NCBI RefSeq assembly: GCF_003121485.1
Contig: NZ_QAVX01000002.1
Span: 214,454 to 278,453, forward strand
Source: Dyella sp. C11
GTDB lineage: Bacteria; Pseudomonadota; Gammaproteobacteria; Xanthomonadales; Rhodanobacteraceae
DNA: 64,000 bases
Reading direction: 5' to 3'
Shown here: positions 1 through 64,000 of the stretch, piece after piece
Numbering within the stretch: the stretch's first letter is position 1
How the letters are laid out: each line of letters begins with the position of its first letter
Made by a program: the position numbers and the translations under genes
The notes under the pieces: model-generated
Told to the model about the DNA's origin: nothing
Database searches by the model: none
Seen by the model: only the letters and a program-made list of their open reading frames with translations

Positions 1-2
1 CC

Positions 3-1199
3 AACAGCGTCGCGCGCGGCGCCGGTTCGCTGGCGGATCGCGCGAACAGCGTGTCGGTCGGCGCATCGGCCGACTGGACCGATGCCGCCGGCGTGGTGCA
101 TTCGGCCATCGATCGCCAGATCACCAATGTGGCTGCGGGCACCGACGACACCGATGCCGTCAACGTCGCACAGCTCAACCAGGCACTCGCCACCAGCAGC
201 GGCAATCTCGGTGGCTCCATGTCCGCCATTGGCGAAGGCATGGCGCAGATCCTTGGCGGCGGCGCGAGCTACGGCGTGAACGGCTTCACGCCTCCCGCTT
301 ACCTGATTCAAGGCACCAGCTACGGCAACGTGGGCGATGCGCTGTCCGCACTCGATGGCGCCATGACGAATGCCGTGTCGAGCATCAACAGCCTGGGCAA
401 CCGGGTGAACCAGCTGACGGGTGGTCCGGCCATGGGAGACGGCAATGGCCTGGCCATCGGACAGGGAAGCGTGGCCACGGATGGCCGCGATACCGCTGTC
501 GGCAACGGTGCCGTGATCGGCGCGGACGGCAGCACGGCGCTGGGCAACAACGCCACCATCGCTGCCGCCGCCACCAACGCGGTCGCCGTGGGCGCGGACA
601 GCAACGTTACCGCTGCTTCGGGTACAGCCGTGGGCCAGGCGGCCTCCGTTACGGCAGCCAACAGCGTCGCACTGGGTGCGAACTCCGTGGCCGATCGCGC
701 CAACACCGTCTCGGTGGGCAGCGTGGGGGCCGAGCGCCAGATCACGAATGTGGCCGCCGGCACGGCAGCCACCGATGCGGCCAACGTCGGCCAGGTGAAC
801 GAAGCACTCGCCACCGCCAAGACGTATGCCGATGCGGGTGACGTCACCACGCTCAACAGCGCCAAGGCGTACACCGATTCCAAGCTCACCAACACCGTCA
901 GCACCAGCGACTTCAACGCCTTCCGCGACCAGGTCAACGACCAGTTCCATTCGGTGAACACGCGACTCAACCGCGTGGGCGCCATGGGCTCGGCGATGGC
1001 CGGCATGGCGGGCGCCATTGCAGCCGCACCGGGCACCGACAACCGCGTCAGCGCGGCGGTCGGGAACTACAGCGGCCAGGGTGCACTCGCCGTGGGCTAT
1101 GCCCGTCACTTGCCGGGCAATGGCGCGGTGATCGTCGGCGGCACCATCGCCGGCGGCGGTGAATCCAGCGGCACGGTCGGCGTCAGCTTCGGCTGGTGA
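3..1199 (+). CDS. YadA-type trimeric autotransporter adhesin, C-terminal part (5' end outside window)
   Basis: The open frame runs in from before the window and ends at TGA 1197-1199. It shows two copies of the unit ADRAN(S/T)VSVG followed by RQITNVAAGT and DA.NV.Q.N, typical of YadA head-to-stalk connectors, near bases 40-190 and 690-810. Between them lie short head repeats (AVGNGAVIG, ALGNNATI, AVGADSNV). A coiled-coil stalk follows at about 810-960. The last 70 residues form the YadA membrane anchor (glycine/alanine-rich segment, AVGYARHLPGNG, final GVSFGW). The family exports a trimeric surface fibre through a 12-strand barrel, usually for adhesion or autoaggregation. Total length, signal peptide and binding domains cannot be judged here. 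Confidence 0.93.
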   Translation, partial: NSVARGAGSLADRANSVSVGASADWTDAAGVVHSAIDRQITNVAAGTDDTDAVNVAQLNQALATSSGNLGGSMSAIGEGMAQILGGGASYGVNGFTPPAYLIQGTSYGNVGDALSALDGAMTNAVSSINSLGNRVNQLTGGPAMGDGNGLAIGQGSVATDGRDTAVGNGAVIGADGSTALGNNATIAAAATNAVAVGADSNVTAASGTAVGQAASVTAANSVALGANSVADRANTVSVGSVGAERQITNVAAGTAATDAANVGQVNEALATAKTYADAGDVTTLNSAKAYTDSKLTNTVSTSDFNAFRDQVNDQFHSVNTRLNRVGAMGSAMAGMAGAIAAAPGTDNRVSAAVGNYSGQGALAVGYARHLPGNGAVIVGGTIAGGGESSGTVGVSFGW

Positions 1200-1210
1200 C
1201 GACATCTCGC

Positions 1211-1242
1211 GGCCCGGCAGATCACTGCCGGGCCGTTGCTTT
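1211..1242 (+). terminator. Intrinsic terminator after the adhesin
   Basis: A perfect 10-bp GC stem (1211-1220 with 1225-1234, loop ATCA) is followed by GTTGCTTT. It lies between the adhesin stop and the protease start, so the two genes are probably separate transcription units. The U tract is interrupted, so termination may be partial. Confidence 0.7.
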
Positions 1243-1278
1243 GCAGACCAACGTCAATGTCATTCGGGGAACTCACAC

Positions 1279-3171
1279 ATGTCCTATGCCTGCCTTTTCC
1301 GGCGCGCCACGCTGGCCGTTGCCCTTTCCTTCGCCCTGCCCTGCGCGTTTGCCGCCACGGTGTCGCCTGCCAAGGACGCACACGATCGCTTCATCGTCAC
1401 CTACAAGCCCGGTACCGCAACGCACGGCAATAGCGCCGTGGTGGTGCAGAACGCCGCCGCCGCGCTGACCCGCGGCGGCATCAAGCTCACCGCCACGCGC
1501 GTGCAATCGGCACCGGTGATCTATCAGCGCAAAGTCGGTGCTGGCAGCGACCTGGTGCGCACCAACCGCAAACTCACCGTGGCCGAAGCCAACGCGTTCA
1601 TGCAGCAGCTGGCGTCCGATCCGAACGTGGTGAGCGTGCAGCCCGACGTGCTGATGAAGAAGCTGGATGTTGCGCCCGTCACGCCGAACGATCCGAACTA
1701 CACCAAGTATCAGTGGCACTTCCGTGCCGGCGACGGCACGCAGGAAACCATTGGCACCGACACCACGTCCTTCGCGAATCTCGGTGGTGCGAACGTGGCC
1801 AAGGCCTGGAACCTCGCCGACGGCCATGGCGTGACGGTGGCCGTGCTCGACACCGGCATCACCCAGCATTCGGACCTGGACATGTCGCTGGCCAATGCGG
1901 GCTACGACTTCATCAGCAGTGCCTTCATCTCCGGCCGTGCCGACGACTCGCGCGTGCCGGGCGGCTGGGACCTGGGCGACTGGACCACGGATGCGAAGTA
2001 CACCGATCCGGCGAACGGCTGCGTCGACGCTTCGCAGGCGGAAGACAGCAGCTGGCACGGCACGCATGTGTCCGGCACCATCGCCGAGCTCACCAACAAC
2101 AACCTCGGCATGGCCGGCATCGCCAACAAGGCGCGCGTGCTGCCGGTGCGCGTGCTTGGCCATTGCGGCGGTTACACCTCTGACATCGCCGACGCCATCA
2201 CGTGGGCGTCGGGCGGTCACGTGGACGGCGTGCCGGACAACACGACGCCGGTGCAGGTGATCAGCATGAGCCTTGGCGGCGGTGGCGCCTGTTCCGATGA
2301 CCCGGTGACGCGTGACGCCATTGCCGGCGCGATCAGTCGCGGCGTGCCAGTGGTGGTGGCCGCCGGCAACAGCAACGCGGACGTCGCCAACTTCACGCCC
2401 GCCAGCTGCCCCGGCGTCATCGCCGTCGCGTCGAACGGCATCGCCGGCAAGCGCGCCTTCTACTCCAACTACGGCAGCGGCGTGTCGCTTTCTGCGCCCG
2501 GTGGCGGCGTCTACGCCAACGACGCCAGCACCGGCACGTCCCCGGTGAAGGCGGGCTTCGTGTGGTCCACCCTCAACAGCGGCACGCATGAGCCCCTTGC
2601 GGAAACCTACGGTGGCATGGCCGGCACCTCGCAGGCCACTCCTCACGTGAGTGGCGTGGTGGCGTTGATGGCCAGCGCGCGCATGACGCTTGGCCTGCCG
2701 GCACTCACGCCGGCCCAGGTGCGCAGTGTGCTTATCAGCACCGCGCGCCCGTTCCCGAGCAAGCCGGACCAGACGGTCGGCAGTGGCATCCTCGATGCGT
2801 ACGCAGCGGTGGTGAAGGCATCGAACCCGGCAACTACCGACCCGACCGCGACGCAGCTGATCAACGGCACCGCCGTGGCCAACCTGTCCGGTGCGGCAAG
2901 CGACACCCTGCTGTACGCGATCGACGTGCCCGCTGGCGCCCGCAGCCTCAACCTGCGCACGCTCGGCGGCACCGGTGACGTCTCGCTGTTCGTGAAGGTC
3001 GGCACCGCGCCGGCACTCGACGGCTCCGATGCCACGTACAAGTCGGTGAAGCCCGGCAATTCCGAATCCGTGGTGATCAGTGTGCCAACCGCCGGCACGT
3101 ACTACCTGCGCGTGGTCGGCGTGGTCGACTTCAGCAAGGTCACCGTGATCGGCAGTTTTGTAGCCCCGTAA
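1279..3171 (+). CDS. Secreted S8 (subtilisin-like) serine protease
   Basis: This 630-residue protein has a Sec signal peptide (about residues 1-25, ending CAFA-A). An inhibitor-type propeptide precedes the peptidase S8 domain. The catalytic triad is visible: Asp191 in VLDTGI, His260 in WHGTHVSG and Ser451 in GTSQATPH. The oxyanion region AAGNSN is also present. Residues from about 530 form a bacterial pre-peptidase C-terminal (PPC) beta domain, common in secreted proteases of Xanthomonadales. ATG 1279 was chosen because GGGGAA lies just upstream and the signal peptide starts there; the longer frame from 1159 would overlap the adhesin. Substrate unknown. Confidence 0.95.
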   Translation: MSYACLFRRATLAVALSFALPCAFAATVSPAKDAHDRFIVTYKPGTATHGNSAVVVQNAAAALTRGGIKLTATRVQSAPVIYQRKVGAGSDLVRTNRKLTVAEANAFMQQLASDPNVVSVQPDVLMKKLDVAPVTPNDPNYTKYQWHFRAGDGTQETIGTDTTSFANLGGANVAKAWNLADGHGVTVAVLDTGITQHSDLDMSLANAGYDFISSAFISGRADDSRVPGGWDLGDWTTDAKYTDPANGCVDASQAEDSSWHGTHVSGTIAELTNNNLGMAGIANKARVLPVRVLGHCGGYTSDIADAITWASGGHVDGVPDNTTPVQVISMSLGGGGACSDDPVTRDAIAGAISRGVPVVVAAGNSNADVANFTPASCPGVIAVASNGIAGKRAFYSNYGSGVSLSAPGGGVYANDASTGTSPVKAGFVWSTLNSGTHEPLAETYGGMAGTSQATPHVSGVVALMASARMTLGLPALTPAQVRSVLISTARPFPSKPDQTVGSGILDAYAAVVKASNPATTDPTATQLINGTAVANLSGAASDTLLYAIDVPAGARSLNLRTLGGTGDVSLFVKVGTAPALDGSDATYKSVKPGNSESVVISVPTAGTYYLRVVGVVDFSKVTVIGSFVAP

Positions 3172-3201
3172 GACCCCGCAACCTTTGCCCCGCCTCCTAG
3201 G

Positions 3202-3232
3202 CGCCCCGGCGGCAACGCCGGGGCTTTTTTTT
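3202..3232 (+). terminator. Rho-independent terminator after the S8 protease
   Basis: The stem GCCCCGGC/GCCGGGGC with a short loop is followed by an uninterrupted run of eight T residues. Confidence 0.9.
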
Positions 3233-3277
3233 GGCCTCGCCCAAGCATTGCCTCAAGCGATCAACAACCCCACAATC

Positions 3278-3292
3278 ATAGACACGACCTAT
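3278..3292 (+). promoter_or_regulatory. Putative OxyR half-operator upstream of oxyR
   Basis: ATAG (3278-3281), seven bases, CTAT (3289-3292) matches one half of the OxyR recognition pattern ATAG-N7-CTAT-N7-ATAG-N7-CTAT. It ends 22 bases before the oxyR start, a suitable place for autorepression. The second half is not recognisable, so the site could be weak or coincidental. Confidence 0.45.
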
Positions 3293-3314
3293 CACAAGGA
3301 CATGGACCCCACCC

Positions 3315-4259
3315 ATGAACCTGCGCGACCTTCATTACCTCGTGGCCCTCGCCGAACATCGCCACTTCGGCCGCGCGGCCGAGGCCAGCTTCGTGAGCCA
3401 GCCCACGCTTTCCACGCAGATCAAAAAGCTCGAAGACGAGCTGGGCGTCGCCCTGGTGGAACGCACGCCGCGCAAGGTGCTGCTGACGGAGACCGGCCGC
3501 GAAATCGCCCGTCGCGCACGCGGCGTGCTGTCGGAGATCGAAGAGATCAAGCAGATTGCGCAACGTACGCGCGATCCGGAATCGGGCACCTTGCGCCTGG
3601 GCATCTTTCCCACGCTGGGGCCTTATCTGCTGCCGCATCTCGTGCCGCTGGTACGCAAGCATTTCCCGCGACTTGAACTGCTGCTCGTCGAAGAGAAAAC
3701 CGAGCAAGTCATCCGCATGCTGCGCGAAGGTTCGCTGGATGTGGGCATCCTTGCATTGCCGCTGCACGAAGACAGCCTGCATGCGGAGTTCCTGTTCGAA
3801 GAACCCTTTGTGCTTGCCGTCCCCGAAGGGCACCCGCTTGCACACAAGCAGAAGCGCCTGAAGCTCGACGACCTAGAAGACGAAAGCCTGTTGCTGCTGG
3901 AAGACGGCCACTGCATGCGCGACCAGGCACTGGAAGTGTGCCAGCTGGCCGGCGCGGGGGAACGCTCGGGTTTCCGCGCGACCAGCCTGGAAACACTGCG
4001 CCAGATGGTGGCTGCCAACGTCGGCATCACGTTGCTGCCCACGCTGGCCGTGAACCCGCCCGTGGCGCGCACGGACAACGTGCATTTGCTGGAATTCGCC
4101 GGGCGCCCGCCGAGCCGGCGCATCGCGCTGGTGTGGCGCAAGAGTTCGTCCATGGCCACCTTCCTCAAGCGCTTTGCCGAAGTGATCCATGGCCTGCCCG
4201 CCGATCTGCTGCAACCGGGCATTGCCGAGGCAAAACCCACACGCCAGGCTGGACGCTGA
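3315..4259 (+). CDS. oxyR: Hydrogen peroxide-sensing LysR-type regulator OxyR
   Basis: This 314-residue LysR-type regulator has an N-terminal winged helix-turn-helix (about residues 1-60) and a LysR substrate domain. The redox centre is clear: LLEDGHCMRDQAL places Cys200, with the resolving Cys209 nine residues later. These match Cys199 and Cys208 of E. coli OxyR. Disulfide formation between them under peroxide converts the tetramer to an activator of catalase, peroxiredoxin and related genes. No catalase or ahpC lies next to it here; msrA, which repairs oxidised methionine, is 0.8 kb downstream on the other strand. An ATAG-N7-CTAT site lies upstream. Confidence 0.95.
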   Translation: MNLRDLHYLVALAEHRHFGRAAEASFVSQPTLSTQIKKLEDELGVALVERTPRKVLLTETGREIARRARGVLSEIEEIKQIAQRTRDPESGTLRLGIFPTLGPYLLPHLVPLVRKHFPRLELLLVEEKTEQVIRMLREGSLDVGILALPLHEDSLHAEFLFEEPFVLAVPEGHPLAHKQKRLKLDDLEDESLLLLEDGHCMRDQALEVCQLAGAGERSGFRATSLETLRQMVAANVGITLLPTLAVNPPVARTDNVHLLEFAGRPPSRRIALVWRKSSSMATFLKRFAEVIHGLPADLLQPGIAEAKPTRQAGR

Positions 4260-4266
4260 CGCGCGC

Positions 4267-4878
4267 ATGCAGCGCCTTGTGCTGATCGGCCTGTTGCTGG
4301 TCGCATTGCTCGGTGGCGCGCAATGGTGGCGCCATCATCGACCCGAATCACCAGCGCCCGGCGTGCTTGCGCTGGAAGCACCGACGCAGATCAACCTCAA
4401 CCCCGGCTCCACGCTGCGACATGGCGACGTCACTCTGGTCACGCGTGCGCGCTTCGAATTGACGGCGCGCGTGCTGTCGCGCGAGGACTATCACTTCGAT
4501 GCCGGTGCATCGATTGCACCGATCGACCTCGCGCTTGGCTGGGGCCGCATGTCCGACAGCAGCGTGCTGTCGCAGATCCAGATCACGCAGTCGTTCCGGT
4601 TCTATCACTGGCATGTCGATCACTTTCCGATTCCACGGCGGGAGATCGAGCAATCCAGCGCCAACATGCACATGATTCCGGCCGACGACAACGCGCGGCG
4701 CGAACTCGAACGCGTTCGTCGCGGTGAAGTGATCCATCTCGAAGGTTTTCTTGTCGACGCCAGCCGGCCCGATGGCTGGCAATGGCATACGTCGATGACG
4801 CGCGATGACGTTGGCGATGGGGCGTGCGAGCTGGTTTATGTGGAGAGCGTGGAGCCGGCTGAACCCGTGGAACCGTGA
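4267..4878 (+). CDS. Conserved membrane-anchored protein of unknown function
   Basis: This protein of about 203 residues starts seven bases after oxyR, so it is probably co-transcribed. Residues 3-18 form one hydrophobic segment (signal anchor or uncleaved signal); the rest looks soluble and exported. Features include a His/Trp cluster (FYHWHVDHFPIP) and a C-terminal segment resembling a nucleic-acid- or ligand-binding beta fold (RRGEVIHLEGFLVDA, then WHTSMTRDD). The tail VEPAEPVEP is low complexity. I do not recognise a named family. Position suggests, but does not show, a role in the peroxide response. Confidence 0.7.
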   Translation: MQRLVLIGLLLVALLGGAQWWRHHRPESPAPGVLALEAPTQINLNPGSTLRHGDVTLVTRARFELTARVLSREDYHFDAGASIAPIDLALGWGRMSDSSVLSQIQITQSFRFYHWHVDHFPIPRREIEQSSANMHMIPADDNARRELERVRRGEVIHLEGFLVDASRPDGWQWHTSMTRDDVGDGACELVYVESVEPAEPVEP

Positions 4879-4885
4879 GGGGCTT

Positions 4886-4987
4886 GTCGCGCACAGGGTG
4901 CGCTCCCACAACATCGCGTTGAATCTGTAGGAGCGTCGCGTACAGGGCGACTCCGTTGAACCTGTGGGAGCGCACCCTGTGCGCGAC
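4886..4987. repeat. Dispersed palindromic repeat pair (REP-like)
   Basis: Bases 4886-4910 and 4963-4987 are perfect 25-bp inverted copies containing GGAGCGCACCCTGTGCGCGA. A diverged copy (GGAGCGTCGCGTACAGGGCGA) sits between them at about 4929-4950. The same 25-mer recurs exactly at 60897-60921, with an imperfect inverted partner at 60966-60990. The array separates the converging oxyR and msrA units. Confidence 0.85.
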
Positions 4988-5005
4988 GCCTTGCGCCTCA
5001 GTCAC

Positions 5006-5662
5006 TCACCCGACGCGCGCCATCCCGACGGGACAATTCACCCCCGTGCCGCCCAATCCGCAATAACCGTCCGGATGCTTGGACAGATACTGCTGATGTT
5101 CGTCTTCGGCAAAGTAGAACGGCCCGGCCAGCGCAATCTCCGTCGTGATCGGTCCGTGGCCTGCGCGCGTGAGTTCCTGCTGAAACCGATGTGCCGACGC
5201 TTCCGCCGCGGCCAGTTCTTTCACATCACCCACGTAGATGACCGATCGATAGGGCGTGCCGACATCATTGCCCTGGCGCATGCCCTGCGTGGGATCGTGG
5301 TTTTCCCAGAACGTGCGCAACAACGTATCCAGACTCACCTTCGCGGCGTCATACACCACGCGCACCACTTCAGCGTGGCCGGTCTGCCCCGAGCACACTT
5401 CGCGATAGGCGGGATTGGCGGTGTAGCCGCCCGCATAACCCACGGCCGTGGTCAGCACGCCGGGCACCGTCCAGAACGTGCGCTCGGCGCCCCAGAAGCA
5501 ACCCATGCCGACGACCAGTACGTGCGCACCCGGAAACGCCTCGGGATGTAGCGACGCATGCAAGACATGATGTGGTGCGGAGGGTGTGATGGGTCGATCA
5601 CGACCGGGCAACGCATCCTCGCGGTGCGGCATCCGTTGCTTGAAAGCGCCGATACCGAGCAT
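5006..5662 (-). CDS. msrA: Peptide-methionine (S)-S-oxide reductase MsrA
   Basis: This 218-residue enzyme reduces the S epimer of methionine sulfoxide in proteins, using thioredoxin. The active-site motif GCFWGAE puts the catalytic cysteine at residue 55. EDEHQQYL and the C-terminal GYCG...NCP region carry candidate resolving cysteines. The ATG is preceded by GGAGG seven bases away. The N-terminal 45 residues (with [16 protein letters not shown]) match the longer E. coli-type MsrA. It stands alone between the repeats and apt. Confidence 0.95.
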
Positions 5663-5743
5663 GAGTTACCTCCGTCACTGATCGATATGACCGAGATGGC
5701 GTTGAGCCCAGGCCATATCAACGAGGCACAAAGGCCTCATTCG

Positions 5744-6277
5744 TCAGTAACGCAGCAACGCATGCAACGGTGTACCTTCATCGACCCAACGCTCGCGACC
5801 TTGCAGCGCAGCCAACTCGATCACCACGCTGGCTCCCACCAGCTCCGCGCCCAGCTTGAGCACCAGCTCGCGCGCCGCCGCCACCGTGCCACCTGTCGCA
5901 AGAACGTCATCCACCAGCAACACACGTTCACCGGGACGCAGAGCGTCGTTGCGCGCTTCCAGGCGATCCACGCCGTATTCGAGCTGGTAATCCACCGATA
6001 CCACCGGTGGCGGCAATTTGTTGGGCTTGCGCAACGGCACGAAGCCGGCATGCAACTTCTGCGCAATCGCCGCGCCAAAAATGAATCCACGCGATTCGAT
6101 GCCACACACCGCCTGCACGCGACTGCCCTGCCACGGCTCGGCCAAGGCATCGATGCAGCGGGCGAAGCCGCCGGCATCGGCCAGCAACGGCGTGATATCG
6201 CGGAAAGTGACACCGGGTTTCGGGAAATCCGGTACGGCGCGAATCAGCGACGCAATCTGTTGCAGCGAGGTGTCCAA
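5744..6277 (-). CDS. apt: Adenine phosphoribosyltransferase
   Basis: Apt makes AMP from adenine and phosphoribosyl pyrophosphate (purine salvage, cytoplasm). Type I PRTase signatures are present: DFPKPGVTFRDITPLL near the N terminus, ESRGFIFGAA, and the PRPP loop VLLVDDVLATGGT. I prefer a TTG start at 6277: a GGAGA Shine-Dalgarno lies seven bases upstream and the N-terminal length (about 20 residues to PKPG) fits the family. An in-frame ATG at 6310 would add 11 residues but has no visible ribosome-binding site. Confidence 0.93.
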   Translation of the reverse strand: MDTSLQQIASLIRAVPDFPKPGVTFRDITPLLADAGGFARCIDALAEPWQGSRVQAVCGIESRGFIFGAAIAQKLHAGFVPLRKPNKLPPPVVSVDYQLEYGVDRLEARNDALRPGERVLLVDDVLATGGTVAAARELVLKLGAELVGASVVIELAALQGRERWVDEGTPLHALLRY

Positions 6278-6366
6278 GGTCTGCTCTCCAGTGAGACGGC
6301 CGGGCAGCATAGCGTGGCGCCCCCATCGGCCTCCCTGGCACCCGGCCGTGAATCAACCGATGGTGT

Positions 6367-6645
6367 TCAGCAAAACGCCGGCATCGGGGCGTCAGGGTCT
6401 TCGTCAGGGTCGGCGAGCGCCAGTCGGGCCTCCTGGAGGTCCCGCTCCACCTCACGCACCACCTGTTCGGCCGCCGCGAGGCTGCCTTCGGGAACCAGTA
6501 CGGCCACGTAATCCAGGGCGGGCAGCTGCCCCACGGCCCCGGTGAGGTATTCGCCGGAGACGAACGCTGGAATCTCGGCGCGCTCCAGGGCGTCCTTCAC
6601 CAGATGGGCGTCAATCAGGCTCTCGGCTCGGTAGGCAATGCGCAT
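6367..6645 (-). CDS. DUF2007 domain protein (putative signal-transducing protein)
   Basis: This 92-residue protein is largely one DUF2007 domain: start MRIAYRAESLIDAHLVKDAL, then PAFVSGEYL, LPALDYVAVLVPEG and an amphipathic C-terminal helix. The fold resembles the signal-transducing P-II-like ferredoxin-type domains. Biochemical function is unknown. No clear Shine-Dalgarno is seen. It is upstream of apt on the same strand with an 89-bp gap. Confidence 0.8.
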   Translation of the reverse strand: MRIAYRAESLIDAHLVKDALERAEIPAFVSGEYLTGAVGQLPALDYVAVLVPEGSLAAAEQVVREVERDLQEARLALADPDEDPDAPMPAFC

Positions 6646-6840
6646 GGGTGAACGCTAGCGCTGGAGGGGGTTATGGGCAAGTTCTTGTCTTTGGCGTGTT
6701 GGCGGGGTGAAGACCGCCGTTGGCGGCCGTTTGCCGCACGTTGCCGGCCTAGGGTTCAGCCTGAAATCCGGGTGAAACACCCCCACCTAAGGACAAGGTA
6801 AACTTCACGGTTTCCGCCACCGCGTACGAGCTTCGCACCG

Positions 6841-8613
6841 ATGTCTACCGAAAACGCCGCCGTTGAACCCATCGCCTCGCCCGCTGCCCCGCAGGCCGAG
6901 GGGCAACAGCGTGACTTCATCCGCCAGATCATCCGCGAGGACCTGGCCACCGGTAAGCATCACGCCATCCGCACGCGCTTCCCGCCCGAGCCCAATGGCT
7001 ACCTGCATATCGGACACGCCAAGGCGATCTGCCTGAACTTCGGCATCGCCCGCGAGTTCACCGGCTGGTGCAACCTGCGCCTGGACGACACCAACCCCGG
7101 CAAGGAAGACCCGGAGTTCGTCGAAGGCATCAAGGACGACGTGCGCTGGCTGGGCTACGAGTGGCACGACCTGCGTCACGCCTCGGATTATTTCGAGGTG
7201 TTCTACGACTCGGCCATCAAGCTGATCAAGGACGGCGTGGCGTACGTGGACGACCTGAGCCCGGAAGACATGCGCGCCTATCGCGGCACGCTCACCGAGG
7301 CCGGCCGCAACTCACCGTTCCGCGATCGCAGCGTGGAAGAAAACCTCGACCTGTTCCAGCGCATGCGCGCGGGCGAATTCGCTGATGGCGCCAAGACGCT
7401 GCGCGCGAAGATCGACATGTCGTCGGGCAACATGAACCTGCGCGACCCGGCCATCTACCGCATCCGCAAGGTGACGCACCAGAACACCGGCGATGCGTGG
7501 CCGATCTATCCGATGTACGACTACGCGCACTGCCTGTCCGACGCACTGGAAGGCATCACGCATTCGCTGTGCACGCTGGAATTCGAAGACCATCGTCCGC
7601 TGTACGACTGGTTCGTCGACAAGGTGGATCTGGTCAATCATCCGGAGCTGTGGCAGCACCTGCGCGAAGGCGGTTTTCGCACGGAGCCGGCCAAGCCGCG
7701 ACAGATCGAGTTCTCGCGCCTCAACCTTTCCTATTCCATCACCAGCAAGCGCAAGCTCGCCCAGTTGGTGAACGAAAACCTGGTGGATGGCTGGGACGAT
7801 CCGCGCATGAACACGCTGCGCGGCCTGCGTCGCCGCGGCTTTACGCCGGGCGGCCTGCGCCTGCTCATCGAGCGCCTGGGCGTGAGCAAGCAGAACAGCA
7901 TCATCGATTATTCGATTCTCGAAAACTGCGTGCGCGAAGACCTGGATGCCATTGCAGCACGTCGCATGGCGGTGCTCGATCCGATCAAGCTCGTCATCAC
8001 GAACCTGCCGGAAGACCACGAAGAACAGCTCACGTTCTCCAACCATCCGAAGGACGAAAGCTTCGGTACGCGCAACGTGCCGTTCTCGCGCGAGCTGTGG
8101 ATCGAGCGCGAGGATTTCGCCGAAGTGCCGCCGAAGGGCTTCCATCGCCTCAAGCCCGAAGGCGAAGTGCGCCTGCGCGGCGTGGGCATCGTGAAGTGCG
8201 AGGAGATGGTGAAGGACGCCGATGGCAACGTCGTCGAACTGCGCTGCTCGCTGGATCTCGAATCGCGCCAGGGCATGCCGGGCGCGGATCGCAAGGTGAA
8301 GGGCACCATTCATTGGGTAAGCGCCAAGCATGGCGTTGCCACCGAAGTGCGCGTATACGATCGTCTGTTCAATGTGCCGGACCCGGACGACGAAACCGAT
8401 GGCAAGACGTGGATCGAGCACATCAACCCGGAAGCCAAGCGCGTCGTGCAGGCATGGCTGGAGCCGGCCGCTGCGCAGGTCGATCCGGAACAGCGTTTCC
8501 AGTTCGAGCGCCTGGGTTATTTCGTGGCCGACCGCATCGACCACACGCCGGCCAAACCTGTTTTCAACCGCACCGTCACGCTGCGTGACGCATGGGCGAA
8601 GCAGGCTGGTTGA
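6841..8613 (+). CDS. glnS: Glutaminyl-tRNA synthetase
   Basis: This class I aminoacyl-tRNA synthetase of 590 residues charges tRNA-Gln directly. The HIGH motif (HIGH, residues 56-59, in [14 protein letters not shown]) and the KMSKS-equivalent ITSKR (300-304) are intact. A C-terminal anticodon-binding beta-barrel region runs from about residue 350. Length is close to the roughly 555-residue E. coli enzyme, with a short N-terminal extension. Monocistronic by appearance; a 9-bp hairpin without a T run lies just downstream (8622-8645). Confidence 0.97.
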
Positions 8614-8964
8614 GCTCGTGCGCAACGTCTGATGCAAGACGTTGCCTGGGGATGCGCTGAACAAGTTAACGCAGTCGCCACCGACTCTATCTGCTCGCAG
8701 ATCACAGGGGCGTCGGCGAAGGCAGACTGGCCGTCTGTCGAGTCGACGCTCCGAAGAGATGCGGGCAGACAGGGCCGGCCATCACATTTGGTTTTAAGGG
8801 TTATGGTGATGTTTGGAACGCCCCCTGCGGGCACCGCACGACTTGGCAAGACGGCCAGTCTCCCCTGCGCCGCGCGGTGCCCGCAGGGGGCGTTCCAGAC
8901 ATCATGGCGACTGCGTTAACTTGTTCAGCGCATCCCTAAGCCCGGATTTCACAAGGAACGTTGC
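8614..8964. other. Intergenic region occupied by a MITE-like element
   Basis: These 351 bases hold no gene. The first part is a hairpin (8622-8630 with 8637-8645, loop GATGCA) just after glnS. The rest is the palindromic element at 8649-8936. The remaining 28 bases lead to the deaminase start and include AAGGAAC, its likely ribosome-binding site. Confidence 0.8.
8649..8936. mobile_element. MITE-like non-autonomous element with 32-bp perfect terminal inverted repeats
   Basis: Bases 8649-8680 and 8905-8936 are perfect 32-bp inverted repeats (outer end GGGATGCGCTGAACAAG). Nested inside is a second inverted pair, 8808-8837 with 8874-8903, matching at 29 of 30 positions. A third, 13-bp pair lies at 8724-8736 and 8849-8861. 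There is no transposase or credible coding frame. The size (288 bp) and architecture fit a miniature inverted-repeat transposable element. No obvious target-site duplication is seen (left flank CCTG, right flank TAAG), so the insertion is old or of a type that does not duplicate its target. Confidence 0.75.
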
Positions 8965-9522
8965 ATGCTGCGTCAACAGATTCACCTGACCCTTCCGCCG
9001 TGGATCGACGAAGTGGTCGATACCCACAAGCGCTACATCACCGACGAGGAACGCGTGGCTCTTGCCATCGAACTCTCTCGCTTGAACATCGAGCGGAGCC
9101 ATGGCGGCCCGTTTGGTGCTGCCGTGTTCGACGGCGAAGGTCGCGTGATCTCGGTGGGCGTGAATCGCGTGGTGCCGCAGACGTGCTCCGTCGCGCATGC
9201 CGAAATGATGGCGTACATGAGTGCGCAACAACGTCTTGCCACGTTCCGCCTCAACGCCGAGGGTGGCAAGTACACGCTGGCCACCAGTGCGCAGCCATGC
9301 TGCCAGTGCTACGGCGCCACCGTGTGGGCCGGCGTGGATGAGCTGTTGATCGGTGCGCGTGCCCAAGACGTGGAAGAGCTCACCGAGTTCGACGAAGGCC
9401 CGCTGCCGGCGGACTGGATCGGCGAACTCGAGAAGCGCGGCATTGCCGTGCGGCGCGACATCCTGCGCGATGACGCCCGCCGCGTGCTGGCGACCTACGG
9501 CCAGAGCGGACAGCACTATTGA
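8965..9522 (+). CDS. Nucleoside/nucleobase deaminase (CDA superfamily, zinc-dependent)
   Basis: This 185-residue member of the cytidine deaminase-like fold has the zinc site His78-Ala-Glu80 in VAHAEMM and PCCQC (Cys112 and Cys115). Glu80 is the expected proton shuttle. The order HAE then PCxxC and the phrase GGPFGAAVFD resemble guanine deaminases and tRNA adenosine deaminase-type enzymes. Length and the N-terminal helix argue against TadA. Likely substrate is a free purine or cytosine base; not resolved. It overlaps the next gene by four bases (TTGA), so translation is probably coupled. Confidence 0.85.
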   Translation: MLRQQIHLTLPPWIDEVVDTHKRYITDEERVALAIELSRLNIERSHGGPFGAAVFDGEGRVISVGVNRVVPQTCSVAHAEMMAYMSAQQRLATFRLNAEGGKYTLATSAQPCCQCYGATVWAGVDELLIGARAQDVEELTEFDEGPLPADWIGELEKRGIAVRRDILRDDARRVLATYGQSGQHY

Positions 9523-10256
9523 GCCGCCTGCGCGCCGCCTTGCCGCTGATCCTGCTGGTGATCGCCGGCATCGTGCTGTTCAGCTCGGGCGTCATGGATC
9601 GGCTGCACCCGGAACAACTGGTGCAGCACCAGGCGCAGATGCGCGCGAATATCGAAGCCGCCCCCTGGCTTAGCCGACTCACCTTTATCGGCCTGCTCAC
9701 GCTGGCCATGTCCACCGGCATTCCGGGCACGGTGCTGATCATCATGGCCGGCGGCTTTGCCTTCGGCGCGGTGGAAGGCAGCATTTATTCGTCCATCGGG
9801 CTGATCCTGGGCACGCTGATCCTGTTCCTCGCCAGTCGCTATGCGTTCGGCGCCGGCAGCAAGCACCCGCCCGCGCTGGTCGACAAGCTTCACCACGGCT
9901 TCGAGCGGCACCCGGTCGCCTACACCATGTTTCTGCGTTTCGTGCCCGTGGCGCCGTTCGGCCTGGTCACGGTGGCGCTGGCATGGCTGCGCTGCCCGCT
10001 GTGGCTGTTTGTGGGCGCCAGCTGGCTGGGTGGCACCGTCTCCACCATCTTCGAGACGTCGATCGGGGCGGGCCTTGGCGAGGCGCTGGCGCAAAGCCAC
10101 GGCCGTTTCGGGCCCGGCTTGCTGATGCAGCGCGGCGTCTGGATGCCGCTCACCGCCATCGCCGTACTCGCCCTGTTGCCGCTCCTGGTCGAACGATTTA
10201 CCCGACGCCGTCACAAAAGCGCCCTGTCGGATGAATCCGTCACCTCACGGCACTAA
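9519..10256 (+). CDS. TVP38/TMEM64 (VTT/DedA-type) inner-membrane protein
   Basis: This protein of 245 residues has about five to six hydrophobic segments. The first is LPLILLVIAGIVLF near the N terminus. The VTT core includes GIPGTVLIIMAGGFAFG and FLRFVPVAPFGLVTVALAWL. Family members are implicated in lipid transport or membrane homeostasis; no substrate can be read here. The start is TTG 9519, overlapping the deaminase stop. An internal ATG at 9594 would remove the first membrane span and is less likely. Confidence 0.82.
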   Translation: MSRLRAALPLILLVIAGIVLFSSGVMDRLHPEQLVQHQAQMRANIEAAPWLSRLTFIGLLTLAMSTGIPGTVLIIMAGGFAFGAVEGSIYSSIGLILGTLILFLASRYAFGAGSKHPPALVDKLHHGFERHPVAYTMFLRFVPVAPFGLVTVALAWLRCPLWLFVGASWLGGTVSTIFETSIGAGLGEALAQSHGRFGPGLLMQRGVWMPLTAIAVLALLPLLVERFTRRRHKSALSDESVTSRH

Positions 10257-10304
10257 GCCTTACAGCCACCCCAGCCTAAGCACCTCGTCCGGTTGGCCTG
10301 CTGC

Positions 10305-10332
10305 CTGACAGGGTAAATCGCGCTAGTCTGAT
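10305..10332 (+). promoter_or_regulatory. Putative sigma-70 promoter for the hybrid kinase
   Basis: CTGACA (10305-10310), 16 bases, TCTGAT (10327-10332): five and four of six matches to consensus. It is placed 34 bases before the start ATG. Confidence 0.35.
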
Positions 10333-10366
10333 CCAACCTGGCGCATGTAGCGTGCAAGGGGATCCG

Positions 10367-12265
10367 ATGGTCGCAGGGGCCAACTCTCGTACGGTGCAAT
10401 GGTGGCGTCGCACGTCGCTGATGCAGCGGCTTGCGTTGGTGACGCTTGCACCGACGCTCATTACGGCCACGCTGCTGGTGGCCATGCTGGCCCCGCAACA
10501 GTTGATGACACTGCGCGGCATGGCGCAGAACACCGCCGATGCCATCGCCACGCAGGCCGCCTCCGTCACCGTCGCGCCCTTGCGTGACATGCAACGCCGC
10601 GAACTGGTGCGCATTGCCGAATCCATTGGTGACCTGCCGCACGTCGCCCGTGTGCAGATTCGTGCCGCCGACGGCGAAATCCTGGCCGACAGCCTCGGCC
10701 GCAGCGGCGCAGACAACGGCGAAAGCCTCACCGTCGTTCGTGACGTGGTGGACAGCGAACGTCCAGGCCAGCCCGTGCTGGGTTCGGTGGTGGTGGATGT
10801 AAGTCTTCGCGATGCGATTGCCATGCAGCAGGCAAGCCTGCGCCACGCACTGCTCGCACTGGCGATCAGTCTTTGCGTCGCCGCCGTCATTGCGTGGCAG
10901 GCCGCACGATGGATCAGTGCGCCTCTGCGTCGCCTTGTCGACGCCGTGCACCAGCTGGGTCGTGGCGATCGGCACGTCGAGGTGGAAGTCACCGACCAGA
11001 CCGAAATCGGCGAACTCCAGCGCGGCTTCAACAGCGCCGCCATGGCGTTGTTCGACGTGCAGCGCGGCATGGAACGCGAGATCGAACACGCCACCGTGGA
11101 ACTGGCGCGCAAGAACGCGGCACTTGAAGCAGCCAGTGTCGCCAAGGCGCGCTTCCTCGCCGCCGCATCGCACGACCTGCGCCAGCCGCTTTATGCGCTC
11201 ACGCTGTTTTCTTCCGCGCTGGCGGAGGACGAACGCGATCCCGTGCGGCTTGATCGCATTGCGCACATCCAGGAATGCGTCGAAGCGCTGGACCATCTCT
11301 TCAGCGAACTGCTCGATCTTTCGCGCCTGGAAACGGGCGCCATGCAGATCGAGATCGCCGAATTCCCGCTTGACCAGGTATTCCAGGAAGTGAGTCGCAA
11401 CTTCCGCATGATCGCGGAGCAGCACGGCTTGCGCCTGATCATGCGCACCACCGACCTGTGGGTACGCAGCGATCGCACCATGTTGTCGCGCATCCTCAAC
11501 AACCTGGTGAGCAACGCCTTGCGTTACACCGGCCGCGGCGGCGTGCTGGTGGTCGCGAGGCACCGGGAAGATGGCACCGTGCGCGTGGATGTGTGGGATA
11601 CCGGCAGCGGCATTGCACCCGAACACCAGATGCGTGTGTTCGACGAGTTCTACCGTGTGGAATGCCACAGCAACGAGCATGACGTGGGGCGCCGGCGTGG
11701 CCTGGGTCTTGGCCTTGCGACCGTGCAGCGCCTGGCCGAGTTGCTCGACACGCAGGTGTTGCTGAAGTCGAAGCCCGGCCGCGGCAGCGTCTTCAGATTC
11801 CACCTGCCTGAAGTTCCCGCGCAGCACATTCCCGTGCCGAGTGGCGAAGTATCATCACCCGACGTATCGGGCATGCGCGTACTGGTGATCGACGACGAGC
11901 CGGCCATTCTTTCCGGCATTCGCTACCTGCTGAAGAGCTGGGGTTGCGATGTGGCCGTTGCCGAAGATCGCGTGCAGGCGTTGCAGGCGGCCGAGGAATG
12001 GAATGTGCCGCCGGACATCGTCATCTCCGACCTGCGCCTGCGCGACGGCGAAAGCGGCCTCGATGTACTGGCCGCGCTGGACGCGCACTATCAGATCGAC
12101 GGCAACCCGCCCTTCTCCCGCCTGTTGATCACCGGCGAAACACGCAGCGACCGCCTGCGCGAAATCATGGCCGCGCGCATACCCGTGCTCTACAAGCCGG
12201 TGTCTCCGGAACAGTTGCGGGAAGCGCTGATGGAGGCGTGGAGCACCACGCGCACCCTGGCCTGA
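10367..12265 (+). CDS. Hybrid sensor histidine kinase with C-terminal receiver domain
   Basis: This 632-residue inner-membrane kinase has transmembrane helices at about 20-42 and 164-185, flanking a periplasmic sensor of about 120 residues with no recognised ligand fold. A HAMP linker follows (about 186-238). The H-box SHDLRQPLYAL has phospho-accepting His269. The HATPase carries NNLVSNALRY, DTGSGI and GLGLGLAT. A receiver domain follows with Asp509/Asp510, phospho-acceptor Asp555 and Lys610. ATG 10367 is preferred because AAGGGG lies just upstream; an in-frame GTG at 10352 is the alternative. No output domain is attached, so the receiver may feed an outside partner such as the LuxR regulator at 14.6 kb (inference). 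Confidence 0.93.
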   Translation: MVAGANSRTVQWWRRTSLMQRLALVTLAPTLITATLLVAMLAPQQLMTLRGMAQNTADAIATQAASVTVAPLRDMQRRELVRIAESIGDLPHVARVQIRAADGEILADSLGRSGADNGESLTVVRDVVDSERPGQPVLGSVVVDVSLRDAIAMQQASLRHALLALAISLCVAAVIAWQAARWISAPLRRLVDAVHQLGRGDRHVEVEVTDQTEIGELQRGFNSAAMALFDVQRGMEREIEHATVELARKNAALEAASVAKARFLAAASHDLRQPLYALTLFSSALAEDERDPVRLDRIAHIQECVEALDHLFSELLDLSRLETGAMQIEIAEFPLDQVFQEVSRNFRMIAEQHGLRLIMRTTDLWVRSDRTMLSRILNNLVSNALRYTGRGGVLVVARHREDGTVRVDVWDTGSGIAPEHQMRVFDEFYRVECHSNEHDVGRRRGLGLGLATVQRLAELLDTQVLLKSKPGRGSVFRFHLPEVPAQHIPVPSGEVSSPDVSGMRVLVIDDEPAILSGIRYLLKSWGCDVAVAEDRVQALQAAEEWNVPPDIVISDLRLRDGESGLDVLAALDAHYQIDGNPPFSRLLITGETRSDRLREIMAARIPVLYKPVSPEQLREALMEAWSTTRTLA

Positions 12266-12268
12266 GGG

Positions 12269-14035
12269 CTAGCTCTTCGGCGCTACACGTCGGGCAAGCA
12301 CACGGTCGGCCGGAAGGAAGCGACCGAACAGGTCATCCACGAAATCGCCGCTGGGCGCTTCATTGCGCGAGCCGCCCGTTACATAGAGTCCCTGCCAGTG
12401 CAAGCGGCGCGCACCACCCGATTCATTCGCCTGCAGGCGATCGAGGAACGTCCGCAAGCCACGGCGCACGCCATGCAGTGATTGTGCGAAGGCAAACGCC
12501 TCGCGACGACGACGCGGATCGCGCTCCGTCGCCAGCACGGCCTGTGCAGTGGAAAGCAATCGCGCCATCACGCCGTCGGCCTGTGCTTCCAGGTTGGCAT
12601 CGAGCACGCCATCGGCTGCCACGGCGGCATGGCGCCAGCCAAGCACGCGGCGAAATACCGAGGCAGGCAACGCCGAGCGGAACGTGGCATGGCCCGGCAG
12701 CGCTTCCAGCCCGGTCACGACCACGTATACCGGCAACTGAAGTTCCAGGCGGCGCGTGGCTTCATCGGCAAGACGATGCAGGCGATCCGCATGCGTTGCC
12801 ACCACGGCATCCGGTTCGCGCAGGCTTTGGGCGGCGATGCAGATCACCATGCCGTCCAGGGGCAGCTTGCGGCGTTCCGTAGCCAGCATGGCCAGCGCCT
12901 TGGACCACGGCGCGTCGCCATCGCCGATGGTGGCGTGCGGATGCGACAGGCGCGGACCCGGTTCAATCGCCACCACCGAACGAAAAACCCACCAGTGCCA
13001 CGGCCGTGTGTCGTTCGCGCGCGACAACTCGCGTGCATGCGGTGCCGAGGCCGCCGCCTGCAGCAGCGAGCGCACGTCGGCCGCACTGTCACCCAGGAAC
13101 AGCAACCAGGGATGACGCGACAACTGCCGCCAGGGGCCACGACGACGGAAGGGATGCAGCACGGCACCGCGCAACCGGCGTGCGGCGTCCTTCACTGCGG
13201 CCGACAAGCTGCCAATGCCATAGCCGGCCTCGGTGCTGTCGGCCACGCGCGTATGCGCACGCATCATCACCAGCGATTGCCACGCGAGCACGCCTGTCCA
13301 GCCGAGCACAGCCAGCACGGCCACCGCGATGCCACCGGTAAACCACGCCTGCTGGGAAATGCCCTGACTGAAAACAGGCGCGACAAACGCCACGAACACC
13401 AGCAGCACAACCAGCGTGGCCACCAGCTGCGCCAGCCGCCTCCCCATCCATGTTCCCGGCAGGCGCAGCACGGGCGAACCGGGAACCATGTAGGGCTGCG
13501 GGGTTATCGATTCGCGCTGCAACGACTGCAGCACCGTCGTGGCGCCCGTGCTGGCCGGACAGTACAGGGCCTTGATGCGGCCCAGTTCGCCGCCGTCGCC
13601 CTTCTCGTAGTAGTACTGGCCGGTGAAACCCAGCAGCAGCGCCATGCTGAACACTTCGCGCACTTCTTCGTCGCTGTTGCCAAGACGGCCCAGCTGGTCG
13701 AAGAACTCGGTCGCCGCGTTACCCGTACGGAACAGCGTTTGCTGGAGCGGGCTCACCTGCCCTTGCCAGCCACCACGGCGGGACACCATTTCGTCGAACC
13801 ACGCCGCCACGGCGAACGCGGCCAGCTCCACCTCAGCCAGTGACTTGCCACGCGAAAACGCCACGCCACGGCACTGTTCCACCAGCGCCAACGCGCGCGC
13901 GTGCACGGACGGCCATTCGTCGTCGCGAAGATCCTGGCTCGCGGCCTGCTCGTCGACCAGCAAGCCATAGGCAAACAGAGGTGCAAAACATTCCAGCAGC
14001 CGCATGGCACGTATAGCCGTCAGAGCCTGTTGCAT
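12269..14035 (-). CDS. TssL (DotU)-TssM (IcmF N-terminal) chimera, orphan type VI secretion-like protein
   Basis: This protein of about 588 residues joins two type VI modules. Residues about 10-165 match the cytoplasmic DotU/TssL domain (LLECFAPLFAYGLL, AAWFDEMVSRRGGW, TEFFDQLGRL, LLLGFTGQYYY). Two membrane segments follow (about 200-222 and 231-257). The rest resembles the TssM/IcmF NTPase domain (HPWLLFLGDS, DGMVICIAAQSL, LPVYVVVTGLEALPG near 434-448). The Walker A site is lost: the equivalent stretch reads LFLGDSAADVRS, without GKT/S. The large periplasmic TssM domain is absent. No other type VI gene is in the window. ATG 14035 (GGAGC upstream) is preferred over GTG 14062. It converges on the hybrid kinase with a three-base gap. 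Confidence 0.72.
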   Translation of the reverse strand: MQQALTAIRAMRLLECFAPLFAYGLLVDEQAASQDLRDDEWPSVHARALALVEQCRGVAFSRGKSLAEVELAAFAVAAWFDEMVSRRGGWQGQVSPLQQTLFRTGNAATEFFDQLGRLGNSDEEVREVFSMALLLGFTGQYYYEKGDGGELGRIKALYCPASTGATTVLQSLQRESITPQPYMVPGSPVLRLPGTWMGRRLAQLVATLVVLLVFVAFVAPVFSQGISQQAWFTGGIAVAVLAVLGWTGVLAWQSLVMMRAHTRVADSTEAGYGIGSLSAAVKDAARRLRGAVLHPFRRRGPWRQLSRHPWLLFLGDSAADVRSLLQAAASAPHARELSRANDTRPWHWWVFRSVVAIEPGPRLSHPHATIGDGDAPWSKALAMLATERRKLPLDGMVICIAAQSLREPDAVVATHADRLHRLADEATRRLELQLPVYVVVTGLEALPGHATFRSALPASVFRRVLGWRHAAVAADGVLDANLEAQADGVMARLLSTAQAVLATERDPRRRREAFAFAQSLHGVRRGLRTFLDRLQANESGGARRLHWQGLYVTGGSRNEAPSGDFVDDLFGRFLPADRVLARRVAPKS

Positions 14036-14590
14036 GTCGCTCCAATGCCCCTGGCGGAGCACCTGGGTGCACGGGCCGGGGATGAGCGGCGGAGTCTACG
14101 ACGATACACGCCGTCGTGCCGACCACGGAATGGCCAGCCTGAGACATAACGCGTGAAACCGGCGATCGGCGCCCAGCCCGAGGAAAGAGCCATCCATGGC
14201 CAACCACTCGTCGATGCGGGCATCATGTCCCGCACACCGACAGCTCCAAACGGTCCAGGGTAAGCATGACATCGCCTGCTGCATGGTCCGGCAGGCCGGT
14301 GACGCTTTGCGTGGGTCTCATCCAGGTACAAGGCTCTCGGTGTTCGGTAAATCGGACGTGCCGATGGTCTGCACGATCCGTGTTGTTCCGCACTCACCCA
14401 AGCGTGGTACCCATGAGCGACTCCCCCGGTCGTGAGCGAATTGTGTACGGCCAGCCATCCGGGCAGCCATATCCCGTTGAGGCTATGTCATTCGTAGGCA
14501 CCCCAAGGTTGCCGCGCGCACGGGGTGGGGCTATGTTGCGCAGGCGGATGCGCGGCGATGGGAGTGTCGTGTGGCGCCATGGGGAATAAC
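14036..14590. other. Intergenic region between the TssL-TssM chimera and the response regulator
   Basis: These 555 bases separate two divergent genes and must hold both promoters. Short open frames here (for example 14196-14435) lack ribosome-binding sites and show no family resemblance. I see no repeat, RNA gene or strong promoter consensus. Confidence 0.5.
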
Positions 14591-15274
14591 ATGCGCATAT
14601 TGATCGCAGACGACCATCGGCTGATCGTCGAAGGAGTCAAGCTCAAGCTAGCCGAGCTTGGGCCGGACATGGACTTCGTCATCGCCATGGACATGGCCGA
14701 GCTACGCGAGGCAATCCACGCACCGGAGGCCCCGTCGCTGGCGCTTGCGCTTATCGACCTGGCCATGCCTGGCGTGCAGGGCAGCGAGCATCTCGCGGAA
14801 GTCATCGAACACCTGCCTCATGTGCCCGTGATGGTGCTCTCCGGCTCCGAAGACGCCACGCTGATGAAAAGCCTGCTCGCCATGGGCATCCAAGGCTTTA
14901 TTCCCAAGGCGTATTCGCCCGACGTCATGCTGTCGGCTGTGCGACTGGTGCTCTCCGGCGGCATTTACGTGCCACCGCTGCTGTTGCAGGAACGCGTGGA
15001 CGGGGCCGTACCCACGCCTCCGCCCGCCACCGCCATGCAGACACCACAGAGCGCCGCCGATTCACTGGAGGAGCGGCTGCGCAAACTGCTCACCGAACGC
15101 CAGATCGACGTGCTGCGGCTGCTCTCGCAAGGCAAGCCCAACAAACTCATCGCCCGCGATCTGGGCATCAGCGAGGGCACCGTGAAGATTCACCTGGCTG
15201 CCATTTTCCGCGCGCTCAACGTACGCAATCGCGTGGAAGCCGTGGTGGCATCGCGCCGCATAAGCGGCCTCTGA
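14591..15274 (+). CDS. LuxR/NarL-type response regulator
   Basis: This 227-residue two-domain regulator has a receiver domain with the acidic pair in MRILIADDH, phospho-acceptor Asp56 in LIDLAMPG and Lys106 in FIPKAYS. A proline-rich linker (VPTPPPATAM) leads to a LuxR helix-turn-helix (LTERQIDVLRLLSQG, then ARDLGISEGTVKIH). ATG 14591 follows GGGGAA; an in-frame ATG four codons upstream is possible. The PhnD-like gene begins 35 bases after the stop, so they likely form an operon. Kinases at 10.4 and 17.4 kb are candidate partners. Confidence 0.92.
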   Translation: MRILIADDHRLIVEGVKLKLAELGPDMDFVIAMDMAELREAIHAPEAPSLALALIDLAMPGVQGSEHLAEVIEHLPHVPVMVLSGSEDATLMKSLLAMGIQGFIPKAYSPDVMLSAVRLVLSGGIYVPPLLLQERVDGAVPTPPPATAMQTPQSAADSLEERLRKLLTERQIDVLRLLSQGKPNKLIARDLGISEGTVKIHLAAIFRALNVRNRVEAVVASRRISGL

Positions 15275-15309
15275 CACTGGCATAGAACCCCACGGCCACA
15301 AGCCAGCCC

Positions 15310-16431
15310 ATGCCCCTCGCTCCGGACGCAACTGCCGCAGCACTCGCCGTCGGACGCCACGTTCGGTCCGATGGACACCTCGACGCCGCGCTCCCTGGGC
15401 CATTACGGAAACATCGATCGGCAAGCCGTCGCTGGACGGCCTTGCTGTGGCTCGCGCTGTTCTTCGCATTCCCATCCGCGTGGGCCGCGCCGCCGCAACA
15501 AAGCGGCCACATCAACACGCTGACGTTCGGCATCCTGCCCATCGGCGGGCCATCGGAATCGCTGGCCGCCTGGCGGCCCATGCTCGATGACCTGAGCCAC
15601 ACGTTGCACATCCCCATTCGCAGCCTTTCCGTCAGCACCTATGAAGGCCTCGGGCAGGCGATGGCGGAGGAACGCGTCGATTTCGCCTTTGTGTCGGGGC
15701 GATTGGCACTGGATGCCGTGATCCATGACCGCATGCAGGTCATTGCGCAGCTCACCCGCAGCAACGGATCGCGTGGTTATTACTCGGTGTTGCTGGTGGC
15801 GAAGGACTCGCCGATACACAGCCTCGACGACATGTATCGCCAACCCGGCAAGCTGCGCTATGCGCGTGGTGAGGTGTTATCGGTATCGGGCTACCTGGTG
15901 CCGGAAACCCAGGTGTTCGCCAATCGCAAACTGGACTCGGACACCTTCTTCGCCAGTGTGTCCGTGGACAACCACCAGAACAACGCGCTGGCCGTGGCCA
16001 ACAACGAGGTGGATGTCGCGACCAACAACACGGCGGACATGGAACGCTTCGCCGAACGCTTTCCCGACCAGTACGCGCGCCTGCGCGTGCTTTGGACGTC
16101 CAGCCTGATTCCGCATGCGGTGGTGGTGATTCGTACGGATCTGCCGCCCGACCTGCGCCAGCGTGTCGCCGCTGCGCTCACCAGTTACGCCAAGGGCAAG
16201 AACGCGGCGCCTGAGTTGGCCAAGCTGCATCTCATCCACGACATCAGCGGTTTTTCGCCGGCCGGCAACGAGACCCTGGTGCCGTTTGCCGATATCGAAT
16301 TCAACCTTGATCGCCGTCGCGCCTACAGTGCGCAATGGGTAAGCGACGCGGCAATGCAGGCGCGCCTGAAGAAGATCGACACCGAACATGAGGCGCTGGT
16401 GCGCCAGTTGATGGCGCCCAGCAGCCCGTGA
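15310..16431 (+). CDS. PhnD-like periplasmic substrate-binding protein
   Basis: This protein of 373 residues has an unusually long, arginine-rich N terminus before a hydrophobic signal segment (about 43-60, ending SAWAAPP). The mature part is a PhnD/phosphate-phosphonate-type periplasmic binding fold: TLTFGILPIGGP, then RPMLDDLSHTL, YEGLGQAMAEERVDFAFVSG, the hinge region SGYLVP, and NHQNNALAVANNEVDVATNN. No ABC permease or ATPase is nearby. Together with a response regulator and two kinases this suggests a sensory receptor rather than a transporter subunit (inference). The start could be later, but no better start codon is visible. Confidence 0.8.
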   Translation: MPLAPDATAAALAVGRHVRSDGHLDAALPGPLRKHRSASRRWTALLWLALFFAFPSAWAAPPQQSGHINTLTFGILPIGGPSESLAAWRPMLDDLSHTLHIPIRSLSVSTYEGLGQAMAEERVDFAFVSGRLALDAVIHDRMQVIAQLTRSNGSRGYYSVLLVAKDSPIHSLDDMYRQPGKLRYARGEVLSVSGYLVPETQVFANRKLDSDTFFASVSVDNHQNNALAVANNEVDVATNNTADMERFAERFPDQYARLRVLWTSSLIPHAVVVIRTDLPPDLRQRVAAALTSYAKGKNAAPELAKLHLIHDISGFSPAGNETLVPFADIEFNLDRRRAYSAQWVSDAAMQARLKKIDTEHEALVRQLMAPSSP

Positions 16432-16441
16432 TCAGCAGGGC

Positions 16442-16963
16442 TTAGTGGCCCGGCATGTCCTTGATGTTGATGGTCTGTCCGTTGGGCAGAACCATGTCGC
16501 CCGGCTTCTGGCCGGCCTCGCACTGGCCCACCCAGCGACCCGAGCTGGTGACGTCCATGTCGCTGTGACCCATGATCGCCGGCTCGTACTTGATGTGGCC
16601 CTGCGTGCTGTACGAGGTATCGCCCTGGTACGTGGTTTCGCTGTGGCTGGTCATGTTGACCGCGCCATTGGGCGTATTGAGCTTGCATGCGGCATCGGTG
16701 GTCACCTTGCTGCCGTCCGCCTGGATGTTGAACTTGCTGCACATCTGGCCGCTCATGTGCGTGCCCATCTTGTACATCGCCGTATCGGTGTCGGCATCGA
16801 GGCAGAACTTGGTCGTCTGCGACTGGCCGCCCATGCCGGAAGTCTGCATTTCCCACAGACCCGGCTTGCGCTTGGGCATGTTGGCGGGAATGTCCTGCGC
16901 CACGGCCACACCGGCCAGACCCAGCAGGGAAACAGCGAGCAACCAGCGACAACGTGAAGACAT
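16442..16963 (-). CDS. DUF3617 family exported protein
   Basis: This 173-residue protein has a signal peptide (WLLAVSLLGLAGVAVAQ). Its DUF3617 pattern is KPGLWEMQTSG..., a FCLDADTD cysteine region, MCSKFNIQADGSKV, and ending with a MTSHSETTYQGDTSY strand pair. AGGAGA precedes the ATG at good spacing. The family is widespread in Proteobacteria and uncharacterised. It is convergent with the PhnD-like gene and divergent from the second kinase. Confidence 0.85.
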   Translation of the reverse strand: MSSRCRWLLAVSLLGLAGVAVAQDIPANMPKRKPGLWEMQTSGMGGQSQTTKFCLDADTDTAMYKMGTHMSGQMCSKFNIQADGSKVTTDAACKLNTPNGAVNMTSHSETTYQGDTSYSTQGHIKYEPAIMGHSDMDVTSSGRWVGQCEAGQKPGDMVLPNGQTINIKDMPGH

Positions 16964-17349
16964 GAGGTTCTCCTATCGGCCCGGGGCGGACCGTGCGGCT
17001 GGCAAGGTAGCGCCAAACGCGCCCGACGTCATGCCAAGGCATCCTGCGATGCAACACGCCAGACGTGTATCCACCAGAAAAACGCGGACATGCGTCACGA
17101 AACTGACCCATAGACCGTTAGCACTATGGCGCCTCGCGCTAGAACGAAGTGCGTATCGTCGCCCCCGGGGGGATTCTTTACAGTGCCAATCGAGGCCATT
17201 CCGCATCGCGCGGAGCCCATGGGTTCTTTTGTTTCCTGTTGCCGGAACCAAGCGTCATGCCGTTGAGTTGTGCCATTGCGTGTTCAAACCTCCGGTGGCA
17301 GAACAGCCGCCGGCCTGCGGCGCGTTTTCGCGCCCGGGAGGTCTGACGC
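16964..17349. other. Divergent intergenic region, DUF3617 gene / histidine kinase
   Basis: These 386 bases have no credible gene, and I see no repeat or RNA structure. They must contain both promoters. The kinase ribosome-binding site GGGAGG lies at the right edge. Confidence 0.5.
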
Positions 17350-18798
17350 ATGGAGTCGCGCGCGCGCCTGCTGCCTCGCCTGTTCATCGATGTGGTCCTG
17401 CCCAGCACCATCGCCGCACTGGCCCTGGTGCTGGCGCTGTGCGTGCAGCAGACCCACAACCTGAGCGAGCGCCAGGATGCCGCGGCTGGACAGCGGCTGG
17501 CACGACTGGCCGGTGAGCTGGATGCCAGCGACGGCATATCGCCGCAGGCCGCACTGGACCGCACCCTGCAGGAAGGCAAGGTAGACCAGGTTCTGCGCGT
17601 GGAATGGCACGGCTCGGACGGACGACTGTTGAGCAGCGGTGCATCGCCGAGTCTGGACGTCTCGACGTATCGCAGCGAGCTGCGGCCACACGGCAGCATT
17701 TCGTCGTGGGTGAGCATGGATGTCGACACGCATCCGTTGCGCAAAGCCCAGCTGATGGTGTGGCTGCTCGGCGCACTGTGCGGCGCGGGCATCCTGGTGC
17801 TGGCGTGGTTGGCGCGCGTATCCATCCGCCATCGCGTGCTCGAACCGCTGTCGCAGGCGCGCTACGCCGTGCACGAGCTGGTGAATGCGCGGCATCCGCA
17901 ACTCGATGACACGCCGGTCAGCGCGGAATTCGTCGAATTGCGCCGAACCCTGCAACGCGTTTCCGAATTGCAGGAAGAACAGCGCCGCGACTGGAGTGCC
18001 ATGCAGCACGACAACGCCGTCGAGGCACTCGATCGACTGCGCCAGAGCCAGGCCGCCACGCGCAGCAAATCCCAGTTCATCGCCCTGGTAAGCCATCACT
18101 TCCGCCAGCCGCTGCAGGCGCTGGAATTGTTTGCCGCCGGCCTGGACCAGAACGCCAGCGGCGAGCAGCAGTCGCTGTTCCAGCAAATGCGTCACAGCAT
18201 TGCCTCGATGACACGCCTGCTTGATGCGCTGCTGGAGATCTCGCGGCTCGATGCCGGCGTGATTGCCGTAAAGCCCGTCGGTTTTACCGCGGCCGAACTC
18301 TTCATGCGCGATCGCACATCGCTCAATCACGAAGCGGCCCAGCATCACGTCGAGCTGACCTGGCGCGGCAGTCACCACCAATTGCACGGTGACGCCGACG
18401 TCGCCGCCAGCCTGCTCTATCAACTGGCGAGCAACGCCATCGCCAACGCACCGGATGGGCGCGTGCTGATTGCCGCGCGCCGTCGCGGGCAGGCCGTGCG
18501 CATCGAAGTGCGCGACAACGGCCCGGGCATTGCCGTGATCCACCAGCAACGCATCTTCGAAGAATTCGTCCAGCTGCAGGCCGGCGAAAGCGAGCGCAGG
18601 GGCGGCTATGGATTGGGTCTGGCCATCGCGGAACGTCTAGCACGCCTGCTGGGTACGCGCATCGGCCTGCGTTCGGAACCAGGGCGTGGCAGCACGTTCT
18701 GGTTCGACCTGCCGCGCATGCCCGTCATGGAACGGCATTCGACCAACAGCAACCCTTCGCAGAAGCAGGCCCCGGCCGCGTGGCGCCAGGCCAGCTGA
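17350..18798 (+). CDS. Sensor histidine kinase (HDLRQP-type H-box)
   Basis: This 482-residue inner-membrane kinase has helices at about 12-31 and 135-156, bracketing a roughly 100-residue periplasmic domain (34-132). A short coiled coil (about 195-240) leads to the H-box SHHFRQPLQALEL, with His249 aligned to the phospho-histidine of SHDLRQP kinases. The catalytic domain shows YQLASNAIANAP, DNGPGIA and GYGLGLAI. There is no receiver or output domain. GGGAGG lies eight bases before the ATG. The unusual SHHFRQP variant resembles the H-box of the hybrid kinase at 10.4 kb, so the two probably share ancestry. Confidence 0.92.
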   Translation: MESRARLLPRLFIDVVLPSTIAALALVLALCVQQTHNLSERQDAAAGQRLARLAGELDASDGISPQAALDRTLQEGKVDQVLRVEWHGSDGRLLSSGASPSLDVSTYRSELRPHGSISSWVSMDVDTHPLRKAQLMVWLLGALCGAGILVLAWLARVSIRHRVLEPLSQARYAVHELVNARHPQLDDTPVSAEFVELRRTLQRVSELQEEQRRDWSAMQHDNAVEALDRLRQSQAATRSKSQFIALVSHHFRQPLQALELFAAGLDQNASGEQQSLFQQMRHSIASMTRLLDALLEISRLDAGVIAVKPVGFTAAELFMRDRTSLNHEAAQHHVELTWRGSHHQLHGDADVAASLLYQLASNAIANAPDGRVLIAARRRGQAVRIEVRDNGPGIAVIHQQRIFEEFVQLQAGESERRGGYGLGLAIAERLARLLGTRIGLRSEPGRGSTFWFDLPRMPVMERHSTNSNPSQKQAPAAWRQAS

Positions 18799-18828
18799 GC
18801 CTTAGCCGGCAGCCCTCTTATCGCAGAC

Positions 18829-18855
18829 AAAAAAAGACCCGCATGTCTGCGGGTC
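18829..18855 (-). terminator. Intrinsic terminator of the tRNA-Lys unit
   Basis: Read on the minus strand, stem GACCCGC/GCGGGTC with a six-base loop is followed by seven T residues. It lies directly downstream of the tRNA. Confidence 0.9.
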
Positions 18856-18866
18856 CCGGATGCATT

Positions 18867-18942
18867 TGGTGGGCCGTGATGGATTCGAACCATCGACCAA
18901 TAGATTAAAAGTCTACTGCTCTACCGACTGAGCTAACGGCCC
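18867..18942 (-). tRNA. tRNA-Lys (anticodon UUU)
   Basis: The 76-base cloverleaf is read on the minus strand. The acceptor GGGCCGT pairs with ACGGCCC, the D arm includes AGCTCAGTCGGTAGAGC, the anticodon loop is CTTTTAA (UUU), and the T arm contains GGTTCGAATCC. CCA is encoded. It has its own terminator and probably its own promoter. Confidence 0.97.
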
Positions 18943-18964
18943 GCACTGCAAAAGCAAGCCCTAT

Positions 18965-18993
18965 ATTTTATGGGCTACACGCCCATGGCACAA
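18965..18993 (-). promoter_or_regulatory. Putative promoter of tRNA-Lys
   Basis: On the minus strand TTGTGC, 17 bases, TAAAAT. The -10 matches five of six; the -35 is weak. It sits about 23 bases before the mature tRNA 5' end, between queC and the tRNA. Confidence 0.45.
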
Positions 18994-19003
18994 GCGAGCC
19001 CGT

Positions 19004-19690
19004 TCAGCTGTAGCGCGTGGGGTCCGGCAGGCCGGCCGCGCGGAAGCCGTCGGCACGCAGGCGGCAGGCGTCGCAATGACCGCAGGCGCGGCCCTCGGCG
19101 TCGGCCTGGTAGCAGCTCACGGTTTCGGCGAAATCCACGTTCAGGCGCTGACCTTCGCGGGCAATGTCCGCCTTGCTCATGCGCATCAGCGGCGCGTGGA
19201 TGCGGATGCCGGCGCCTTCCACGCCTGCCTTGGTAGCCACATTGGCAAGCTGTTCGAAGGCTTCGATGAAGGCGGGGCGGCAGTCCGGATAGCCGGAATA
19301 GTCCACGGCATTCACACCGCACCAGATATCGGTGGAACCGAGCACTTCGGCCCAGCCCAGCGCAATGGAAAGCATGATGGTGTTGCGGGCGGGCACGTAG
19401 GTCACCGGAATGCCCTGCTCGCCGGTCTGGTCGAGCGGCACGTCGATATCCGCCGTCAACGCGGAGCCGCCAATGGTGCGCAGATCAACGTGCACCGTCT
19501 TGTGCTCGACCGCGCCCAGCAGGCGCGATACGCGCTCGGACGCCGCCAGTTCCGCGCTGTGGCGCTGGCCGTAGGCCACGCTGAGCGCATGGACCTGATA
19601 GCCCTGCTCGCGGGCGATAGCGATGGTGACCGCGGAATCCATGCCGCCGGAGACAAGCACGACGGCCTTGCGGGAAGAAGTTTGAGACAT
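19004..19690 (-). CDS. queC: 7-cyano-7-deazaguanine synthase QueC
   Basis: This 228-residue enzyme converts 7-carboxy-7-deazaguanine to preQ0 with ATP and ammonia (queuosine pathway). The PP-loop SGGMDS is at residues 14-19. The zinc-binding cysteines near the C terminus are Cys193, Cys203, Cys206 and Cys209. Other family marks are YGQRHSAEL and VPARNTIML. queE, the preceding enzyme, lies upstream on the same strand with a 155-base gap. Confidence 0.96.
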
Positions 19691-19845
19691 GGGATGACAT
19701 CCACTCTTGGGTTCAGGCCGGTGATCCAGCCGAGAAGCGCCATCGGCAAGATAGGCCGACGCGCGGAAATACTAAGTTGGGGGCTTGCTGGCAAAGGTGA
19801 AAGGTCGGCAGCGCGACACGTGGGGTGCCGCGCGAATTGGCCTGC

Positions 19846-20544
19846 TCAGTGCCCGGGTTCGTCGTTCCAGAGCAACTTGTGCAGCTGCAACTGGAAGCGG
19901 ACATCCAGCTTGTCCTCGATGATCCACTCCGCCAGTTCGCGCGGCTTGATCGCGCCATGCACGGGTGAGAACAGCACCATGCAGCGCTCGACCAGACGGT
20001 GTTCGGCCACCACGTCGCGCGCCCATTCGTAGTCCGCGCGACTGGCGATGACCACCTTCACCTGGTCATGCGGAAGCAGATGTTCGATGTTCGACCACAG
20101 GTTGCGCTTGGACTCGCCCGAGTCCGGCGCCTTCAGGTCCATCACCTTGCGCACGCGTGGGTCCACCGGGGACACATCCAGTGCGCCGGACGTTTCCAGC
20201 GACACGTCGTGGCCTGCATCGCACAAACGCTGCAAAAGGATCAGGCAGCGCTTCTGCGCCAGCGGCTCGCCACCGGTCACGCAGACGTGTTTGGCACCAT
20301 GCGAGGCGACTTCAGCCACGATGTCGTCGATGTTGCGCCAGTCGCCGCCGTAGAACGAATACTCGGTATCGCACCACACGCAACGCAGCGGGCAGCCGGT
20401 GAGTCGCACGAAGACGGTGCGCCAACCGATGGCATCGGCCTCACCCTGGATCGAGTGGAAGATTTCTGTGATGCGCAGACGCTCTGCGGGCGCCTGCTCG
20501 GACGTGGTGGATGCCACGCTCTCTTTACTGCCGACCACTACCAT
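19846..20544 (-). CDS. queE: 7-carboxy-7-deazaguanine synthase QueE
   Basis: This is a radical SAM enzyme of about 232 residues that makes 7-carboxy-7-deazaguanine from carboxy-tetrahydropterin. The cluster motif CPLRCVWC gives Cys51, Cys55 and Cys58. FHSIQGEA, FVRLTGCP and CVTGGEPL are characteristic. The start is taken as ATG 20544, four bases after the cpoB stop. GAGG is only two bases from that ATG but eight from a GTG at 20538, so GTG may be used. A longer frame from 20595 would overlap cpoB. Confidence 0.93.
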   Translation of the reverse strand: MVVVGSKESVASTTSEQAPAERLRITEIFHSIQGEADAIGWRTVFVRLTGCPLRCVWCDTEYSFYGGDWRNIDDIVAEVASHGAKHVCVTGGEPLAQKRCLILLQRLCDAGHDVSLETSGALDVSPVDPRVRKVMDLKAPDSGESKRNLWSNIEHLLPHDQVKVVIASRADYEWARDVVAEHRLVERCMVLFSPVHGAIKPRELAEWIIEDKLDVRFQLQLHKLLWNDEPGH

Positions 20545-20548
20545 GACC

Positions 20549-21421
20549 TCAGTTGGCCGGCTGGGCCTGCAGACGACGCAGGCGCTCCTGAGCAAGGCTG
20601 GCGGCCTTGGAGCCGGGGTACTTCGCGGTCACGTTCTTCAGCGTCGCCTTGCCCGCATCGACCTGCTTCAGCTCGATCTGGCTGTAGCCGACCTTGAGCA
20701 AGGCGTCCGGCACCTTCTCGCTCTGCGGAAACTGGCTGACCAGGTGCTGGAACGCTTCCATCGCCACCTGGTAGTTGCTGGTGGCGTAATAGGACTCGCC
20801 CAGCCAATAGAACGCGTTGGGCAGCAGGGAGCTGTCCGGGTACTGCTGGATGAAATCGCGGAAGTTGCGCGACGACTTCACATAGTCGCCCGCACGCAGC
20901 GACTTGAAGGCATCGTCATAGGCAGCCTGCGCAGCGGCATTGTTAGAAGCTGCGCCACCCTTGCCTGCCGCGGCGGGTGCCGGCTTGCTGGCATTGGCTG
21001 CGGGAGCCGGCGCAACGGCCGGCGCTGCCGGTGCCGCATTGGCGGCCGGCGGCGGATTCGCGTTGGCATTCCCCGGATTGGCGTTCGCTGCACCGGCACC
21101 GTTTTCAATACGGCCCAGGCGCGAGTCGAAATCCGCGGCTTGCGCTTTGTTCTTGTCGTTGGCTTCCTGCAGCTGGTGCTGCAGTTCCTCGATCTGGCCT
21201 TGCATCTGCTGCAGCTGCGATTGCAGCGCCTGCACCTGATTGACCAGCGTGGTGCCACCCTGATTCTGGTTCTGCGCCTGCTGTTCCAGCCGCGACACGC
21301 GGTCGGCAAGGCTCAGGCGGGAATCCTGCGCGTGGGCCGAGGCACAAAAAAGCATGGCGGACGCTAGTGCGCCCGCCATGCCCATCCTGGCCGTGAAACT
21401 GTTAGCCAGAGTCTTCTTCAT
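20549..21421 (-). CDS. cpoB: Cell division coordinator CpoB (YbgF)
   Basis: This 290-residue periplasmic protein has a signal peptide (residues 1-31, ending CASAHA-Q). A coiled coil rich in Gln (about 40-95) mediates trimerisation in the family. A low-complexity Ala/Pro/Asn linker (about 105-160) precedes tetratricopeptide repeats (about 165-285: AAYDDAFKSLRAGDY, PNAFYWLGESYY, PDALLKVGYSQ). CpoB links the Tol machine to peptidoglycan synthesis at the septum. Its ATG overlaps the pal stop (TAATG). Confidence 0.94.
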   Translation of the reverse strand: MKKTLANSFTARMGMAGALASAMLFCASAHAQDSRLSLADRVSRLEQQAQNQNQGGTTLVNQVQALQSQLQQMQGQIEELQHQLQEANDKNKAQAADFDSRLGRIENGAGAANANPGNANANPPPAANAAPAAPAVAPAPAANASKPAPAAAGKGGAASNNAAAQAAYDDAFKSLRAGDYVKSSRNFRDFIQQYPDSSLLPNAFYWLGESYYATSNYQVAMEAFQHLVSQFPQSEKVPDALLKVGYSQIELKQVDAGKATLKNVTAKYPGSKAASLAQERLRRLQAQPAN

Positions 21422-21927
21422 TACTTCGCCGTGTAGACGATCTCGACGCGACGGTTCTTGGACCAGCAGTCTTCGTTGTGCTCACGGCACACCGGCTTTT
21501 CCTTGCCATACGAGATCACGTTGATCTGGCTGGCCGAACCACCGTTCGACTGCAGGGCGCTGGACACGGCGTTGCCGCGGCGCTCGCCGAGGCCGAGGTT
21601 GTACTCGCGGGTGCCGCGCTCGTCGGTGTTGCCTTCAAGGCGCATCTGAGCCATCGGGCGGTCCTGCAGGTACTTGGCGTGGCACGCCATGATCTGCTGG
21701 AACTCCGGCTTGATTTCGTCCTTGTCGAAATCGAAGTACACAACGCGCTGACGCAGGCAGGCGTCGGTGTCGAGGTCAGCCGGGGTGTACTTCTGCGGGC
21801 CAGCCGGAGCGGTTGCAACCGGAGCCTGCTCCACGGGAGCCTGCGGCTTGACTTCCTGCTTCTTCGAGCATGCGGCCGCGCCAACGCAGAGCAGGGCGAC
21901 CAGGGCGACGCGAACGGTCTTATTCAT
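21421..21927 (-). CDS. pal: Peptidoglycan-associated lipoprotein Pal
   Basis: This 168-residue outer-membrane lipoprotein has lipobox VGAAAC with lipidated Cys20. The OmpA-like peptidoglycan-binding domain shows VYFDFDKDEI, LEGNTDERGTREYNLGLGERR and the C-terminal NRRVEI. Pal anchors the outer membrane to peptidoglycan and is handled by TolB. ATG 21927 has AAGGA upstream. A 252-base gap separates it from tolB, enough room for its own promoter, though none is obvious. Confidence 0.95.
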   Translation of the reverse strand: MNKTVRVALVALLCVGAAACSKKQEVKPQAPVEQAPVATAPAGPQKYTPADLDTDACLRQRVVYFDFDKDEIKPEFQQIMACHAKYLQDRPMAQMRLEGNTDERGTREYNLGLGERRGNAVSSALQSNGGSASQINVISYGKEKPVCREHNEDCWSKNRRVEIVYTAK

Positions 21928-22179
21928 GGTGGACGTTCCTTCAAACAGGTTTGAGTTCCGACAGTCAATAATGATTGCGGTTTCGGGACAGTTTTCGCCG
22001 GTGAACCGGCTGTTATTTTGACATTTTTGCTGGCGGCGGTGCGCTGTCTCGCAACCACCTGGCCCGCCTTCCGCGACGGATTGCCGCGGCTGGCAAGCTG
22101 TTTGACCCGGTGGTGTCGCCCAAGGCTTCACGTCCAGATCACATGGTCATGACGCTTACGCGCCACAACATGAACTGCT

Positions 22180-23508
22180 TTATCGCTGACGATAGGGACC
22201 CCAAGCCGGTTCGCGAACGTCGCCATCGGCAAGCACCAGTCGCTGACGGACCAAGCCATCCGCGGACACGGCGTACAGCACACCGCGTCGACCTTCGGAG
22301 GCGGCATACAGCAACATGCTCGCGTTGGGCGCGAAACTCGGCGTTTCGTCGATCGGACCCGGCGAGATGAAGCGCACCTGCCCACCCAGACTGCGATCCA
22401 TAATGGCAATACGATACACGTTCCCGTTGCCCTGCACCATCGCGATCTGCTTGCCGTCATAGCTGACGGAGGCGTTGGCGTTGAACTGGCCCTGGAAGCT
22501 GATGCGCTCTGCCCCGCCGCCGCTGGCGGACATCTGGTAAAGCTGCGGCTTGCCGCCACGATCCGAGGTGAAGATGATGCTCTGGCCATCCGGCGTCCAG
22601 CGCGGCTCGGTGTCGATGGCCAGGTTGTTCGTCAGACGGGTTTCCTGGCGCGAACCCACGTCCATCACGTAGATCTCGGGGTTGCCCTGGTACGACAGGG
22701 CCAGTGCCAGCTTGGTGCCGTCCGGCGACCACGAAGGCGCACCATTGATGCCCTTCGCGCGAGCCGAGATCAGCTGACGCGAACCCGTGGTGATGTCCTG
22801 CACGTAGATGGCCGAGTTGCCGCTCTCGAACGACACGTAGGCGATCTTGCGACCATCCGGCGACCAGGCCGGCGACAGCAGCGACTCGCGCGAGCGCGCC
22901 ACGACCTGCGGGTTGTAGCCGTCCGAATCGGCCACGATCAGCGAGTAGGTGGTGTTGTCACCCAGGCCCACGGACGTAATGTAGGCAATGCGGGTCCAGA
23001 ACGCGCCACGCACGCCGGTGATCTTTTCGTAGATGGCGTCGGCGATCTGGTGGGCGACGCCACGCAGGTCGCCGGCAGGCGCGGTGAACGCCTGGGCCAG
23101 CAGGCTCTGCTGCTTGTTGACGTCCCACAGTTCGTATTCGACGCGAAGCATGCCGCCGCCCGCATCGCTGATGCGGCCGATGGTCAGGTAGTCCTGCTTG
23201 AGCAGGCGCCATGTGGCGAAGTTGATGTCGGCACCCTTGGACGGCGTCTCCACGATTTCGCTCTTGGCGAGCGAGCGGAATTTGCCGGAGCGGTTGAAGT
23301 CGTTGCGCATGACATCGGCGATGTCGGTGGGCAACGGTGCACCGCCCGCCTGGGCGAAGGGCACCACCGCAATGGGCGTGGCCGTCTTCAGGCCGCCGAC
23401 GATGTCGACGTTGAGCGACTGGGCAGACGACTGGGCTGCGGCGGGACCGGCGATCAACGCGGTCACGAGAAGCAGGACGAGGGCGAAGGTAGAACTCAGT
23501 TTGCGCAT
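22180..23508 (-). CDS. tolB: Tol-Pal periplasmic beta-propeller protein TolB
   Basis: TolB is about 442 residues. After the signal peptide (MRKLSSTFALVLLLVTALIAG, ending PAAAQ) comes an alpha/beta domain (about 30-160). A six-bladed WD40-like propeller follows with repeated SPDGRKIAYVS, SPDGTKLALAL and TPDGQSIIFTS. It shuttles between TolA and Pal. An alternative ATG at 23517 overlaps the tolA stop (TGATG) and adds three residues; ATG 23508 gives a cleaner signal peptide. Confidence 0.95.
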   Translation of the reverse strand: MRKLSSTFALVLLLVTALIAGPAAAQSSAQSLNVDIVGGLKTATPIAVVPFAQAGGAPLPTDIADVMRNDFNRSGKFRSLAKSEIVETPSKGADINFATWRLLKQDYLTIGRISDAGGGMLRVEYELWDVNKQQSLLAQAFTAPAGDLRGVAHQIADAIYEKITGVRGAFWTRIAYITSVGLGDNTTYSLIVADSDGYNPQVVARSRESLLSPAWSPDGRKIAYVSFESGNSAIYVQDITTGSRQLISARAKGINGAPSWSPDGTKLALALSYQGNPEIYVMDVGSRQETRLTNNLAIDTEPRWTPDGQSIIFTSDRGGKPQLYQMSASGGGAERISFQGQFNANASVSYDGKQIAMVQGNGNVYRIAIMDRSLGGQVRFISPGPIDETPSFAPNASMLLYAASEGRRGVLYAVSADGLVRQRLVLADGDVREPAWGPYRQR

Positions 23509-23516
23509 GGGATCCA

Positions 23517-24464
23517 TCACTGCGGCCTGAAGGTGAAATCGATCTGGCGCTGGAACACGCTCTCGAAGCCCTTGTAGGGCAACGGTTGAGCGCGCAGCAC
23601 GGCATTTTCGATGGAGCGCTTGCCGGCCTCGTCGTACGGACAACTCGAGTCGACCTTGGCACTCATCACGTCGCCACCTGGCAACTGCACGATATGCACG
23701 ACGCACGGCGTGTTCGGCATGTTATCCGGGCGAAGCCAATTCTGCGTGACCGCGTTCTGAATCGCCGCCAGATACTGGGCCAAAAGGCCTGCATCCGGAC
23801 CGTTCTGACCGGTCTGGCGCTGGGCGGCGACCGGCACATTGTCCTGGCTGTCGGCCTGGGCGTTCTTGAGGTCGGCCAGCTGCTGCTTGGCCTGGTTAGC
23901 CTTACTTTGCGCAGCCTTCACCGATTTGTCGGCCGCATCCATCTTGGCAAACAGCTCGTCGACCTTCTTCTGTTCTTCCAGTTTCTGCTTGGCCGCCTGG
24001 GCGTCCAATTCGGCAGCACGCTGGCGCTGCTTCTCTTCCTGTTCCTTCTTCGCGTCCTCAGCCTTCTGCGCAGCATCGGCCACCACCTTCTCCTGATCCT
24101 TGGTATCCGGATGCTCGGGCGGAGGCGGCAACGTCTTGATCTTCGGCGTTTCTTCCGAAGGCGGCGGAGGGATGGACGGCGGCGGTGGAACTGTGGCCGG
24201 CGTGGGCTTGGACTGCTGTGCGGACTTCGGCGGCGGCGCACCGGTGGGGCCGACCAGGGTCGCCTCGATGATCTCGCCCTGCAGCTGAATGGGCTTGGCG
24301 CAGGTGATCGGGTTCCAGTTCGCCGGCAAATGCAGCGTCTCGAACACCTTCTCGTAGAACGAGCACGGGATCACCGCGAGGGTCAGGAAACCCACGATGC
24401 CCAGATGGAGGATGGCGGAAAGGACGACCGCGGTGGACGTTCCCTTGGGGGTCTCATCCCTCAT
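23517..24464 (-). CDS. tolA: Tol-Pal inner-membrane spanning protein TolA
   Basis: TolA has 315 residues and one N-terminal transmembrane helix (about 12-32, with the SHLS-like SAILHLG). A proline-rich stretch (PPPPSIPPPPSEE) is followed by a long charged helix rich in Lys/Glu/Ala/Gln (about 120-200). The globular TolA C-terminal domain contains PCVVHIVQLPGG and SSCPYDEAGKRSIENAVLRA. It transmits TolQR proton-driven force to TolB and Pal. It overlaps tolR by four bases (ATGA). Confidence 0.95.
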   Translation of the reverse strand: MRDETPKGTSTAVVLSAILHLGIVGFLTLAVIPCSFYEKVFETLHLPANWNPITCAKPIQLQGEIIEATLVGPTGAPPPKSAQQSKPTPATVPPPPSIPPPPSEETPKIKTLPPPPEHPDTKDQEKVVADAAQKAEDAKKEQEEKQRQRAAELDAQAAKQKLEEQKKVDELFAKMDAADKSVKAAQSKANQAKQQLADLKNAQADSQDNVPVAAQRQTGQNGPDAGLLAQYLAAIQNAVTQNWLRPDNMPNTPCVVHIVQLPGGDVMSAKVDSSCPYDEAGKRSIENAVLRAQPLPYKGFESVFQRQIDFTFRPQ

Positions 24465-24898
24465 TTCTTGCCGCCCGACTCCGGTGCGCTCATCAGGCCG
24501 ACCTTGGAGACGCCGGCCTGCTGCAGGTCGGCCAGTACCTGATAGACGCCGTCATACTTGCCGTCACGGTCACCCGCCACGAGCACGCTGACGTCCGGGT
24601 TCGCCTTCACGAAGGCGCCCACCTTGGTCTTCATGGTGTCGACATCGATCGGCGTGCGCTTTTCCGTACCAAGAGTCAGATAGAGCTGACCGTTCTGGTC
24701 GACGGCGACGATCACCGGGTCCTTCTTGTCCTGCAGCGACTTGGCGTTCGCCTGCGGCAGGTTGATGTCGACGTTCTTGTTGATCATGGGTGCGGTGACC
24801 ATGAAGATGATCAACAGCACCAGCATCACGTCGATATAGGGAACGACGTTGATCTCGGATTTCAACTTGAAGCGCTTGTGGCGCGCAGAGCTACGCAT
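24461..24898 (-). CDS. tolR: Proton channel/force-transducing protein TolR
   Basis: TolR has 145 residues with one transmembrane helix (about 20-40). Asp23 in NVVPYIDVMLVLLIIF matches the essential protonatable Asp23 of E. coli TolR. A periplasmic ExbD/TolR domain includes VLVAGDRDGKYDGVY. AGGAG precedes the ATG. It works with TolQ as the stator of the Tol motor. Confidence 0.96.
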   Translation of the reverse strand: MRSSARHKRFKLKSEINVVPYIDVMLVLLIIFMVTAPMINKNVDINLPQANAKSLQDKKDPVIVAVDQNGQLYLTLGTEKRTPIDVDTMKTKVGAFVKANPDVSVLVAGDRDGKYDGVYQVLADLQQAGVSKVGLMSAPESGGKK

Positions 24899-24914
24899 GG
24901 CTTAGCTCCTCTGC

Positions 24915-25601
24915 TCAGGCCGCTTCGTCGGTCTGGATCTGACGCTGCAGCACCGAAGAGAACTCTTCCTGGAACACTTCGTAGCGCGAGGCGACGCGTT
25001 CGACCTTGTTGGCGAAGCGGTTGTACGCCCACACGGCCGGGATGGCGGCGAACAGGCCCATGGCCGTGGCGATCAGCGCTTCGGAAATGTGCGGCGCGAC
25101 CACGGCGATGGTCACGTCCTTCATTTCGCCCAGGCCCTGGAAGGCGCCCATGATGCCGATGACGGTGCCGAACAGGCCGACGTACGGGCTGATGGAGCCG
25201 ACGTTGGCGAGGAATTCCAGGTTGCGCTCAAGGCGGCCGATTTCGCGGGTGCCTGCCACGCGCATGGCGCGCTCGGAGCCCTCGATGACGATGCGCATGT
25301 CATGCACGCGGCGCTGCCGCTGGCGCACGAATTCGCGGAAGCCGGACTCGAACACGTTTTCCATGCCGCCATTCTCGGCGCCGCGATTGCTCACTTCGCG
25401 GAACAGCTGGGCAAGGTCGGCGCCGGACCAGAAGCGCTCCTCGAAGCCCTCGGCTTCTTCCATCGCCGCCTTCAGCTGCTGGTGCTTGCGGATGATGATC
25501 ACCCAGGAGAGGAAGGAGAACACCAGCAAGACCAGCATGACGGCCTGCACCAGGATGCTCGCTTCCGCGATCAACTTGAAAATGTTCAATCCACCGTTCA
25601 T
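24915..25601 (-). CDS. tolQ: Tol motor membrane protein TolQ
   Basis: This 228-residue protein of the MotA/TolQ/ExbB family has three membrane helices: near residues 14-36, and two in the C-terminal half around LEFLANVGSISPYVGLFGTVIGIM and ALIATAMGLFAAIPAVWAYNRF. It forms the pentameric proton channel with TolR. It lies 32 bases after ybgC and 16 before tolR, inside the tol-pal operon. Confidence 0.96.
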   Translation of the reverse strand: MNGGLNIFKLIAEASILVQAVMLVLLVFSFLSWVIIIRKHQQLKAAMEEAEGFEERFWSGADLAQLFREVSNRGAENGGMENVFESGFREFVRQRQRRVHDMRIVIEGSERAMRVAGTREIGRLERNLEFLANVGSISPYVGLFGTVIGIMGAFQGLGEMKDVTIAVVAPHISEALIATAMGLFAAIPAVWAYNRFANKVERVASRYEVFQEEFSSVLQRQIQTDEAA

Positions 25602-25633
25602 TGCTTGAAGGTTCTCCAGCGCACGTACTTAAT

Positions 25634-26065
25634 TTATTGAGGGGGAAGGCCGGGGATGAGGTCGGCCGGAATCTGCACCGGGCGCATGCGGCGAACATCG
25701 ACGCACGCCACGCGCACCTTTGCGCGGATCAGCTCCGCGCCGTCCGCCCGGCGGATCGTCTGGGCGAAAAGGATACTGGCTGCCCGGCGTTCTTTGACTT
25801 CGACGCTTACCGCCAGTTCATCATCCAGCAGGGCCGCGCGCAGGAAATCGTTCTGCATTTCCCGGACCAGGAAGGCCAGGCCGGTGTTTTCCTTGACCAC
25901 GGACTGGTTGATGCCCATGGCGCGCAGCCATTCGCTGCGGGCACGCTCCATGAAACGCAGGTAGCTGGCGTGGTAGACCACCCCGCCGGCATCCGTGTCT
26001 TCCCAATACACGCGCACCGGCCATTGGAAGGGCTCGGCGGCGGAAACCTGCTTGACGTCAGACAT
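25634..26065 (-). CDS. ybgC: Acyl-CoA thioesterase YbgC
   Basis: This hot-dog fold thioesterase of 143 residues has [15 protein letters not shown], with catalytic Asp25 equivalent to E. coli Asp18. In other bacteria YbgC hydrolyses acyl-CoA or acyl-ACP and is linked to phospholipid synthesis. ATG 26065 overlaps the ruvB end by eight bases. An in-frame ATG at 26098 is an alternative. It is the first gene of the tol-pal block. Confidence 0.93.
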
Positions 26066-27107
26066 CGGAGTTGTCGGCAGTGAAAAGGTCGGCGGCAACC
26101 GGGTGCCGCGGCGGGGGCGTCAGGCCAAGGTGGCGCCAGGCCTTGGCGCTCGCCATGCGGCCACGCGCCGTGCGGATCAGGAAGCCCTGCTGGATCAGGT
26201 ACGGCTCGACCACGTCTTCCAGCGTGCCGCGGTCCTCACTGAGGGCGGCAGCCAGCGACTCCACACCCACCGGGCCACCATCGAAACTCTCGATGATGGT
26301 GGAGAGCAGGCGGCGATCCAGCTCATCGAACCCTTCGGCATCCACCTTGAGCATGTCGGTGGCAGCACGGGCAGCCTCGCGGGTGATCTGGCCACCGGCA
26401 CGCACTTCGGCGTAGTCGCGCACACGGCGCAGCAACCGGTTGGCGATGCGGGGCGTGCCGCGCGAACGGCGCGCGATCTCCACCGCACCTTCCAGCTCAC
26501 AAGGAATGCCCATGATCCGCGCGGAGCGACGCACGATCGCGGTGAGCTCATCGGGCGTATAGAACTCCAAACGCTGCACGATGCCAAAGCGATCGCGCAG
26601 CGGCGCGGTGAGCAGGCCGGCGCGCGTGGTGGCGCCGATCAGGGTGAAAGGCGGAAGGTCCAGCTTGATCGAACGGGCCGCGGGGCCTTCGCCAATCATG
26701 ATGTCGATCTGGAAGTCTTCCATCGCCGGATAGAGCACTTCTTCCACCACCGGCGAGAGGCGATGGATCTCGTCCACGAACAGCACGTCATGCGGTTCGA
26801 GGTTGGTCAGCAGGGCGGCCAGGTCACCCGCCCGCTCCAGCACCGGGCCAGAAGTGGATCGCACATTGACGCCCAGCTCGTTGGCGATGACGTGGCTCAG
26901 CGTCGTCTTGCCGAGGCCGGGCGGCCCGAAGATCAGCACGTGATCCAGCGCGCCACCGCGCTTCTTGGCCGCCTCGATATAGATCGACAGCTGTTCGCGC
27001 ACCGCTTGCTGGCCCAGGTATTCGGACAGCCGCTTGGGGCGGATGGAGGCTTCCAGTGCCTCGTCGTCCATCTGGGCGGCAGCAGTAACGATGCGATGTT
27101 CGGTCAT
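26058..27107 (-). CDS. ruvB: Holliday junction branch-migration ATPase RuvB
   Basis: RuvB here is 349 residues. It is an AAA+ motor with Walker A GPPGLGKT (61-68), Walker B VLFVDEIH, sensor 1 LIGATTRAG and a C-terminal winged-helix domain ([12 protein letters not shown]). It drives branch migration with RuvA. It is separated from ruvA by kup, whose terminator lies between kup and ruvB in transcription order. ruvB therefore needs its own promoter in the 96-base gap. Confidence 0.97.
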
Positions 27108-27175
27108 GGGCGAAATTATGGCAGAGCCCGATGACGACGGCTTGAAATTTGGCCGCCGTGCCAAGCTCCACAACG

Positions 27176-27201
27176 AAAAAGGGCGCCATGGGCGCCCTTT
27201 T
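27176..27201 (-). terminator. Intrinsic terminator after kup
   Basis: The hairpin GGGCGCC/GGCGCCC with a three-base loop is flanked by A5 and T4 runs. On the minus strand it ends in CTTTTT right after the kup stop. Confidence 0.85.
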
Positions 27202-27203
27202 CA

Positions 27204-29105
27204 TCAGATTTCGACCTGGGCTCCCAGCTCGATCAGTCGATTGCCCGGAATCTGGAAGAACGCCGTGGCCGGCAATGCGTTGCGCGCCATGAACGCGAAC
27301 AGCTTGTCACGCCACAACGCCATGCCGGGACGCTTGGCGTCCGCGATGATGGTTTCGCGCGACAGGAAGAACGTGGTGTCCATCATGTCGAACGGCAGGC
27401 CCATCTTGGAGCACTTGGACAAGGCGCGCGGGATGTTGGGATCCTCCGCAAAACCGAAGCGCAGGTTGAGCCCGTAGAAATCGCCACCCAGTTCGGAAAT
27501 TTCGATGCGCTCGCCGAAATCCGCCGTGGGTGTTTCGAGCATTTCCACCGTGAGCAGCACGTTGCGCTCGTGCAGCACCTTGTTGTGCTTCAGGTTGTGC
27601 AGCAGCGCATGCGGCACGGCGTTCTGGTTGGCTGTGAGGAACACCGCCGTACCCGGCACGCGCAGCGGCGGATGCTCGGCGATGTTCTCGATGAAGGGCT
27701 CCAGCGCCAGGCCCGACTGCTTGATCTCGCGCACCACCAGCTCGCGGCCGCGGCGCCAGGTGGTCATGACGATGAAGATGCCCACGCCGAGCACCAGCGG
27801 GAACCAGCCGCCGTACTCGATCTTGATCAGGTTGGCGCCCAGGAACGACAGATCGATCGTGAGCAGCAGGATGCCGGCGCCGATCACGGTAAGGCGACTC
27901 CAGTTCCACTGACGGCGCGCCACGATCAAGGCAAGGATGGTGGTGATCGTCATGGTGCCGGTCACCGCGATGCCGTAGGCCGCGCTCAGGTTGTCCGAAC
28001 TGCGGAAACCCAGCACCGCCGCCAGCACCATGATCAGCAGAAAGTTGTTCACCCACGGGACGAAGATCTGACCAGACATCTCGCGTGAGGTATGCACCAC
28101 CGGCATGCGCATGGAATAACCCAGCGACATCGCTTCGCGCGTCATCGAGAACGCACCGGAGATCACCGCCTGCGAAGCAATCACCGTCGCGACGGTCGCC
28201 AGCCCAATCATCGGGTACAGCAGGGGCGCGGGCGTCAGCTTGAAGAACGGGCTGTCGATGGCTTCGGGATGATCGAGCAGCAAGGCACCCTGGCCAAAAT
28301 AATTCAGCACCAGGGCCGGCAGCACAAAGCTGAACCAGGCCAGGCGAATCGGCCGCTTCCCGAAGTGGCCCATGTCCGCGTAAAGCGCTTCGGCACCCGT
28401 GAGCGCCAGCACCACGCCACCGAGCGCGATAAAGGCCTGCAAGCCGTGAGAGAAGAAGAATTTCACACCGTACATCGGATTGAGCGCAAACAGCACGTGC
28501 GGATTCTGGGCAATCATGCGCACGCCCAGCAGCGCAATGACGATGAACCACACCACCATGACCGGGCCGAACAGTTTGCCCACGCGATCGGTGCCGTGCC
28601 GCTGCAGCGCGAACAGGAAGAACAGGATCACCGCGGTAACGGGCACCACCCAGTGACCCAGGTTCGGCGCGGCGACCTTCACACCTTCCACTGCGGATAG
28701 CACCGAAATGGCCGGCGTGATGACGCCATCGCCATAGAACAGGGCCGCGCCGAAAATACCGATGATGGCCAGCGCCCAGCGTTTCCGCGCGTCGCCGCGC
28801 ACGCTGCGCAAGGCCAACGCGAGCAGCGCCATGATGCCGCCCTCGCCCTTGTTGTCCGCACGCATGATGAAAACCACGTACTTCAGCGACACCACGATGA
28901 TCTGCGCCCAGAAGATCAGCGACAGCACACCGTAGATGCTTTCCGGCGTCGGCTTCATGCCGTCGTGGCTGAGCGTGGTCTGCAAGGTGTAAAGCGGGCT
29001 CGTACCGATGTCGCCATAGACCACGCCGATCGCGCCCAGCGCGAGCGCGGCGAGGCGGCGTTTGTTGTCGGCGTCGGCCGTGCCGTGGGTGGAATCCGGA
29101 GTCAC
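27204..29105 (-). CDS. kup: Low-affinity potassium transporter Kup
   Basis: This K+/H+ symporter of 633 residues has about twelve transmembrane helices. The N terminus carries the family signature GAIGVVYGDIGTSPLYTL. FYGDGVITPAISVLSAVEG and the hydrophilic C-terminal domain (GTAVFLTANQNAVPHALLHNLKHN) are also typical. The start is GTG 29105, one base after the ruvA stop, with AGGA seven bases upstream. It is embedded in the ruv operon. Confidence 0.96.
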   Translation of the reverse strand: MTPDSTHGTADADNKRRLAALALGAIGVVYGDIGTSPLYTLQTTLSHDGMKPTPESIYGVLSLIFWAQIIVVSLKYVVFIMRADNKGEGGIMALLALALRSVRGDARKRWALAIIGIFGAALFYGDGVITPAISVLSAVEGVKVAAPNLGHWVVPVTAVILFFLFALQRHGTDRVGKLFGPVMVVWFIVIALLGVRMIAQNPHVLFALNPMYGVKFFFSHGLQAFIALGGVVLALTGAEALYADMGHFGKRPIRLAWFSFVLPALVLNYFGQGALLLDHPEAIDSPFFKLTPAPLLYPMIGLATVATVIASQAVISGAFSMTREAMSLGYSMRMPVVHTSREMSGQIFVPWVNNFLLIMVLAAVLGFRSSDNLSAAYGIAVTGTMTITTILALIVARRQWNWSRLTVIGAGILLLTIDLSFLGANLIKIEYGGWFPLVLGVGIFIVMTTWRRGRELVVREIKQSGLALEPFIENIAEHPPLRVPGTAVFLTANQNAVPHALLHNLKHNKVLHERNVLLTVEMLETPTADFGERIEISELGGDFYGLNLRFGFAEDPNIPRALSKCSKMGLPFDMMDTTFFLSRETIIADAKRPGMALWRDKLFAFMARNALPATAFFQIPGNRLIELGAQVEI

Positions 29106-29106
29106 G

Positions 29107-29706
29107 TCAATGTCCTAGTGCGGCGCGCAGCGCCTTGCGGATAATCGATTCGGCCGTGTCGCCATCAGCGGCAACCTTCTGCACCAGGCGAGTCACTTCC
29201 GCCGGTTTGTAGCCCAGCTGCTGCAACGCCACGGTAGCCTCGCCTGCCGGATCGAGCGGCGCACCGTTCGATGCGGGATGCGCGCCCGCGAGCGTGGTGC
29301 CAAGTCCGTCCACGCGATCGCGCAGCTCCACCACCATGCGTTCGGCCGTCTTCTTGCCGATGCCGGGAATCTTGGTGAGGGCCACCACATCGCCCGCCTG
29401 CACGAGGCGCGCGAAGTCGCTGGTGGAGACACCGGAAAGCACGGCCAGCGCGATCTTCGCGCCGATGCCGCTTACTTTTTGAAGATTGCGGAACAACGTG
29501 CGTTCGGCTTCATGCATGAAACCGTACAGCGCCACACTGTCTTCCTTCACGGCGTAATGCGTGAGCAGCGTGACTTCCTTGCCCGTTTGCGGCAGGTCGT
29601 AAATGGTGGACATGGGCGCTTCAAGCTCATACCCCACGCCACCGACTTCCACCATCAGCCACGGGGGCTGCTTTGAAACGAGCGTACCGCGCAGACGGCC
29701 AATCAT
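29107..29706 (-). CDS. ruvA: Holliday junction DNA-binding protein RuvA
   Basis: RuvA here is 199 residues. It has an N-terminal OB fold ([10 protein letters not shown]...), two helix-hairpin-helix motifs ([18 protein letters not shown] and [19 protein letters not shown]), and a C-terminal three-helix domain that contacts RuvB. The ATG overlaps the ruvC stop by four bases. Confidence 0.97.
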
Positions 29707-30221
29707 CGACGCCTCCAGGCGGTACGGGGAATACCCACGCGCGCCAGGCTGGCGCGGGTGTGGGCATGGGTGACGGCAATGGCGAGCGCATCCGCCGCGT
29801 CGGCCTGCAGCGGGCCCTTGAGTCCGAGCAGGACACCGATCATGTGTTGCACCTGGGTCTTGTCGCCTCGGCCGCTACCGACCACCGATTGTTTGACTTC
29901 CGTGGCTGCGTACTCGTGCACCGCGATCCCCTGGCTGACCACCGCGCAGATCGCGGCACCCCTCGCCTGCCCCAGCTTCAACGCCGAGTCCGCGTTGCGC
30001 GCCATGAAGACGCGCTCCACACCGCACTCGTCCGGTCGATGGGCCGCGATGATGTCACACAGCTCGTCAAATATGCGTTTCAGGCGCAGCGGAAAGGTGG
30101 CTTCGCCAGCCACCGCCAGCGCGCCATGGAATACGTGGGACAGCTTGCCGCTGGCGTCGACATCGATGATGCCGACACCGGTGCGCTGGCTGCCCGGGTC
30201 AATGCCGATGATGCGTGTCAT
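29703..30221 (-). CDS. ruvC: Holliday junction resolvase RuvC
   Basis: RuvC has 172 residues. The catalytic acidic residues are Asp8 (GIDPGS), Glu69 (GVER), Asp141 and Asp144 ([10 protein letters not shown]), equivalent to Asp7, Glu66, Asp138 and Asp141 of E. coli. ATG 30221 gives the canonical [10 protein letters not shown] start. yebC lies 37 bases upstream, the usual order. Confidence 0.97.
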
Positions 30222-30258
30222 GGGCGAGGAATTCGCCGGGCCTGGACGGCTCAGCGAA

Positions 30259-30993
30259 TTAGCCGGCTGCCTCGGCGGGCAGCAACGCGTTGTGCGAGAC
30301 CTCGCTGACGTCATCAAGACCGTCGAGCTTTTCCAGGAGGTCGAGCAGCGACTCCAGCGCCTCTTCCGGCACCGCCATGCGGTTGCTCGGACGCATGCCG
30401 ACGCCGGCATGCTGCGCGCTGAGACCGGCGGCGCCCAGCGCCTGCTGCACGGCTTCGAAATTTTCCGGCGCACACAACACGGTGCTTTCACCGTTCTCGT
30501 TCACCACGTCGTCCGCGCCAGCTTCCAGTGCCGCTTCGAGAACCTTCTCTTCTGCCGCTTCATCGCCATGCGTCGGGAACACAAGCTCGCCCACGCGCGC
30601 AAACTGGAATGCCACGGACCCCGAGGTGCCGAGATTGCCACCGTGCTTGGTGAGCGCATGACGCACCTCGGCCACGGTACGGGTCGGGTTGTCGGTGAAG
30701 CAGTCGATGATGAGCGCGATGCCACCCGGGCCGTAGCCTTCGTAGCGCAATTCTTCCATCGCCGCGCCGCCGTCGGCACCCGAGCCGCGCTTGATGGCGC
30801 GCTCGATGGTGTCCTTGGGCATGTTGGCCGACAGCGCCTTGTCCACCGCCGAACGCAGGCGCGGATTGAGCGCAGGGTCGGGCATGCCGGCGCGCGTGGC
30901 GACGGTGATTTCGCGGATCAGCTTGGTGAACACCTTGGCGCGCTTGGCGTCTTCAGCGTTCTTGCGACCTTCGATGGACGGGCCTCTACCCAT
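30259..30993 (-). CDS. yebC: YebC/PmpR family regulatory protein
   Basis: This 244-residue protein begins [15 protein letters not shown]; most relatives read AGHSKW at this point, so the N terminus is slightly divergent. The three-domain YebC fold shows [30 protein letters not shown] and [15 protein letters not shown]. Relatives act as DNA-binding regulators and, more recently, as translation factors on polyproline-like stalls. AGGAAG precedes the ATG. It heads the ruvCA-kup run. Confidence 0.94.
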
Positions 30994-31095
30994 GGCACTT
31001 CCTGCAAATCTGGTGAACGGACAAGCGGCAAATTCTATCGCTTCAGGGTGTCGAGCAGGCAAGCAGCGACAAAAAACCCGACGAATGGCGCCAGA

Positions 31096-31728
31096 TCAGG
31101 CCTCGGCGCGGAGAAAACGCCCCTGATGCAGGAATTGCGTGACCTGTCGCGCGGCCTCCTGCGAAAACAGCAGGCCGGTGTGGTTGGTTTCGATGGCGCA
31201 ATGGTCGGCAATGCCGGGCAGGCAGGTCTCTTGCACGGTGACGCAGCCGTCGTTGTCACCCTCGAACTGTCCGATCACCGCTCCCAGCCCCAGCGGCACG
31301 CGACCGGCAATGACGCCGACCTCGCGCTCACCCGTCCAGCGATCAAAGCCATGTTCCAGAAGGTCGCGGTTGTGGCCGAGCAGCACCTCGCCACCCTTGC
31401 CCATGCCGGCGAAGCGCCGCGCGGCCGCGCTGCCCTTGAGTGGCGATCCCATGCACACCACGCGTCCCGGTGGCAGCCCCGCATCGACGCAGGCCTGCAG
31501 GGCCAGAAGGCCACCCAGGCTGTGCCCGACCAGGTGCACGGTGTGCCCATCCTGACCCAGTTCGTGCACACGCGACTGCAGGCTGCCCAGGATCCGTTGC
31601 TGGGTGGCGGCCACGCTCATGTAGTCGAAACGATGAACGCGAAATCCTGCTTCCATCATTCGCCGGTGCAGCAGGAGTAGCGCGAAACCGCGCATCCACA
31701 GGCCGTGCAGGAGAATCACATGATCCAT
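31096..31728 (-). CDS. Alpha/beta-hydrolase (lipase/esterase-like)
   Basis: This hydrolase of 210 residues has the oxyanion region LLHGLWM near the N terminus. The nucleophile elbow GHSLGG gives Ser70. A likely acid is Asp158 or Asp160 (EGDNDG), and His183 sits in ETNHTGLLFS. The size and the TNHTGLLFS ending resemble PGAP1-like or triacylglycerol-lipase-type small hydrolases. Substrate unknown. ATG 31728 is used; a TTG two codons upstream is possible. It follows the membrane protein gene by six bases. Confidence 0.85.
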   Translation of the reverse strand: MDHVILLHGLWMRGFALLLLHRRMMEAGFRVHRFDYMSVAATQQRILGSLQSRVHELGQDGHTVHLVGHSLGGLLALQACVDAGLPPGRVVCMGSPLKGSAAARRFAGMGKGGEVLLGHNRDLLEHGFDRWTGEREVGVIAGRVPLGLGAVIGQFEGDNDGCVTVQETCLPGIADHCAIETNHTGLLFSQEAARQVTQFLHQGRFLRAEA

Positions 31729-31734
31729 GCGCAA

Positions 31735-33111
31735 TCAGCGGTTGGGTCCGGGAACCGACATTCCAGCGCCTGCCGCGTCACGGGAAAGCGAATGTGCCGC
31801 ACGCGCCCGGTAATCGCGGAATGCCGTCGCGCCCCACACCATGCCGCGCAAGGCGAGCAGGAATTCCACGCCGCGGAACGGCGTCACATAGCGCCCGTCC
31901 GGCGTCAGCACCCAATACAGCAGGCTGAAGTACCAGAACAGCAGGCTCAACAGCAGCAGCGACCATGAGCGATGCCGCCCACGCAACCAACCCACCACGC
32001 CCTGGACGGCAGCAACAAAGGCGAACAACAGCAGGATCGAACTGAGCGTGATGCTGATGGCGGCCGTAAGGCGGTAGAACGGATTCGTCTCGAAAGGCGA
32101 TTCGATATTCGGGTACACGTAGATGCCGCCCGCGCCCTGGATCACCGGCCAGAACCAGATGTCCCCGGGTTTTTCGACGAAATACCAGTGCAGGTACTTC
32201 CCGGGCTGCGCGGCAACGCGTTGCCACATCTCGGCGTAGAACGCATCCGGCTGCCGGTCGTGCAGGTCGAGCATATGGTGGAAATCGGCGAAGACGCTTT
32301 CGCCTTCCGGGCTGCCGCGATCGTTGTAATAGCGCTTGATGTCCGGCGACATGCCGATCAGCACGTTCTCCGCCAGGCGATGTCCCTGGCTGATGCTTTC
32401 CGACGCCTGCGGCAAATGATCGTTGCGCACATGCCAGGCAGCCCAGGGAATGGCGATGAAGGCGACGAACAGCAGCGCCGCCTTTCTGTTCCCGAGCAAC
32501 CCGAGCACCGCGGCGAGCGCCAGCGGGAACGGCGCGATCATCGGATTGATGGCGGCGGCATACGCCAGCAGCGCGGCAGAGGCGGCGTAGAGCGGCAAAC
32601 GGGTGCGGGCATGCGCCACGCAGGCCAGCCACAAGCCGCCCATCAGGAAACAACCGAAAGCCGTTTCCGTCAGCAGGTAACCGCTCTGCGTGATCGCCAT
32701 GGGCCACAACGCCAGCAGCAGGCTTGCGATGAAGGCTGGCCAGAAGCTGAGAAAATGGCGCCCGAGCCGGAACGTAAACACGACCGTCAACGCGGCCATC
32801 AGCGCCTGCACGGTAAGTGCCAGGGCGTAGAAGCGCTGCAGATCCTGACCCGCGATCACATAGATGATCGCCAGGATCACCGGATAACCCGGCGTACGAT
32901 AACTCTCCGGCAGCATCACCGCCGAGCCCGGATCGGCGCTCGACAACACGTGATGCTGCAGAAGGTTGATGGCCAGCTTGGCGTATTGCGCGGCGTCCGC
33001 GCGCAACGGGCCATCGATGACGGCGTGCGCCTGGTAGTACAGGCAAAGACCCAGTGCCAGCACGAAGCCGGCGACCGTGGCCCACGTATCCCTCCCCCCG
33101 GCGACACGCAT
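31735..33111 (-). CDS. Multi-spanning membrane protein, GT-C glycosyltransferase-like
   Basis: This protein has 458 residues and about ten to twelve hydrophobic helices. The first extracytoplasmic loop carries DGPLRADAAQYAKLAINL with acidic residues where dolichyl/undecaprenyl-phosphate-sugar GT-C enzymes (ArnT/PMT type) have theirs. YRTPGYPVILAIIY and LLTETAFGCFLMGGLWLA are also typical of that class. It lies between aspS and the small hydrolase on the same strand, nine bases after aspS. The donor and acceptor cannot be told. It could equally be an uncharacterised polytopic protein. Confidence 0.7.
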   Translation of the reverse strand: MRVAGGRDTWATVAGFVLALGLCLYYQAHAVIDGPLRADAAQYAKLAINLLQHHVLSSADPGSAVMLPESYRTPGYPVILAIIYVIAGQDLQRFYALALTVQALMAALTVVFTFRLGRHFLSFWPAFIASLLLALWPMAITQSGYLLTETAFGCFLMGGLWLACVAHARTRLPLYAASAALLAYAAAINPMIAPFPLALAAVLGLLGNRKAALLFVAFIAIPWAAWHVRNDHLPQASESISQGHRLAENVLIGMSPDIKRYYNDRGSPEGESVFADFHHMLDLHDRQPDAFYAEMWQRVAAQPGKYLHWYFVEKPGDIWFWPVIQGAGGIYVYPNIESPFETNPFYRLTAAISITLSSILLLFAFVAAVQGVVGWLRGRHRSWSLLLLSLLFWYFSLLYWVLTPDGRYVTPFRGVEFLLALRGMVWGATAFRDYRARAAHSLSRDAAGAGMSVPGPNR

Positions 33112-33119
33112 GGTGGGCG

Positions 33120-34880
33120 TCAGCTCTTGGCGACCACGTTGACGTGCAGTTCCTTGAGCTGGGCATCGCTGACCAGCGACGGCGCGTCGGTCATCAGGTC
33201 CTGTGCGCTGGTGGTCTTGGGGAAGGCGATCACGTCGCGGATGGATTCCGTGCCGGCCATCAGCGCGGCAATGCGGTCGATGCCGAACGCCAGGCCACCG
33301 TGCGGCGGCGCGCCGAACTTCAGCGCCTTGAGCAGGAAGCCGAACTTGGCCTCGGCCTCTTCCGCGCCGATGCCGAGCAGTTCGAACACCGTGCTCTGCA
33401 TCTCCGGACGATGGATACGGATGGAACCGCCGCCGATCTCGGCACCGTTGAGCACCATGTCGTAGCCGCGACTCACCGCGTTGGCGGCGTTGGCACGCAA
33501 GTCGGCCATGTCATCGACCTTCGGCGCCGTGAACGGATGATGGAGCGCGACGAAGCGCTTTTCTTCCTCGTCGTACTCGAACATCGGGAAGTCGGTGACC
33601 CACAGCGGCTTCCAGCTGTTTTCCACCAGGCCCTTGTCCTTGCCGACCTTCAGGCGCAGCGCGCCCATGAAGTCGGTGACGGCCTTCCACGTACCGGCGC
33701 CGAAGAACACCATGTCGCCGCTCTCGGCGCCGGTGAGCTTGAGCACACCTTCCAGTGCCTTGTCGTCGAGGAACTTGGCGACCGGCGAGTTGATGCCTTC
33801 GCGACCCTTGGAAAGGTCGTCCACGCGCATCCACGCCAGACCCTTCGCGCCGTACTTGGCGACGTACTCGGTGAGTCCGTCGATGTCCTTGCGGGTGAAG
33901 GTGGCACCGCCGGGCACGCGCAGCGCAGCCACGCGGCCGTTGTCGGCGTTGGCCGGTTCGGCGAACACCTTGAATTCAACGTGCTTCACCGCCTCGGCGA
34001 TGTCGACCAGCTCCAGCGCGATGCGCAGGTCCGGCTTGTCCGAACCGAAGCGACGCATCGCTTCTTCCCACGTCATGCGGGGGAAGGTGGCGTCGAGTTC
34101 CACGTTCACCACTTCCTTGAAGACGTGGCGAATCAGTGCCTCCACGAAATCCTGCACGTCCTTCTCTTCGACGAAGGCGAACTCAAGGTCGAGCTGGGTG
34201 AATTCGGGCTGGCGGTCGGCGCGCAGGTCTTCGTCGCGGAAGCAGCGGGCAATCTGATAGTAGCGGTCGAACCCGGCCATCATCAGGATCTGCTTGAACA
34301 GCTGCGGCGACTGCGGCAGCGCGTAGAACTGGCCCGGATGCACGCGGCTGGGCACCAGGTAGTCGCGCGCGCCTTCCGGCGTGGCCTTGGTGAGGATGGG
34401 CGTTTCGATGTCCTGGAAGCCACGCGCGTCGAGGTAACGACGCAGCGACTGCACCAGCTTGATGCGCGTACGCATCATCTTCTGCATTTCAGGGCGACGC
34501 AGGTCGAGGTAGCGGTAGGTCATCCGCATGTCCTCGTTGGGGTTCTCGTGCAGCGCGAAGGGAAGATCCTTCGCGGCGTTGAGAATCTCCACCTTGTCGG
34601 CAACCAGTTCCACCGTGCCGGTGCGCAGCTTGTCGTTCACCGACAGGCGCTTGCGGATGGTGCCGGTGACGCGCAGGCAGTACTCATTGCCCACTTCGCC
34701 CGCCACGGCGAACGCATCGGCGTTCTCGCGCTCGATCACTACCTGGGCCAGGCCCTCGTGGTCGCGCAGGTCGACGAAAGCCACGTGGCTCTGCAGGCGA
34801 ATCGTGTTGACCCAGCCACACAGGGTGACAGTCTGGCCGACCAGTGCCTCATCGATGAGGCCGCAGTAATGCGTGCGCAT
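33120..34880 (-). CDS. aspS: Aspartyl-tRNA synthetase
   Basis: This class II synthetase of 586 residues has an N-terminal OB-fold anticodon domain (MRTHYCGLI...CGWVNTIR), motif 2 around [20 protein letters not shown], the bacterial GAD insertion domain, and motif 3 [10 protein letters not shown]. The start was set to ATG 34880 for the family-typical MRTHYCG. A longer frame to 34946 has no support. Confidence 0.97.
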
Positions 34881-35010
34881 GCGCTTGGAACTCCGGGCCG
34901 CCTTGGCGGCGTAATGCGTGGACAAGAAGACCCGGAATGTTAACACCGGCGCCCTGTCGGGCGAGCCAGGAGGCAGCGTTCAAACCGCGTCCTGGCCCAT
35001 TCTCCGGCGT

Positions 35011-35589
35011 TTACCAGCGGCGCTGGACCGAGAACAGGCCTCGGCAGCCCTTGGAAATCCACACGCCGGCACGGTTCCAGCCCCAGCTGTAACCCTCCTG
35101 GCAAGGTGAGCCGGACAGCTGCCTCAGCAGCACCACGCTGCCGTGGCCGCCCACGTCCACCTGGCAGAAGTGATACGCGTGGTCGTTGCTTTCGCACTGG
35201 AAGCGGATCTCTCGGTTCCAGTCCGGACCTGGCTGCCAGCCGCCCCCGCCGGGTGGCGGGGGCGGCGGCGGGTAATAGCCACCACCCCCCGGCGGCGGAT
35301 AACCGCCACCGCCGCGGCGGATTTCAACAAATTGGCCGCGACAACCGCGATCCACCCACAAGCCACCGCGGTCCACACCCCAGGTCTGGCCACGGGTACA
35401 CGGGCTGTTGGATTCCTGGCGGATCATTTCCGCGTCGCGCCAGGGCACCTGGCAGCGGGTAAAGCGGCCGTCGTCGCTGCCGCAGCGGACCGCGTTGCCC
35501 TGCGCATGGGCGGCAGGCGCGGCCATCCACACCAGACCGGCCAGCAAGCCGGTCGCTACACCCATCAAACCCGTTCGTATCCGGAACAT
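35011..35589 (-). CDS. DUF3011 domain protein, exported
   Basis: This 192-residue secreted protein has a signal peptide (about 1-30, ending AAHAQ). It carries two DUF3011 repeats (about 32-88 and 128-190), each with paired cysteines and a closing signature (WVDRGCRGQF and WISKGCRGLF). A 30-residue Gly/Pro linker joins them. AGGAGT precedes the ATG. Function unknown; the family is common in Xanthomonadales. Confidence 0.85.
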   Translation of the reverse strand: MFRIRTGLMGVATGLLAGLVWMAAPAAHAQGNAVRCGSDDGRFTRCQVPWRDAEMIRQESNSPCTRGQTWGVDRGGLWVDRGCRGQFVEIRRGGGGYPPPGGGGYYPPPPPPPGGGGWQPGPDWNREIRFQCESNDHAYHFCQVDVGGHGSVVLLRQLSGSPCQEGYSWGWNRAGVWISKGCRGLFSVQRRW

Positions 35590-35707
35590 CTATCCCACTC
35601 CTTGCCGTGACTGGACGTCACGCTAGTGGGCACATCTTCAACCGGATTTGAATATCTTGCGACTAGTCGTAGAAACCTGCCGGCCGGCTAGCCGGCATTC
35701 AGGCAAC

Positions 35708-36010
35708 TCAGCTGTCGCTGGACGAACTGCCGCCCGACGAACCGCTGCGGGACGACCCGGCCGAGCTTGACGTGGAGGCCGACGACGATGCACCGCCGTC
35801 TCCCGCCAGGTTGCGCTTCTTGTCGCCGTCCTTCTTGAAGTCGGTCTCGTACCAGCCACTGCCGGCAAGGCGAAAACCAGGCGCACTCAGGCGGCGCTTC
35901 ACTTCGGCCACGTCACAGGCGGGGCAGACCGACGGATCGGGATCGGACATCTTCTGCAGGCGATCAAAACGGTGGCCGCAGCTGCTGCATTCGAATTCGT
36001 AGATAGGCAT
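35708..36010 (-). CDS. FmdB-type zinc ribbon protein
   Basis: This 100-residue protein begins MPIYEFECSSCGHRFDRLQKM and has a second CPAC pair, forming the four-cysteine FmdB/CxxC zinc ribbon. GSGWYETDFKK follows. The C-terminal third is almost entirely Ser, Gly and Ala and probably disordered. GGAG precedes the ATG. Homologues sit next to aspS in many gammaproteobacteria; a regulatory role is proposed but unproven. Confidence 0.88.
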   Translation of the reverse strand: MPIYEFECSSCGHRFDRLQKMSDPDPSVCPACDVAEVKRRLSAPGFRLAGSGWYETDFKKDGDKKRNLAGDGGASSSASTSSSAGSSRSGSSGGSSSSDS

Positions 36011-36122
36011 GGAAACTCCGGAAGATCGGTCGACGCCGTGCCGGCAAGAGACCGGCCGCGGACGGCGATAGCCCACCATTATCGAGGCGTGCGGCCCGAA
36101 TTCAACGATTCAAGCCATGGCG

Positions 36123-36842
36123 CTACAGCGCCCAGGCCACCAATACAGCCAGCTCGGTCAATTCGGTGAGTGCGCCGCAGGTATCGCCGGTCATGCCGCC
36201 CAGGCGCCTGACGCAAACCCATCGCCACCATGCGAACACGGCGACCGAGACCAGCAGCGCGCGAATCCCGTGCCATCCCGTGCACAACACCAGCACCGCG
36301 GTAGCGATGGCCGCCACAAGGCAGGCCGCGCGGGACGCCTCGGCCAGGCCACTGCCCAGCCCACCGCTGCGCACGTAAGGCGTGGTCATGAAGGCCACGG
36401 TAAGCGCGGCGCGTCCCAGCATCGGTGCCACCAACAGCACCACCGAAGGTTGGGCAAGGCTGGCAAGCGCGGCGAACTTCACCAGCAGCACGAGCACCAC
36501 GGCCGCGACGCCCATCGGCCCGCTGCGGGGGTCTTTCATGATGACCAGCGTGCGCTCGCGATCGCCCAGGCCACCGACCCATGCGTCCGCACTATCCGCC
36601 AGGCCATCGAGATGCAGCGCCCCGGTAAGCGCGACCCACGCAGCCAGCAGCAACGCGCCGGCCAGCAGCGGCGGTGCGCCGGAAAGCAGCCATCCAAGCA
36701 CCCAGAGGCATGCGCCGATCACCAGGCCGACCATCGGATACCACGGCAGCGGCGCCGATGGTGGCGTCGCTTCGTCAAATGCGCGCGCCGGCAAAGGAAT
36801 GCGCGTAAGGAAGCCGATGGCGGCGAAGAAACCGCGCATCAT
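36123..36842 (-). CDS. cobS: Adenosylcobinamide-GDP ribazoletransferase CobS
   Basis: CobS is a membrane enzyme of 239 residues that joins adenosylcobinamide-GDP and alpha-ribazole (5'-phosphate), the last step of cobalamin assembly. The family signature HLDGLADSADA gives Asp79, Asp83 and Asp86. The N terminus GFLTRIPLP and about six membrane helices fit. It starts at tandem ATG codons overlapping the cobC stop by four bases and is last in the cobalamin cluster. Confidence 0.94.
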   Translation of the reverse strand: MMRGFFAAIGFLTRIPLPARAFDEATPPSAPLPWYPMVGLVIGACLWVLGWLLSGAPPLLAGALLLAAWVALTGALHLDGLADSADAWVGGLGDRERTLVIMKDPRSGPMGVAAVVLVLLVKFAALASLAQPSVVLLVAPMLGRAALTVAFMTTPYVRSGGLGSGLAEASRAACLVAAIATAVLVLCTGWHGIRALLVSVAVFAWWRWVCVRRLGGMTGDTCGALTELTELAVLVAWAL

Positions 36843-37417
36843 TCCTTGCCCTGCGCACCCGATGCCGGTACCCACTCCAGCGGATGCAGCGACGCGTGGG
36901 GCACTTCGATATTCGCCATGTCGCCGAAATCGCGCTCTTCGGCCTCGCAGCGCAGAAGCCGGATCACGCCGCCGTGCGTGACCACCAGGACACGCTGCGT
37001 TTCCGCGGCCACGGCCACCTCGTCCAATGCCGCCGTCGAGCGCTTGCGAAACTGCGCGAACGACTCCCCACCCGGCGGTGGATGCGCCACAGGGTCCTTC
37101 CAGAATCGCGCCAGCGCATCGCCCTGCTCTTCTGCCAGGGTCTCGATGGGAACACCCTGCCACTCGCCGAAGTGGTACTCGGCCAGACGCGGATCGACGC
37201 GCAATGGCACCCGGCGCGCACCAGCCAGGTCCTGTGCGAATTCAGCGCAACGACGAAGCGGCGAGGTGACGATGGCATCCCAGGTGCGCCCGAAGATCGC
37301 GGCACGCAACTGGCTCCAGCCGAGCGAACTGAGTGGATCATCAAGCTGACCACGATAGCTGCGCTGCCCGGTGTCGCCGTGGCGCAACAGGTCGATGCCG
37401 ACGTGCTTGCCGATCAT
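36839..37417 (-). CDS. cobC: Alpha-ribazole phosphatase CobC (histidine phosphatase family)
   Basis: This phosphoglycerate mutase-like phosphatase of 192 residues has LLRHGDTG (His13) near the N terminus, [11 protein letters not shown], a likely acid in the Glu of [10 protein letters not shown], and VVTHGGVIR. It removes the 5'-phosphate from alpha-ribazole phosphate or adenosylcobalamin phosphate. The start overlaps the cobT stop by four bases (ATGA), which decides ATG 37417 over upstream options. Confidence 0.91.
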
Positions 37418-38460
37418 GCGCCGCTCACCCCCGCCTGCGCGAAGGTCGCCATGCGCGAATGGAGTTCGCACGCCAGGCGCATCAACGGCACGGCCGTGGC
37501 GGCGCCACTACCCTCGCCCAGGCGCAGGCCAAGGTCGAGCAGCGGATCGGCATCCAGTGCGGCAAGCAGTCGTGCATGGCCACGCTCACGCGAGCGGTGC
37601 GCGAAGAACATCCAGTCGCGAGTCGAAGGATTGATGCGCACGGCAGCCAATGCCGCCGCCGTGGTGATGAAGCCATCCACCAGCACCGGAATGCCGCGTT
37701 GCGCCGCTCCGATGTACGCACCGCACAACGCCGCGATTTCGAAACCACCCACGCGCCCCAGCCACGCGAGCGCATCGTCGTCGGACGGATAGAGCGCGAG
37801 CGCCCGTTCGATCACCGCGGCCTTGTGCTGGATACCTGCCGCATCAAGACCGGTACCTGCGCCAGCGAGTGCGCCAGGCGATTCACGCAACAAGCCGCAC
37901 GCCAGCGCCGCAGCCGACGTGGTGTTGGCAATGCCCATCTCGCCACCAATGAAAAGCTTTGCGCCCGCTTCCTGCGCAAGCTGCGCACTGTCCGCGCCGG
38001 CGGCCAAGGCACGCTCCAGTTGCAGCGCGCTCATGGCAGGGCCTTCGCAGAAATTGTTCGTTTGCGCCGCGATGATGGCGCGACGCACGTTGGGCAATTC
38101 GCCAGGATCGTTCACCGTGCCCAGGTTCACCACTTCCAGCATGGCACCCAGACTGCGCGCCAGCACGCTGATGGCGGCGCCACCGCTGGCGAAGTTGCGG
38201 ATCATCTCGCCCGTGACCACCTGCGGAAACGCGGACACACCTTCCGCCGCCACGCCATGGTCGGCCGCGAACACGCTGATCCACACCGACTGCACGGCGG
38301 GCGTCGTCACGTGTTGCATGCTGGCGAGTCGAACGGCCACGGCCTCCAGAGCCCCCAGCGAGCCCGGTGGCTTGGTCAACTGCGACTGATGTTCCAGCGC
38401 GCGCAGTCGGCTCGCTTCGTCAATGGCGAAACAGGGTTCGGTCAGCCAGTCGTGGCTCAT
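37414..38460 (-). CDS. cobT: Nicotinate-nucleotide-dimethylbenzimidazole phosphoribosyltransferase CobT
   Basis: CobT has 348 residues and makes alpha-ribazole phosphate, the lower-ligand nucleotide. Recognisable segments are [42 protein letters not shown] and RLGEGSGAA with catalytic Glu316. It overlaps cobU and cobC by four bases each. Confidence 0.96.
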
Positions 38461-38978
38461 GCAAGGCTTCCTTTGAGAGGCATCGGCAATCCGGCGGCCA
38501 CAAACACCACGCGCTCGCATTGGGTAGCGAGCGCCTGGTGCAGCCGTCCGGCTTCATCCACAAAACGTCGTGTCAGCTCGCCCATGGGGACAACGCCCAA
38601 CCCCACTTCGTTGCTGACCATCACGACCTGCCCCTTCAGCGAAGGCAGCAGATGCAGCAGCGCGTCGCGCTCCAGTTTGAAACGTTCGTCATTCGGCATG
38701 GCCAGCAGGTTGCTGAGCCACAACGTGAGGCAATCCACCAGCACGCAACAGCCGGGGCGCGCATGGGCGGCGAGCGCGGCAGCCAACGACAGCGGCTCTT
38801 CCACGCAGTGCCAGTGCGTCGGGCGCTGTGCTCGATGGTGTGCGATGCGCGCAGCCATCTCGTCGTCGTGCGCCTGCGCCGTGGCGATATAAACCACCTC
38901 GTGTCCCGATGCCGCCGCCAGTTGTTCGGCAAACGCGCTCTTGCCGGATCGGGCGCCACCAAGGATCAGCGTTCGCAT
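38457..38978 (-). CDS. cobU: Adenosylcobinamide kinase / guanylyltransferase CobU
   Basis: CobU has 173 residues and phosphorylates then guanylylates adenosylcobinamide. The P-loop GGARSGKS is at 7-14. The histidine pair His47/His48 in IAHHRAQRP contains the guanylylated residue. [11 protein letters not shown] is typical. The gene overlaps cobQ by 13 bases. Confidence 0.95.
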
Positions 38979-40450
38979 GATGTGGACTCCTTCGCCAGAT
39001 GCAGCAGTTGAAGCAACGCTGACGTATCCAGATGCGCTTCCACCGCATCGGCCACGCGATCGATGGCGGCTTCGCGAATCGCGCGCATGTCGAGCGGCGC
39101 AGCGTCACGCAGGCCGGCCCAATGGAGCAATGCGTTCAGTGCCTGCGGTTCATCAAACAGGCCATGTACGTAAGTGCCGACGATTCGACCATCCGGCGAC
39201 AGTGCTCCGTCAGGTTCACCCGAACCCAGGATGCTTGCCGGTTGCTCCAACGCTTCACCGCGACTCACGCCGCAGTGGATCTCATAGCCGCTCACCCGCG
39301 CATCTCCCAGGGCCAGTCTTCCCTCCACGCGGCGCAATTGCTTGCGCGCTTCCAGCGTGGTTTCCATCGGCAACCAACCCAATGCTTCGCTCGAGCCCGG
39401 CGTGCTCTCGACACCCAGCGGATCATGCACGAATCGCCCCAGCATCTGGAAGCCACCGCAGATGCCGATGACCTTGCCGCCATATCGAAGGTGTCGCGCA
39501 AGCGTTTCGTCCCAGCCCTGCGCACGCAGCCACGCCAGGTCGTCGCGCGTGGACTTCGAACCGGGCAACACGATCAGGTCGGCAGGCGGATGCGTTTCGT
39601 CCGGTCCCACGAAGCGCAGGTCGACATCCGGGTGCAAGCGCAACGCGTCGAAGTCGGTGTGATTGCTGATGCGGGGCAACGCAGGCACCAGCACGCGCAG
39701 GCGCGCGTTGACGTTGCTGCGCACATCGCGCGGCAGCGCATCCTCTGCTTCCAGCTCAAGGCCGTGCAGATAGGGCAAAACACCAAGCACGGGTTTTCCG
39801 GTCTCGCGTTCCAGCCAGTCCAGGCCGGGCTGCAACAAACCGATATCACCGCGAAAACGGTTGATGACGAATCCCGCCACGCGATTGCGCTCGCTCTGCG
39901 AGAGCAAGGCGAGCGTGCCTACCAGGTGAGCGAACACGCCACCGCGGTCAATGTCGGCAATCAGGATGACCGGGCAATCCATTGCCTCGGCATAACCCAT
40001 GTTGGCAATGTCACGGTCGCGCAGGTTGATTTCCGCCGGGCTGCCCGCGCCTTCCACCACCACCGCGTCGTACTGCGCCACCAGACGATGGTGCGAAGTG
40101 AGCACGGCATCCATCGCGAGACGCTTGTACTCGTGGTAATGCCGCGCATCCATGTTGGCCACGGCCTTTCCGTGCACGATCACCTGCGCGCCAATATCGC
40201 TGTTGGGCTTGAGCAGGATCGGGTTGAAATCGGTATGTGGCTGCAAGCCGGCCGCCTGAGCCTGCACGGCCTGCGCGCGACCGATCTCGCCACCGTCCAC
40301 CGTCACGGCAGAATTCAGCGCCATGTTCTGCGGCTTGAATGGCGCCACCGCCACGCCCTTGCGGCTCAGCCATCGGCACAAGCCTGCCACCAGCGTGCTT
40401 TTGCCCGCATCAGAGGTGCAGCCTTGCACCATCAGCACGCTCGCGGTCAT
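38966..40450 (-). CDS. cobQ: Cobyric acid synthase CobQ (CbiP)
   Basis: CobQ has 494 residues and amidates the b, d, e and g side chains with glutamine and ATP. The N-terminal synthetase carries [14 protein letters not shown] (P-loop-like) and [12 protein letters not shown]. The C-terminal class I glutamine amidotransferase has Cys331 in ICGGFQMLG and a His in YVHGLFD. GGAG precedes the ATG. Confidence 0.96.
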
Positions 40451-41445
40451 GGCGCATGCTCCTTCATGTCGAGCAAATGCAGTGCCTGCTCCAGCTTCGC
40501 GAAACCAGCATCATCGGGTGGCAATCCAAAGCGCAGGCTTGCCGGTGCCTCGAACAGCCGCGTGAGAATGCCCTGCCTCGCGAGCGCAGCATGCACGTCG
40601 CCGGCTCGCTCATCGCACCACCATTGGAAGAACGCACATCCCGCCGTCGGTACCAGGCCGCGACGCGCCAGCACGCCCGCAAGACGCTCACTTGCCTTAT
40701 GCAGCCACTCGCGCGCCCGCACTTGCCATGCGTGATCGGCGAGCGCCTGCTTGACCACGACACGCGTGGGCCCCGTCAATGTCCACGGCCCCAGCCGCTC
40801 GCCCAGCGCCTCCAGCTGTGCGGGATGGGCCGCCACAAAACCGGCGCGTGCTCCAGCAAGCCCGAAAAACTTGCCGGTGGAGCGAAGCACGATCAGTCCT
40901 TCGCGATGCGCTTCGCCGCACAGGCTATCCTGCGGCGTGGCGTCCATGAACGCCTCATCCACCACCAGCCATCCGCCGCGCGCCGCGAGGTTTTCGTGAC
41001 ATGCCAGCAACGCATCGCGGGTGAAGCGATCGCCAGCGGGATTGTTGGGATGGATAAGCACGATCACGTCGAAGCGCGATGCATCGTCCAGAAGCACGCT
41101 GGCCGGCGCCGTTTCAACAACATGTCCGGCGCGACGCCATGCATGCGCATGTTCGTTGTATCCCGGCGAGATCACACCGACACGAGAACGGGAACGCAAA
41201 TCCGGCAGCGCCTGGATGGCTGCCTGCGAGCCCGCGACGGGCAACATGTGTGTCGAGCCGTAATACGCGCAGGCGGTTTCCACCAAGCCATCATCGTCTT
41301 CCGGCAGACGCTGCCAGGCCGAGGCAGGCAAGTCCGGCACCGACCACGCGAAAGGACTGATGCCCGTGGACAGATCCAGCCATTGCGCAGCCGGAATGTT
41401 GTAGATGCGTGATGCGCGCAGCAAGCGTCCGCCGTGCTCAAGCAT
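40447..41445 (-). CDS. cobD: Threonine-phosphate decarboxylase CobD
   Basis: CobD here is a PLP-dependent fold-type I enzyme of 332 residues that makes (R)-1-amino-2-propanol phosphate from L-threonine phosphate. The PLP lysine is Lys192 in [21 protein letters not shown] and HPNNPAG are typical. ATG 41445 overlaps the cbiB end by eight bases. The C terminus overlaps cobQ by four. The name follows Salmonella CobD. Confidence 0.93.
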
Positions 41446-42367
41446 GACGTGCTCCCTGGACGACCCAGCCAAGCAGGAGCATCACCGCGAGCCACAGCAG
41501 CACGCTTCGTCGCACCAGCTGCCACGCGCGTTCGATGGTATGCGCATCCGGCAAGTTGCCTTCACCCAACGCGGGACGCGGCTCCCACACACCGTCGTAG
41601 GGCGCGGCACCACCAAGGCGCACGCCGAGCGCACCCGCGCCCGACGCCATCACCGGTCCGGCGTTGGGGCTGTCCCATTGCGGCGCCTGCGTGCGCCAGC
41701 ATCGCCACGCACGTGACGCGTCGCCCAACAACACGTAACTCAGTGCGGTGAGCCGCGCGGGGATGAAATTCAAGACATCGTCGATGCGCGCAGCGGCCCA
41801 GCCGAAGTTTTCGTAACGCGCGTTGCGATAGCCCCACATCGCATCCAGCGTGTTGGCAAGCCGATAGAGCACCGCACCCGGCGCTCCGAGCACGGCAAAC
41901 CAGAACAGTGCGCCAAACACCGCATCGTTGCCGTTCTCCAGCACTGATTCGGTGGCTGCCGCCGCCACCTGCGCATTGTCGAGCGCCAGCGTGTCTCGAC
42001 TTACCATGCGTCCCACGGCGTCGCGCGCAGCAAGCAGATTTCCGCTTTCCAACGCACGCGCCACCGGCAACGCGTGGTCGCCAAGGCTGCGAAGACCCAG
42101 GGTGAGATAAAGCAACACGGTGTCGAACAGGAAAGACAACCAGCGCACCTCATGACGCAACGACGCGGACAGCCACCACGCCACAGCCACTGGAGGGATC
42201 ACCGCCAGCATCCACGCAAGCACACCCGCGTACCGGCGACCCTGGTACACGCGCGATTCAATACGGATGGCGAGACGTCCAAACATCACCAGCGGATGCG
42301 CACGCCGGGGCTCGCCGAGCCACGCATCCAGCAACACCGCCGCCGCCATGGCCAGGGCCGTCATCAT
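41438..42367 (-). CDS. cbiB: Adenosylcobinamide-phosphate synthase CbiB
   Basis: CbiB has 309 residues and is a membrane enzyme attaching aminopropanol (phosphate) to cobyric acid. The N terminus [20 protein letters not shown] is the family signature (usually D...GEP...HPV..G). [16 protein letters not shown] and [14 protein letters not shown] are also conserved. It overlaps cbiA by four bases. Confidence 0.94.
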
Positions 42368-43662
42368 GGCCGGAACAAGGCCAACGCCGCTTGCGGGTTC
42401 GATGGAAAATACAGGTGCATGAAGCTGGCAGTGAAACGATTTCGCCGATAGATCCCTTCGCGGCTCGGGCCACCGTCGGGATTGCTGGCCATGGCCAGCG
42501 GCTCCTCACCGATCTGCGCCAGCGCGTAATGGAAGGTGTGCCCGCGCAATGCGCCTTCAGGCAAAGCCACCGATTGCATGCCGAGGCCGCCCAGGCGAGC
42601 CTGCATGGCGGCGTGTCCACGCAACAGGCCGGCCATGGGAAACGCGACACCATCGGTTCCCGCCAACGCGTCCAGCGCGTAAAGCATGCCGCCGCATTCA
42701 GCGAGCAAGGGGCGACCGGCATTCACGTGAGCATGCAATGCATGGCGCAATGCGTCGTGCTGCGACAGTGCCGGCAGGTGAAGTTCGGGATATCCACCCG
42801 GCAGCCATGCGGCATCGCATTCGGGCAGCGCATCGCCGGCCAGTGGCGAGAAGAAGCGCAGCTCCGCGCCGGCTTCGCGCAGCAGGTCGAGATTGGCCGG
42901 ATAGAGAAAGCAAAACGCCGCATCGCGCGCAATCGCGATGCGACAGCCACGCAGGTCTGTCGGCACCGACGCTTTCGCCTGCGACTGAAACGCAATGGCT
43001 GGCGGAAGTTCCTTGCTCGCATGCTTGCCCCAGGCATCGGCCAGGGCATCCAGTCGCACATCCATGTCGTCGAGCTCGCTGGCAGCCACCAAGCCCAGGT
43101 GTCGTTCGGGGAGCGCCAGCGCGGCATCGCGCGGGAGTGCGCCCAGCCAATGGAGGCCAGGGGGCAAACTGCCCTCCAACAATTGCGCGTGGTAAGCGCT
43201 GCCGATGCGATTGGCGGCCACGCCGTGCACGCGCAGACCGTCGCGATAACGCGCGAGTCCCAGCGCCAATGCACCAAACGTCTGCGCCATCGCCGAGCCA
43301 TCGATGACGACCAGCACGGGCAAGCCGAGACGCTCGGCCAGGTCCGCACTCGACGTGCCACCGTCGAAAAGACCCATCACGCCTTCGACCAGGATCAGGT
43401 CCGCCTCGGCAGCCGCGGCGTGCAAACGAGCGCGCACATCGGCCTCGCCGTTCATCCACAGATCCAGCTGATGGACCGGCGCACCGCTTGCGCGCTCCAG
43501 CACCATCGGATCGAGGAAGTCCGGGCCAGTCTTGAAGACGCGCACGCGCTTGCCCTGCCGGCTATGCCAGCGTGCCAGCGCCGCCGTCACCGACGTCTTG
43601 CCCTGCCCCGACGCTGGTGCCGATACCAGTAACGCGGGACAGGAAGCTGGCGTGCCGATCAT
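42364..43662 (-). CDS. cbiA: Cobyrinate a,c-diamide synthase CbiA (CobB)
   Basis: CbiA has 432 residues. Its N-terminal ATPase has [10 protein letters not shown] (Lys22) and [10 protein letters not shown]. The C-terminal class I glutamine amidotransferase has Cys323 in [10 protein letters not shown]. It amidates side chains a and c of cobyrinic acid. Its presence without ring-building genes in the window implies that imported cobyrinic acid-level corrinoids can be used, or that ring genes lie elsewhere. Confidence 0.95.
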
Positions 43663-43704
43663 CGATGACTCCGTGAATTCAAACGTGGGCGCAACACCTG
43701 CGAC

Positions 43705-44325
43705 TTACAGCTCGATGCCTTTCTGAGCCTTGATGCCGGCCTGGAAGGCATGCTTCACCAGGCGCATCTCCGTCACCGTATCGGCCAGCTCGATCAACGC
43801 GTCCGGCGCACCGCGACCCGTGATCACCACGTGTTGCTGCGGCGGGCGCGCCCGCAGCGCATCGCACACCCGCGCGACGTCGATATAACCCTTCACCAAC
43901 GCGATGTTGAGTTCATCCAGGAGAACGAAGTCGATGGACGCGTCGGACAACATCGCTGCGGCGACCTGCCACGCAGCCTCGGCTGCCTGGATATCGCGCG
44001 CCTTGTCCTGCGTCTCCCACGTGTAGCCTTCGCCCATCACGTGGTAGTTCAGCTCATCGGGAAAGCGACGAAAGAAGGCTTCCTCGCCCGTGGAAAAACT
44101 TCCCTTGATGAACTGCACCACGCCGCAGCGAAATCCATGACCGAGCGAGCGGGCGAGCATGCCGAACCCGGATGAACTCTTGCCCTTGCCGTTGCCCGTA
44201 TTCACCACCAGCACGCCACGCTCGATGGTGGCGCGGGCGATCTTGCGGTCCACCAGTTCCTTCTTCCGCTGCATGCGCTCGCGGTGGCGATCTTCCGCAC
44301 CGGCCGATGAAGGCTGATTACTCAC
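43705..44325 (-). CDS. cobO: Corrinoid adenosyltransferase CobO (BtuR type)
   Basis: This enzyme of 206 residues transfers adenosyl from ATP to reduced corrinoid. The P-loop GNGKGKSS begins at residue 44. Other marks are GVVQFIKGSF, DFVLLDELNIAL and HVVITGRGAP. The start is GTG 44325, two bases after the btuM stop, with AAGGAAG at good spacing. No ATG fits. A 42-base gap follows before cbiA. Confidence 0.95.
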   Translation of the reverse strand: MSNQPSSAGAEDRHRERMQRKKELVDRKIARATIERGVLVVNTGNGKGKSSSGFGMLARSLGHGFRCGVVQFIKGSFSTGEEAFFRRFPDELNYHVMGEGYTWETQDKARDIQAAEAAWQVAAAMLSDASIDFVLLDELNIALVKGYIDVARVCDALRARPPQQHVVITGRGAPDALIELADTVTEMRLVKHAFQAGIKAQKGIEL

Positions 44326-44327
44326 GC

Positions 44328-44906
44328 TCAGGCTTCCTTGCGATGCGTGAAGGAGGACGATGCGAGGCGCAATGCCACGGCATGCAGCGCCAACGCTACA
44401 GCGACATAGCTCATGGTGGTGCGCACGAACAGCGGACCCCACTGCCACAGGCGCGAGAGGTATTCGGTCATGTGCGGATTGGCGTAGCGGCCGCCCAGCC
44501 AATAGAACGAGCCATTGGAGATGGCAAACGAAAGCGACGCAGCCACAAACGCCACTGCAAAAGCGACGACAAAGGACGTGGCTCGCTGATCCATGCGCGG
44601 CGCGTACCAGCGGCCGGCATACCAGAGCACGGCATATGCCAGCGGCAGGAAGGAATAAGCCAGCGTGACGCAGAAATTGCTGACGCCCGCGTAGCTGATG
44701 GAGATCCAGTCCAGCGCAACGGCAAGCAGAACCATCGTCACAAACGTCCAGTGGCGACGAAGGTAAAGACCGCCAAGAAAGAACACTGCCATCGATGCGT
44801 CAGGTAGATGCAGCAGGTCGCCGAAGTGCTTGAAGCGCGTGGCAATCATCACCGCCACGAGAACCAGCCACAGCGCCTTGAAACGGGAACCGGAGAGTGC
44901 CTTCAT
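44328..44906 (-). CDS. btuM: BtuM-like cobalamin transport membrane protein
   Basis: This 192-residue protein has about six membrane helices. The segment DLLHLPDASMAVFFLGGLYL and Cys79 in SNFCVTLAYSFLP match the BtuM group, ECF-type S components in Proteobacteria. In the Thiobacillus BtuM a cysteine at residue 80 binds cobalt and removes cyanide from cyanocobalamin (established for that protein). Position between btuB and cobO, downstream of a cobalamin riboswitch, supports the call. No ECF module is nearby. GGAG precedes the ATG. Confidence 0.75.
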   Translation of the reverse strand: MKALSGSRFKALWLVLVAVMIATRFKHFGDLLHLPDASMAVFFLGGLYLRRHWTFVTMVLLAVALDWISISYAGVSNFCVTLAYSFLPLAYAVLWYAGRWYAPRMDQRATSFVVAFAVAFVAASLSFAISNGSFYWLGGRYANPHMTEYLSRLWQWGPLFVRTTMSYVAVALALHAVALRLASSSFTHRKEA

Positions 44907-44937
44907 GAAACGACTCCTGATCGATCCATCACGAACG

Positions 44938-44963
44938 AGCCGGGCCCCTTGCGGAGCCCGGCT
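44938..44963 (-). other. Hairpin between btuB and btuM
   Basis: An 8-bp stem AGCCGGGC/GCCCGGCT with a 10-base loop lies just after the btuB stop. No T run follows (CGTTCG), so it is a weak terminator or an mRNA-stabilising structure rather than a full stop. Confidence 0.5.
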
Positions 44964-44970
44964 TCACGGT

Positions 44971-46842
44971 TTACTGCGCCGGCTGATAACGCAGGGTCAA
45001 CATGTAGTTACGACCCGGCTGGTTGTAGTACCAGGCGGTCTCGTAGTTCTTGTCGAAGGCGTTGTTGAGCGCGAGCTGGAGCTTGAGATCCTTCGTGAGC
45101 GCGTACGCCACGCGCAAATCGGCAATGGCGTAGGCACCCAGGGGATGCGTGTTGGCCAGGTCGTCGTAACGGCGGCCTGAGTAGAACCACGTGCCACCCA
45201 CGCTGAAGTCGCCGAAGTTGCGGTCGATGTCGATGTTCGCAGTGTCACGTGCTCGACGCGGCAGCAGGTTGCCCTTGTAGGCCGCCGATTGATCAATAGG
45301 ATCAAGCCAGGTGGCCGTGCCCGTTACCTGCCAGCCCACCACCTTCGTGCTCACCACGGCTTCGGCGCCGCGGATGCGCGCCTCGTCCACGTTACCCGGC
45401 GCCTGCGTGGCGGCGTCGTAGGTGATGAGGTCGGTGACTTTGTTCTGGAACGCGTTCAGCGACCAGTAGCCCCAGCCGTACGTGCCGCGCAGGCCCAGTT
45501 CGAAGTTCTTCGAACGCTCCGGCTTCAGATCCGGATTGCCGTAATACGGGTAGTAGAGATCGTTGAAGGTCGGCGCCTTGAACGCGGTGCCGTAGCTGGC
45601 GGTAAGGCGAAGCGTCTGCGTGAAATCCCAGCCCCAAAGCAGGCTGCCGGTGTTCTTGCTGCCGAACTGGCTGTTGTCGTCGTGGCGCACGCTGGCCTGG
45701 ACCGACTGGCTGCCGAACGTCTGCTGCCACTGCGCGAATACGCCACGATTGATACGGCTATCCACCGGGATATCGGTGAGGGCATTGACGTATTCGGTGG
45801 TGCTTTCCACATGGTCGCGCTGCCAGTCGAAACCGGTGCTCAGCAGGCCGCCCCAGAAGCCGATATCCGCCTGCAGCGAAGCGACGTCACGGTGCGTGTC
45901 GAAACGGTCGACGTAGTCGCCCTGGTAAAAGTCCTTGCTGAAATCGCCGCTGGTACCTGCGTTGAGGGTGAGCTTGACGTTGTCAGCCGGACGATAGTGC
46001 ACGCTGCCACCCACCACCTGCGTGGCGCTCTCGTCAGAGTCGGTGTACGTGCCGTCGTAGTAGTTGTGACCTTCGGCGCGGAACAGGCGCACATCCGCAT
46101 CCCACTGGTCATCGAACTTGTAGCCGCCCTGCACGGTGGCCGAGGTATTGCGGTAGCCATCCTTGTCAGGCTGGTCGGCAAAGCACGCCGCACCTACTTC
46201 CGCCGCGCCGACGCGACACGAGTTGATGCCGTGCGTCTGATCGTGCGACACCTCCACCGAATACCAGCCGTTGCCGCTCTTGCCGGCAAAGCCCGCCGAA
46301 CCGTTGAGCGTGCTGTAGCTGCCCACGCCCAGGCTGAAAGACGGTACGAATGCGCCCTCCGGGCGACGGGTAAAGATCTGGATCACGCCACCGATGGCTT
46401 CCGAGCCATACAGGCTGGAGAACGGACCACGCACGATTTCGATGCGCTCGATCTGGTCGACCGGAATGTCCTGCAATGCCGCCGTGCCCAGCGTGGCCGA
46501 GCCGATCTTGATGCCATCAATCATCACCAGCACGTGATCCGATTCGGTGCCGCGCAGGAACGCGCTGGTCGCCTTGCCCGGGCCGCCATTGTTGGCGATC
46601 TGCATACCGGGCGTGCCACGCAGCAGGTCGGCCAGCGACGAGGGCTGCAAGCGTTCGATATCCGCGCGATCGATCACGGTGATTGCCGACAGCGTCTGGT
46701 CCTGCGTCTGCTCGGTACGCGTGGCAGTCACCACGACGCTGTCGAGATTGGTGGTGGTGTCGTCCGCAAACGCGGGCGCAATAACGGTGAAAAGCGCCGC
46801 TGCCAGGACGGAGCGACGGATGGTGGAAATTCGGATGGCCAA
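44971..46842 (-). CDS. btuB: TonB-dependent cobalamin receptor BtuB
   Basis: BtuB here is 623 residues, an outer-membrane 22-strand barrel with plug. The signal peptide ends VIAPAFA-D. The TonB box region is LDSVVVTATR. The plug shows LADLLRGTPGMQIAN, FLRGTESDHVLVMIDG and IEIVRGPFSSLYGSEAIGGVI. The C terminus is NYMLTLRYQPAQ. The start is TTG 46842: GAGGAG lies seven bases upstream and no in-frame ATG fits. Expression should be repressed by cobalamin through the upstream riboswitch. Confidence 0.94.
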   Translation of the reverse strand: MAIRISTIRRSVLAAALFTVIAPAFADDTTTNLDSVVVTATRTEQTQDQTLSAITVIDRADIERLQPSSLADLLRGTPGMQIANNGGPGKATSAFLRGTESDHVLVMIDGIKIGSATLGTAALQDIPVDQIERIEIVRGPFSSLYGSEAIGGVIQIFTRRPEGAFVPSFSLGVGSYSTLNGSAGFAGKSGNGWYSVEVSHDQTHGINSCRVGAAEVGAACFADQPDKDGYRNTSATVQGGYKFDDQWDADVRLFRAEGHNYYDGTYTDSDESATQVVGGSVHYRPADNVKLTLNAGTSGDFSKDFYQGDYVDRFDTHRDVASLQADIGFWGGLLSTGFDWQRDHVESTTEYVNALTDIPVDSRINRGVFAQWQQTFGSQSVQASVRHDDNSQFGSKNTGSLLWGWDFTQTLRLTASYGTAFKAPTFNDLYYPYYGNPDLKPERSKNFELGLRGTYGWGYWSLNAFQNKVTDLITYDAATQAPGNVDEARIRGAEAVVSTKVVGWQVTGTATWLDPIDQSAAYKGNLLPRRARDTANIDIDRNFGDFSVGGTWFYSGRRYDDLANTHPLGAYAIADLRVAYALTKDLKLQLALNNAFDKNYETAWYYNQPGRNYMLTLRYQPAQ

Positions 46843-46969
46843 AGCATTGCTCCTCAACCGCGCCTGCCCGCGCGGAACGCTTGGATAAGGACAGGCGGAA
46901 GGATGCGTGGCTGCCGTCAGAGATACGGCACCCATGACACGGCCCACCGCCTGTCTGGTCGTACCTCAA

Positions 46970-47156
46970 GGCCGGTCTCCGGGCTCGCGGGCGAAGACGC
47001 TGACGTCTTCCGGTCCGACGCCTTCCCGTGCGCTTGGCACAGTGGCTATATGTCGTTCCGTCGATCCCCTCTGGATCGCGCTCGCCTACCGTTGCGGGGG
47101 CAGCTCCGGACTTGGCACTGATGCACCTCACCGGATTCCCGTTTCAACCTCCAGCC
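46970..47156 (-). promoter_or_regulatory. Cobalamin riboswitch upstream of btuB
   Basis: Read on the minus strand, the 187-base leader shows conserved cobalamin-aptamer blocks in order. These are GGCTGG (P1 5'), GAAACGGGAATCCGGTGAGG, the B12 box GCTGCCCCCGCAACGGTA, GCCACTGTGCC, GGGAAGGC and the closing GAGCCCGGAGACCGGCC, which pairs back to P1. The btuB start lies 127 bases beyond the aptamer. It likely senses adenosylcobalamin and controls btuB and perhaps the downstream cluster. Confidence 0.93.
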
Positions 47157-47461
47157 GACTGGCTGGGGGTCACCTCAGGCGGGGCGAATGGTAGCAGAGA
47201 GGGGGCGTGGGGCGATTTGGGGTCTGGGGGCACGCGATGCGATGTGCAGCGAAGCTGCACGAGCCGTCAGGCCGGCTCTTGACCTTGGGCCCCCTGTGCG
47301 GCGGTGAGGGGTGGACGATCAGGCCCGCAGGGGGATCGGCACGGATGCCGATCCCTTTTCGCCCGGGCAGGATGCCCGGTCGAAAAGCCCGGCCGCCCCT
47401 CACGGACTGGCTGGGCTGCAAGCCCAGACAGCGCCAAGTGGGGGTGCCTTTTCTTTTGGTT

Positions 47462-47489
47462 ACTTTTCTTTGGGTATGCAAAGAAAAGT
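47462..47489. repeat. Palindrome ACTTTTCTTTG...CAAAGAAAAGT
   Basis: An 11-bp perfect inverted repeat (47462-47472 with 47479-47489) with loop GGTATG. It sits in a stretch recalling repeats scattered through Xanthomonadales and Burkholderiales intergenic regions (from memory, not searched). Confidence 0.65.
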
Positions 47490-47742
47490 GACCCGGCCTC
47501 CGGCAGGAGGTCGGAAGCCCGCGGCAGGCGAGCCAGGTCGCGTAGGGATCGCAAAAGAGCCGAAGAGCAAAGTCACTGGATGACCGGCCCTTCGGCCGTT
47601 GAAAAGCGCCTCCCGCCTTCGCGGGAATGACGGTGAGGAATAGAGACCCCATCGCGAGGATGACGGTGAGGGATTGGACATCAGGGCCAGGATGACAGCG
47701 CGGGATAGAAACGCTCCCGCGAGCACCCACCCCTCACCCCAA

Positions 47743-47765
47743 CCCTCTCCCCGGAGGGGAGAGGG
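47743..47765. repeat. Palindrome CCCTCTCCCC-GGA-GGGGAGAGGG
   Basis: A 10-bp perfect stem with a three-base loop, preceded by CACCCCTCACCCCAA. It resembles a short palindromic repeat common in GC-rich proteobacterial intergenic DNA. Confidence 0.65.
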
Positions 47766-47883
47766 AGCCAAGCGCTCGCCCACGACGAAATCAGCCACAG
47801 CAAAAACTCGACCGTCGCCCAAAGAAAACGCCCGCCCCATTTCCACAGGACGAGCGCTTCTCCAAAACAGTGACAACGAAGCT

Positions 47884-50466
47884 TTACTGCGTGCGGAAGG
47901 CCAAATGCCCCTGCTCCGCCTCCACCACAATGGTGGCGCCCGCCTGGAACTTCCCTTCCAGTATCTCCCTCGCCAACGGATTCTCCAGTTGCTGCTGGAT
48001 CGCCCGCTTCAACGGTCGCGCGCCGTACACCGGGTCGAAGCCCACGTTGCCCAGCAAATCGAGCGCCTTGTCACTGATCTCCATGCGCAGCTGCCGTTCG
48101 GCGAGGCGTTTCTCCAGGTAAGTCAGCTGGATCAAGGCGATCTTGCGGATCTGCTTCTTCTCCAGCGGGCGGAACACCACCAGCTCATCGAGTCGGTTGA
48201 TGAACTCGGGGCGGAAGTGAGCCTGCACCACGCCCAGCACCGCCGCCTTCATCTGCACGTAGTCGGCTTCGCTGTCGCCCGAGTGCTCCTGGATCATCTG
48301 CGAACCCAGGTTGGAGGTCATCACGATGACGGTGTTGCGGAAATCCACCGTGCGACCCTGGCCATCGGTAAGGCGACCGTCGTCCAGTACCTGAAGCAGG
48401 ATGTTGAACACATCCGGATGCGCCTTCTCCACTTCGTCCAGCAGGATCACGCTGTACGGACGGCGACGCACCGCTTCGGTGAGGTAACCGCCTTCTTCGT
48501 ATCCCACGTAGCCCGGAGGCGCGCCGATGAGCCGGCTCACGGAGTGCTTCTCCATGAACTCGCTCATGTCGATGCGCACCATCGCATCCTGCGTGTCGAA
48601 CATGAATTCGGCGAGCGCCTTGCACAGCTCGGTCTTGCCCACGCCGGTGGGGCCAAGGAACAGGAACGAGCCATACGGACGATTGGGATCGGAAAGGCCG
48701 GCGCGGGCGCGACGAATGGCGTCGGACACGGCACGCACGGCCTCGTCCTGGCCGACCACGCGCTTGTGCAGGGCATCTTCCATGTGCAGCAGCTTTTCGC
48801 GCTCGCCTTCCAGCATCTTGTTGACGGGAATACCCGTCCAGCGCGAGACGACCTCGGCGATTTCCTCCTCGGTCACGCGGTCCTGCACCAGCTTGAAATC
48901 CTGTTTTTCGGCGGCCTGCGCGGCTTCGAGCTGCTTTTCCAGTTCCGGCAGCTTGCCGTACTGGATCTCGCTCATCTTGGCGTAGTCCTGGCGACGCTGG
49001 GCGGCTTCCAGCTCAAGGCGAGCCGCCTCGATCTGCTCCTTCACCTTGGTCGCCCCTTGCAACGCGGCCTTTTCGGACTTCCAGATCTCGTTGAGGTCGG
49101 AGAACTCGCGCTCCAGCTTCTCAATGTCCGATTCCAGGTCGGCGAGGCGCTTCTTGGATGCGTCGTCGGTTTCCTTCTTCAGCATCTCGCGCTGGATCTT
49201 CAGCTGGATCAGGCGACGCTCCAGGCGGTCGAGTTCTTCCGGCTTGGAATCGATTTCCATGCGGATGCGCGACGCCGCCTCGTCCATCAGGTCGATGGCC
49301 TTGTCAGGCAGCTGGCGATCCGGAATGTAGCGATTGGACAACGTGGCCGCGGCGACGATGGCCGGGTCGGTGATTTCCACGCCGTGGTGCACCGCGTAGC
49401 GCTCCTTCAGTCCACGCAGGATCGCGATGGTGTCTTCCACGCTCGGCTCGCCGACATAGACCTTCTGGAAGCGTCGCTCCAGCGCGGCATCCTTCTCGAT
49501 GTACTTGCGGTATTCGTCCAGCGTGGTGGCGCCGATGCAATGCAGTTCGCCGCGCGCCAGCGCAGGCTTGAGCATGTTGCCGGCGTCCATGGCGCCATCG
49601 GCCTTGCCGGCGCCCACCATGGTGTGCAGTTCGTCGATGAACAGGATGATCTGGCCTTCGTTCTTGGCCAGGTCGTTGAGGACCGCCTTCAGGCGCTCTT
49701 CGAATTCACCACGGAACTTGGCGCCTGCAATCAGCGCGCCCATGTCGAGCGCGAGCACGCGACGGTCACGCAGGCCTTCGGGCACTTCGCCCTTCACGAT
49801 GCGCTGCGCCAGGCCTTCGACAATGGCCGTCTTGCCCACGCCGGGTTCACCGATCAGCACCGGGTTGTTCTTGGTGCGACGCTGCAGCACCTGGATGGTG
49901 CGGCGGATTTCCTCGTCGCGGCCGATCACCGGATCGAGCTTGCCCGACTCGGCCCGGGCCGTAAGATCGATGCAATATTTCTCCAGCGCCTGCCGCTGGT
50001 CTTCAGCGTTCTCGCTTTGCACCTTTTCGCCGCCGCGCAGCTTCTCGATCGCGGCTTCCACGTTGGCCTTGGTGGCACCGGCGGCCTTCAGCGCCGCTCC
50101 CAGTTCGCCCCGCTCTTCCACTGCGGCCAGCACGAACAGTTCGCTGGCAATGAACTGGTCGCCGCGCTGCTGCGCCAGCTTGTCGGTGAGGTTGAGCAGG
50201 CGCGTCAGTTCGTTGCCGACGTGCACGTTACCTTCCTGCCCGCTGACGCGCGGCAGGCGCTCGACCATTTCATTCACGCGCTGGCGCAGCGTGGGCACGT
50301 TGACCTGTGCCTGCGTCAGCAACGGCGCCGTCGAGCCGCCCTGCAGGTCGAGCAGCGCGGCCATGACGTGCACGGGTTCGAGCATGTTGTTGTCGCGACC
50401 AACGGCCAGCGACTGTGCGTCGGCCAATGCCTGCTGAAAACGCGACGTGAGTTTGTCCATTCGCAT
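47884..50466 (-). CDS. clpB: Disaggregase chaperone ClpB
   Basis: ClpB here is 860 residues, a two-ring AAA+ chaperone that works with DnaK to solubilise aggregates. The N-terminal Clp_N repeats begin [18 protein letters not shown]. Walker A1 GEPGVGKT has Lys212 and Walker A2 GPTGVGKT has Lys611. The ClpB-specific coiled-coil middle domain (about 410-530) separates the rings. ATG 50466 has GAGGGG eight bases upstream; the second ATG two codons later is possible. A sigma-32-like promoter lies 55 bases upstream. Confidence 0.97.
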
Positions 50467-50520
50467 TGGGTTGTCCCCTCGATCAATAGGATCTGGCGGC
50501 CCCGCCGCCACTGGCACCAG

Positions 50521-50549
50521 AGATGCGGATCGCACGCGCGTGATTCAAC
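50521..50549 (-). promoter_or_regulatory. Putative heat-shock (sigma-32) promoter of clpB
   Basis: On the minus strand GTTGAAT, 14 bases, CCGCATCT. The consensus is CTTGAAA-N11-16-CCCCATNT, so the -10 matches at all but one fixed position and the -35 at five of seven. Placement before a classical heat-shock gene supports it. Confidence 0.7.
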
Positions 50550-50667
50550 CCGCGTCAACGTAAGGTGTATGTCTTTTTCTTCAGTTCGTGTTTGGCCACC
50601 CATAGGTCGCCTTCACATTCGCCTTGATAGTCTGCGCCACGTGCTATCCCCCGTGCCCCAAGCTGCC

Positions 50668-51477
50668 ATGCCCGCCCAACTGCCCCTGCCGGCGCCGCCT
50701 TTGCCTGGCGTGGATGATCGTTGGGCGCTGTTCCTCGATGTCGACGGAACGCTGCTCGATTTTGCCGACCACCCTGATCAAGTTTGCGTGGACTCCCGTC
50801 TGCGCGAATTGATGGAAGACCTCTACGGCGCGCTCGATGGCGCGCTCGCCCTGGTGAGCGGCCGCGGCCTGGACGATCTCGACGATCTGTTCGGCCATCC
50901 GCCGTGGGCCATGGCCGGATTGCATGGACTGGAATTGCGAGGCATGGACGGCCGCTACCGTGGCGTGCACATCGGCGCGAGCCGCCAGACGCTGGTGCGC
51001 AACATCGCCGGTTCGGTGGCGGCCGAACTTCCCGGAGTCATGCTCGAAGACAAGGGCATGGCCGTCGCCCTGCATTGCCGCACTTCGCCGCAGATGTTCG
51101 ACCGCCTGCGCCAGCGTGTGCAGGACGTGCTGCCGTCGCTGGCCGGCTACGAGATGCAACCGGGCAACCTGGTGATCGAACTGAAGCCCGAAGGCATGGA
51201 CAAGGGATCGGCCGTGGCCACGCTGATGTCCGCCTGGCCATTCCAGGGACGTCAGCCCGTTTACGTGGGCGACGACCTCACCGACGAACATGGTTTCGCC
51301 ACCGCCAACCTCCAGGGCGGTTTGAGCGTGCGCGTGGGTTCCCGCGAACCGAGCGTCGCCCGCTATTCGCTGCCGGAGCCCGCCGCCGCGCGAGCCTGGC
51401 TGTTCCGCGTGCTGCACGCGCTCAAGCATGGAGCCCTTTCACATGCCCACTCCTCAGCCTCAGGAGGAAACCACTGA
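50668..51477 (+). CDS. otsB: Trehalose-6-phosphate phosphatase OtsB
   Basis: OtsB here is a HAD-family phosphatase of about 269 residues. LFLDVDGTLLDF gives nucleophile Asp24 and Asp26. ALVSGRGLDDL, ELKPEGMDKGSAV (conserved Lys) and YVGDDLTDEHGF complete the motifs. It dephosphorylates trehalose-6-phosphate. In-frame GTG codons at 50641 and 50653 are alternative starts; none has a clear ribosome-binding site. Its end overlaps the GH15 gene by 35-50 bases. Confidence 0.93.
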   Translation: MPAQLPLPAPPLPGVDDRWALFLDVDGTLLDFADHPDQVCVDSRLRELMEDLYGALDGALALVSGRGLDDLDDLFGHPPWAMAGLHGLELRGMDGRYRGVHIGASRQTLVRNIAGSVAAELPGVMLEDKGMAVALHCRTSPQMFDRLRQRVQDVLPSLAGYEMQPGNLVIELKPEGMDKGSAVATLMSAWPFQGRQPVYVGDDLTDEHGFATANLQGGLSVRVGSREPSVARYSLPEPAAARAWLFRVLHALKHGALSHAHSSASGGNH

Positions 51478-53269
51478 ATCCAGCAACACCCGTTCCAGCC
51501 TGGAACTGGGTGTCATCGGCAACGGCAGTGTTGCCGCACTGATCGACGGACGCGGACGCATCGTCTGGTGCTGCCTGCCGCGTTTCGATGGCGATGCGAC
51601 GTTCTGCTCGCTGTTGTCGCCACAGTGTGAAGGTGGCGACTGGGCCATCGAGCTGGAAGACCTGGAACGTACCGAACAGCACTACATGCCGAACACGGCC
51701 GTGCTGGTGACACGCCTGTACGATCGCCATGGCTCAGGCCTGGAAATTGTCGACTACATGCCGCGTTTCCGTGCGCGCGGACGCTTCTACCACCCCGTAT
51801 TGCTGGCACGGCGCGTGCGGCCCATCGGTGGCTCACCGCGCATTCGCGTACTGCTCCGACCGCTCTGCAAATACGGCAGCGAGGTGCCGCAGACCACGTC
51901 GGGAAGCAATCACATCCGCTTTCTGCTCGATGGCGTGGTGCAACGCCTGACCAGCGACGTGGCGTCCATCATGATCGAGCGGGGGCTGCCGTTCTTTCTC
52001 GAAAAGCCCGCGCATTTCGTGTTCGGTCCGGACGAAACGCTTACCGACAATCCCGCCGATTTCATCCATCACACGCTGGAAAGCACGCTGGCCTACTGGC
52101 GCGAATGGGTACGCAATTTGTACGTGCCTTACGAATGGCAGGAACCGGTGATCCGCTCCGCCATCACGTTGAAGCTGTGCCAGTACGAAGCGACGGGCGC
52201 CATCGTCGCCGCGCTCACCACGTCCATACCCGAATCCGCCGATTCCGGGCGCAACTGGGATTACCGCTACTGCTGGCTCCGCGACGCCGCCTTCACCGTG
52301 CGCGCACTCAACCGTCTCGGCGCCACCCGGAGCATGGAGGAGTACATCCGCTACGTCTTCAACCTGGTCGCCTCCGACGGCGACCGCGAGATCGGACCCG
52401 TGTTTGGCATCACCTTCGAACATCAGCTGCCCGAAACACAGGTGGAAAGCCTTGCCGGCTATCGCGGCATGGGGCCGGTGCGCGTAGGCAACGATGCGTG
52501 GCGACAACGGCAGAACGATGTGTACGGATCGGTGGTGCTCGCCTCTGCACAGATTTTCTTCGATAGACGCCTGGAACATCCCGGCGACGAACTCACCTTC
52601 CGCCGGCTCGAACGCATGGGTGAAATCGCGCTGCGCGTGGCGGAGACGCCCGATGCGGGTTTATGGGAATACCGCGGCCGTGCCGCCGTGCATACCTATT
52701 CCGCCGCCATGTGCTGGGCGGCATGTGATCGACTGGCGCACATTGCCACGGAACTGGGCCTGGACGAACGTGCACGCTACTGGCACGACGAGGCCGTGGC
52801 GCTGCACGCACGCATCGAAGTGCACGCATGGAATGAAAAACTCGGCACGTTCGTTGACGCCTACGATGGCGAACACCTGGACGCCAGCCTGTTGCTGCTG
52901 GCCGACATCGGTTTCGTGGACGCCATGGACCCGCGCTTCATCGCCACGGTGGATGCCATTGGCACGGCGTTGGGACGCGGCGACTATCTGTTCCGTTACA
53001 TCGCGCCCGACGACTTCGGCGCACCGGAAACCAGCTTCAACATCTGCACGTTCTGGTACATCGAGGCGCTCGCCGCCACGGGTCGCAAGGAGCGTGCGCG
53101 CCTGATGTTCGAAAACATGCTGTCGCAGAGAAACCCGCTGGGCCTGCTGTCGGAAGACATCGCGCCGGTCAATGGCGAGCACTGGGGCAATTTTCCGCAG
53201 ACCTACTCGATGGTGGGTTTGATCCAGGCTGCCATGCGGCTGTCGCGACGATGGGAGGACGCAATGTGA
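51443..53269 (+). CDS. Glycoside hydrolase family 15 protein (glucoamylase/trehalase-like)
   Basis: This cytoplasmic protein of about 608 residues has no signal peptide. The N-terminal beta domain begins LELGVIGNGSVAALIDGRGRIVWCCLPRFDG, typical of bacterial GH15. The (alpha/alpha)6 barrel carries RNWDYRYCWLRDAAFTVRAL, RGMGPVRVGNDA and ETSFNICTFWYIEALAATGR. Some bacterial GH15 members act as trehalases, others on alpha-glucans; the activity cannot be decided here. Flanked by otsB and otsA, with overlaps at both ends. ATG 51443 has GGAG upstream; ATG 51428 is the alternative. Confidence 0.9.
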   Translation: MPTPQPQEETTESSNTRSSLELGVIGNGSVAALIDGRGRIVWCCLPRFDGDATFCSLLSPQCEGGDWAIELEDLERTEQHYMPNTAVLVTRLYDRHGSGLEIVDYMPRFRARGRFYHPVLLARRVRPIGGSPRIRVLLRPLCKYGSEVPQTTSGSNHIRFLLDGVVQRLTSDVASIMIERGLPFFLEKPAHFVFGPDETLTDNPADFIHHTLESTLAYWREWVRNLYVPYEWQEPVIRSAITLKLCQYEATGAIVAALTTSIPESADSGRNWDYRYCWLRDAAFTVRALNRLGATRSMEEYIRYVFNLVASDGDREIGPVFGITFEHQLPETQVESLAGYRGMGPVRVGNDAWRQRQNDVYGSVVLASAQIFFDRRLEHPGDELTFRRLERMGEIALRVAETPDAGLWEYRGRAAVHTYSAAMCWAACDRLAHIATELGLDERARYWHDEAVALHARIEVHAWNEKLGTFVDAYDGEHLDASLLLLADIGFVDAMDPRFIATVDAIGTALGRGDYLFRYIAPDDFGAPETSFNICTFWYIEALAATGRKERARLMFENMLSQRNPLGLLSEDIAPVNGEHWGNFPQTYSMVGLIQAAMRLSRRWEDAM

Positions 53270-54657
53270 TGATGGTAGGACGCAAGAACGATCAGGGACG
53301 ATTGATCGTGGTTTCCAATCGTGTGGCTTTGCCCGACCAGACCGCCACCGGCGGCTTGGCCTCGGCCATGAGGGCCGCCCTGCAGGAACGCGGCGGCGTG
53401 TGGTTCGGCTGGAGCGGCAAAGTGGCGCGGCAGACGGCCGGCGAGGTGCACCGGCAGAAAGACGGACCGGTGGAATACGCGACGATTGATCTTTCCCGGA
53501 CCGACCATGACGACTTCTACGACGGTTTCGCCAATCGCACCTTATGGCCGTTGCTGCATTACCGGCCCGATCTGGTCGATTACGACCGCAAGCATCTGGC
53601 CGGCTACCTGCGCGTCAACAATCTTTTCGCCGAACAGCTGATGTCGCTGATCCAGCCGGACGACCTGGTGTGGATCAACGACTATCACCTGATCCCCCTG
53701 GCCGCCATGTTGCGCGAGCGCGGCCTGCGCAATCGCATGGGGTTCTTCCTCCATACGCCGCTGCCTGCGGCGAGCCTGCTGATTGCGCTGCCGCATCACC
53801 TGGAACTGCTGGAGACGCTGGCGAGCTACGACCTGGTGGGCCTGCATACGCCGCGTGATCGCCGCGCACTCGACGAATATTTCCTCTACGAAGTCGGTGC
53901 CACCATGCGTCGCGACGGGCGCATCCGCACTCCTGAGGGGCGTACGTTTCGCGCCGAAGTGTTCCCGATTGGCATCGACACGGCGCACGTGGCGGAAACA
54001 GCGAGCCATGCCGACGAGCAGGAGGAAGTGCACGCGCTGAAGGAAAGCCTGCAGGGGCGCGCGCTCATCATTGGCGTCGACCGGCTGGACTATTCCAAGG
54101 GCCTGCCCGAGCGTTTCCATGCCTACGACCGCTTGCTGCAGCGCTCGCCGCAACTGCACCGCAAGGTGAGCTTCCTGCAGATCGCCCCGCCGTCGCGTGG
54201 CGGCGTACCGGAATACCGGCAGATTCGTCGCGAGCTGGAACGTTTGGCTGGCCACATCAACGGCGTTTACGCAGCGCCGGATTGGGTGCCGGTTCGCTAC
54301 GTCAACAATTCCTACCCGCACAGCCTGCTCAGCGGCTTCTACCGGCGTGCACGCGTGGGACTGGTGACGCCATTGCGCGACGGCATGAACCTGGTTGCGA
54401 AGGAGTACGTGGCAAGCCAGGACCCGGAAGACCCCGGCGTGCTCGTGCTGTCCCGTTTTGCCGGTGCCGCGCAGGAGTTGCGCGACGCCTTGCTGGTCAA
54501 CCCGGCGGATACCGAAGAGCTGGCCGAGGCACTGGGCGTGGCGCTGGAAATGCCTCTGCACGAACGGCGCACGCGCTGGCGCCGCATGATGGATGTGCTG
54601 GAAAAGCAGGATGTCACGGCCTGGCGCAACGCCTTCCTGCGGAGATTGGCGGAATAA
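53269..54657 (+). CDS. otsA: Trehalose-6-phosphate synthase OtsA
   Basis: OtsA here is a GT20 glycosyltransferase of 462 residues, making trehalose-6-phosphate from UDP-glucose and glucose-6-phosphate. Signatures are [49 protein letters not shown] and [15 protein letters not shown]. The ATG at 53269 overlaps the GH15 stop (TGATG). GGGAGG lies ten bases upstream. With otsB it completes trehalose synthesis (osmotic and desiccation protection). Confidence 0.95.
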
Positions 54658-54687
54658 GCGTGCCTTCGGTGTTACCCGCTGGAGGAT

Positions 54688-55440
54688 TCAGCCTTCCAGC
54701 CAGATCAGGCTGGCGAAACGCCCACTCTGCGCACCGTCGCGGCGATAGGAATAGAAACGGTCGTCGGTGCGCGTATCGAACCCGCCGCCATGCACGCTGG
54801 CCACGCCCGCTTTCTCCAGGCGACGGCGCGCGAGCCAGGCCAGGTCGCACAGCCAGTGTCCCGGTCGCGTGGCTTCGAAACCTTCCGCTGCATCCGCATC
54901 GAGCGCAATGAACGCATCACGCACTTCGGCGCCCACTTCGTAGCTCGCCTTGCCGATGCACGGCCCGAGCCACGCCATGACCTGCGAGGGGGGCACCTGC
55001 AACGAATGCACGGCAGCCTCCAGCACCCCGGCCTGCAGGCCGCGCCAGCCGGCGTGCGCGGCGGCGACGGCGCGACCGTCGGTGGTGCAGAACAGCGCGG
55101 GCAGGCAATCCGCGGTGAGGATGGCCAAGGGCTCGCCAGCGTGGCGAGTAACCGAGGCATCGGCACGCGGCTCCTCGGTGTCATCGAGTCGGTCCACGTC
55201 GACGACATCCACACCGTGGACCTGCTGCAGCCAATGCGGATCGCGATCCAGTACCAGCGCCGTACGGACGGCGGCGCGATTGGCGACCACGGCCGCCGGT
55301 TCATCACCGCAGCGGGCGCCCAGGTTGAAGCGGCCCCAGGGGCCGTCGGAAACACCGGGCCCCTCCCGGGTGGTCACCGCTGCCCGCACGTTGGCCGGGG
55401 CGGGCCAGCGCGGGACAACCCAGTTGCCACCCAGGCTCAC
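54688..55440 (-). CDS. pgeF: Purine nucleoside phosphorylase/laccase-domain protein PgeF (YfiH)
   Basis: This Cu-oxidase_4 (DUF152) fold protein of 250 residues has [19 protein letters not shown] and [11 protein letters not shown] with the metal-binding His/Cys residues. Relatives show peptidoglycan-editing and purine nucleoside phosphorylase activity. The start is GTG 55440, overlapping the rluD stop (GTGA). A TTG at 55446 is possible. Confidence 0.92.
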
Positions 55441-56414
55441 CGCCAATCGTCCGGATCGGCCTGGGCGGCGTCGGCGCGCAGGGCGTCGATCAGGGCCTGC
55501 TGGTCGGCCGGGCGTTCCGCGCTGAAGGACAGCGGCTCATGCGTCACCGGGTGTTCGAAGGCCAGGCGCTCGGCATGCAGCGCCTGTCGGCGGAAGCCGC
55601 GCAAGGCCGCCACCAGCTCCGGCGAAGCGCCCTTGGGCAGCCGCAGGCCGCCGCCGTAAAGCGGATCGCCGATCAGCGGATGGTTGATATGGGCCATGTG
55701 CACGCGAATCTGGTGCGTGCGGCCGGTTTCCAGGCTGCACTGGATCAGGCTATGGGCGCGGAAGCGCTCGCGCAGGCGGTAATGGGTGACGGCACGCTTG
55801 CCGTCCTCCTCGTCACGGACGGCCTGGCGCAGGCGGTCACCCATGTGGCGGCCGATCGGCGCATCCACCGTGCCGCCAGCCACCAGGGTGCCCAGCACCA
55901 CGGCTTCGTACTGGCGCTCCACGTCGTGGCGCGAAAGCATGTCCACCAGCGCCGTATGGGCGGGCAGGCTCTTGGCGACCACCATCAGGCCCGAAGTGTC
56001 CTTGTCCAGGCGGTGCACGATGCCGCCGCGGGGCAGCTGAGCGAGCTTGGGGTCGTGGTGAAGCAAGGCGTTCAGCACGGTGCCGGCGCTATTTCCTGCG
56101 CCCGGATGCACCACCAGACCCGCCGGCTTGTTCAGCACCAGCACGTGGTCGTCCTCATGGACGATGTTGAGAGCGATGGCCTCCGGCTCCAGCTCCACTT
56201 CGGTCTCAAGTTCCGCTTCCAGCTGGACTTTTTCCCCGCCGCGCAGCAGCTGGCGAGGTGGCGCAACCACGCCATCCAGCGTCACCGCGCCGGCCTTGAT
56301 CCAGGCCGTGAGACGCGATCTGGAATAGTCCGGGAACATCTCGGCCAAGGCTTGGTCGAACCTCCGACCTGCCGCGGACAGGGGCACCGTGGCCTCGTGG
56401 CGGATCGTCGTCAT
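55437..56414 (-). CDS. rluD: 23S rRNA pseudouridine synthase RluD
   Basis: RluD here is 325 residues, with an N-terminal S4 domain ([23 protein letters not shown]) and an RsuA/RluA catalytic domain. Catalytic Asp137 is in [25 protein letters not shown] and [11 protein letters not shown] are typical. It modifies helix 69 of 23S rRNA. GGGGAA precedes the ATG. It is divergent from bamD, a common arrangement. Confidence 0.95.
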
Positions 56415-56483
56415 GGCCGATTCCCCGGGTACCCGGCGGTTTCGGCTATCATCCCTTTTCGCTCAAACATCTGAACCCTTCTC

Positions 56484-57326
56484 ATGCGCGTAACCAAGCT
56501 GCAGGCTTTCAAAGTCTTTGTCGTGCTCGCCATCGTCTTTTCGATGAGCGCATGCTCGATGTTCCACCACAAGAGGGACACCAACGATACGCTTCCGGTG
56601 GACAAGCTTTACGCCAAGGCGCATGACTCGATGGAGCACGCCGACTATTCGGCAGCCACCAAAGCGTACCAGCGACTGATCGCGCGTTTCCCGTCCGGCG
56701 AATACAACGAGCAGGCCCAGCTTGATTTGGCCTACTCGCAGTACAAGGACAACCAGCCGGACGACGCTTATTCCACGATCAACCGCTTCATCAAGACGTA
56801 CCCGACGCAGAAACATGTCGATTATGCCTATTACCTGCGCGGCCTGATCAATTTCGATCGCACCGGCGGCGCCATGGAGCGCCTGCTGCAGCGCGGCGAC
56901 GCGGCCCAGACGCGCCGCGACCAGGGCTTCAACCTGAAGTCGTTCGACGACTTCTCGGAGCTGTCGCGCCGCTTCCCGGACAGTGCCTACACCGCCGACG
57001 CGCGCCAGCGCATGATCTACCTGCGCAACGTGCTGGCGCAGTTCGAGATCAACGTGGCCGAGTACTACCTGCGCAACAAGGCCTACGTGGCCGCTGCCGA
57101 CCGCTCGCAGTACGTCATCGAGCATTATCAGCAGGCACCGCAGACCGGCGACGCGCTGGCCATCCTCACCCGCAGCTACCTGGGCATGGACCAGAAGAAC
57201 CTCGCCGACCAGACGCGCCAGGTGCTGGCCCTGAACTACCCGGATCACCCGTACCTGAAGGATCCGAAGTGGCCGCATCCGCCGTCGACGATCCGCAAGA
57301 TGATCCCGTTCTCGGGCCATCACTAA
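56484..57326 (+). CDS. bamD: Outer-membrane assembly lipoprotein BamD
   Basis: BamD has 280 residues. The lipobox SMSAC gives lipidated Cys24. Five tetratricopeptide-like repeats follow (PVDKLYAKAHDSM, YSAATKAYQRLIARFPSGEY, AQLDLAYSQYKDNQ, AYYLRGLINFDR, AVAAADRSQYVIEHY region). It is an essential partner of BamA in beta-barrel insertion. It is followed by a bidirectional terminator shared with nadE. Confidence 0.96.
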   Translation: MRVTKLQAFKVFVVLAIVFSMSACSMFHHKRDTNDTLPVDKLYAKAHDSMEHADYSAATKAYQRLIARFPSGEYNEQAQLDLAYSQYKDNQPDDAYSTINRFIKTYPTQKHVDYAYYLRGLINFDRTGGAMERLLQRGDAAQTRRDQGFNLKSFDDFSELSRRFPDSAYTADARQRMIYLRNVLAQFEINVAEYYLRNKAYVAAADRSQYVIEHYQQAPQTGDALAILTRSYLGMDQKNLADQTRQVLALNYPDHPYLKDPKWPHPPSTIRKMIPFSGHH

Positions 57327-57361
57327 GACGGTGAGTCGGTCGCATGCGCGACCTGTAAAGG

Positions 57362-57500
57362 GTTAGTCGGCCGCTGTACGGCCTGGAAGTGAAAAAAGCC
57401 GGTGCTTTGGAGCACCGGCTTTTTCTTTGACCGCTTTACAGCTTTACAGCCGGCAAGGCCGGCGACTGACCCTTTACAGGCCGCACAGCGGCCGACTAAC
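57362..57500. repeat. Long inverted repeat around the bamD/nadE terminator
   Basis: Bases 57362-57385 and 57477-57500 are inverted copies matching at 23 of 24 positions (containing GTTAGTCGGCCGCTGT). CTGTAAAGGG and CCCTTTACAG near the edges add a further, offset pair. The element encloses the terminator hairpin. Confidence 0.7.
57392..57425. terminator. Bidirectional intrinsic terminator between bamD and nadE
   Basis: A 10-bp stem AGCCGGTGCT/AGCACCGGCT with loop TTGG is flanked by A6 on the left and T5 on the right, so it can end both converging transcripts. Confidence 0.92.
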
Positions 57501-57506
57501 GCGCGC

Positions 57507-59138
57507 TCACTTCCAGCCCGAGGTGATCGGATAACGACGTTCGCGCCCGAACGCACGCGTCGTCACACGCGGGCCCGGTGCCGACTGACGGCGCTTGAAC
57601 TCGTTGATCAACACCAGGCGCACCACGCGGCGCACGGTGTCGGCGTGGAAGCCCTGCGACGTGATCTCCGCCTGCGATTCCTCGCCTTCGATGAAGCGCG
57701 CGAGGATGGCGTCCAGCTCATCGTAGGGCGGCAACGAATCCTGGTCGGTCTGGTTGTCGCGCAGTTCGGCCGAGGGCGGGCGATCGATGACGGCGGATGG
57801 GATGAACTCCGGCTCGCCGTTGCGCGCGGCATGCATGTTGCGCCAGCGCGAGAGGCGATACACCACGGTCTTGTAGACGTCCTTCAGCGGCGCGTATGCG
57901 CCGCACATGTCGCCGTAGAGCGTGGCGTAACCCACCGCCATCTCGCTCTTGTTGCCGGTGGCCAGCAGCAGGCGGCCATGCTTGTTGGACAGGGCCATCA
58001 GGGTGACGCCGCGCGTGCGCGACTGCAGGTTTTCTTCCGTGGTGTCCGCGGCCTTGCCGGCGAACGCGGGGGCAAGTGCACCCAGGAACGCATCGACCAT
58101 CGGCTCGATGTTGATGATGTGGTACTCCACACCCAGCTTTTCCGCCTGATCACGCGCGCCATCCAGCGACAGCTGTGAGGTGTAGCGCGTGGGCATCATC
58201 ACGGCCGTCACGCGGTCGGCACCCAGCGCATCCACGGCCAGCGCCAGCGTCAAGGCGGAGTCGATGCCGCCGGAAAGCCCAAGCAGCACGCCCGAAAAAC
58301 CGTTCTTGTCGATGTAGTCCCGAATGCCGCGCACCAGCGCCGCGTACAGCGTCGCCTCGATGGAATCATCAGCAGTGGTCGGCCAGTTGTCGGCGCGCAG
58401 CGTGCGTGTCTCGCTGTCGAACTCGGCCCACAGCATGGCATCGACGAAATGCGGTGCGCGGGCAGCAATACTGCCATCCGCATTCACCAGCATGGAGCCA
58501 CCGTCGTACACCACTTCGTCCTGGCCGCCGACCATGTTGACGTAAGCGATGGCGCAACCCGTTTCCAGCGCGCGTGCGATCAGCACTTCCTCGCGCGAGG
58601 ACTGCTTGGCGTCGTCAAAGGGCGACGCGTTGATCACCACGATCAGCTCCGCTCCGGCAGCGGCCGCCTGGGCGGCGGGTTCCATTTCCCAGATGTCTTC
58701 GCAGATCAGCATGCCCACGCGCACGCCGTCGATCATCGCCACGGCGCTGTCGCGGCCAGGGCGAAAATAGCGCTTGTCGTCGAATACGCCGTAGTTGGGC
58801 AGCGCCTGCTTGTGCGTGGTCAGCTCGATGGTGCCGCCACGCAGCAGGCTGGCCGCGTTGTACACCTCGCCCTCGCTGTGGGGATGACCGACCAGCGCGG
58901 CCACGCCATTGGTGGCGCCGGCCAGTGCATTGAGCTCGCATTGGCACGCCGCGAGGAAACTGGGGCGCAGCAGCAGGTCTTCCGGCGGATAACCGCTGAG
59001 GGTGAGTTCGGGAAAGGCCACCAGCGCCGCGCCGCCATCGCGCGCCTGCGCCAGCAAATCACCCACCTTGGCCGCATTGGCCGCAACCGCGCCTACCGGG
59101 AAATCGAACTGGGCCAGCGCGAAGCGTAGGGAAGACAT
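57507..59138 (-). CDS. nadE: Glutamine-dependent NAD+ synthetase
   Basis: This fusion enzyme of 543 residues has an N-terminal nitrilase-type glutaminase with Glu44, Lys110 and Cys146 (FPELTLSGYPPEDLL, THKQALPNYGVF, LICEDIWE). The C-terminal synthetase has PP-loop LLGLSGGIDSALT and LLLATGNKSEMAVGYATLYGDM. It makes NAD+ from deamido-NAD+ and ATP. ATG 59138 gives the family start (MSSLRFALAQFDF). Confidence 0.96.
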   Translation of the reverse strand: MSSLRFALAQFDFPVGAVAANAAKVGDLLAQARDGGAALVAFPELTLSGYPPEDLLLRPSFLAACQCELNALAGATNGVAALVGHPHSEGEVYNAASLLRGGTIELTTHKQALPNYGVFDDKRYFRPGRDSAVAMIDGVRVGMLICEDIWEMEPAAQAAAAGAELIVVINASPFDDAKQSSREEVLIARALETGCAIAYVNMVGGQDEVVYDGGSMLVNADGSIAARAPHFVDAMLWAEFDSETRTLRADNWPTTADDSIEATLYAALVRGIRDYIDKNGFSGVLLGLSGGIDSALTLALAVDALGADRVTAVMMPTRYTSQLSLDGARDQAEKLGVEYHIINIEPMVDAFLGALAPAFAGKAADTTEENLQSRTRGVTLMALSNKHGRLLLATGNKSEMAVGYATLYGDMCGAYAPLKDVYKTVVYRLSRWRNMHAARNGEPEFIPSAVIDRPPSAELRDNQTDQDSLPPYDELDAILARFIEGEESQAEITSQGFHADTVRRVVRLVLINEFKRRQSAPGPRVTTRAFGRERRYPITSGWK

Positions 59139-59219
59139 ACCGTGGGGATCCGTTGCCTGGGGAATCCCATTGTAACCGAGCACCCGCAAGGGCTTGCCCG
59201 GGACGGCACCCCGCAGGAA

Positions 59220-59837
59220 TCAGGCCACCGGCTGGCGAAGCAGCATCGCGGCCAGCACGAGCATGAAGATCGCCACCGCCACGTCGAATACGCGCCACGC
59301 CCGCGGACTGCGGAACACGGGCAACAACAGGCGGGCGCCATAACCCAGCGCCAGGAACCAGGCCACGCTGGCCGTGGATGCACCCGCCGCGAACAGCCAG
59401 CGCGCCTCTCCCTCGTAGTGCGTGGACAAGCTGCCCAGCAGCACCACGGTATCCAGATACACGTGCGGATTGAGCAAGGTGAACGCCAGACATGCCAACA
59501 CCACGCGGCCGCGACTCAGCGTGCCATCGCCGACGGGTTGCAGGCCGCTCTCGCCCTGCCAGGCACGCCGCAGCGCCATGGCGCCGTACGCCGCCAGGAA
59601 CGCCGCACCGGCAAAACGCAGCCACTGCAGCAAGCCGGGATGCTGTTGCACCACTAGTCCCATGCCGCCCACGCCAAGCAGGATCAGGCTGACGTCGGCC
59701 ACCACGCAAACGGCCACCACCGAACCCACAAAATGCCGCTGCAAGCCCTGGCGAAGTACGAACGCGTTCTGCGCGCCAATGGCGATGATCAGGCCCGCGC
59801 CTGCGGCGAGGCCGGCCAGGTAGGCCGTGGAAATCAT
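59220..59837 (-). CDS. argO: LysE/ArgO-family amino acid exporter
   Basis: This 205-residue protein has five to six helices. The LysE signature GLIIAIGAQNAFVLRQGLQRH is near the N terminus, and AFTLLNPHVYLDTVVLLG carries the conserved Asn-Pro. It exports basic amino acids (arginine and/or lysine). GGAGG precedes the ATG. It is divergent from an ArgP/LysG-type regulator, the standard regulatory pair. Confidence 0.88.
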   Translation of the reverse strand: MISTAYLAGLAAGAGLIIAIGAQNAFVLRQGLQRHFVGSVVAVCVVADVSLILLGVGGMGLVVQQHPGLLQWLRFAGAAFLAAYGAMALRRAWQGESGLQPVGDGTLSRGRVVLACLAFTLLNPHVYLDTVVLLGSLSTHYEGEARWLFAAGASTASVAWFLALGYGARLLLPVFRSPRAWRVFDVAVAIFMLVLAAMLLRQPVA

Positions 59838-59961
59838 GGGAATATCCTCCGAAAGCGCCCTACTGTGACGTAGACGTCCGGTTCAGTAAAACTAATTATC
59901 TTTACACCGATTAAGAAATTCTGAATTTGTTGCCCGTAGCTGCGCAGAGGGAAACCTATCC
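59838..59961. promoter_or_regulatory. Divergent argO/argP control region
   Basis: These 124 bases carry an AT-rich block (about 59885-59925) unlike the GC-rich surroundings. On the argO strand a GATAAT -10-like hexamer is present without a matching -35, as expected for an activator-dependent promoter. The AT-rich block is the likely ArgP binding site (inference). Confidence 0.5.
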
Positions 59962-60861
59962 ATGAGCCTGCTCAATCCCCAGCTCACTGCCTTTGCCGCC
60001 GTACTGGCCGAGGGAAGCTTCGACTGTGCGGCGCAACGCCTTTCCTTGACGCCTTCTGCCATCTCCCAGCGCGTCAAGGCATTGGAAGATCGCCTCGGCC
60101 AGGTGCTGATTCTTCGCCGCACGCCGTGCGAAGCCACCGATGCAGGCGAGCGCCTGCTGCGCAGCGTGCAACAGATGCGACTGCTGGAAGCGGAGACGCT
60201 GAACGACTTCCATGTCGGCGCTGAAAGCAGCGGCCCCACCACGGTCTCCATCGGCGTCAACGCGGACTCGCTCGCCACCTGGTTCCTCACCGCGCTGGCA
60301 CGGCTGCACGACGAGCACTCGCTTCTGTTCGACATCCGGGTGGAAGACCAGGACCACTCGACCCGCCTTTTGCGTGATGGCTCCGTGCTCGGCGCCATCA
60401 CTGCCGATGCGCAGCCTGTGCAGGGCTGCAGCGTGAAGAAGCTGGGCGTGATGCGCTACCTGCCCGTGGCCTCGCCCGCATTCGTCAAACGTCATTTTGG
60501 CCATGGCGTGAACGCCGCTTCGCTTGGCCAGGCGCCCATGCTGGTGTTCAACCGCAAGGACGCGCTGCAGTGGCGCTTCATCCATGGCGTGACCCGCGCC
60601 AGGCTCGCGCCGCCCGTGCACTACGTGCCCTCTTCCACCGCGCTCGTGGAAGGTGCCGCGCTGGGTCTTGGCTGGGCCATGGCGCCCGAGTCGATGCTGG
60701 ACAAGCATTTTGCGGAAGGAACGTTGACGCCGATCGCACCCGGTCGGTCGCTGGATGTTCCGCTGTACTGGCAGTGCTGGTCGATCCGCTCGACGACGCT
60801 GGCGATCGTCACGGAGAAGTTGTTGCAGGCTGCTGCCGGTGGATTGCGTCAGCGTCGATAG
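59962..60861 (+). CDS. argP: ArgP/LysG-type LysR transcriptional regulator
   Basis: This 299-residue LysR regulator has the HTH LAEGSFDCAAQRLSLTPSAISQRVKALED and a substrate domain with VSIGVNADSLATWFLTAL, a feature of the ArgP/IciA/LysG group. In E. coli ArgP activates argO with arginine and binds lysine as antagonist. GAGGGAAA lies upstream of the ATG. Divergent from argO. Confidence 0.88.
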   Translation: MSLLNPQLTAFAAVLAEGSFDCAAQRLSLTPSAISQRVKALEDRLGQVLILRRTPCEATDAGERLLRSVQQMRLLEAETLNDFHVGAESSGPTTVSIGVNADSLATWFLTALARLHDEHSLLFDIRVEDQDHSTRLLRDGSVLGAITADAQPVQGCSVKKLGVMRYLPVASPAFVKRHFGHGVNAASLGQAPMLVFNRKDALQWRFIHGVTRARLAPPVHYVPSSTALVEGAALGLGWAMAPESMLDKHFAEGTLTPIAPGRSLDVPLYWQCWSIRSTTLAIVTEKLLQAAAGGLRQRR

Positions 60862-60896
60862 AGCCGAACGTTTTGGCTCCTTGCGGGAGCCCACTT

Positions 60897-60990
60897 TGTG
60901 GGAGCGCACCCTGTGCGCGACTGTCCCTGTACCCAGCTTATCCATGAGCCTGCTCGCGAAGGGCTGTCGCGCACAGAGTGCGCTCCTACA
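60897..60990. repeat. Dispersed palindromic repeat pair (second locus)
   Basis: Bases 60897-60921 are identical to the 25-mer at 4963-4987. Bases 60966-60990 are an inverted copy with two mismatches. The pair lies between the converging argP and sucD. Confidence 0.85.
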
Positions 60991-61021
60991 ACAGCGAGCC
61001 AGGCGCGTGGCGACCATGCAA

Positions 61022-61054
61022 AGAAAAAGGGCCGCATCGCTGCGGCCCTTTTCG
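61022..61054 (-). terminator. Intrinsic terminator after sucD
   Basis: A 10-bp stem AAGGGCCGCA/TGCGGCCCTT with loop TCGC is flanked by A5 and T4. It serves sucCD on the minus strand and possibly argP on the plus. Confidence 0.88.
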
Positions 61055-61075
61055 TATCGGTTGTGAAAACCCGAA

Positions 61076-61951
<876 letters not shown>

Positions 61952-61965
61952 GGTTCAGTTGCTCC

Positions 61966-63129
61966 TCAGGCCTTGGCCGCAGCCACGGCTTTCTGCGCCG
62001 CATCGTTGAGATCGTCGGCCGGCGTGATCGCCAGGCCGGAGTTGGCGAGCAGTTCGCGGCCCAGCTCCACGTTGGTGCCCTGCAGGCGAACCACGACGGG
62101 GATCTTCAGACCCACTTCCTTCACGGCCGCGATGATGCCTTCGGCGATCAGGTCGCAACGCACGATGCCGCCGAAGATGTTGACCAGGATGGCCTTCACC
62201 TTGTCGGAGGAGAGGATGAGCTTGAACGCCTCGGTGACGCGTTCCTTGGTGGCGCCGCCGCCGACGTCAAGGAAGTTGGCCGGCTCGCCGCCTGCCAGCT
62301 GGATCACGTCCATGGTGGCCATGGCCAGGCCTGCGCCGTTGACCATGCAGCCGATGGAGCCGTCCATCGTCACGTAGTTCAGGTTGTGCTGCACGGCAGC
62401 CGCTTCGGCCTGGTCTTCCTGGGTCAGGTCGCGCATGGCGGCCAGGTCCGGGTGACGGAACTCGGCGTTGTCGTCGGAGTTGACCTTGCCGTCGAGGGCG
62501 GCGAGGTTGCCGTCTTCGAGGATGGCGAGCGGGTTCAGCTCGACCAGGGACAGGTCCTTCTCGTTGAACAGCTTGTACAGGCCCAGCATGATCTTGGTCA
62601 GCTGGCCGACCTGCTTCGCGTTGAGGTCCATGGCGAAGCCGAGCTGGCGGCACTGGTACGGCTGCAGGCCTTCCACGAAGTCCACCACGATGGTGTGGAT
62701 GTCTTCGGGCGTGTCCTTGGCGACCTGCTCGATGTCCACGCCGCCGTGCTTGGAGGCGATGAACGAGATCGACTTGGAATCGCGGTCCGTCAGGATCGAC
62801 AGATACAGTTCCTTGGCGATGTTGGTGGCGTCGGTGACCAGCACCAGGTTCACCGGCAGCGCGCGGCCGGCGGACTGGTAGGTTTCCATGTTGGTGCCCA
62901 GCATGCCCTTGGCTGCTGCACGGACGTCGTCCAGGCTCTTGCAGAACTTGACGCCGCCGGCCTTACCGCGGCCACCTGCGTGGATCTGAGCCTTGACCAT
63001 CCACTGCCCGCCACCAAGGTGCTTGGCGGCGTCGACAGCGGCATCGGGAGAGTTGGCGACCTTGCCCGGGGGCACGGCAATGCCGTACTTCGCGAACAAT
63101 TCTTTGGCCTGGTACTCGTGGAAATTCAT
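61966..63129 (-). CDS. sucC: Succinyl-CoA synthetase beta subunit
   Basis: SucC has 387 residues with an ATP-grasp domain ([37 protein letters not shown]) and a C-terminal CoA-ligase domain ([36 protein letters not shown]). GAGGT precedes the ATG. First gene of sucCD. Confidence 0.97.
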
Positions 63130-63425
63130 GGATACCTCGAGAGTACGGGGAACGTGGCGGCCGTGATGGACTGTGGGTGGTCCATACGGTCAGGGGAACG
63201 ACGGCGGTACAAGCGCTGCCGGATGCAGTGCGCCGCCGCCTGCCTGTCGACAAGACGAAAACCGCGCAATACGGCCCGGTATTTTCGCAGCCCCGGCCCC
63301 CGATGGAAAGGGGCGGCCCTACGACATGTCCCATTCCCGGCCTCTGGCGGCCGGTGCTCACACCTTCCCGAGGCCCGTCTATACTGCTCGGAACCACCCT
63401 CAGACAGCCCGGGAGAGCCCGCCAG
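63130..63425. other. Divergent intergenic region sucC / pilS
   Basis: These 296 bases contain the promoters of two divergent units. The rightward one is given separately. No repeat or RNA gene is seen. Confidence 0.5.
63357..63385 (+). promoter_or_regulatory. Putative sigma-70 promoter for pilS
   Basis: CTCACA (63357-63362), 17 bases, TATACT (63380-63385): four and five of six matches. It lies 40 bases before the GTG start. Confidence 0.45.
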
Positions 63426-64000
63426 GTGTCCAGCACCGTGCAGCCCGCCTACCCCAATGCGCGCGCCACTCCCGAGGCCGCGCGCCATGAACTCCTGTTC
63501 CTCAACTGTTTCCGGCTGGCCCAGGCCCTGGTCTACGTCGGCCTGGCCCTGAGCCCCAACACGCTGGGCTGGCCCAAGCTGGCCGATGTGGGGCTGGCCC
63601 GCGGCGTGGCGGTGCTGTTCCTGCTGTTTGCGCTGGGCATGCTGTCGCTGACGCGCCGCTCCACCCCGTGGATGCGCTGGACGGTGTCGGGCGCCCTGAC
63701 GGTGGACATCATCGCCGCCGTGCTGGCGATCATTACCATGCACGACGCCCGCATCGGCATTGCCATGATGCTGGCGGTGAACCTGGCGGCCGGCGCTCTG
63801 ATCCTGCCGCTGCGCCTGTCCTGCTTCTTTGCGGCACTGGCCACGCTGGGCGTCATCGGACACTCGGTGGTCGAGGCGCAGCACGGCCAGGTGGGCATGG
63901 ACCGCGAACTGCTCGAATCGAGCCTGTTCGGCCTGGCCTACTTCGCCATCACCATGCTCTGTTACGTACTGAGCCGGCAGATTCGCGCGAGCGAAGCGCT
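63426..64000 (+). CDS. pilS: PilS-like sensor histidine kinase, N-terminal part (runs off window)
   Basis: The frame opens at GTG 63426 (GGGAGAG upstream) and is still open at the window end, 191 codons on. The visible part holds about six hydrophobic helices after a 20-residue cytoplasmic start (HELLFLNCFRLAQALVYVGLAL, VAVLFLLFALGMLSL, VDIIAAVLAII, LAVNLAAGALILP, FGLAYFAITMLCYVLSRQI). This matches the six-helix N-terminal sensor of PilS, partner of PilR in type IV pilin transcription. The call rests on topology and on the sucCD neighbourhood recalled from Xanthomonads; the kinase core is outside. Confidence 0.7.
   Translation, partial: MSSTVQPAYPNARATPEAARHELLFLNCFRLAQALVYVGLALSPNTLGWPKLADVGLARGVAVLFLLFALGMLSLTRRSTPWMRWTVSGALTVDIIAAVLAIITMHDARIGIAMMLAVNLAAGALILPLRLSCFFAALATLGVIGHSVVEAQHGQVGMDRELLESSLFGLAYFAITMLCYVLSRQIRASEA

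What the first reader, a model, noticed from the sequence alone, without database searches (positions are those of the whole stretch)
12269..14035. Orphan TssL-TssM chimera with a missing P-loop, outside any type VI cluster
A single protein joins a DotU/TssL-like domain to an IcmF/TssM NTPase-like domain. The Walker A site is replaced by GDSAADVRS and the periplasmic TssM region is absent. No tssB, tssC, hcp, vgrG or clpV is present in 64 kb. It sits among sensor kinases, so it may have been recruited as a membrane scaffold unrelated to secretion, or be a modifier of a remote type VI system. This is the best candidate here for an undescribed system.
Basis: partly seen in the sequence, partly recalled or inferred. 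Interest (0 to 1): 0.65.

Follow-up and report, generated by a model that had tools for sequence, protein, structure and literature searches.

The report
Repurposed remnant of a secretion machine
In Dyella soil bacteria, a gene cluster for a protein-injecting machine (type VI secretion) has apparently shrunk in place to one fused gene that keeps only the machine's inner-membrane cytoplasmic face, and every species examined has kept it intact even though most have lost the machine, so it probably has a new job.

Summary
In detail: window 12269-14035 (minus strand) encodes a 588-aa TssL-TssM fusion without a P-loop. The genome is Dyella-like. The fusion occurs in 20 of 20 genus genomes, always at the same site (hybrid histidine kinase - fusion - LuxR-type regulator - PhnD-like protein), under strong purifying selection (dN/dS 0.07-0.18). 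Fourteen of the 20 have no type VI system by TssF. In related genera the same site is either empty or holds a type VI cluster with separate tssL and tssM on the same strand. The fusion is therefore most simply the in-place remnant of a lost type VI cluster. It keeps every cytoplasmic part (TssL domain; TssM TM1-TM2 and GTPase-like domain) and has lost every periplasmic part, ending just before TssM's third transmembrane segment. The missing P-loop is inherited: the parent TssM lacks it, and DxxG and TKxD, too. A convergent fusion of the same architecture (21% identical) lies inside a type VI cluster of another proteobacterium. Best reading: a domesticated, secretion-independent inner-membrane pseudo-GTPase platform, possibly tied to the flanking two-component system. 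The origin is well supported; partner and function are inferred.

The parts
12269..14035 (-). tssL-tssM fusion gene (LM), 588 aa as annotated; conserved start Met11 at about 14005
13466..13999 (-). TssL/DotU cytoplasmic domain (residues 13-190); TssL's own transmembrane segment and periplasmic DUF4384 domain are absent
   Evidence: structure match to TssL/DotU crystal structures Z 15.8-17.3
13286..13426 (-). two transmembrane segments (residues 204-222, 232-250), homologous to TssM TM1-TM2
12293..13138 (-). GTPase-like cytoplasmic domain of TssM (residues 300-581), ending just before the position of TssM TM3
13067..13093 (-). GDSAADVRS at the P-loop position; degenerate also in the parental TssM
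14093..14106 (.). 14-bp block AGTCTACGACGATA upstream of the fusion, invariant in 8 of 8 closest species, single occurrence in the genome (up to 1 mismatch); possible promoter or operator element
10352..12265 (+). hybrid sensor kinase (HAMP-HisKA-HATPase-REC), constant left neighbour in 17 of 17 genus loci read
14591..15274 (+). LuxR-type response regulator (conserved start MRILIADD), constant right neighbour
15310..16431 (+). PhnD-like periplasmic binding protein
17350..18798 (+). second sensor kinase of the same locus

Best explanation
The gene is what remains, in place, of a type VI secretion cluster that once lay between the hybrid kinase and the LuxR-type regulator. The adjacent tssL and tssM genes are fused, tssM is cut just before TM3, and everything else of the cluster is gone at this site (inferred from comparison; the site, strand and gene order are shown). 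The product keeps exactly the cytoplasmic face of the TssL-TssM inner-membrane complex: the TssL cytoplasmic domain and the TssM GTPase-like domain, both tethered by the TssM TM1-TM2 hairpin. It has no periplasmic or outer-membrane-reaching part, so it cannot be a trans-envelope conduit. The GTPase-like domain lacks all canonical nucleotide motifs, so it should act as a protein-binding surface, not a switch. It has been kept under purifying selection in the whole genus, mostly without any type VI machine, so it has a secretion-independent job. Most likely it is an inner-membrane docking platform; coupling to the flanking two-component system is the leading guess for its partner (inference, about 0.3).
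For: 20 of 20 genus genomes have it, and the flanking gene order is the same in all 17 other genus loci read. TssF is absent in 14 of 20 and VipB in 12 of the 18 searched. Two related genera carry type VI clusters with separate tssL and tssM, same strand, in the same slot, and the site is empty in 13 sister-genus genomes. No other type VI gene of the cluster is detectable at the Dyella loci even at E 0.5. The junction and C-terminus remove exactly the periplasmic modules. Trees of the two halves both place the fusion next to the same type VI subtype. dN/dS is 0.07-0.18 over both halves, including lineages without a type VI system; neighbouring genes give 0.05-0.15. A GTPase-type fold (Z about 12) without P-loop, DxxG or TKxD. 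Published: the TssM cytoplasmic loop recruits TssG/TssF to the membrane in E. coli (PMC4604203), so this face is a docking surface.
Against: The nearest type VI TssM is only about 40% identical and the fusion has a long stem branch, so the exact donor cluster is not identified. The fusion may have arisen before the rest of the cluster was lost: a convergent fusion exists inside a type VI cluster elsewhere. The flanking two-component genes persist without the fusion in sister genera, so they do not need it. No expression, localisation or interaction data were available.
Confidence: 0.72

Rival explanations
1. It is a modifier or accessory part of a type VI system encoded elsewhere in the genome, for example an alternative membrane base or a competitor of TssL/TssM.
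For: Six of 20 genus genomes, this one included, have a type VI cluster elsewhere. The retained surfaces correspond to those that bind baseplate proteins in E. coli (PMC4604203).
Against: Fourteen of 20 carriers have no TssF, and selection is equally strong among them. The resident systems belong to other TssM types, 22-27% identical.
Confidence: 0.08
2. It is a decaying relic of a lost cluster, still open by chance and without function.
For: It evolves faster than its neighbours (55-85% identity against 85-95% for the hybrid kinase), and the rest of the cluster is gone.
Against: Intact in 20 species down to 55% identity, with no internal stop except one upstream of the conserved start and one at the C-terminal end. 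dN/dS is 0.07-0.18 in both halves.
Confidence: 0.04
3. The remnant was retained specifically as a component of the flanking signalling system: a membrane scaffold for the hybrid kinase, LuxR-type regulator, PhnD-like protein and second kinase, controlled by that regulator. (A more specific form of the best explanation.)
For: Unbroken linkage in 17 of 17 genus loci read. The regulator and PhnD are embedded in this type VI subtype in Rhodanobacter, Dyella tabacisoli and Lysobacter, and the regulator in a Pseudomonadales MAG, so the association is old. Divergent intergenic region with conserved blocks.
Against: The signalling genes persist without the fusion in 13 sister-genus genomes. Linkage could simply be inherited position.
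Confidence: 0.3
4. The fusion was imported ready-made from a type VI system that naturally uses a TssL-TssM(N) fusion, and its position next to the kinase is secondary.
For: Such a fusion exists inside a type VI cluster of another proteobacterial family.
Against: Only 21% identical to that one. Same slot and strand as the separate tssL-tssM of the sister clusters, to which both halves are closest.
Confidence: 0.1

Closest known systems
TssL and TssM of the divergent type VI clusters of Rhodanobacter (G067, G136, G195, L076) and Dyella tabacisoli and relatives (L075; G002, G028)
   Same: Both halves align over their whole length (TssL part about 47%, TssM part about 40% identity); same chromosomal slot, same strand, same degenerate nucleotide motifs
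   Different: There they are two adjacent genes (448 and about 1170 aa) with TssL's own transmembrane segment and DUF4384 domain and TssM's TM3 and periplasmic part, inside a cluster with Hcp, TssA, B, C, F, G, K and a ClpV-like ATPase
TssL-TssM(N) fusion of genome G614 (P0002, L102)
   Same: Same architecture: DotU domain, two transmembrane segments, IcmF N-domain without P-loop, about 635 aa, no periplasmic part
   Different: 21% identical; lies inside a type VI cluster (TssK, TssA, fused TssB-TssC, Hcp, TssE, TssF, TssG, VgrG); not found in 73 other genomes of its family
Lysobacter gummosus divergent type VI cluster with a LuxR homologue (PMC6653060)
   Same: Published as divergent, with a LuxR gene; possibly the same subtype, since Lysobacter sp. 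ISL-50 here has the same tssK-tssL-tssM-tssA order next to the LuxR-type regulator
   Different: Not compared directly; complete system; no fusion mentioned in the passages read
Citrobacter rodentium TssM1 length variants (PMC4256274)
   Same: A C-terminally truncated TssM is made and functional
   Different: Made by transcriptional slippage, works together with full-length TssM in secretion, and its truncation (residues 1-807) lies far downstream of the one seen here

Membership tests
TssL/DotU family | DotU cytoplasmic domain | tested here: met
   PF09850 E 2.5e-18 over its cut-off; fold match to TssL/DotU structures Z 15.8-17.3
TssL/DotU family | single C-terminal transmembrane anchor of its own | tested here: not met
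   Replaced by the TssM TM1-TM2 hairpin
TssM/IcmF family | IcmF N-terminal cytoplasmic domain | tested here: met
   PF14331 E 4.4e-30 over its cut-off
TssM/IcmF family | TM3 and large periplasmic region | tested here: not met
   Protein ends before TM3; TIGR03348 equivalog cut-off not reached
P-loop GTPase/NTPase | P-loop, DxxG and TKxD motifs | tested here: not met
   GDSAADVRS, IEP and TGLE at the aligned positions
P-loop GTPase/NTPase | Ras-like GTPase fold | tested here: met
   Model of the C-terminal half, pLDDT 76.7, Z about 12 to G proteins and Rag/Arf GTPases; a shared fold does not show function
Functional type VI secretion system | sheath, tube and baseplate genes beside the membrane complex | tested here: not met
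   None in the window; 14 of 20 carriers lack TssF genome-wide
Functional type VI secretion system | secretion activity | not testable with these tools
   needs an experiment
Known anti-phage defence protein | match to a PADLOC model | tested here: not met
   no PADLOC-DB match for the fusion

The most novel reading that the evidence does not exclude
The cytoplasmic face of the type VI membrane complex has been domesticated into a genus-wide, secretion-independent inner-membrane pseudo-GTPase platform, showing that the TssL-TssM docking module can have a cellular function without any contractile machine.
Probability: 0.6. Interest if true: 0.78.

Novelty: new variant of a known kind. Interest (0 to 1): 0.62.

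Why it matters
Machines are rarely caught losing all but one part while that part is kept. Here the ancestral cluster, the empty site and the retained remnant can all be read at one chromosomal address. The remnant isolates the cytoplasmic part of the type VI membrane complex in bacteria that have nothing for it to dock, so a knock-out and pull-down in one Dyella strain without a type VI system would reveal what TssL-TssM can do alone. A convergent fusion of the same shape inside a type VI cluster suggests that the periplasmic half is dispensable in some systems.

Tried and rejected
(1) Search for leftover type VI genes at the Dyella loci with E up to 0.5: only the TssL and TssM parts. (2) Remnant of TssM TM3 after the stop codon: only chance-level matches that run into the antisense of the kinase gene. 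(3) Defence system: no PADLOC match for the fusion. (4) ClpV in the window: it is housekeeping ClpB. (5) A cluster ORF called 'u18' proved to be the antisense frame of the response regulator and was dropped. (6) The 14-bp upstream block is confined to the closest 8 species and is not found elsewhere in the genome, so it could not be tied to the regulator; the sigma-70 scan found nothing. (7) Short IcmF-N frames in 398 proteobacterial genomes: of the four examined by Pfam, two were split TssM proteins (L103, L104), one an OmpA-type TssM (L107) and one a true fusion (G614). (8) Fusion elsewhere in the class: none of 369 genomes matched over the full length at E 1e-20 except this one. (10) Papers: none found describing a TssL-TssM fusion. 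(11) A window search read a wrong sequence record and was repeated correctly.

Full report
WHAT IS THERE. The minus strand of 12269-14035 encodes a 588-aa protein with a DotU domain (residues 13-215) and an IcmF-related N-domain (375-570), both over Pfam's cut-offs. Two transmembrane segments lie between them (204-222, 232-250). The conserved start is probably Met11, since one relative has a stop just before it. Fourteen type VI proteins searched against the window match only this gene and ClpB.

PHYLETIC PATTERN. The window lies in a Dyella-type genome: the named close matches are Dyella species. The fusion is present in 20 of 20 genomes of the GTDB genus, at 55-100% identity over its whole length. 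In all 17 other genus loci read, the order DedA - hybrid kinase - fusion (opposite strand) - LuxR-type regulator - PhnD-like protein - DUF3617 - second kinase is unchanged. TssF is found in 6 of the 20 genomes and absent in 14; VipB is absent in 12 of the 18 searched. This genome is one of the six: its separate type VI cluster on contig C3 has its own TssM.

ORIGIN. The nearest relatives outside the genus are TssL and TssM, as two adjacent genes, in two other genera of the family: Dyella tabacisoli and relatives, and some Rhodanobacter. The orthologous hybrid kinase lies beside those clusters. Mapping shows hybrid kinase - [Hcp, TssC, TssB, TssA, TssM, TssL, TssK, TraB-like; minus strand] - regulator - PhnD - [MltA-like, TssF, TssG, ClpV-like; plus strand]. 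In 13 genomes of sister genera the kinase and regulator are direct neighbours with nothing between. The Dyella fusion thus sits in the same slot and on the same strand as tssM-tssL of the relatives. No other gene of the cluster is detectable there, even at E 0.5. Trees of the DotU half and of the IcmF half both place the Dyella proteins beside this type VI subtype; the DotU tree gives one Dyella clade (97/93), while the IcmF tree is weakly resolved at its base. The stem branch is long, so faster evolution after domestication, or an older donor, is likely.

ANATOMY. Alignment with the parent proteins shows what was kept. The TssL cytoplasmic domain runs to the conserved ITPQPY; TssL's own transmembrane segment and periplasmic DUF4384 domain are gone. 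Then come TssM TM1, TM2 and the complete cytoplasmic domain, and the protein stops a few residues after ...RFLPADRxLA, just before the position of TM3. What remains is precisely the cytoplasmic face of the TssL-TssM complex on a two-helix anchor. Structure models agree: the N-half matches TssL/DotU crystal structures (Z 15.8-17.3), and the C-half is a Ras-like GTPase fold (model pLDDT 76.7, Z about 12 to G proteins). The P-loop, DxxG and TKxD motifs are degenerate in all fusions, and already in the TssM of the sister type VI clusters (GDADANVHG, IET, TGLE), whereas other TssM proteins of the family have GxPGSGKS/T and TKCD. The missing Walker A is therefore an inherited property of the subtype, not an event in the chimera. 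Published work reports that the Walker A of the Agrobacterium TssM is required for Hcp secretion (title in the reference list of PMC4256274) and that the cytoplasmic loop of E. coli TssM recruits TssG and TssF (PMC4604203).

SELECTION. Pairwise dN/dS (Nei-Gojobori) is 0.07-0.18, similar over the DotU, membrane and GTPase-like parts, and 0.07-0.10 within a group of four species without a type VI system. Neighbouring genes give about 0.05-0.15 (one regulator comparison, L040, misaligned and was set aside). The gene is functional.

CONVERGENCE. A survey of IcmF N-domains in 398 proteobacterial genomes found one other protein of the same architecture, 635 aa, in genome G614. It lies in a cluster with TssK, TssA, a TssB-TssC fusion, Hcp, TssE, TssF, TssG and VgrG and is 21% identical to the Dyella fusion. 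So a cytoplasm-only fusion can also be the membrane base inside a type VI cluster, and in Dyella the fusion may predate the loss of the rest.

MECHANISM. Shown: architecture, site, gene order, conservation, loss of nucleotide motifs, occurrence without type VI systems. Inferred: it is an inner-membrane platform that binds a cytoplasmic partner without nucleotide switching. Candidate partner, inferred only: the flanking two-component system, because its regulator is linked to this type VI subtype also in Lysobacter and in a Pseudomonadales MAG, and because a review notes a LuxR gene in the divergent Lysobacter gummosus cluster (PMC6653060). Against this, sister genera keep the two-component genes without the fusion.

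VERDICT. A real, genus-wide, selected remnant of a type VI cluster with a probable new function: a new variant of a known kind, not an undescribed multi-gene system. No paper found in the library describes it.

Noticed in passing
L102:3748-5655; L108:15781-19655; L109:1-9043 (genome G614): A type VI cluster in which TssL and the TssM N-part are one 635-aa protein and TssB and TssC are one 781-aa protein; no periplasmic TssM part was found among the genes scanned.
   Followed up: partly
L052, L054-L059 (genomes G067, G002, G028, G136, G195); L076, L077, L078: A type VI subtype whose TssM lacks all nucleotide motifs and whose cluster surrounds a LuxR-type regulator and a PhnD-like binding protein, a candidate for a dedicated sensory control module of this subtype.
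   Followed up: partly
window 14093-14106: Block AGTCTACGACGATA upstream of the fusion, invariant in the 8 closest species and otherwise absent from the genome; absent in more distant Dyella.
   Followed up: partly
window about 14440-14590: Conserved block (GGCCATATCAC...CTAGGCC in most relatives) upstream of the LuxR-type regulator, kept across the family in genomes with and without a type VI cluster; possibly the regulator's own promoter or binding site.
   Followed up: no
L089, L090 (genomes G039, G093): In these two genomes of the Rhodanobacter-clade genus (g18) the regulator and PhnD gene are missing beside the hybrid kinase, another kind of loss at the same site.
   Followed up: no
window 47884-50535: Housekeeping ClpB, easily mistaken for ClpV by a homology search.
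   Followed up: yes
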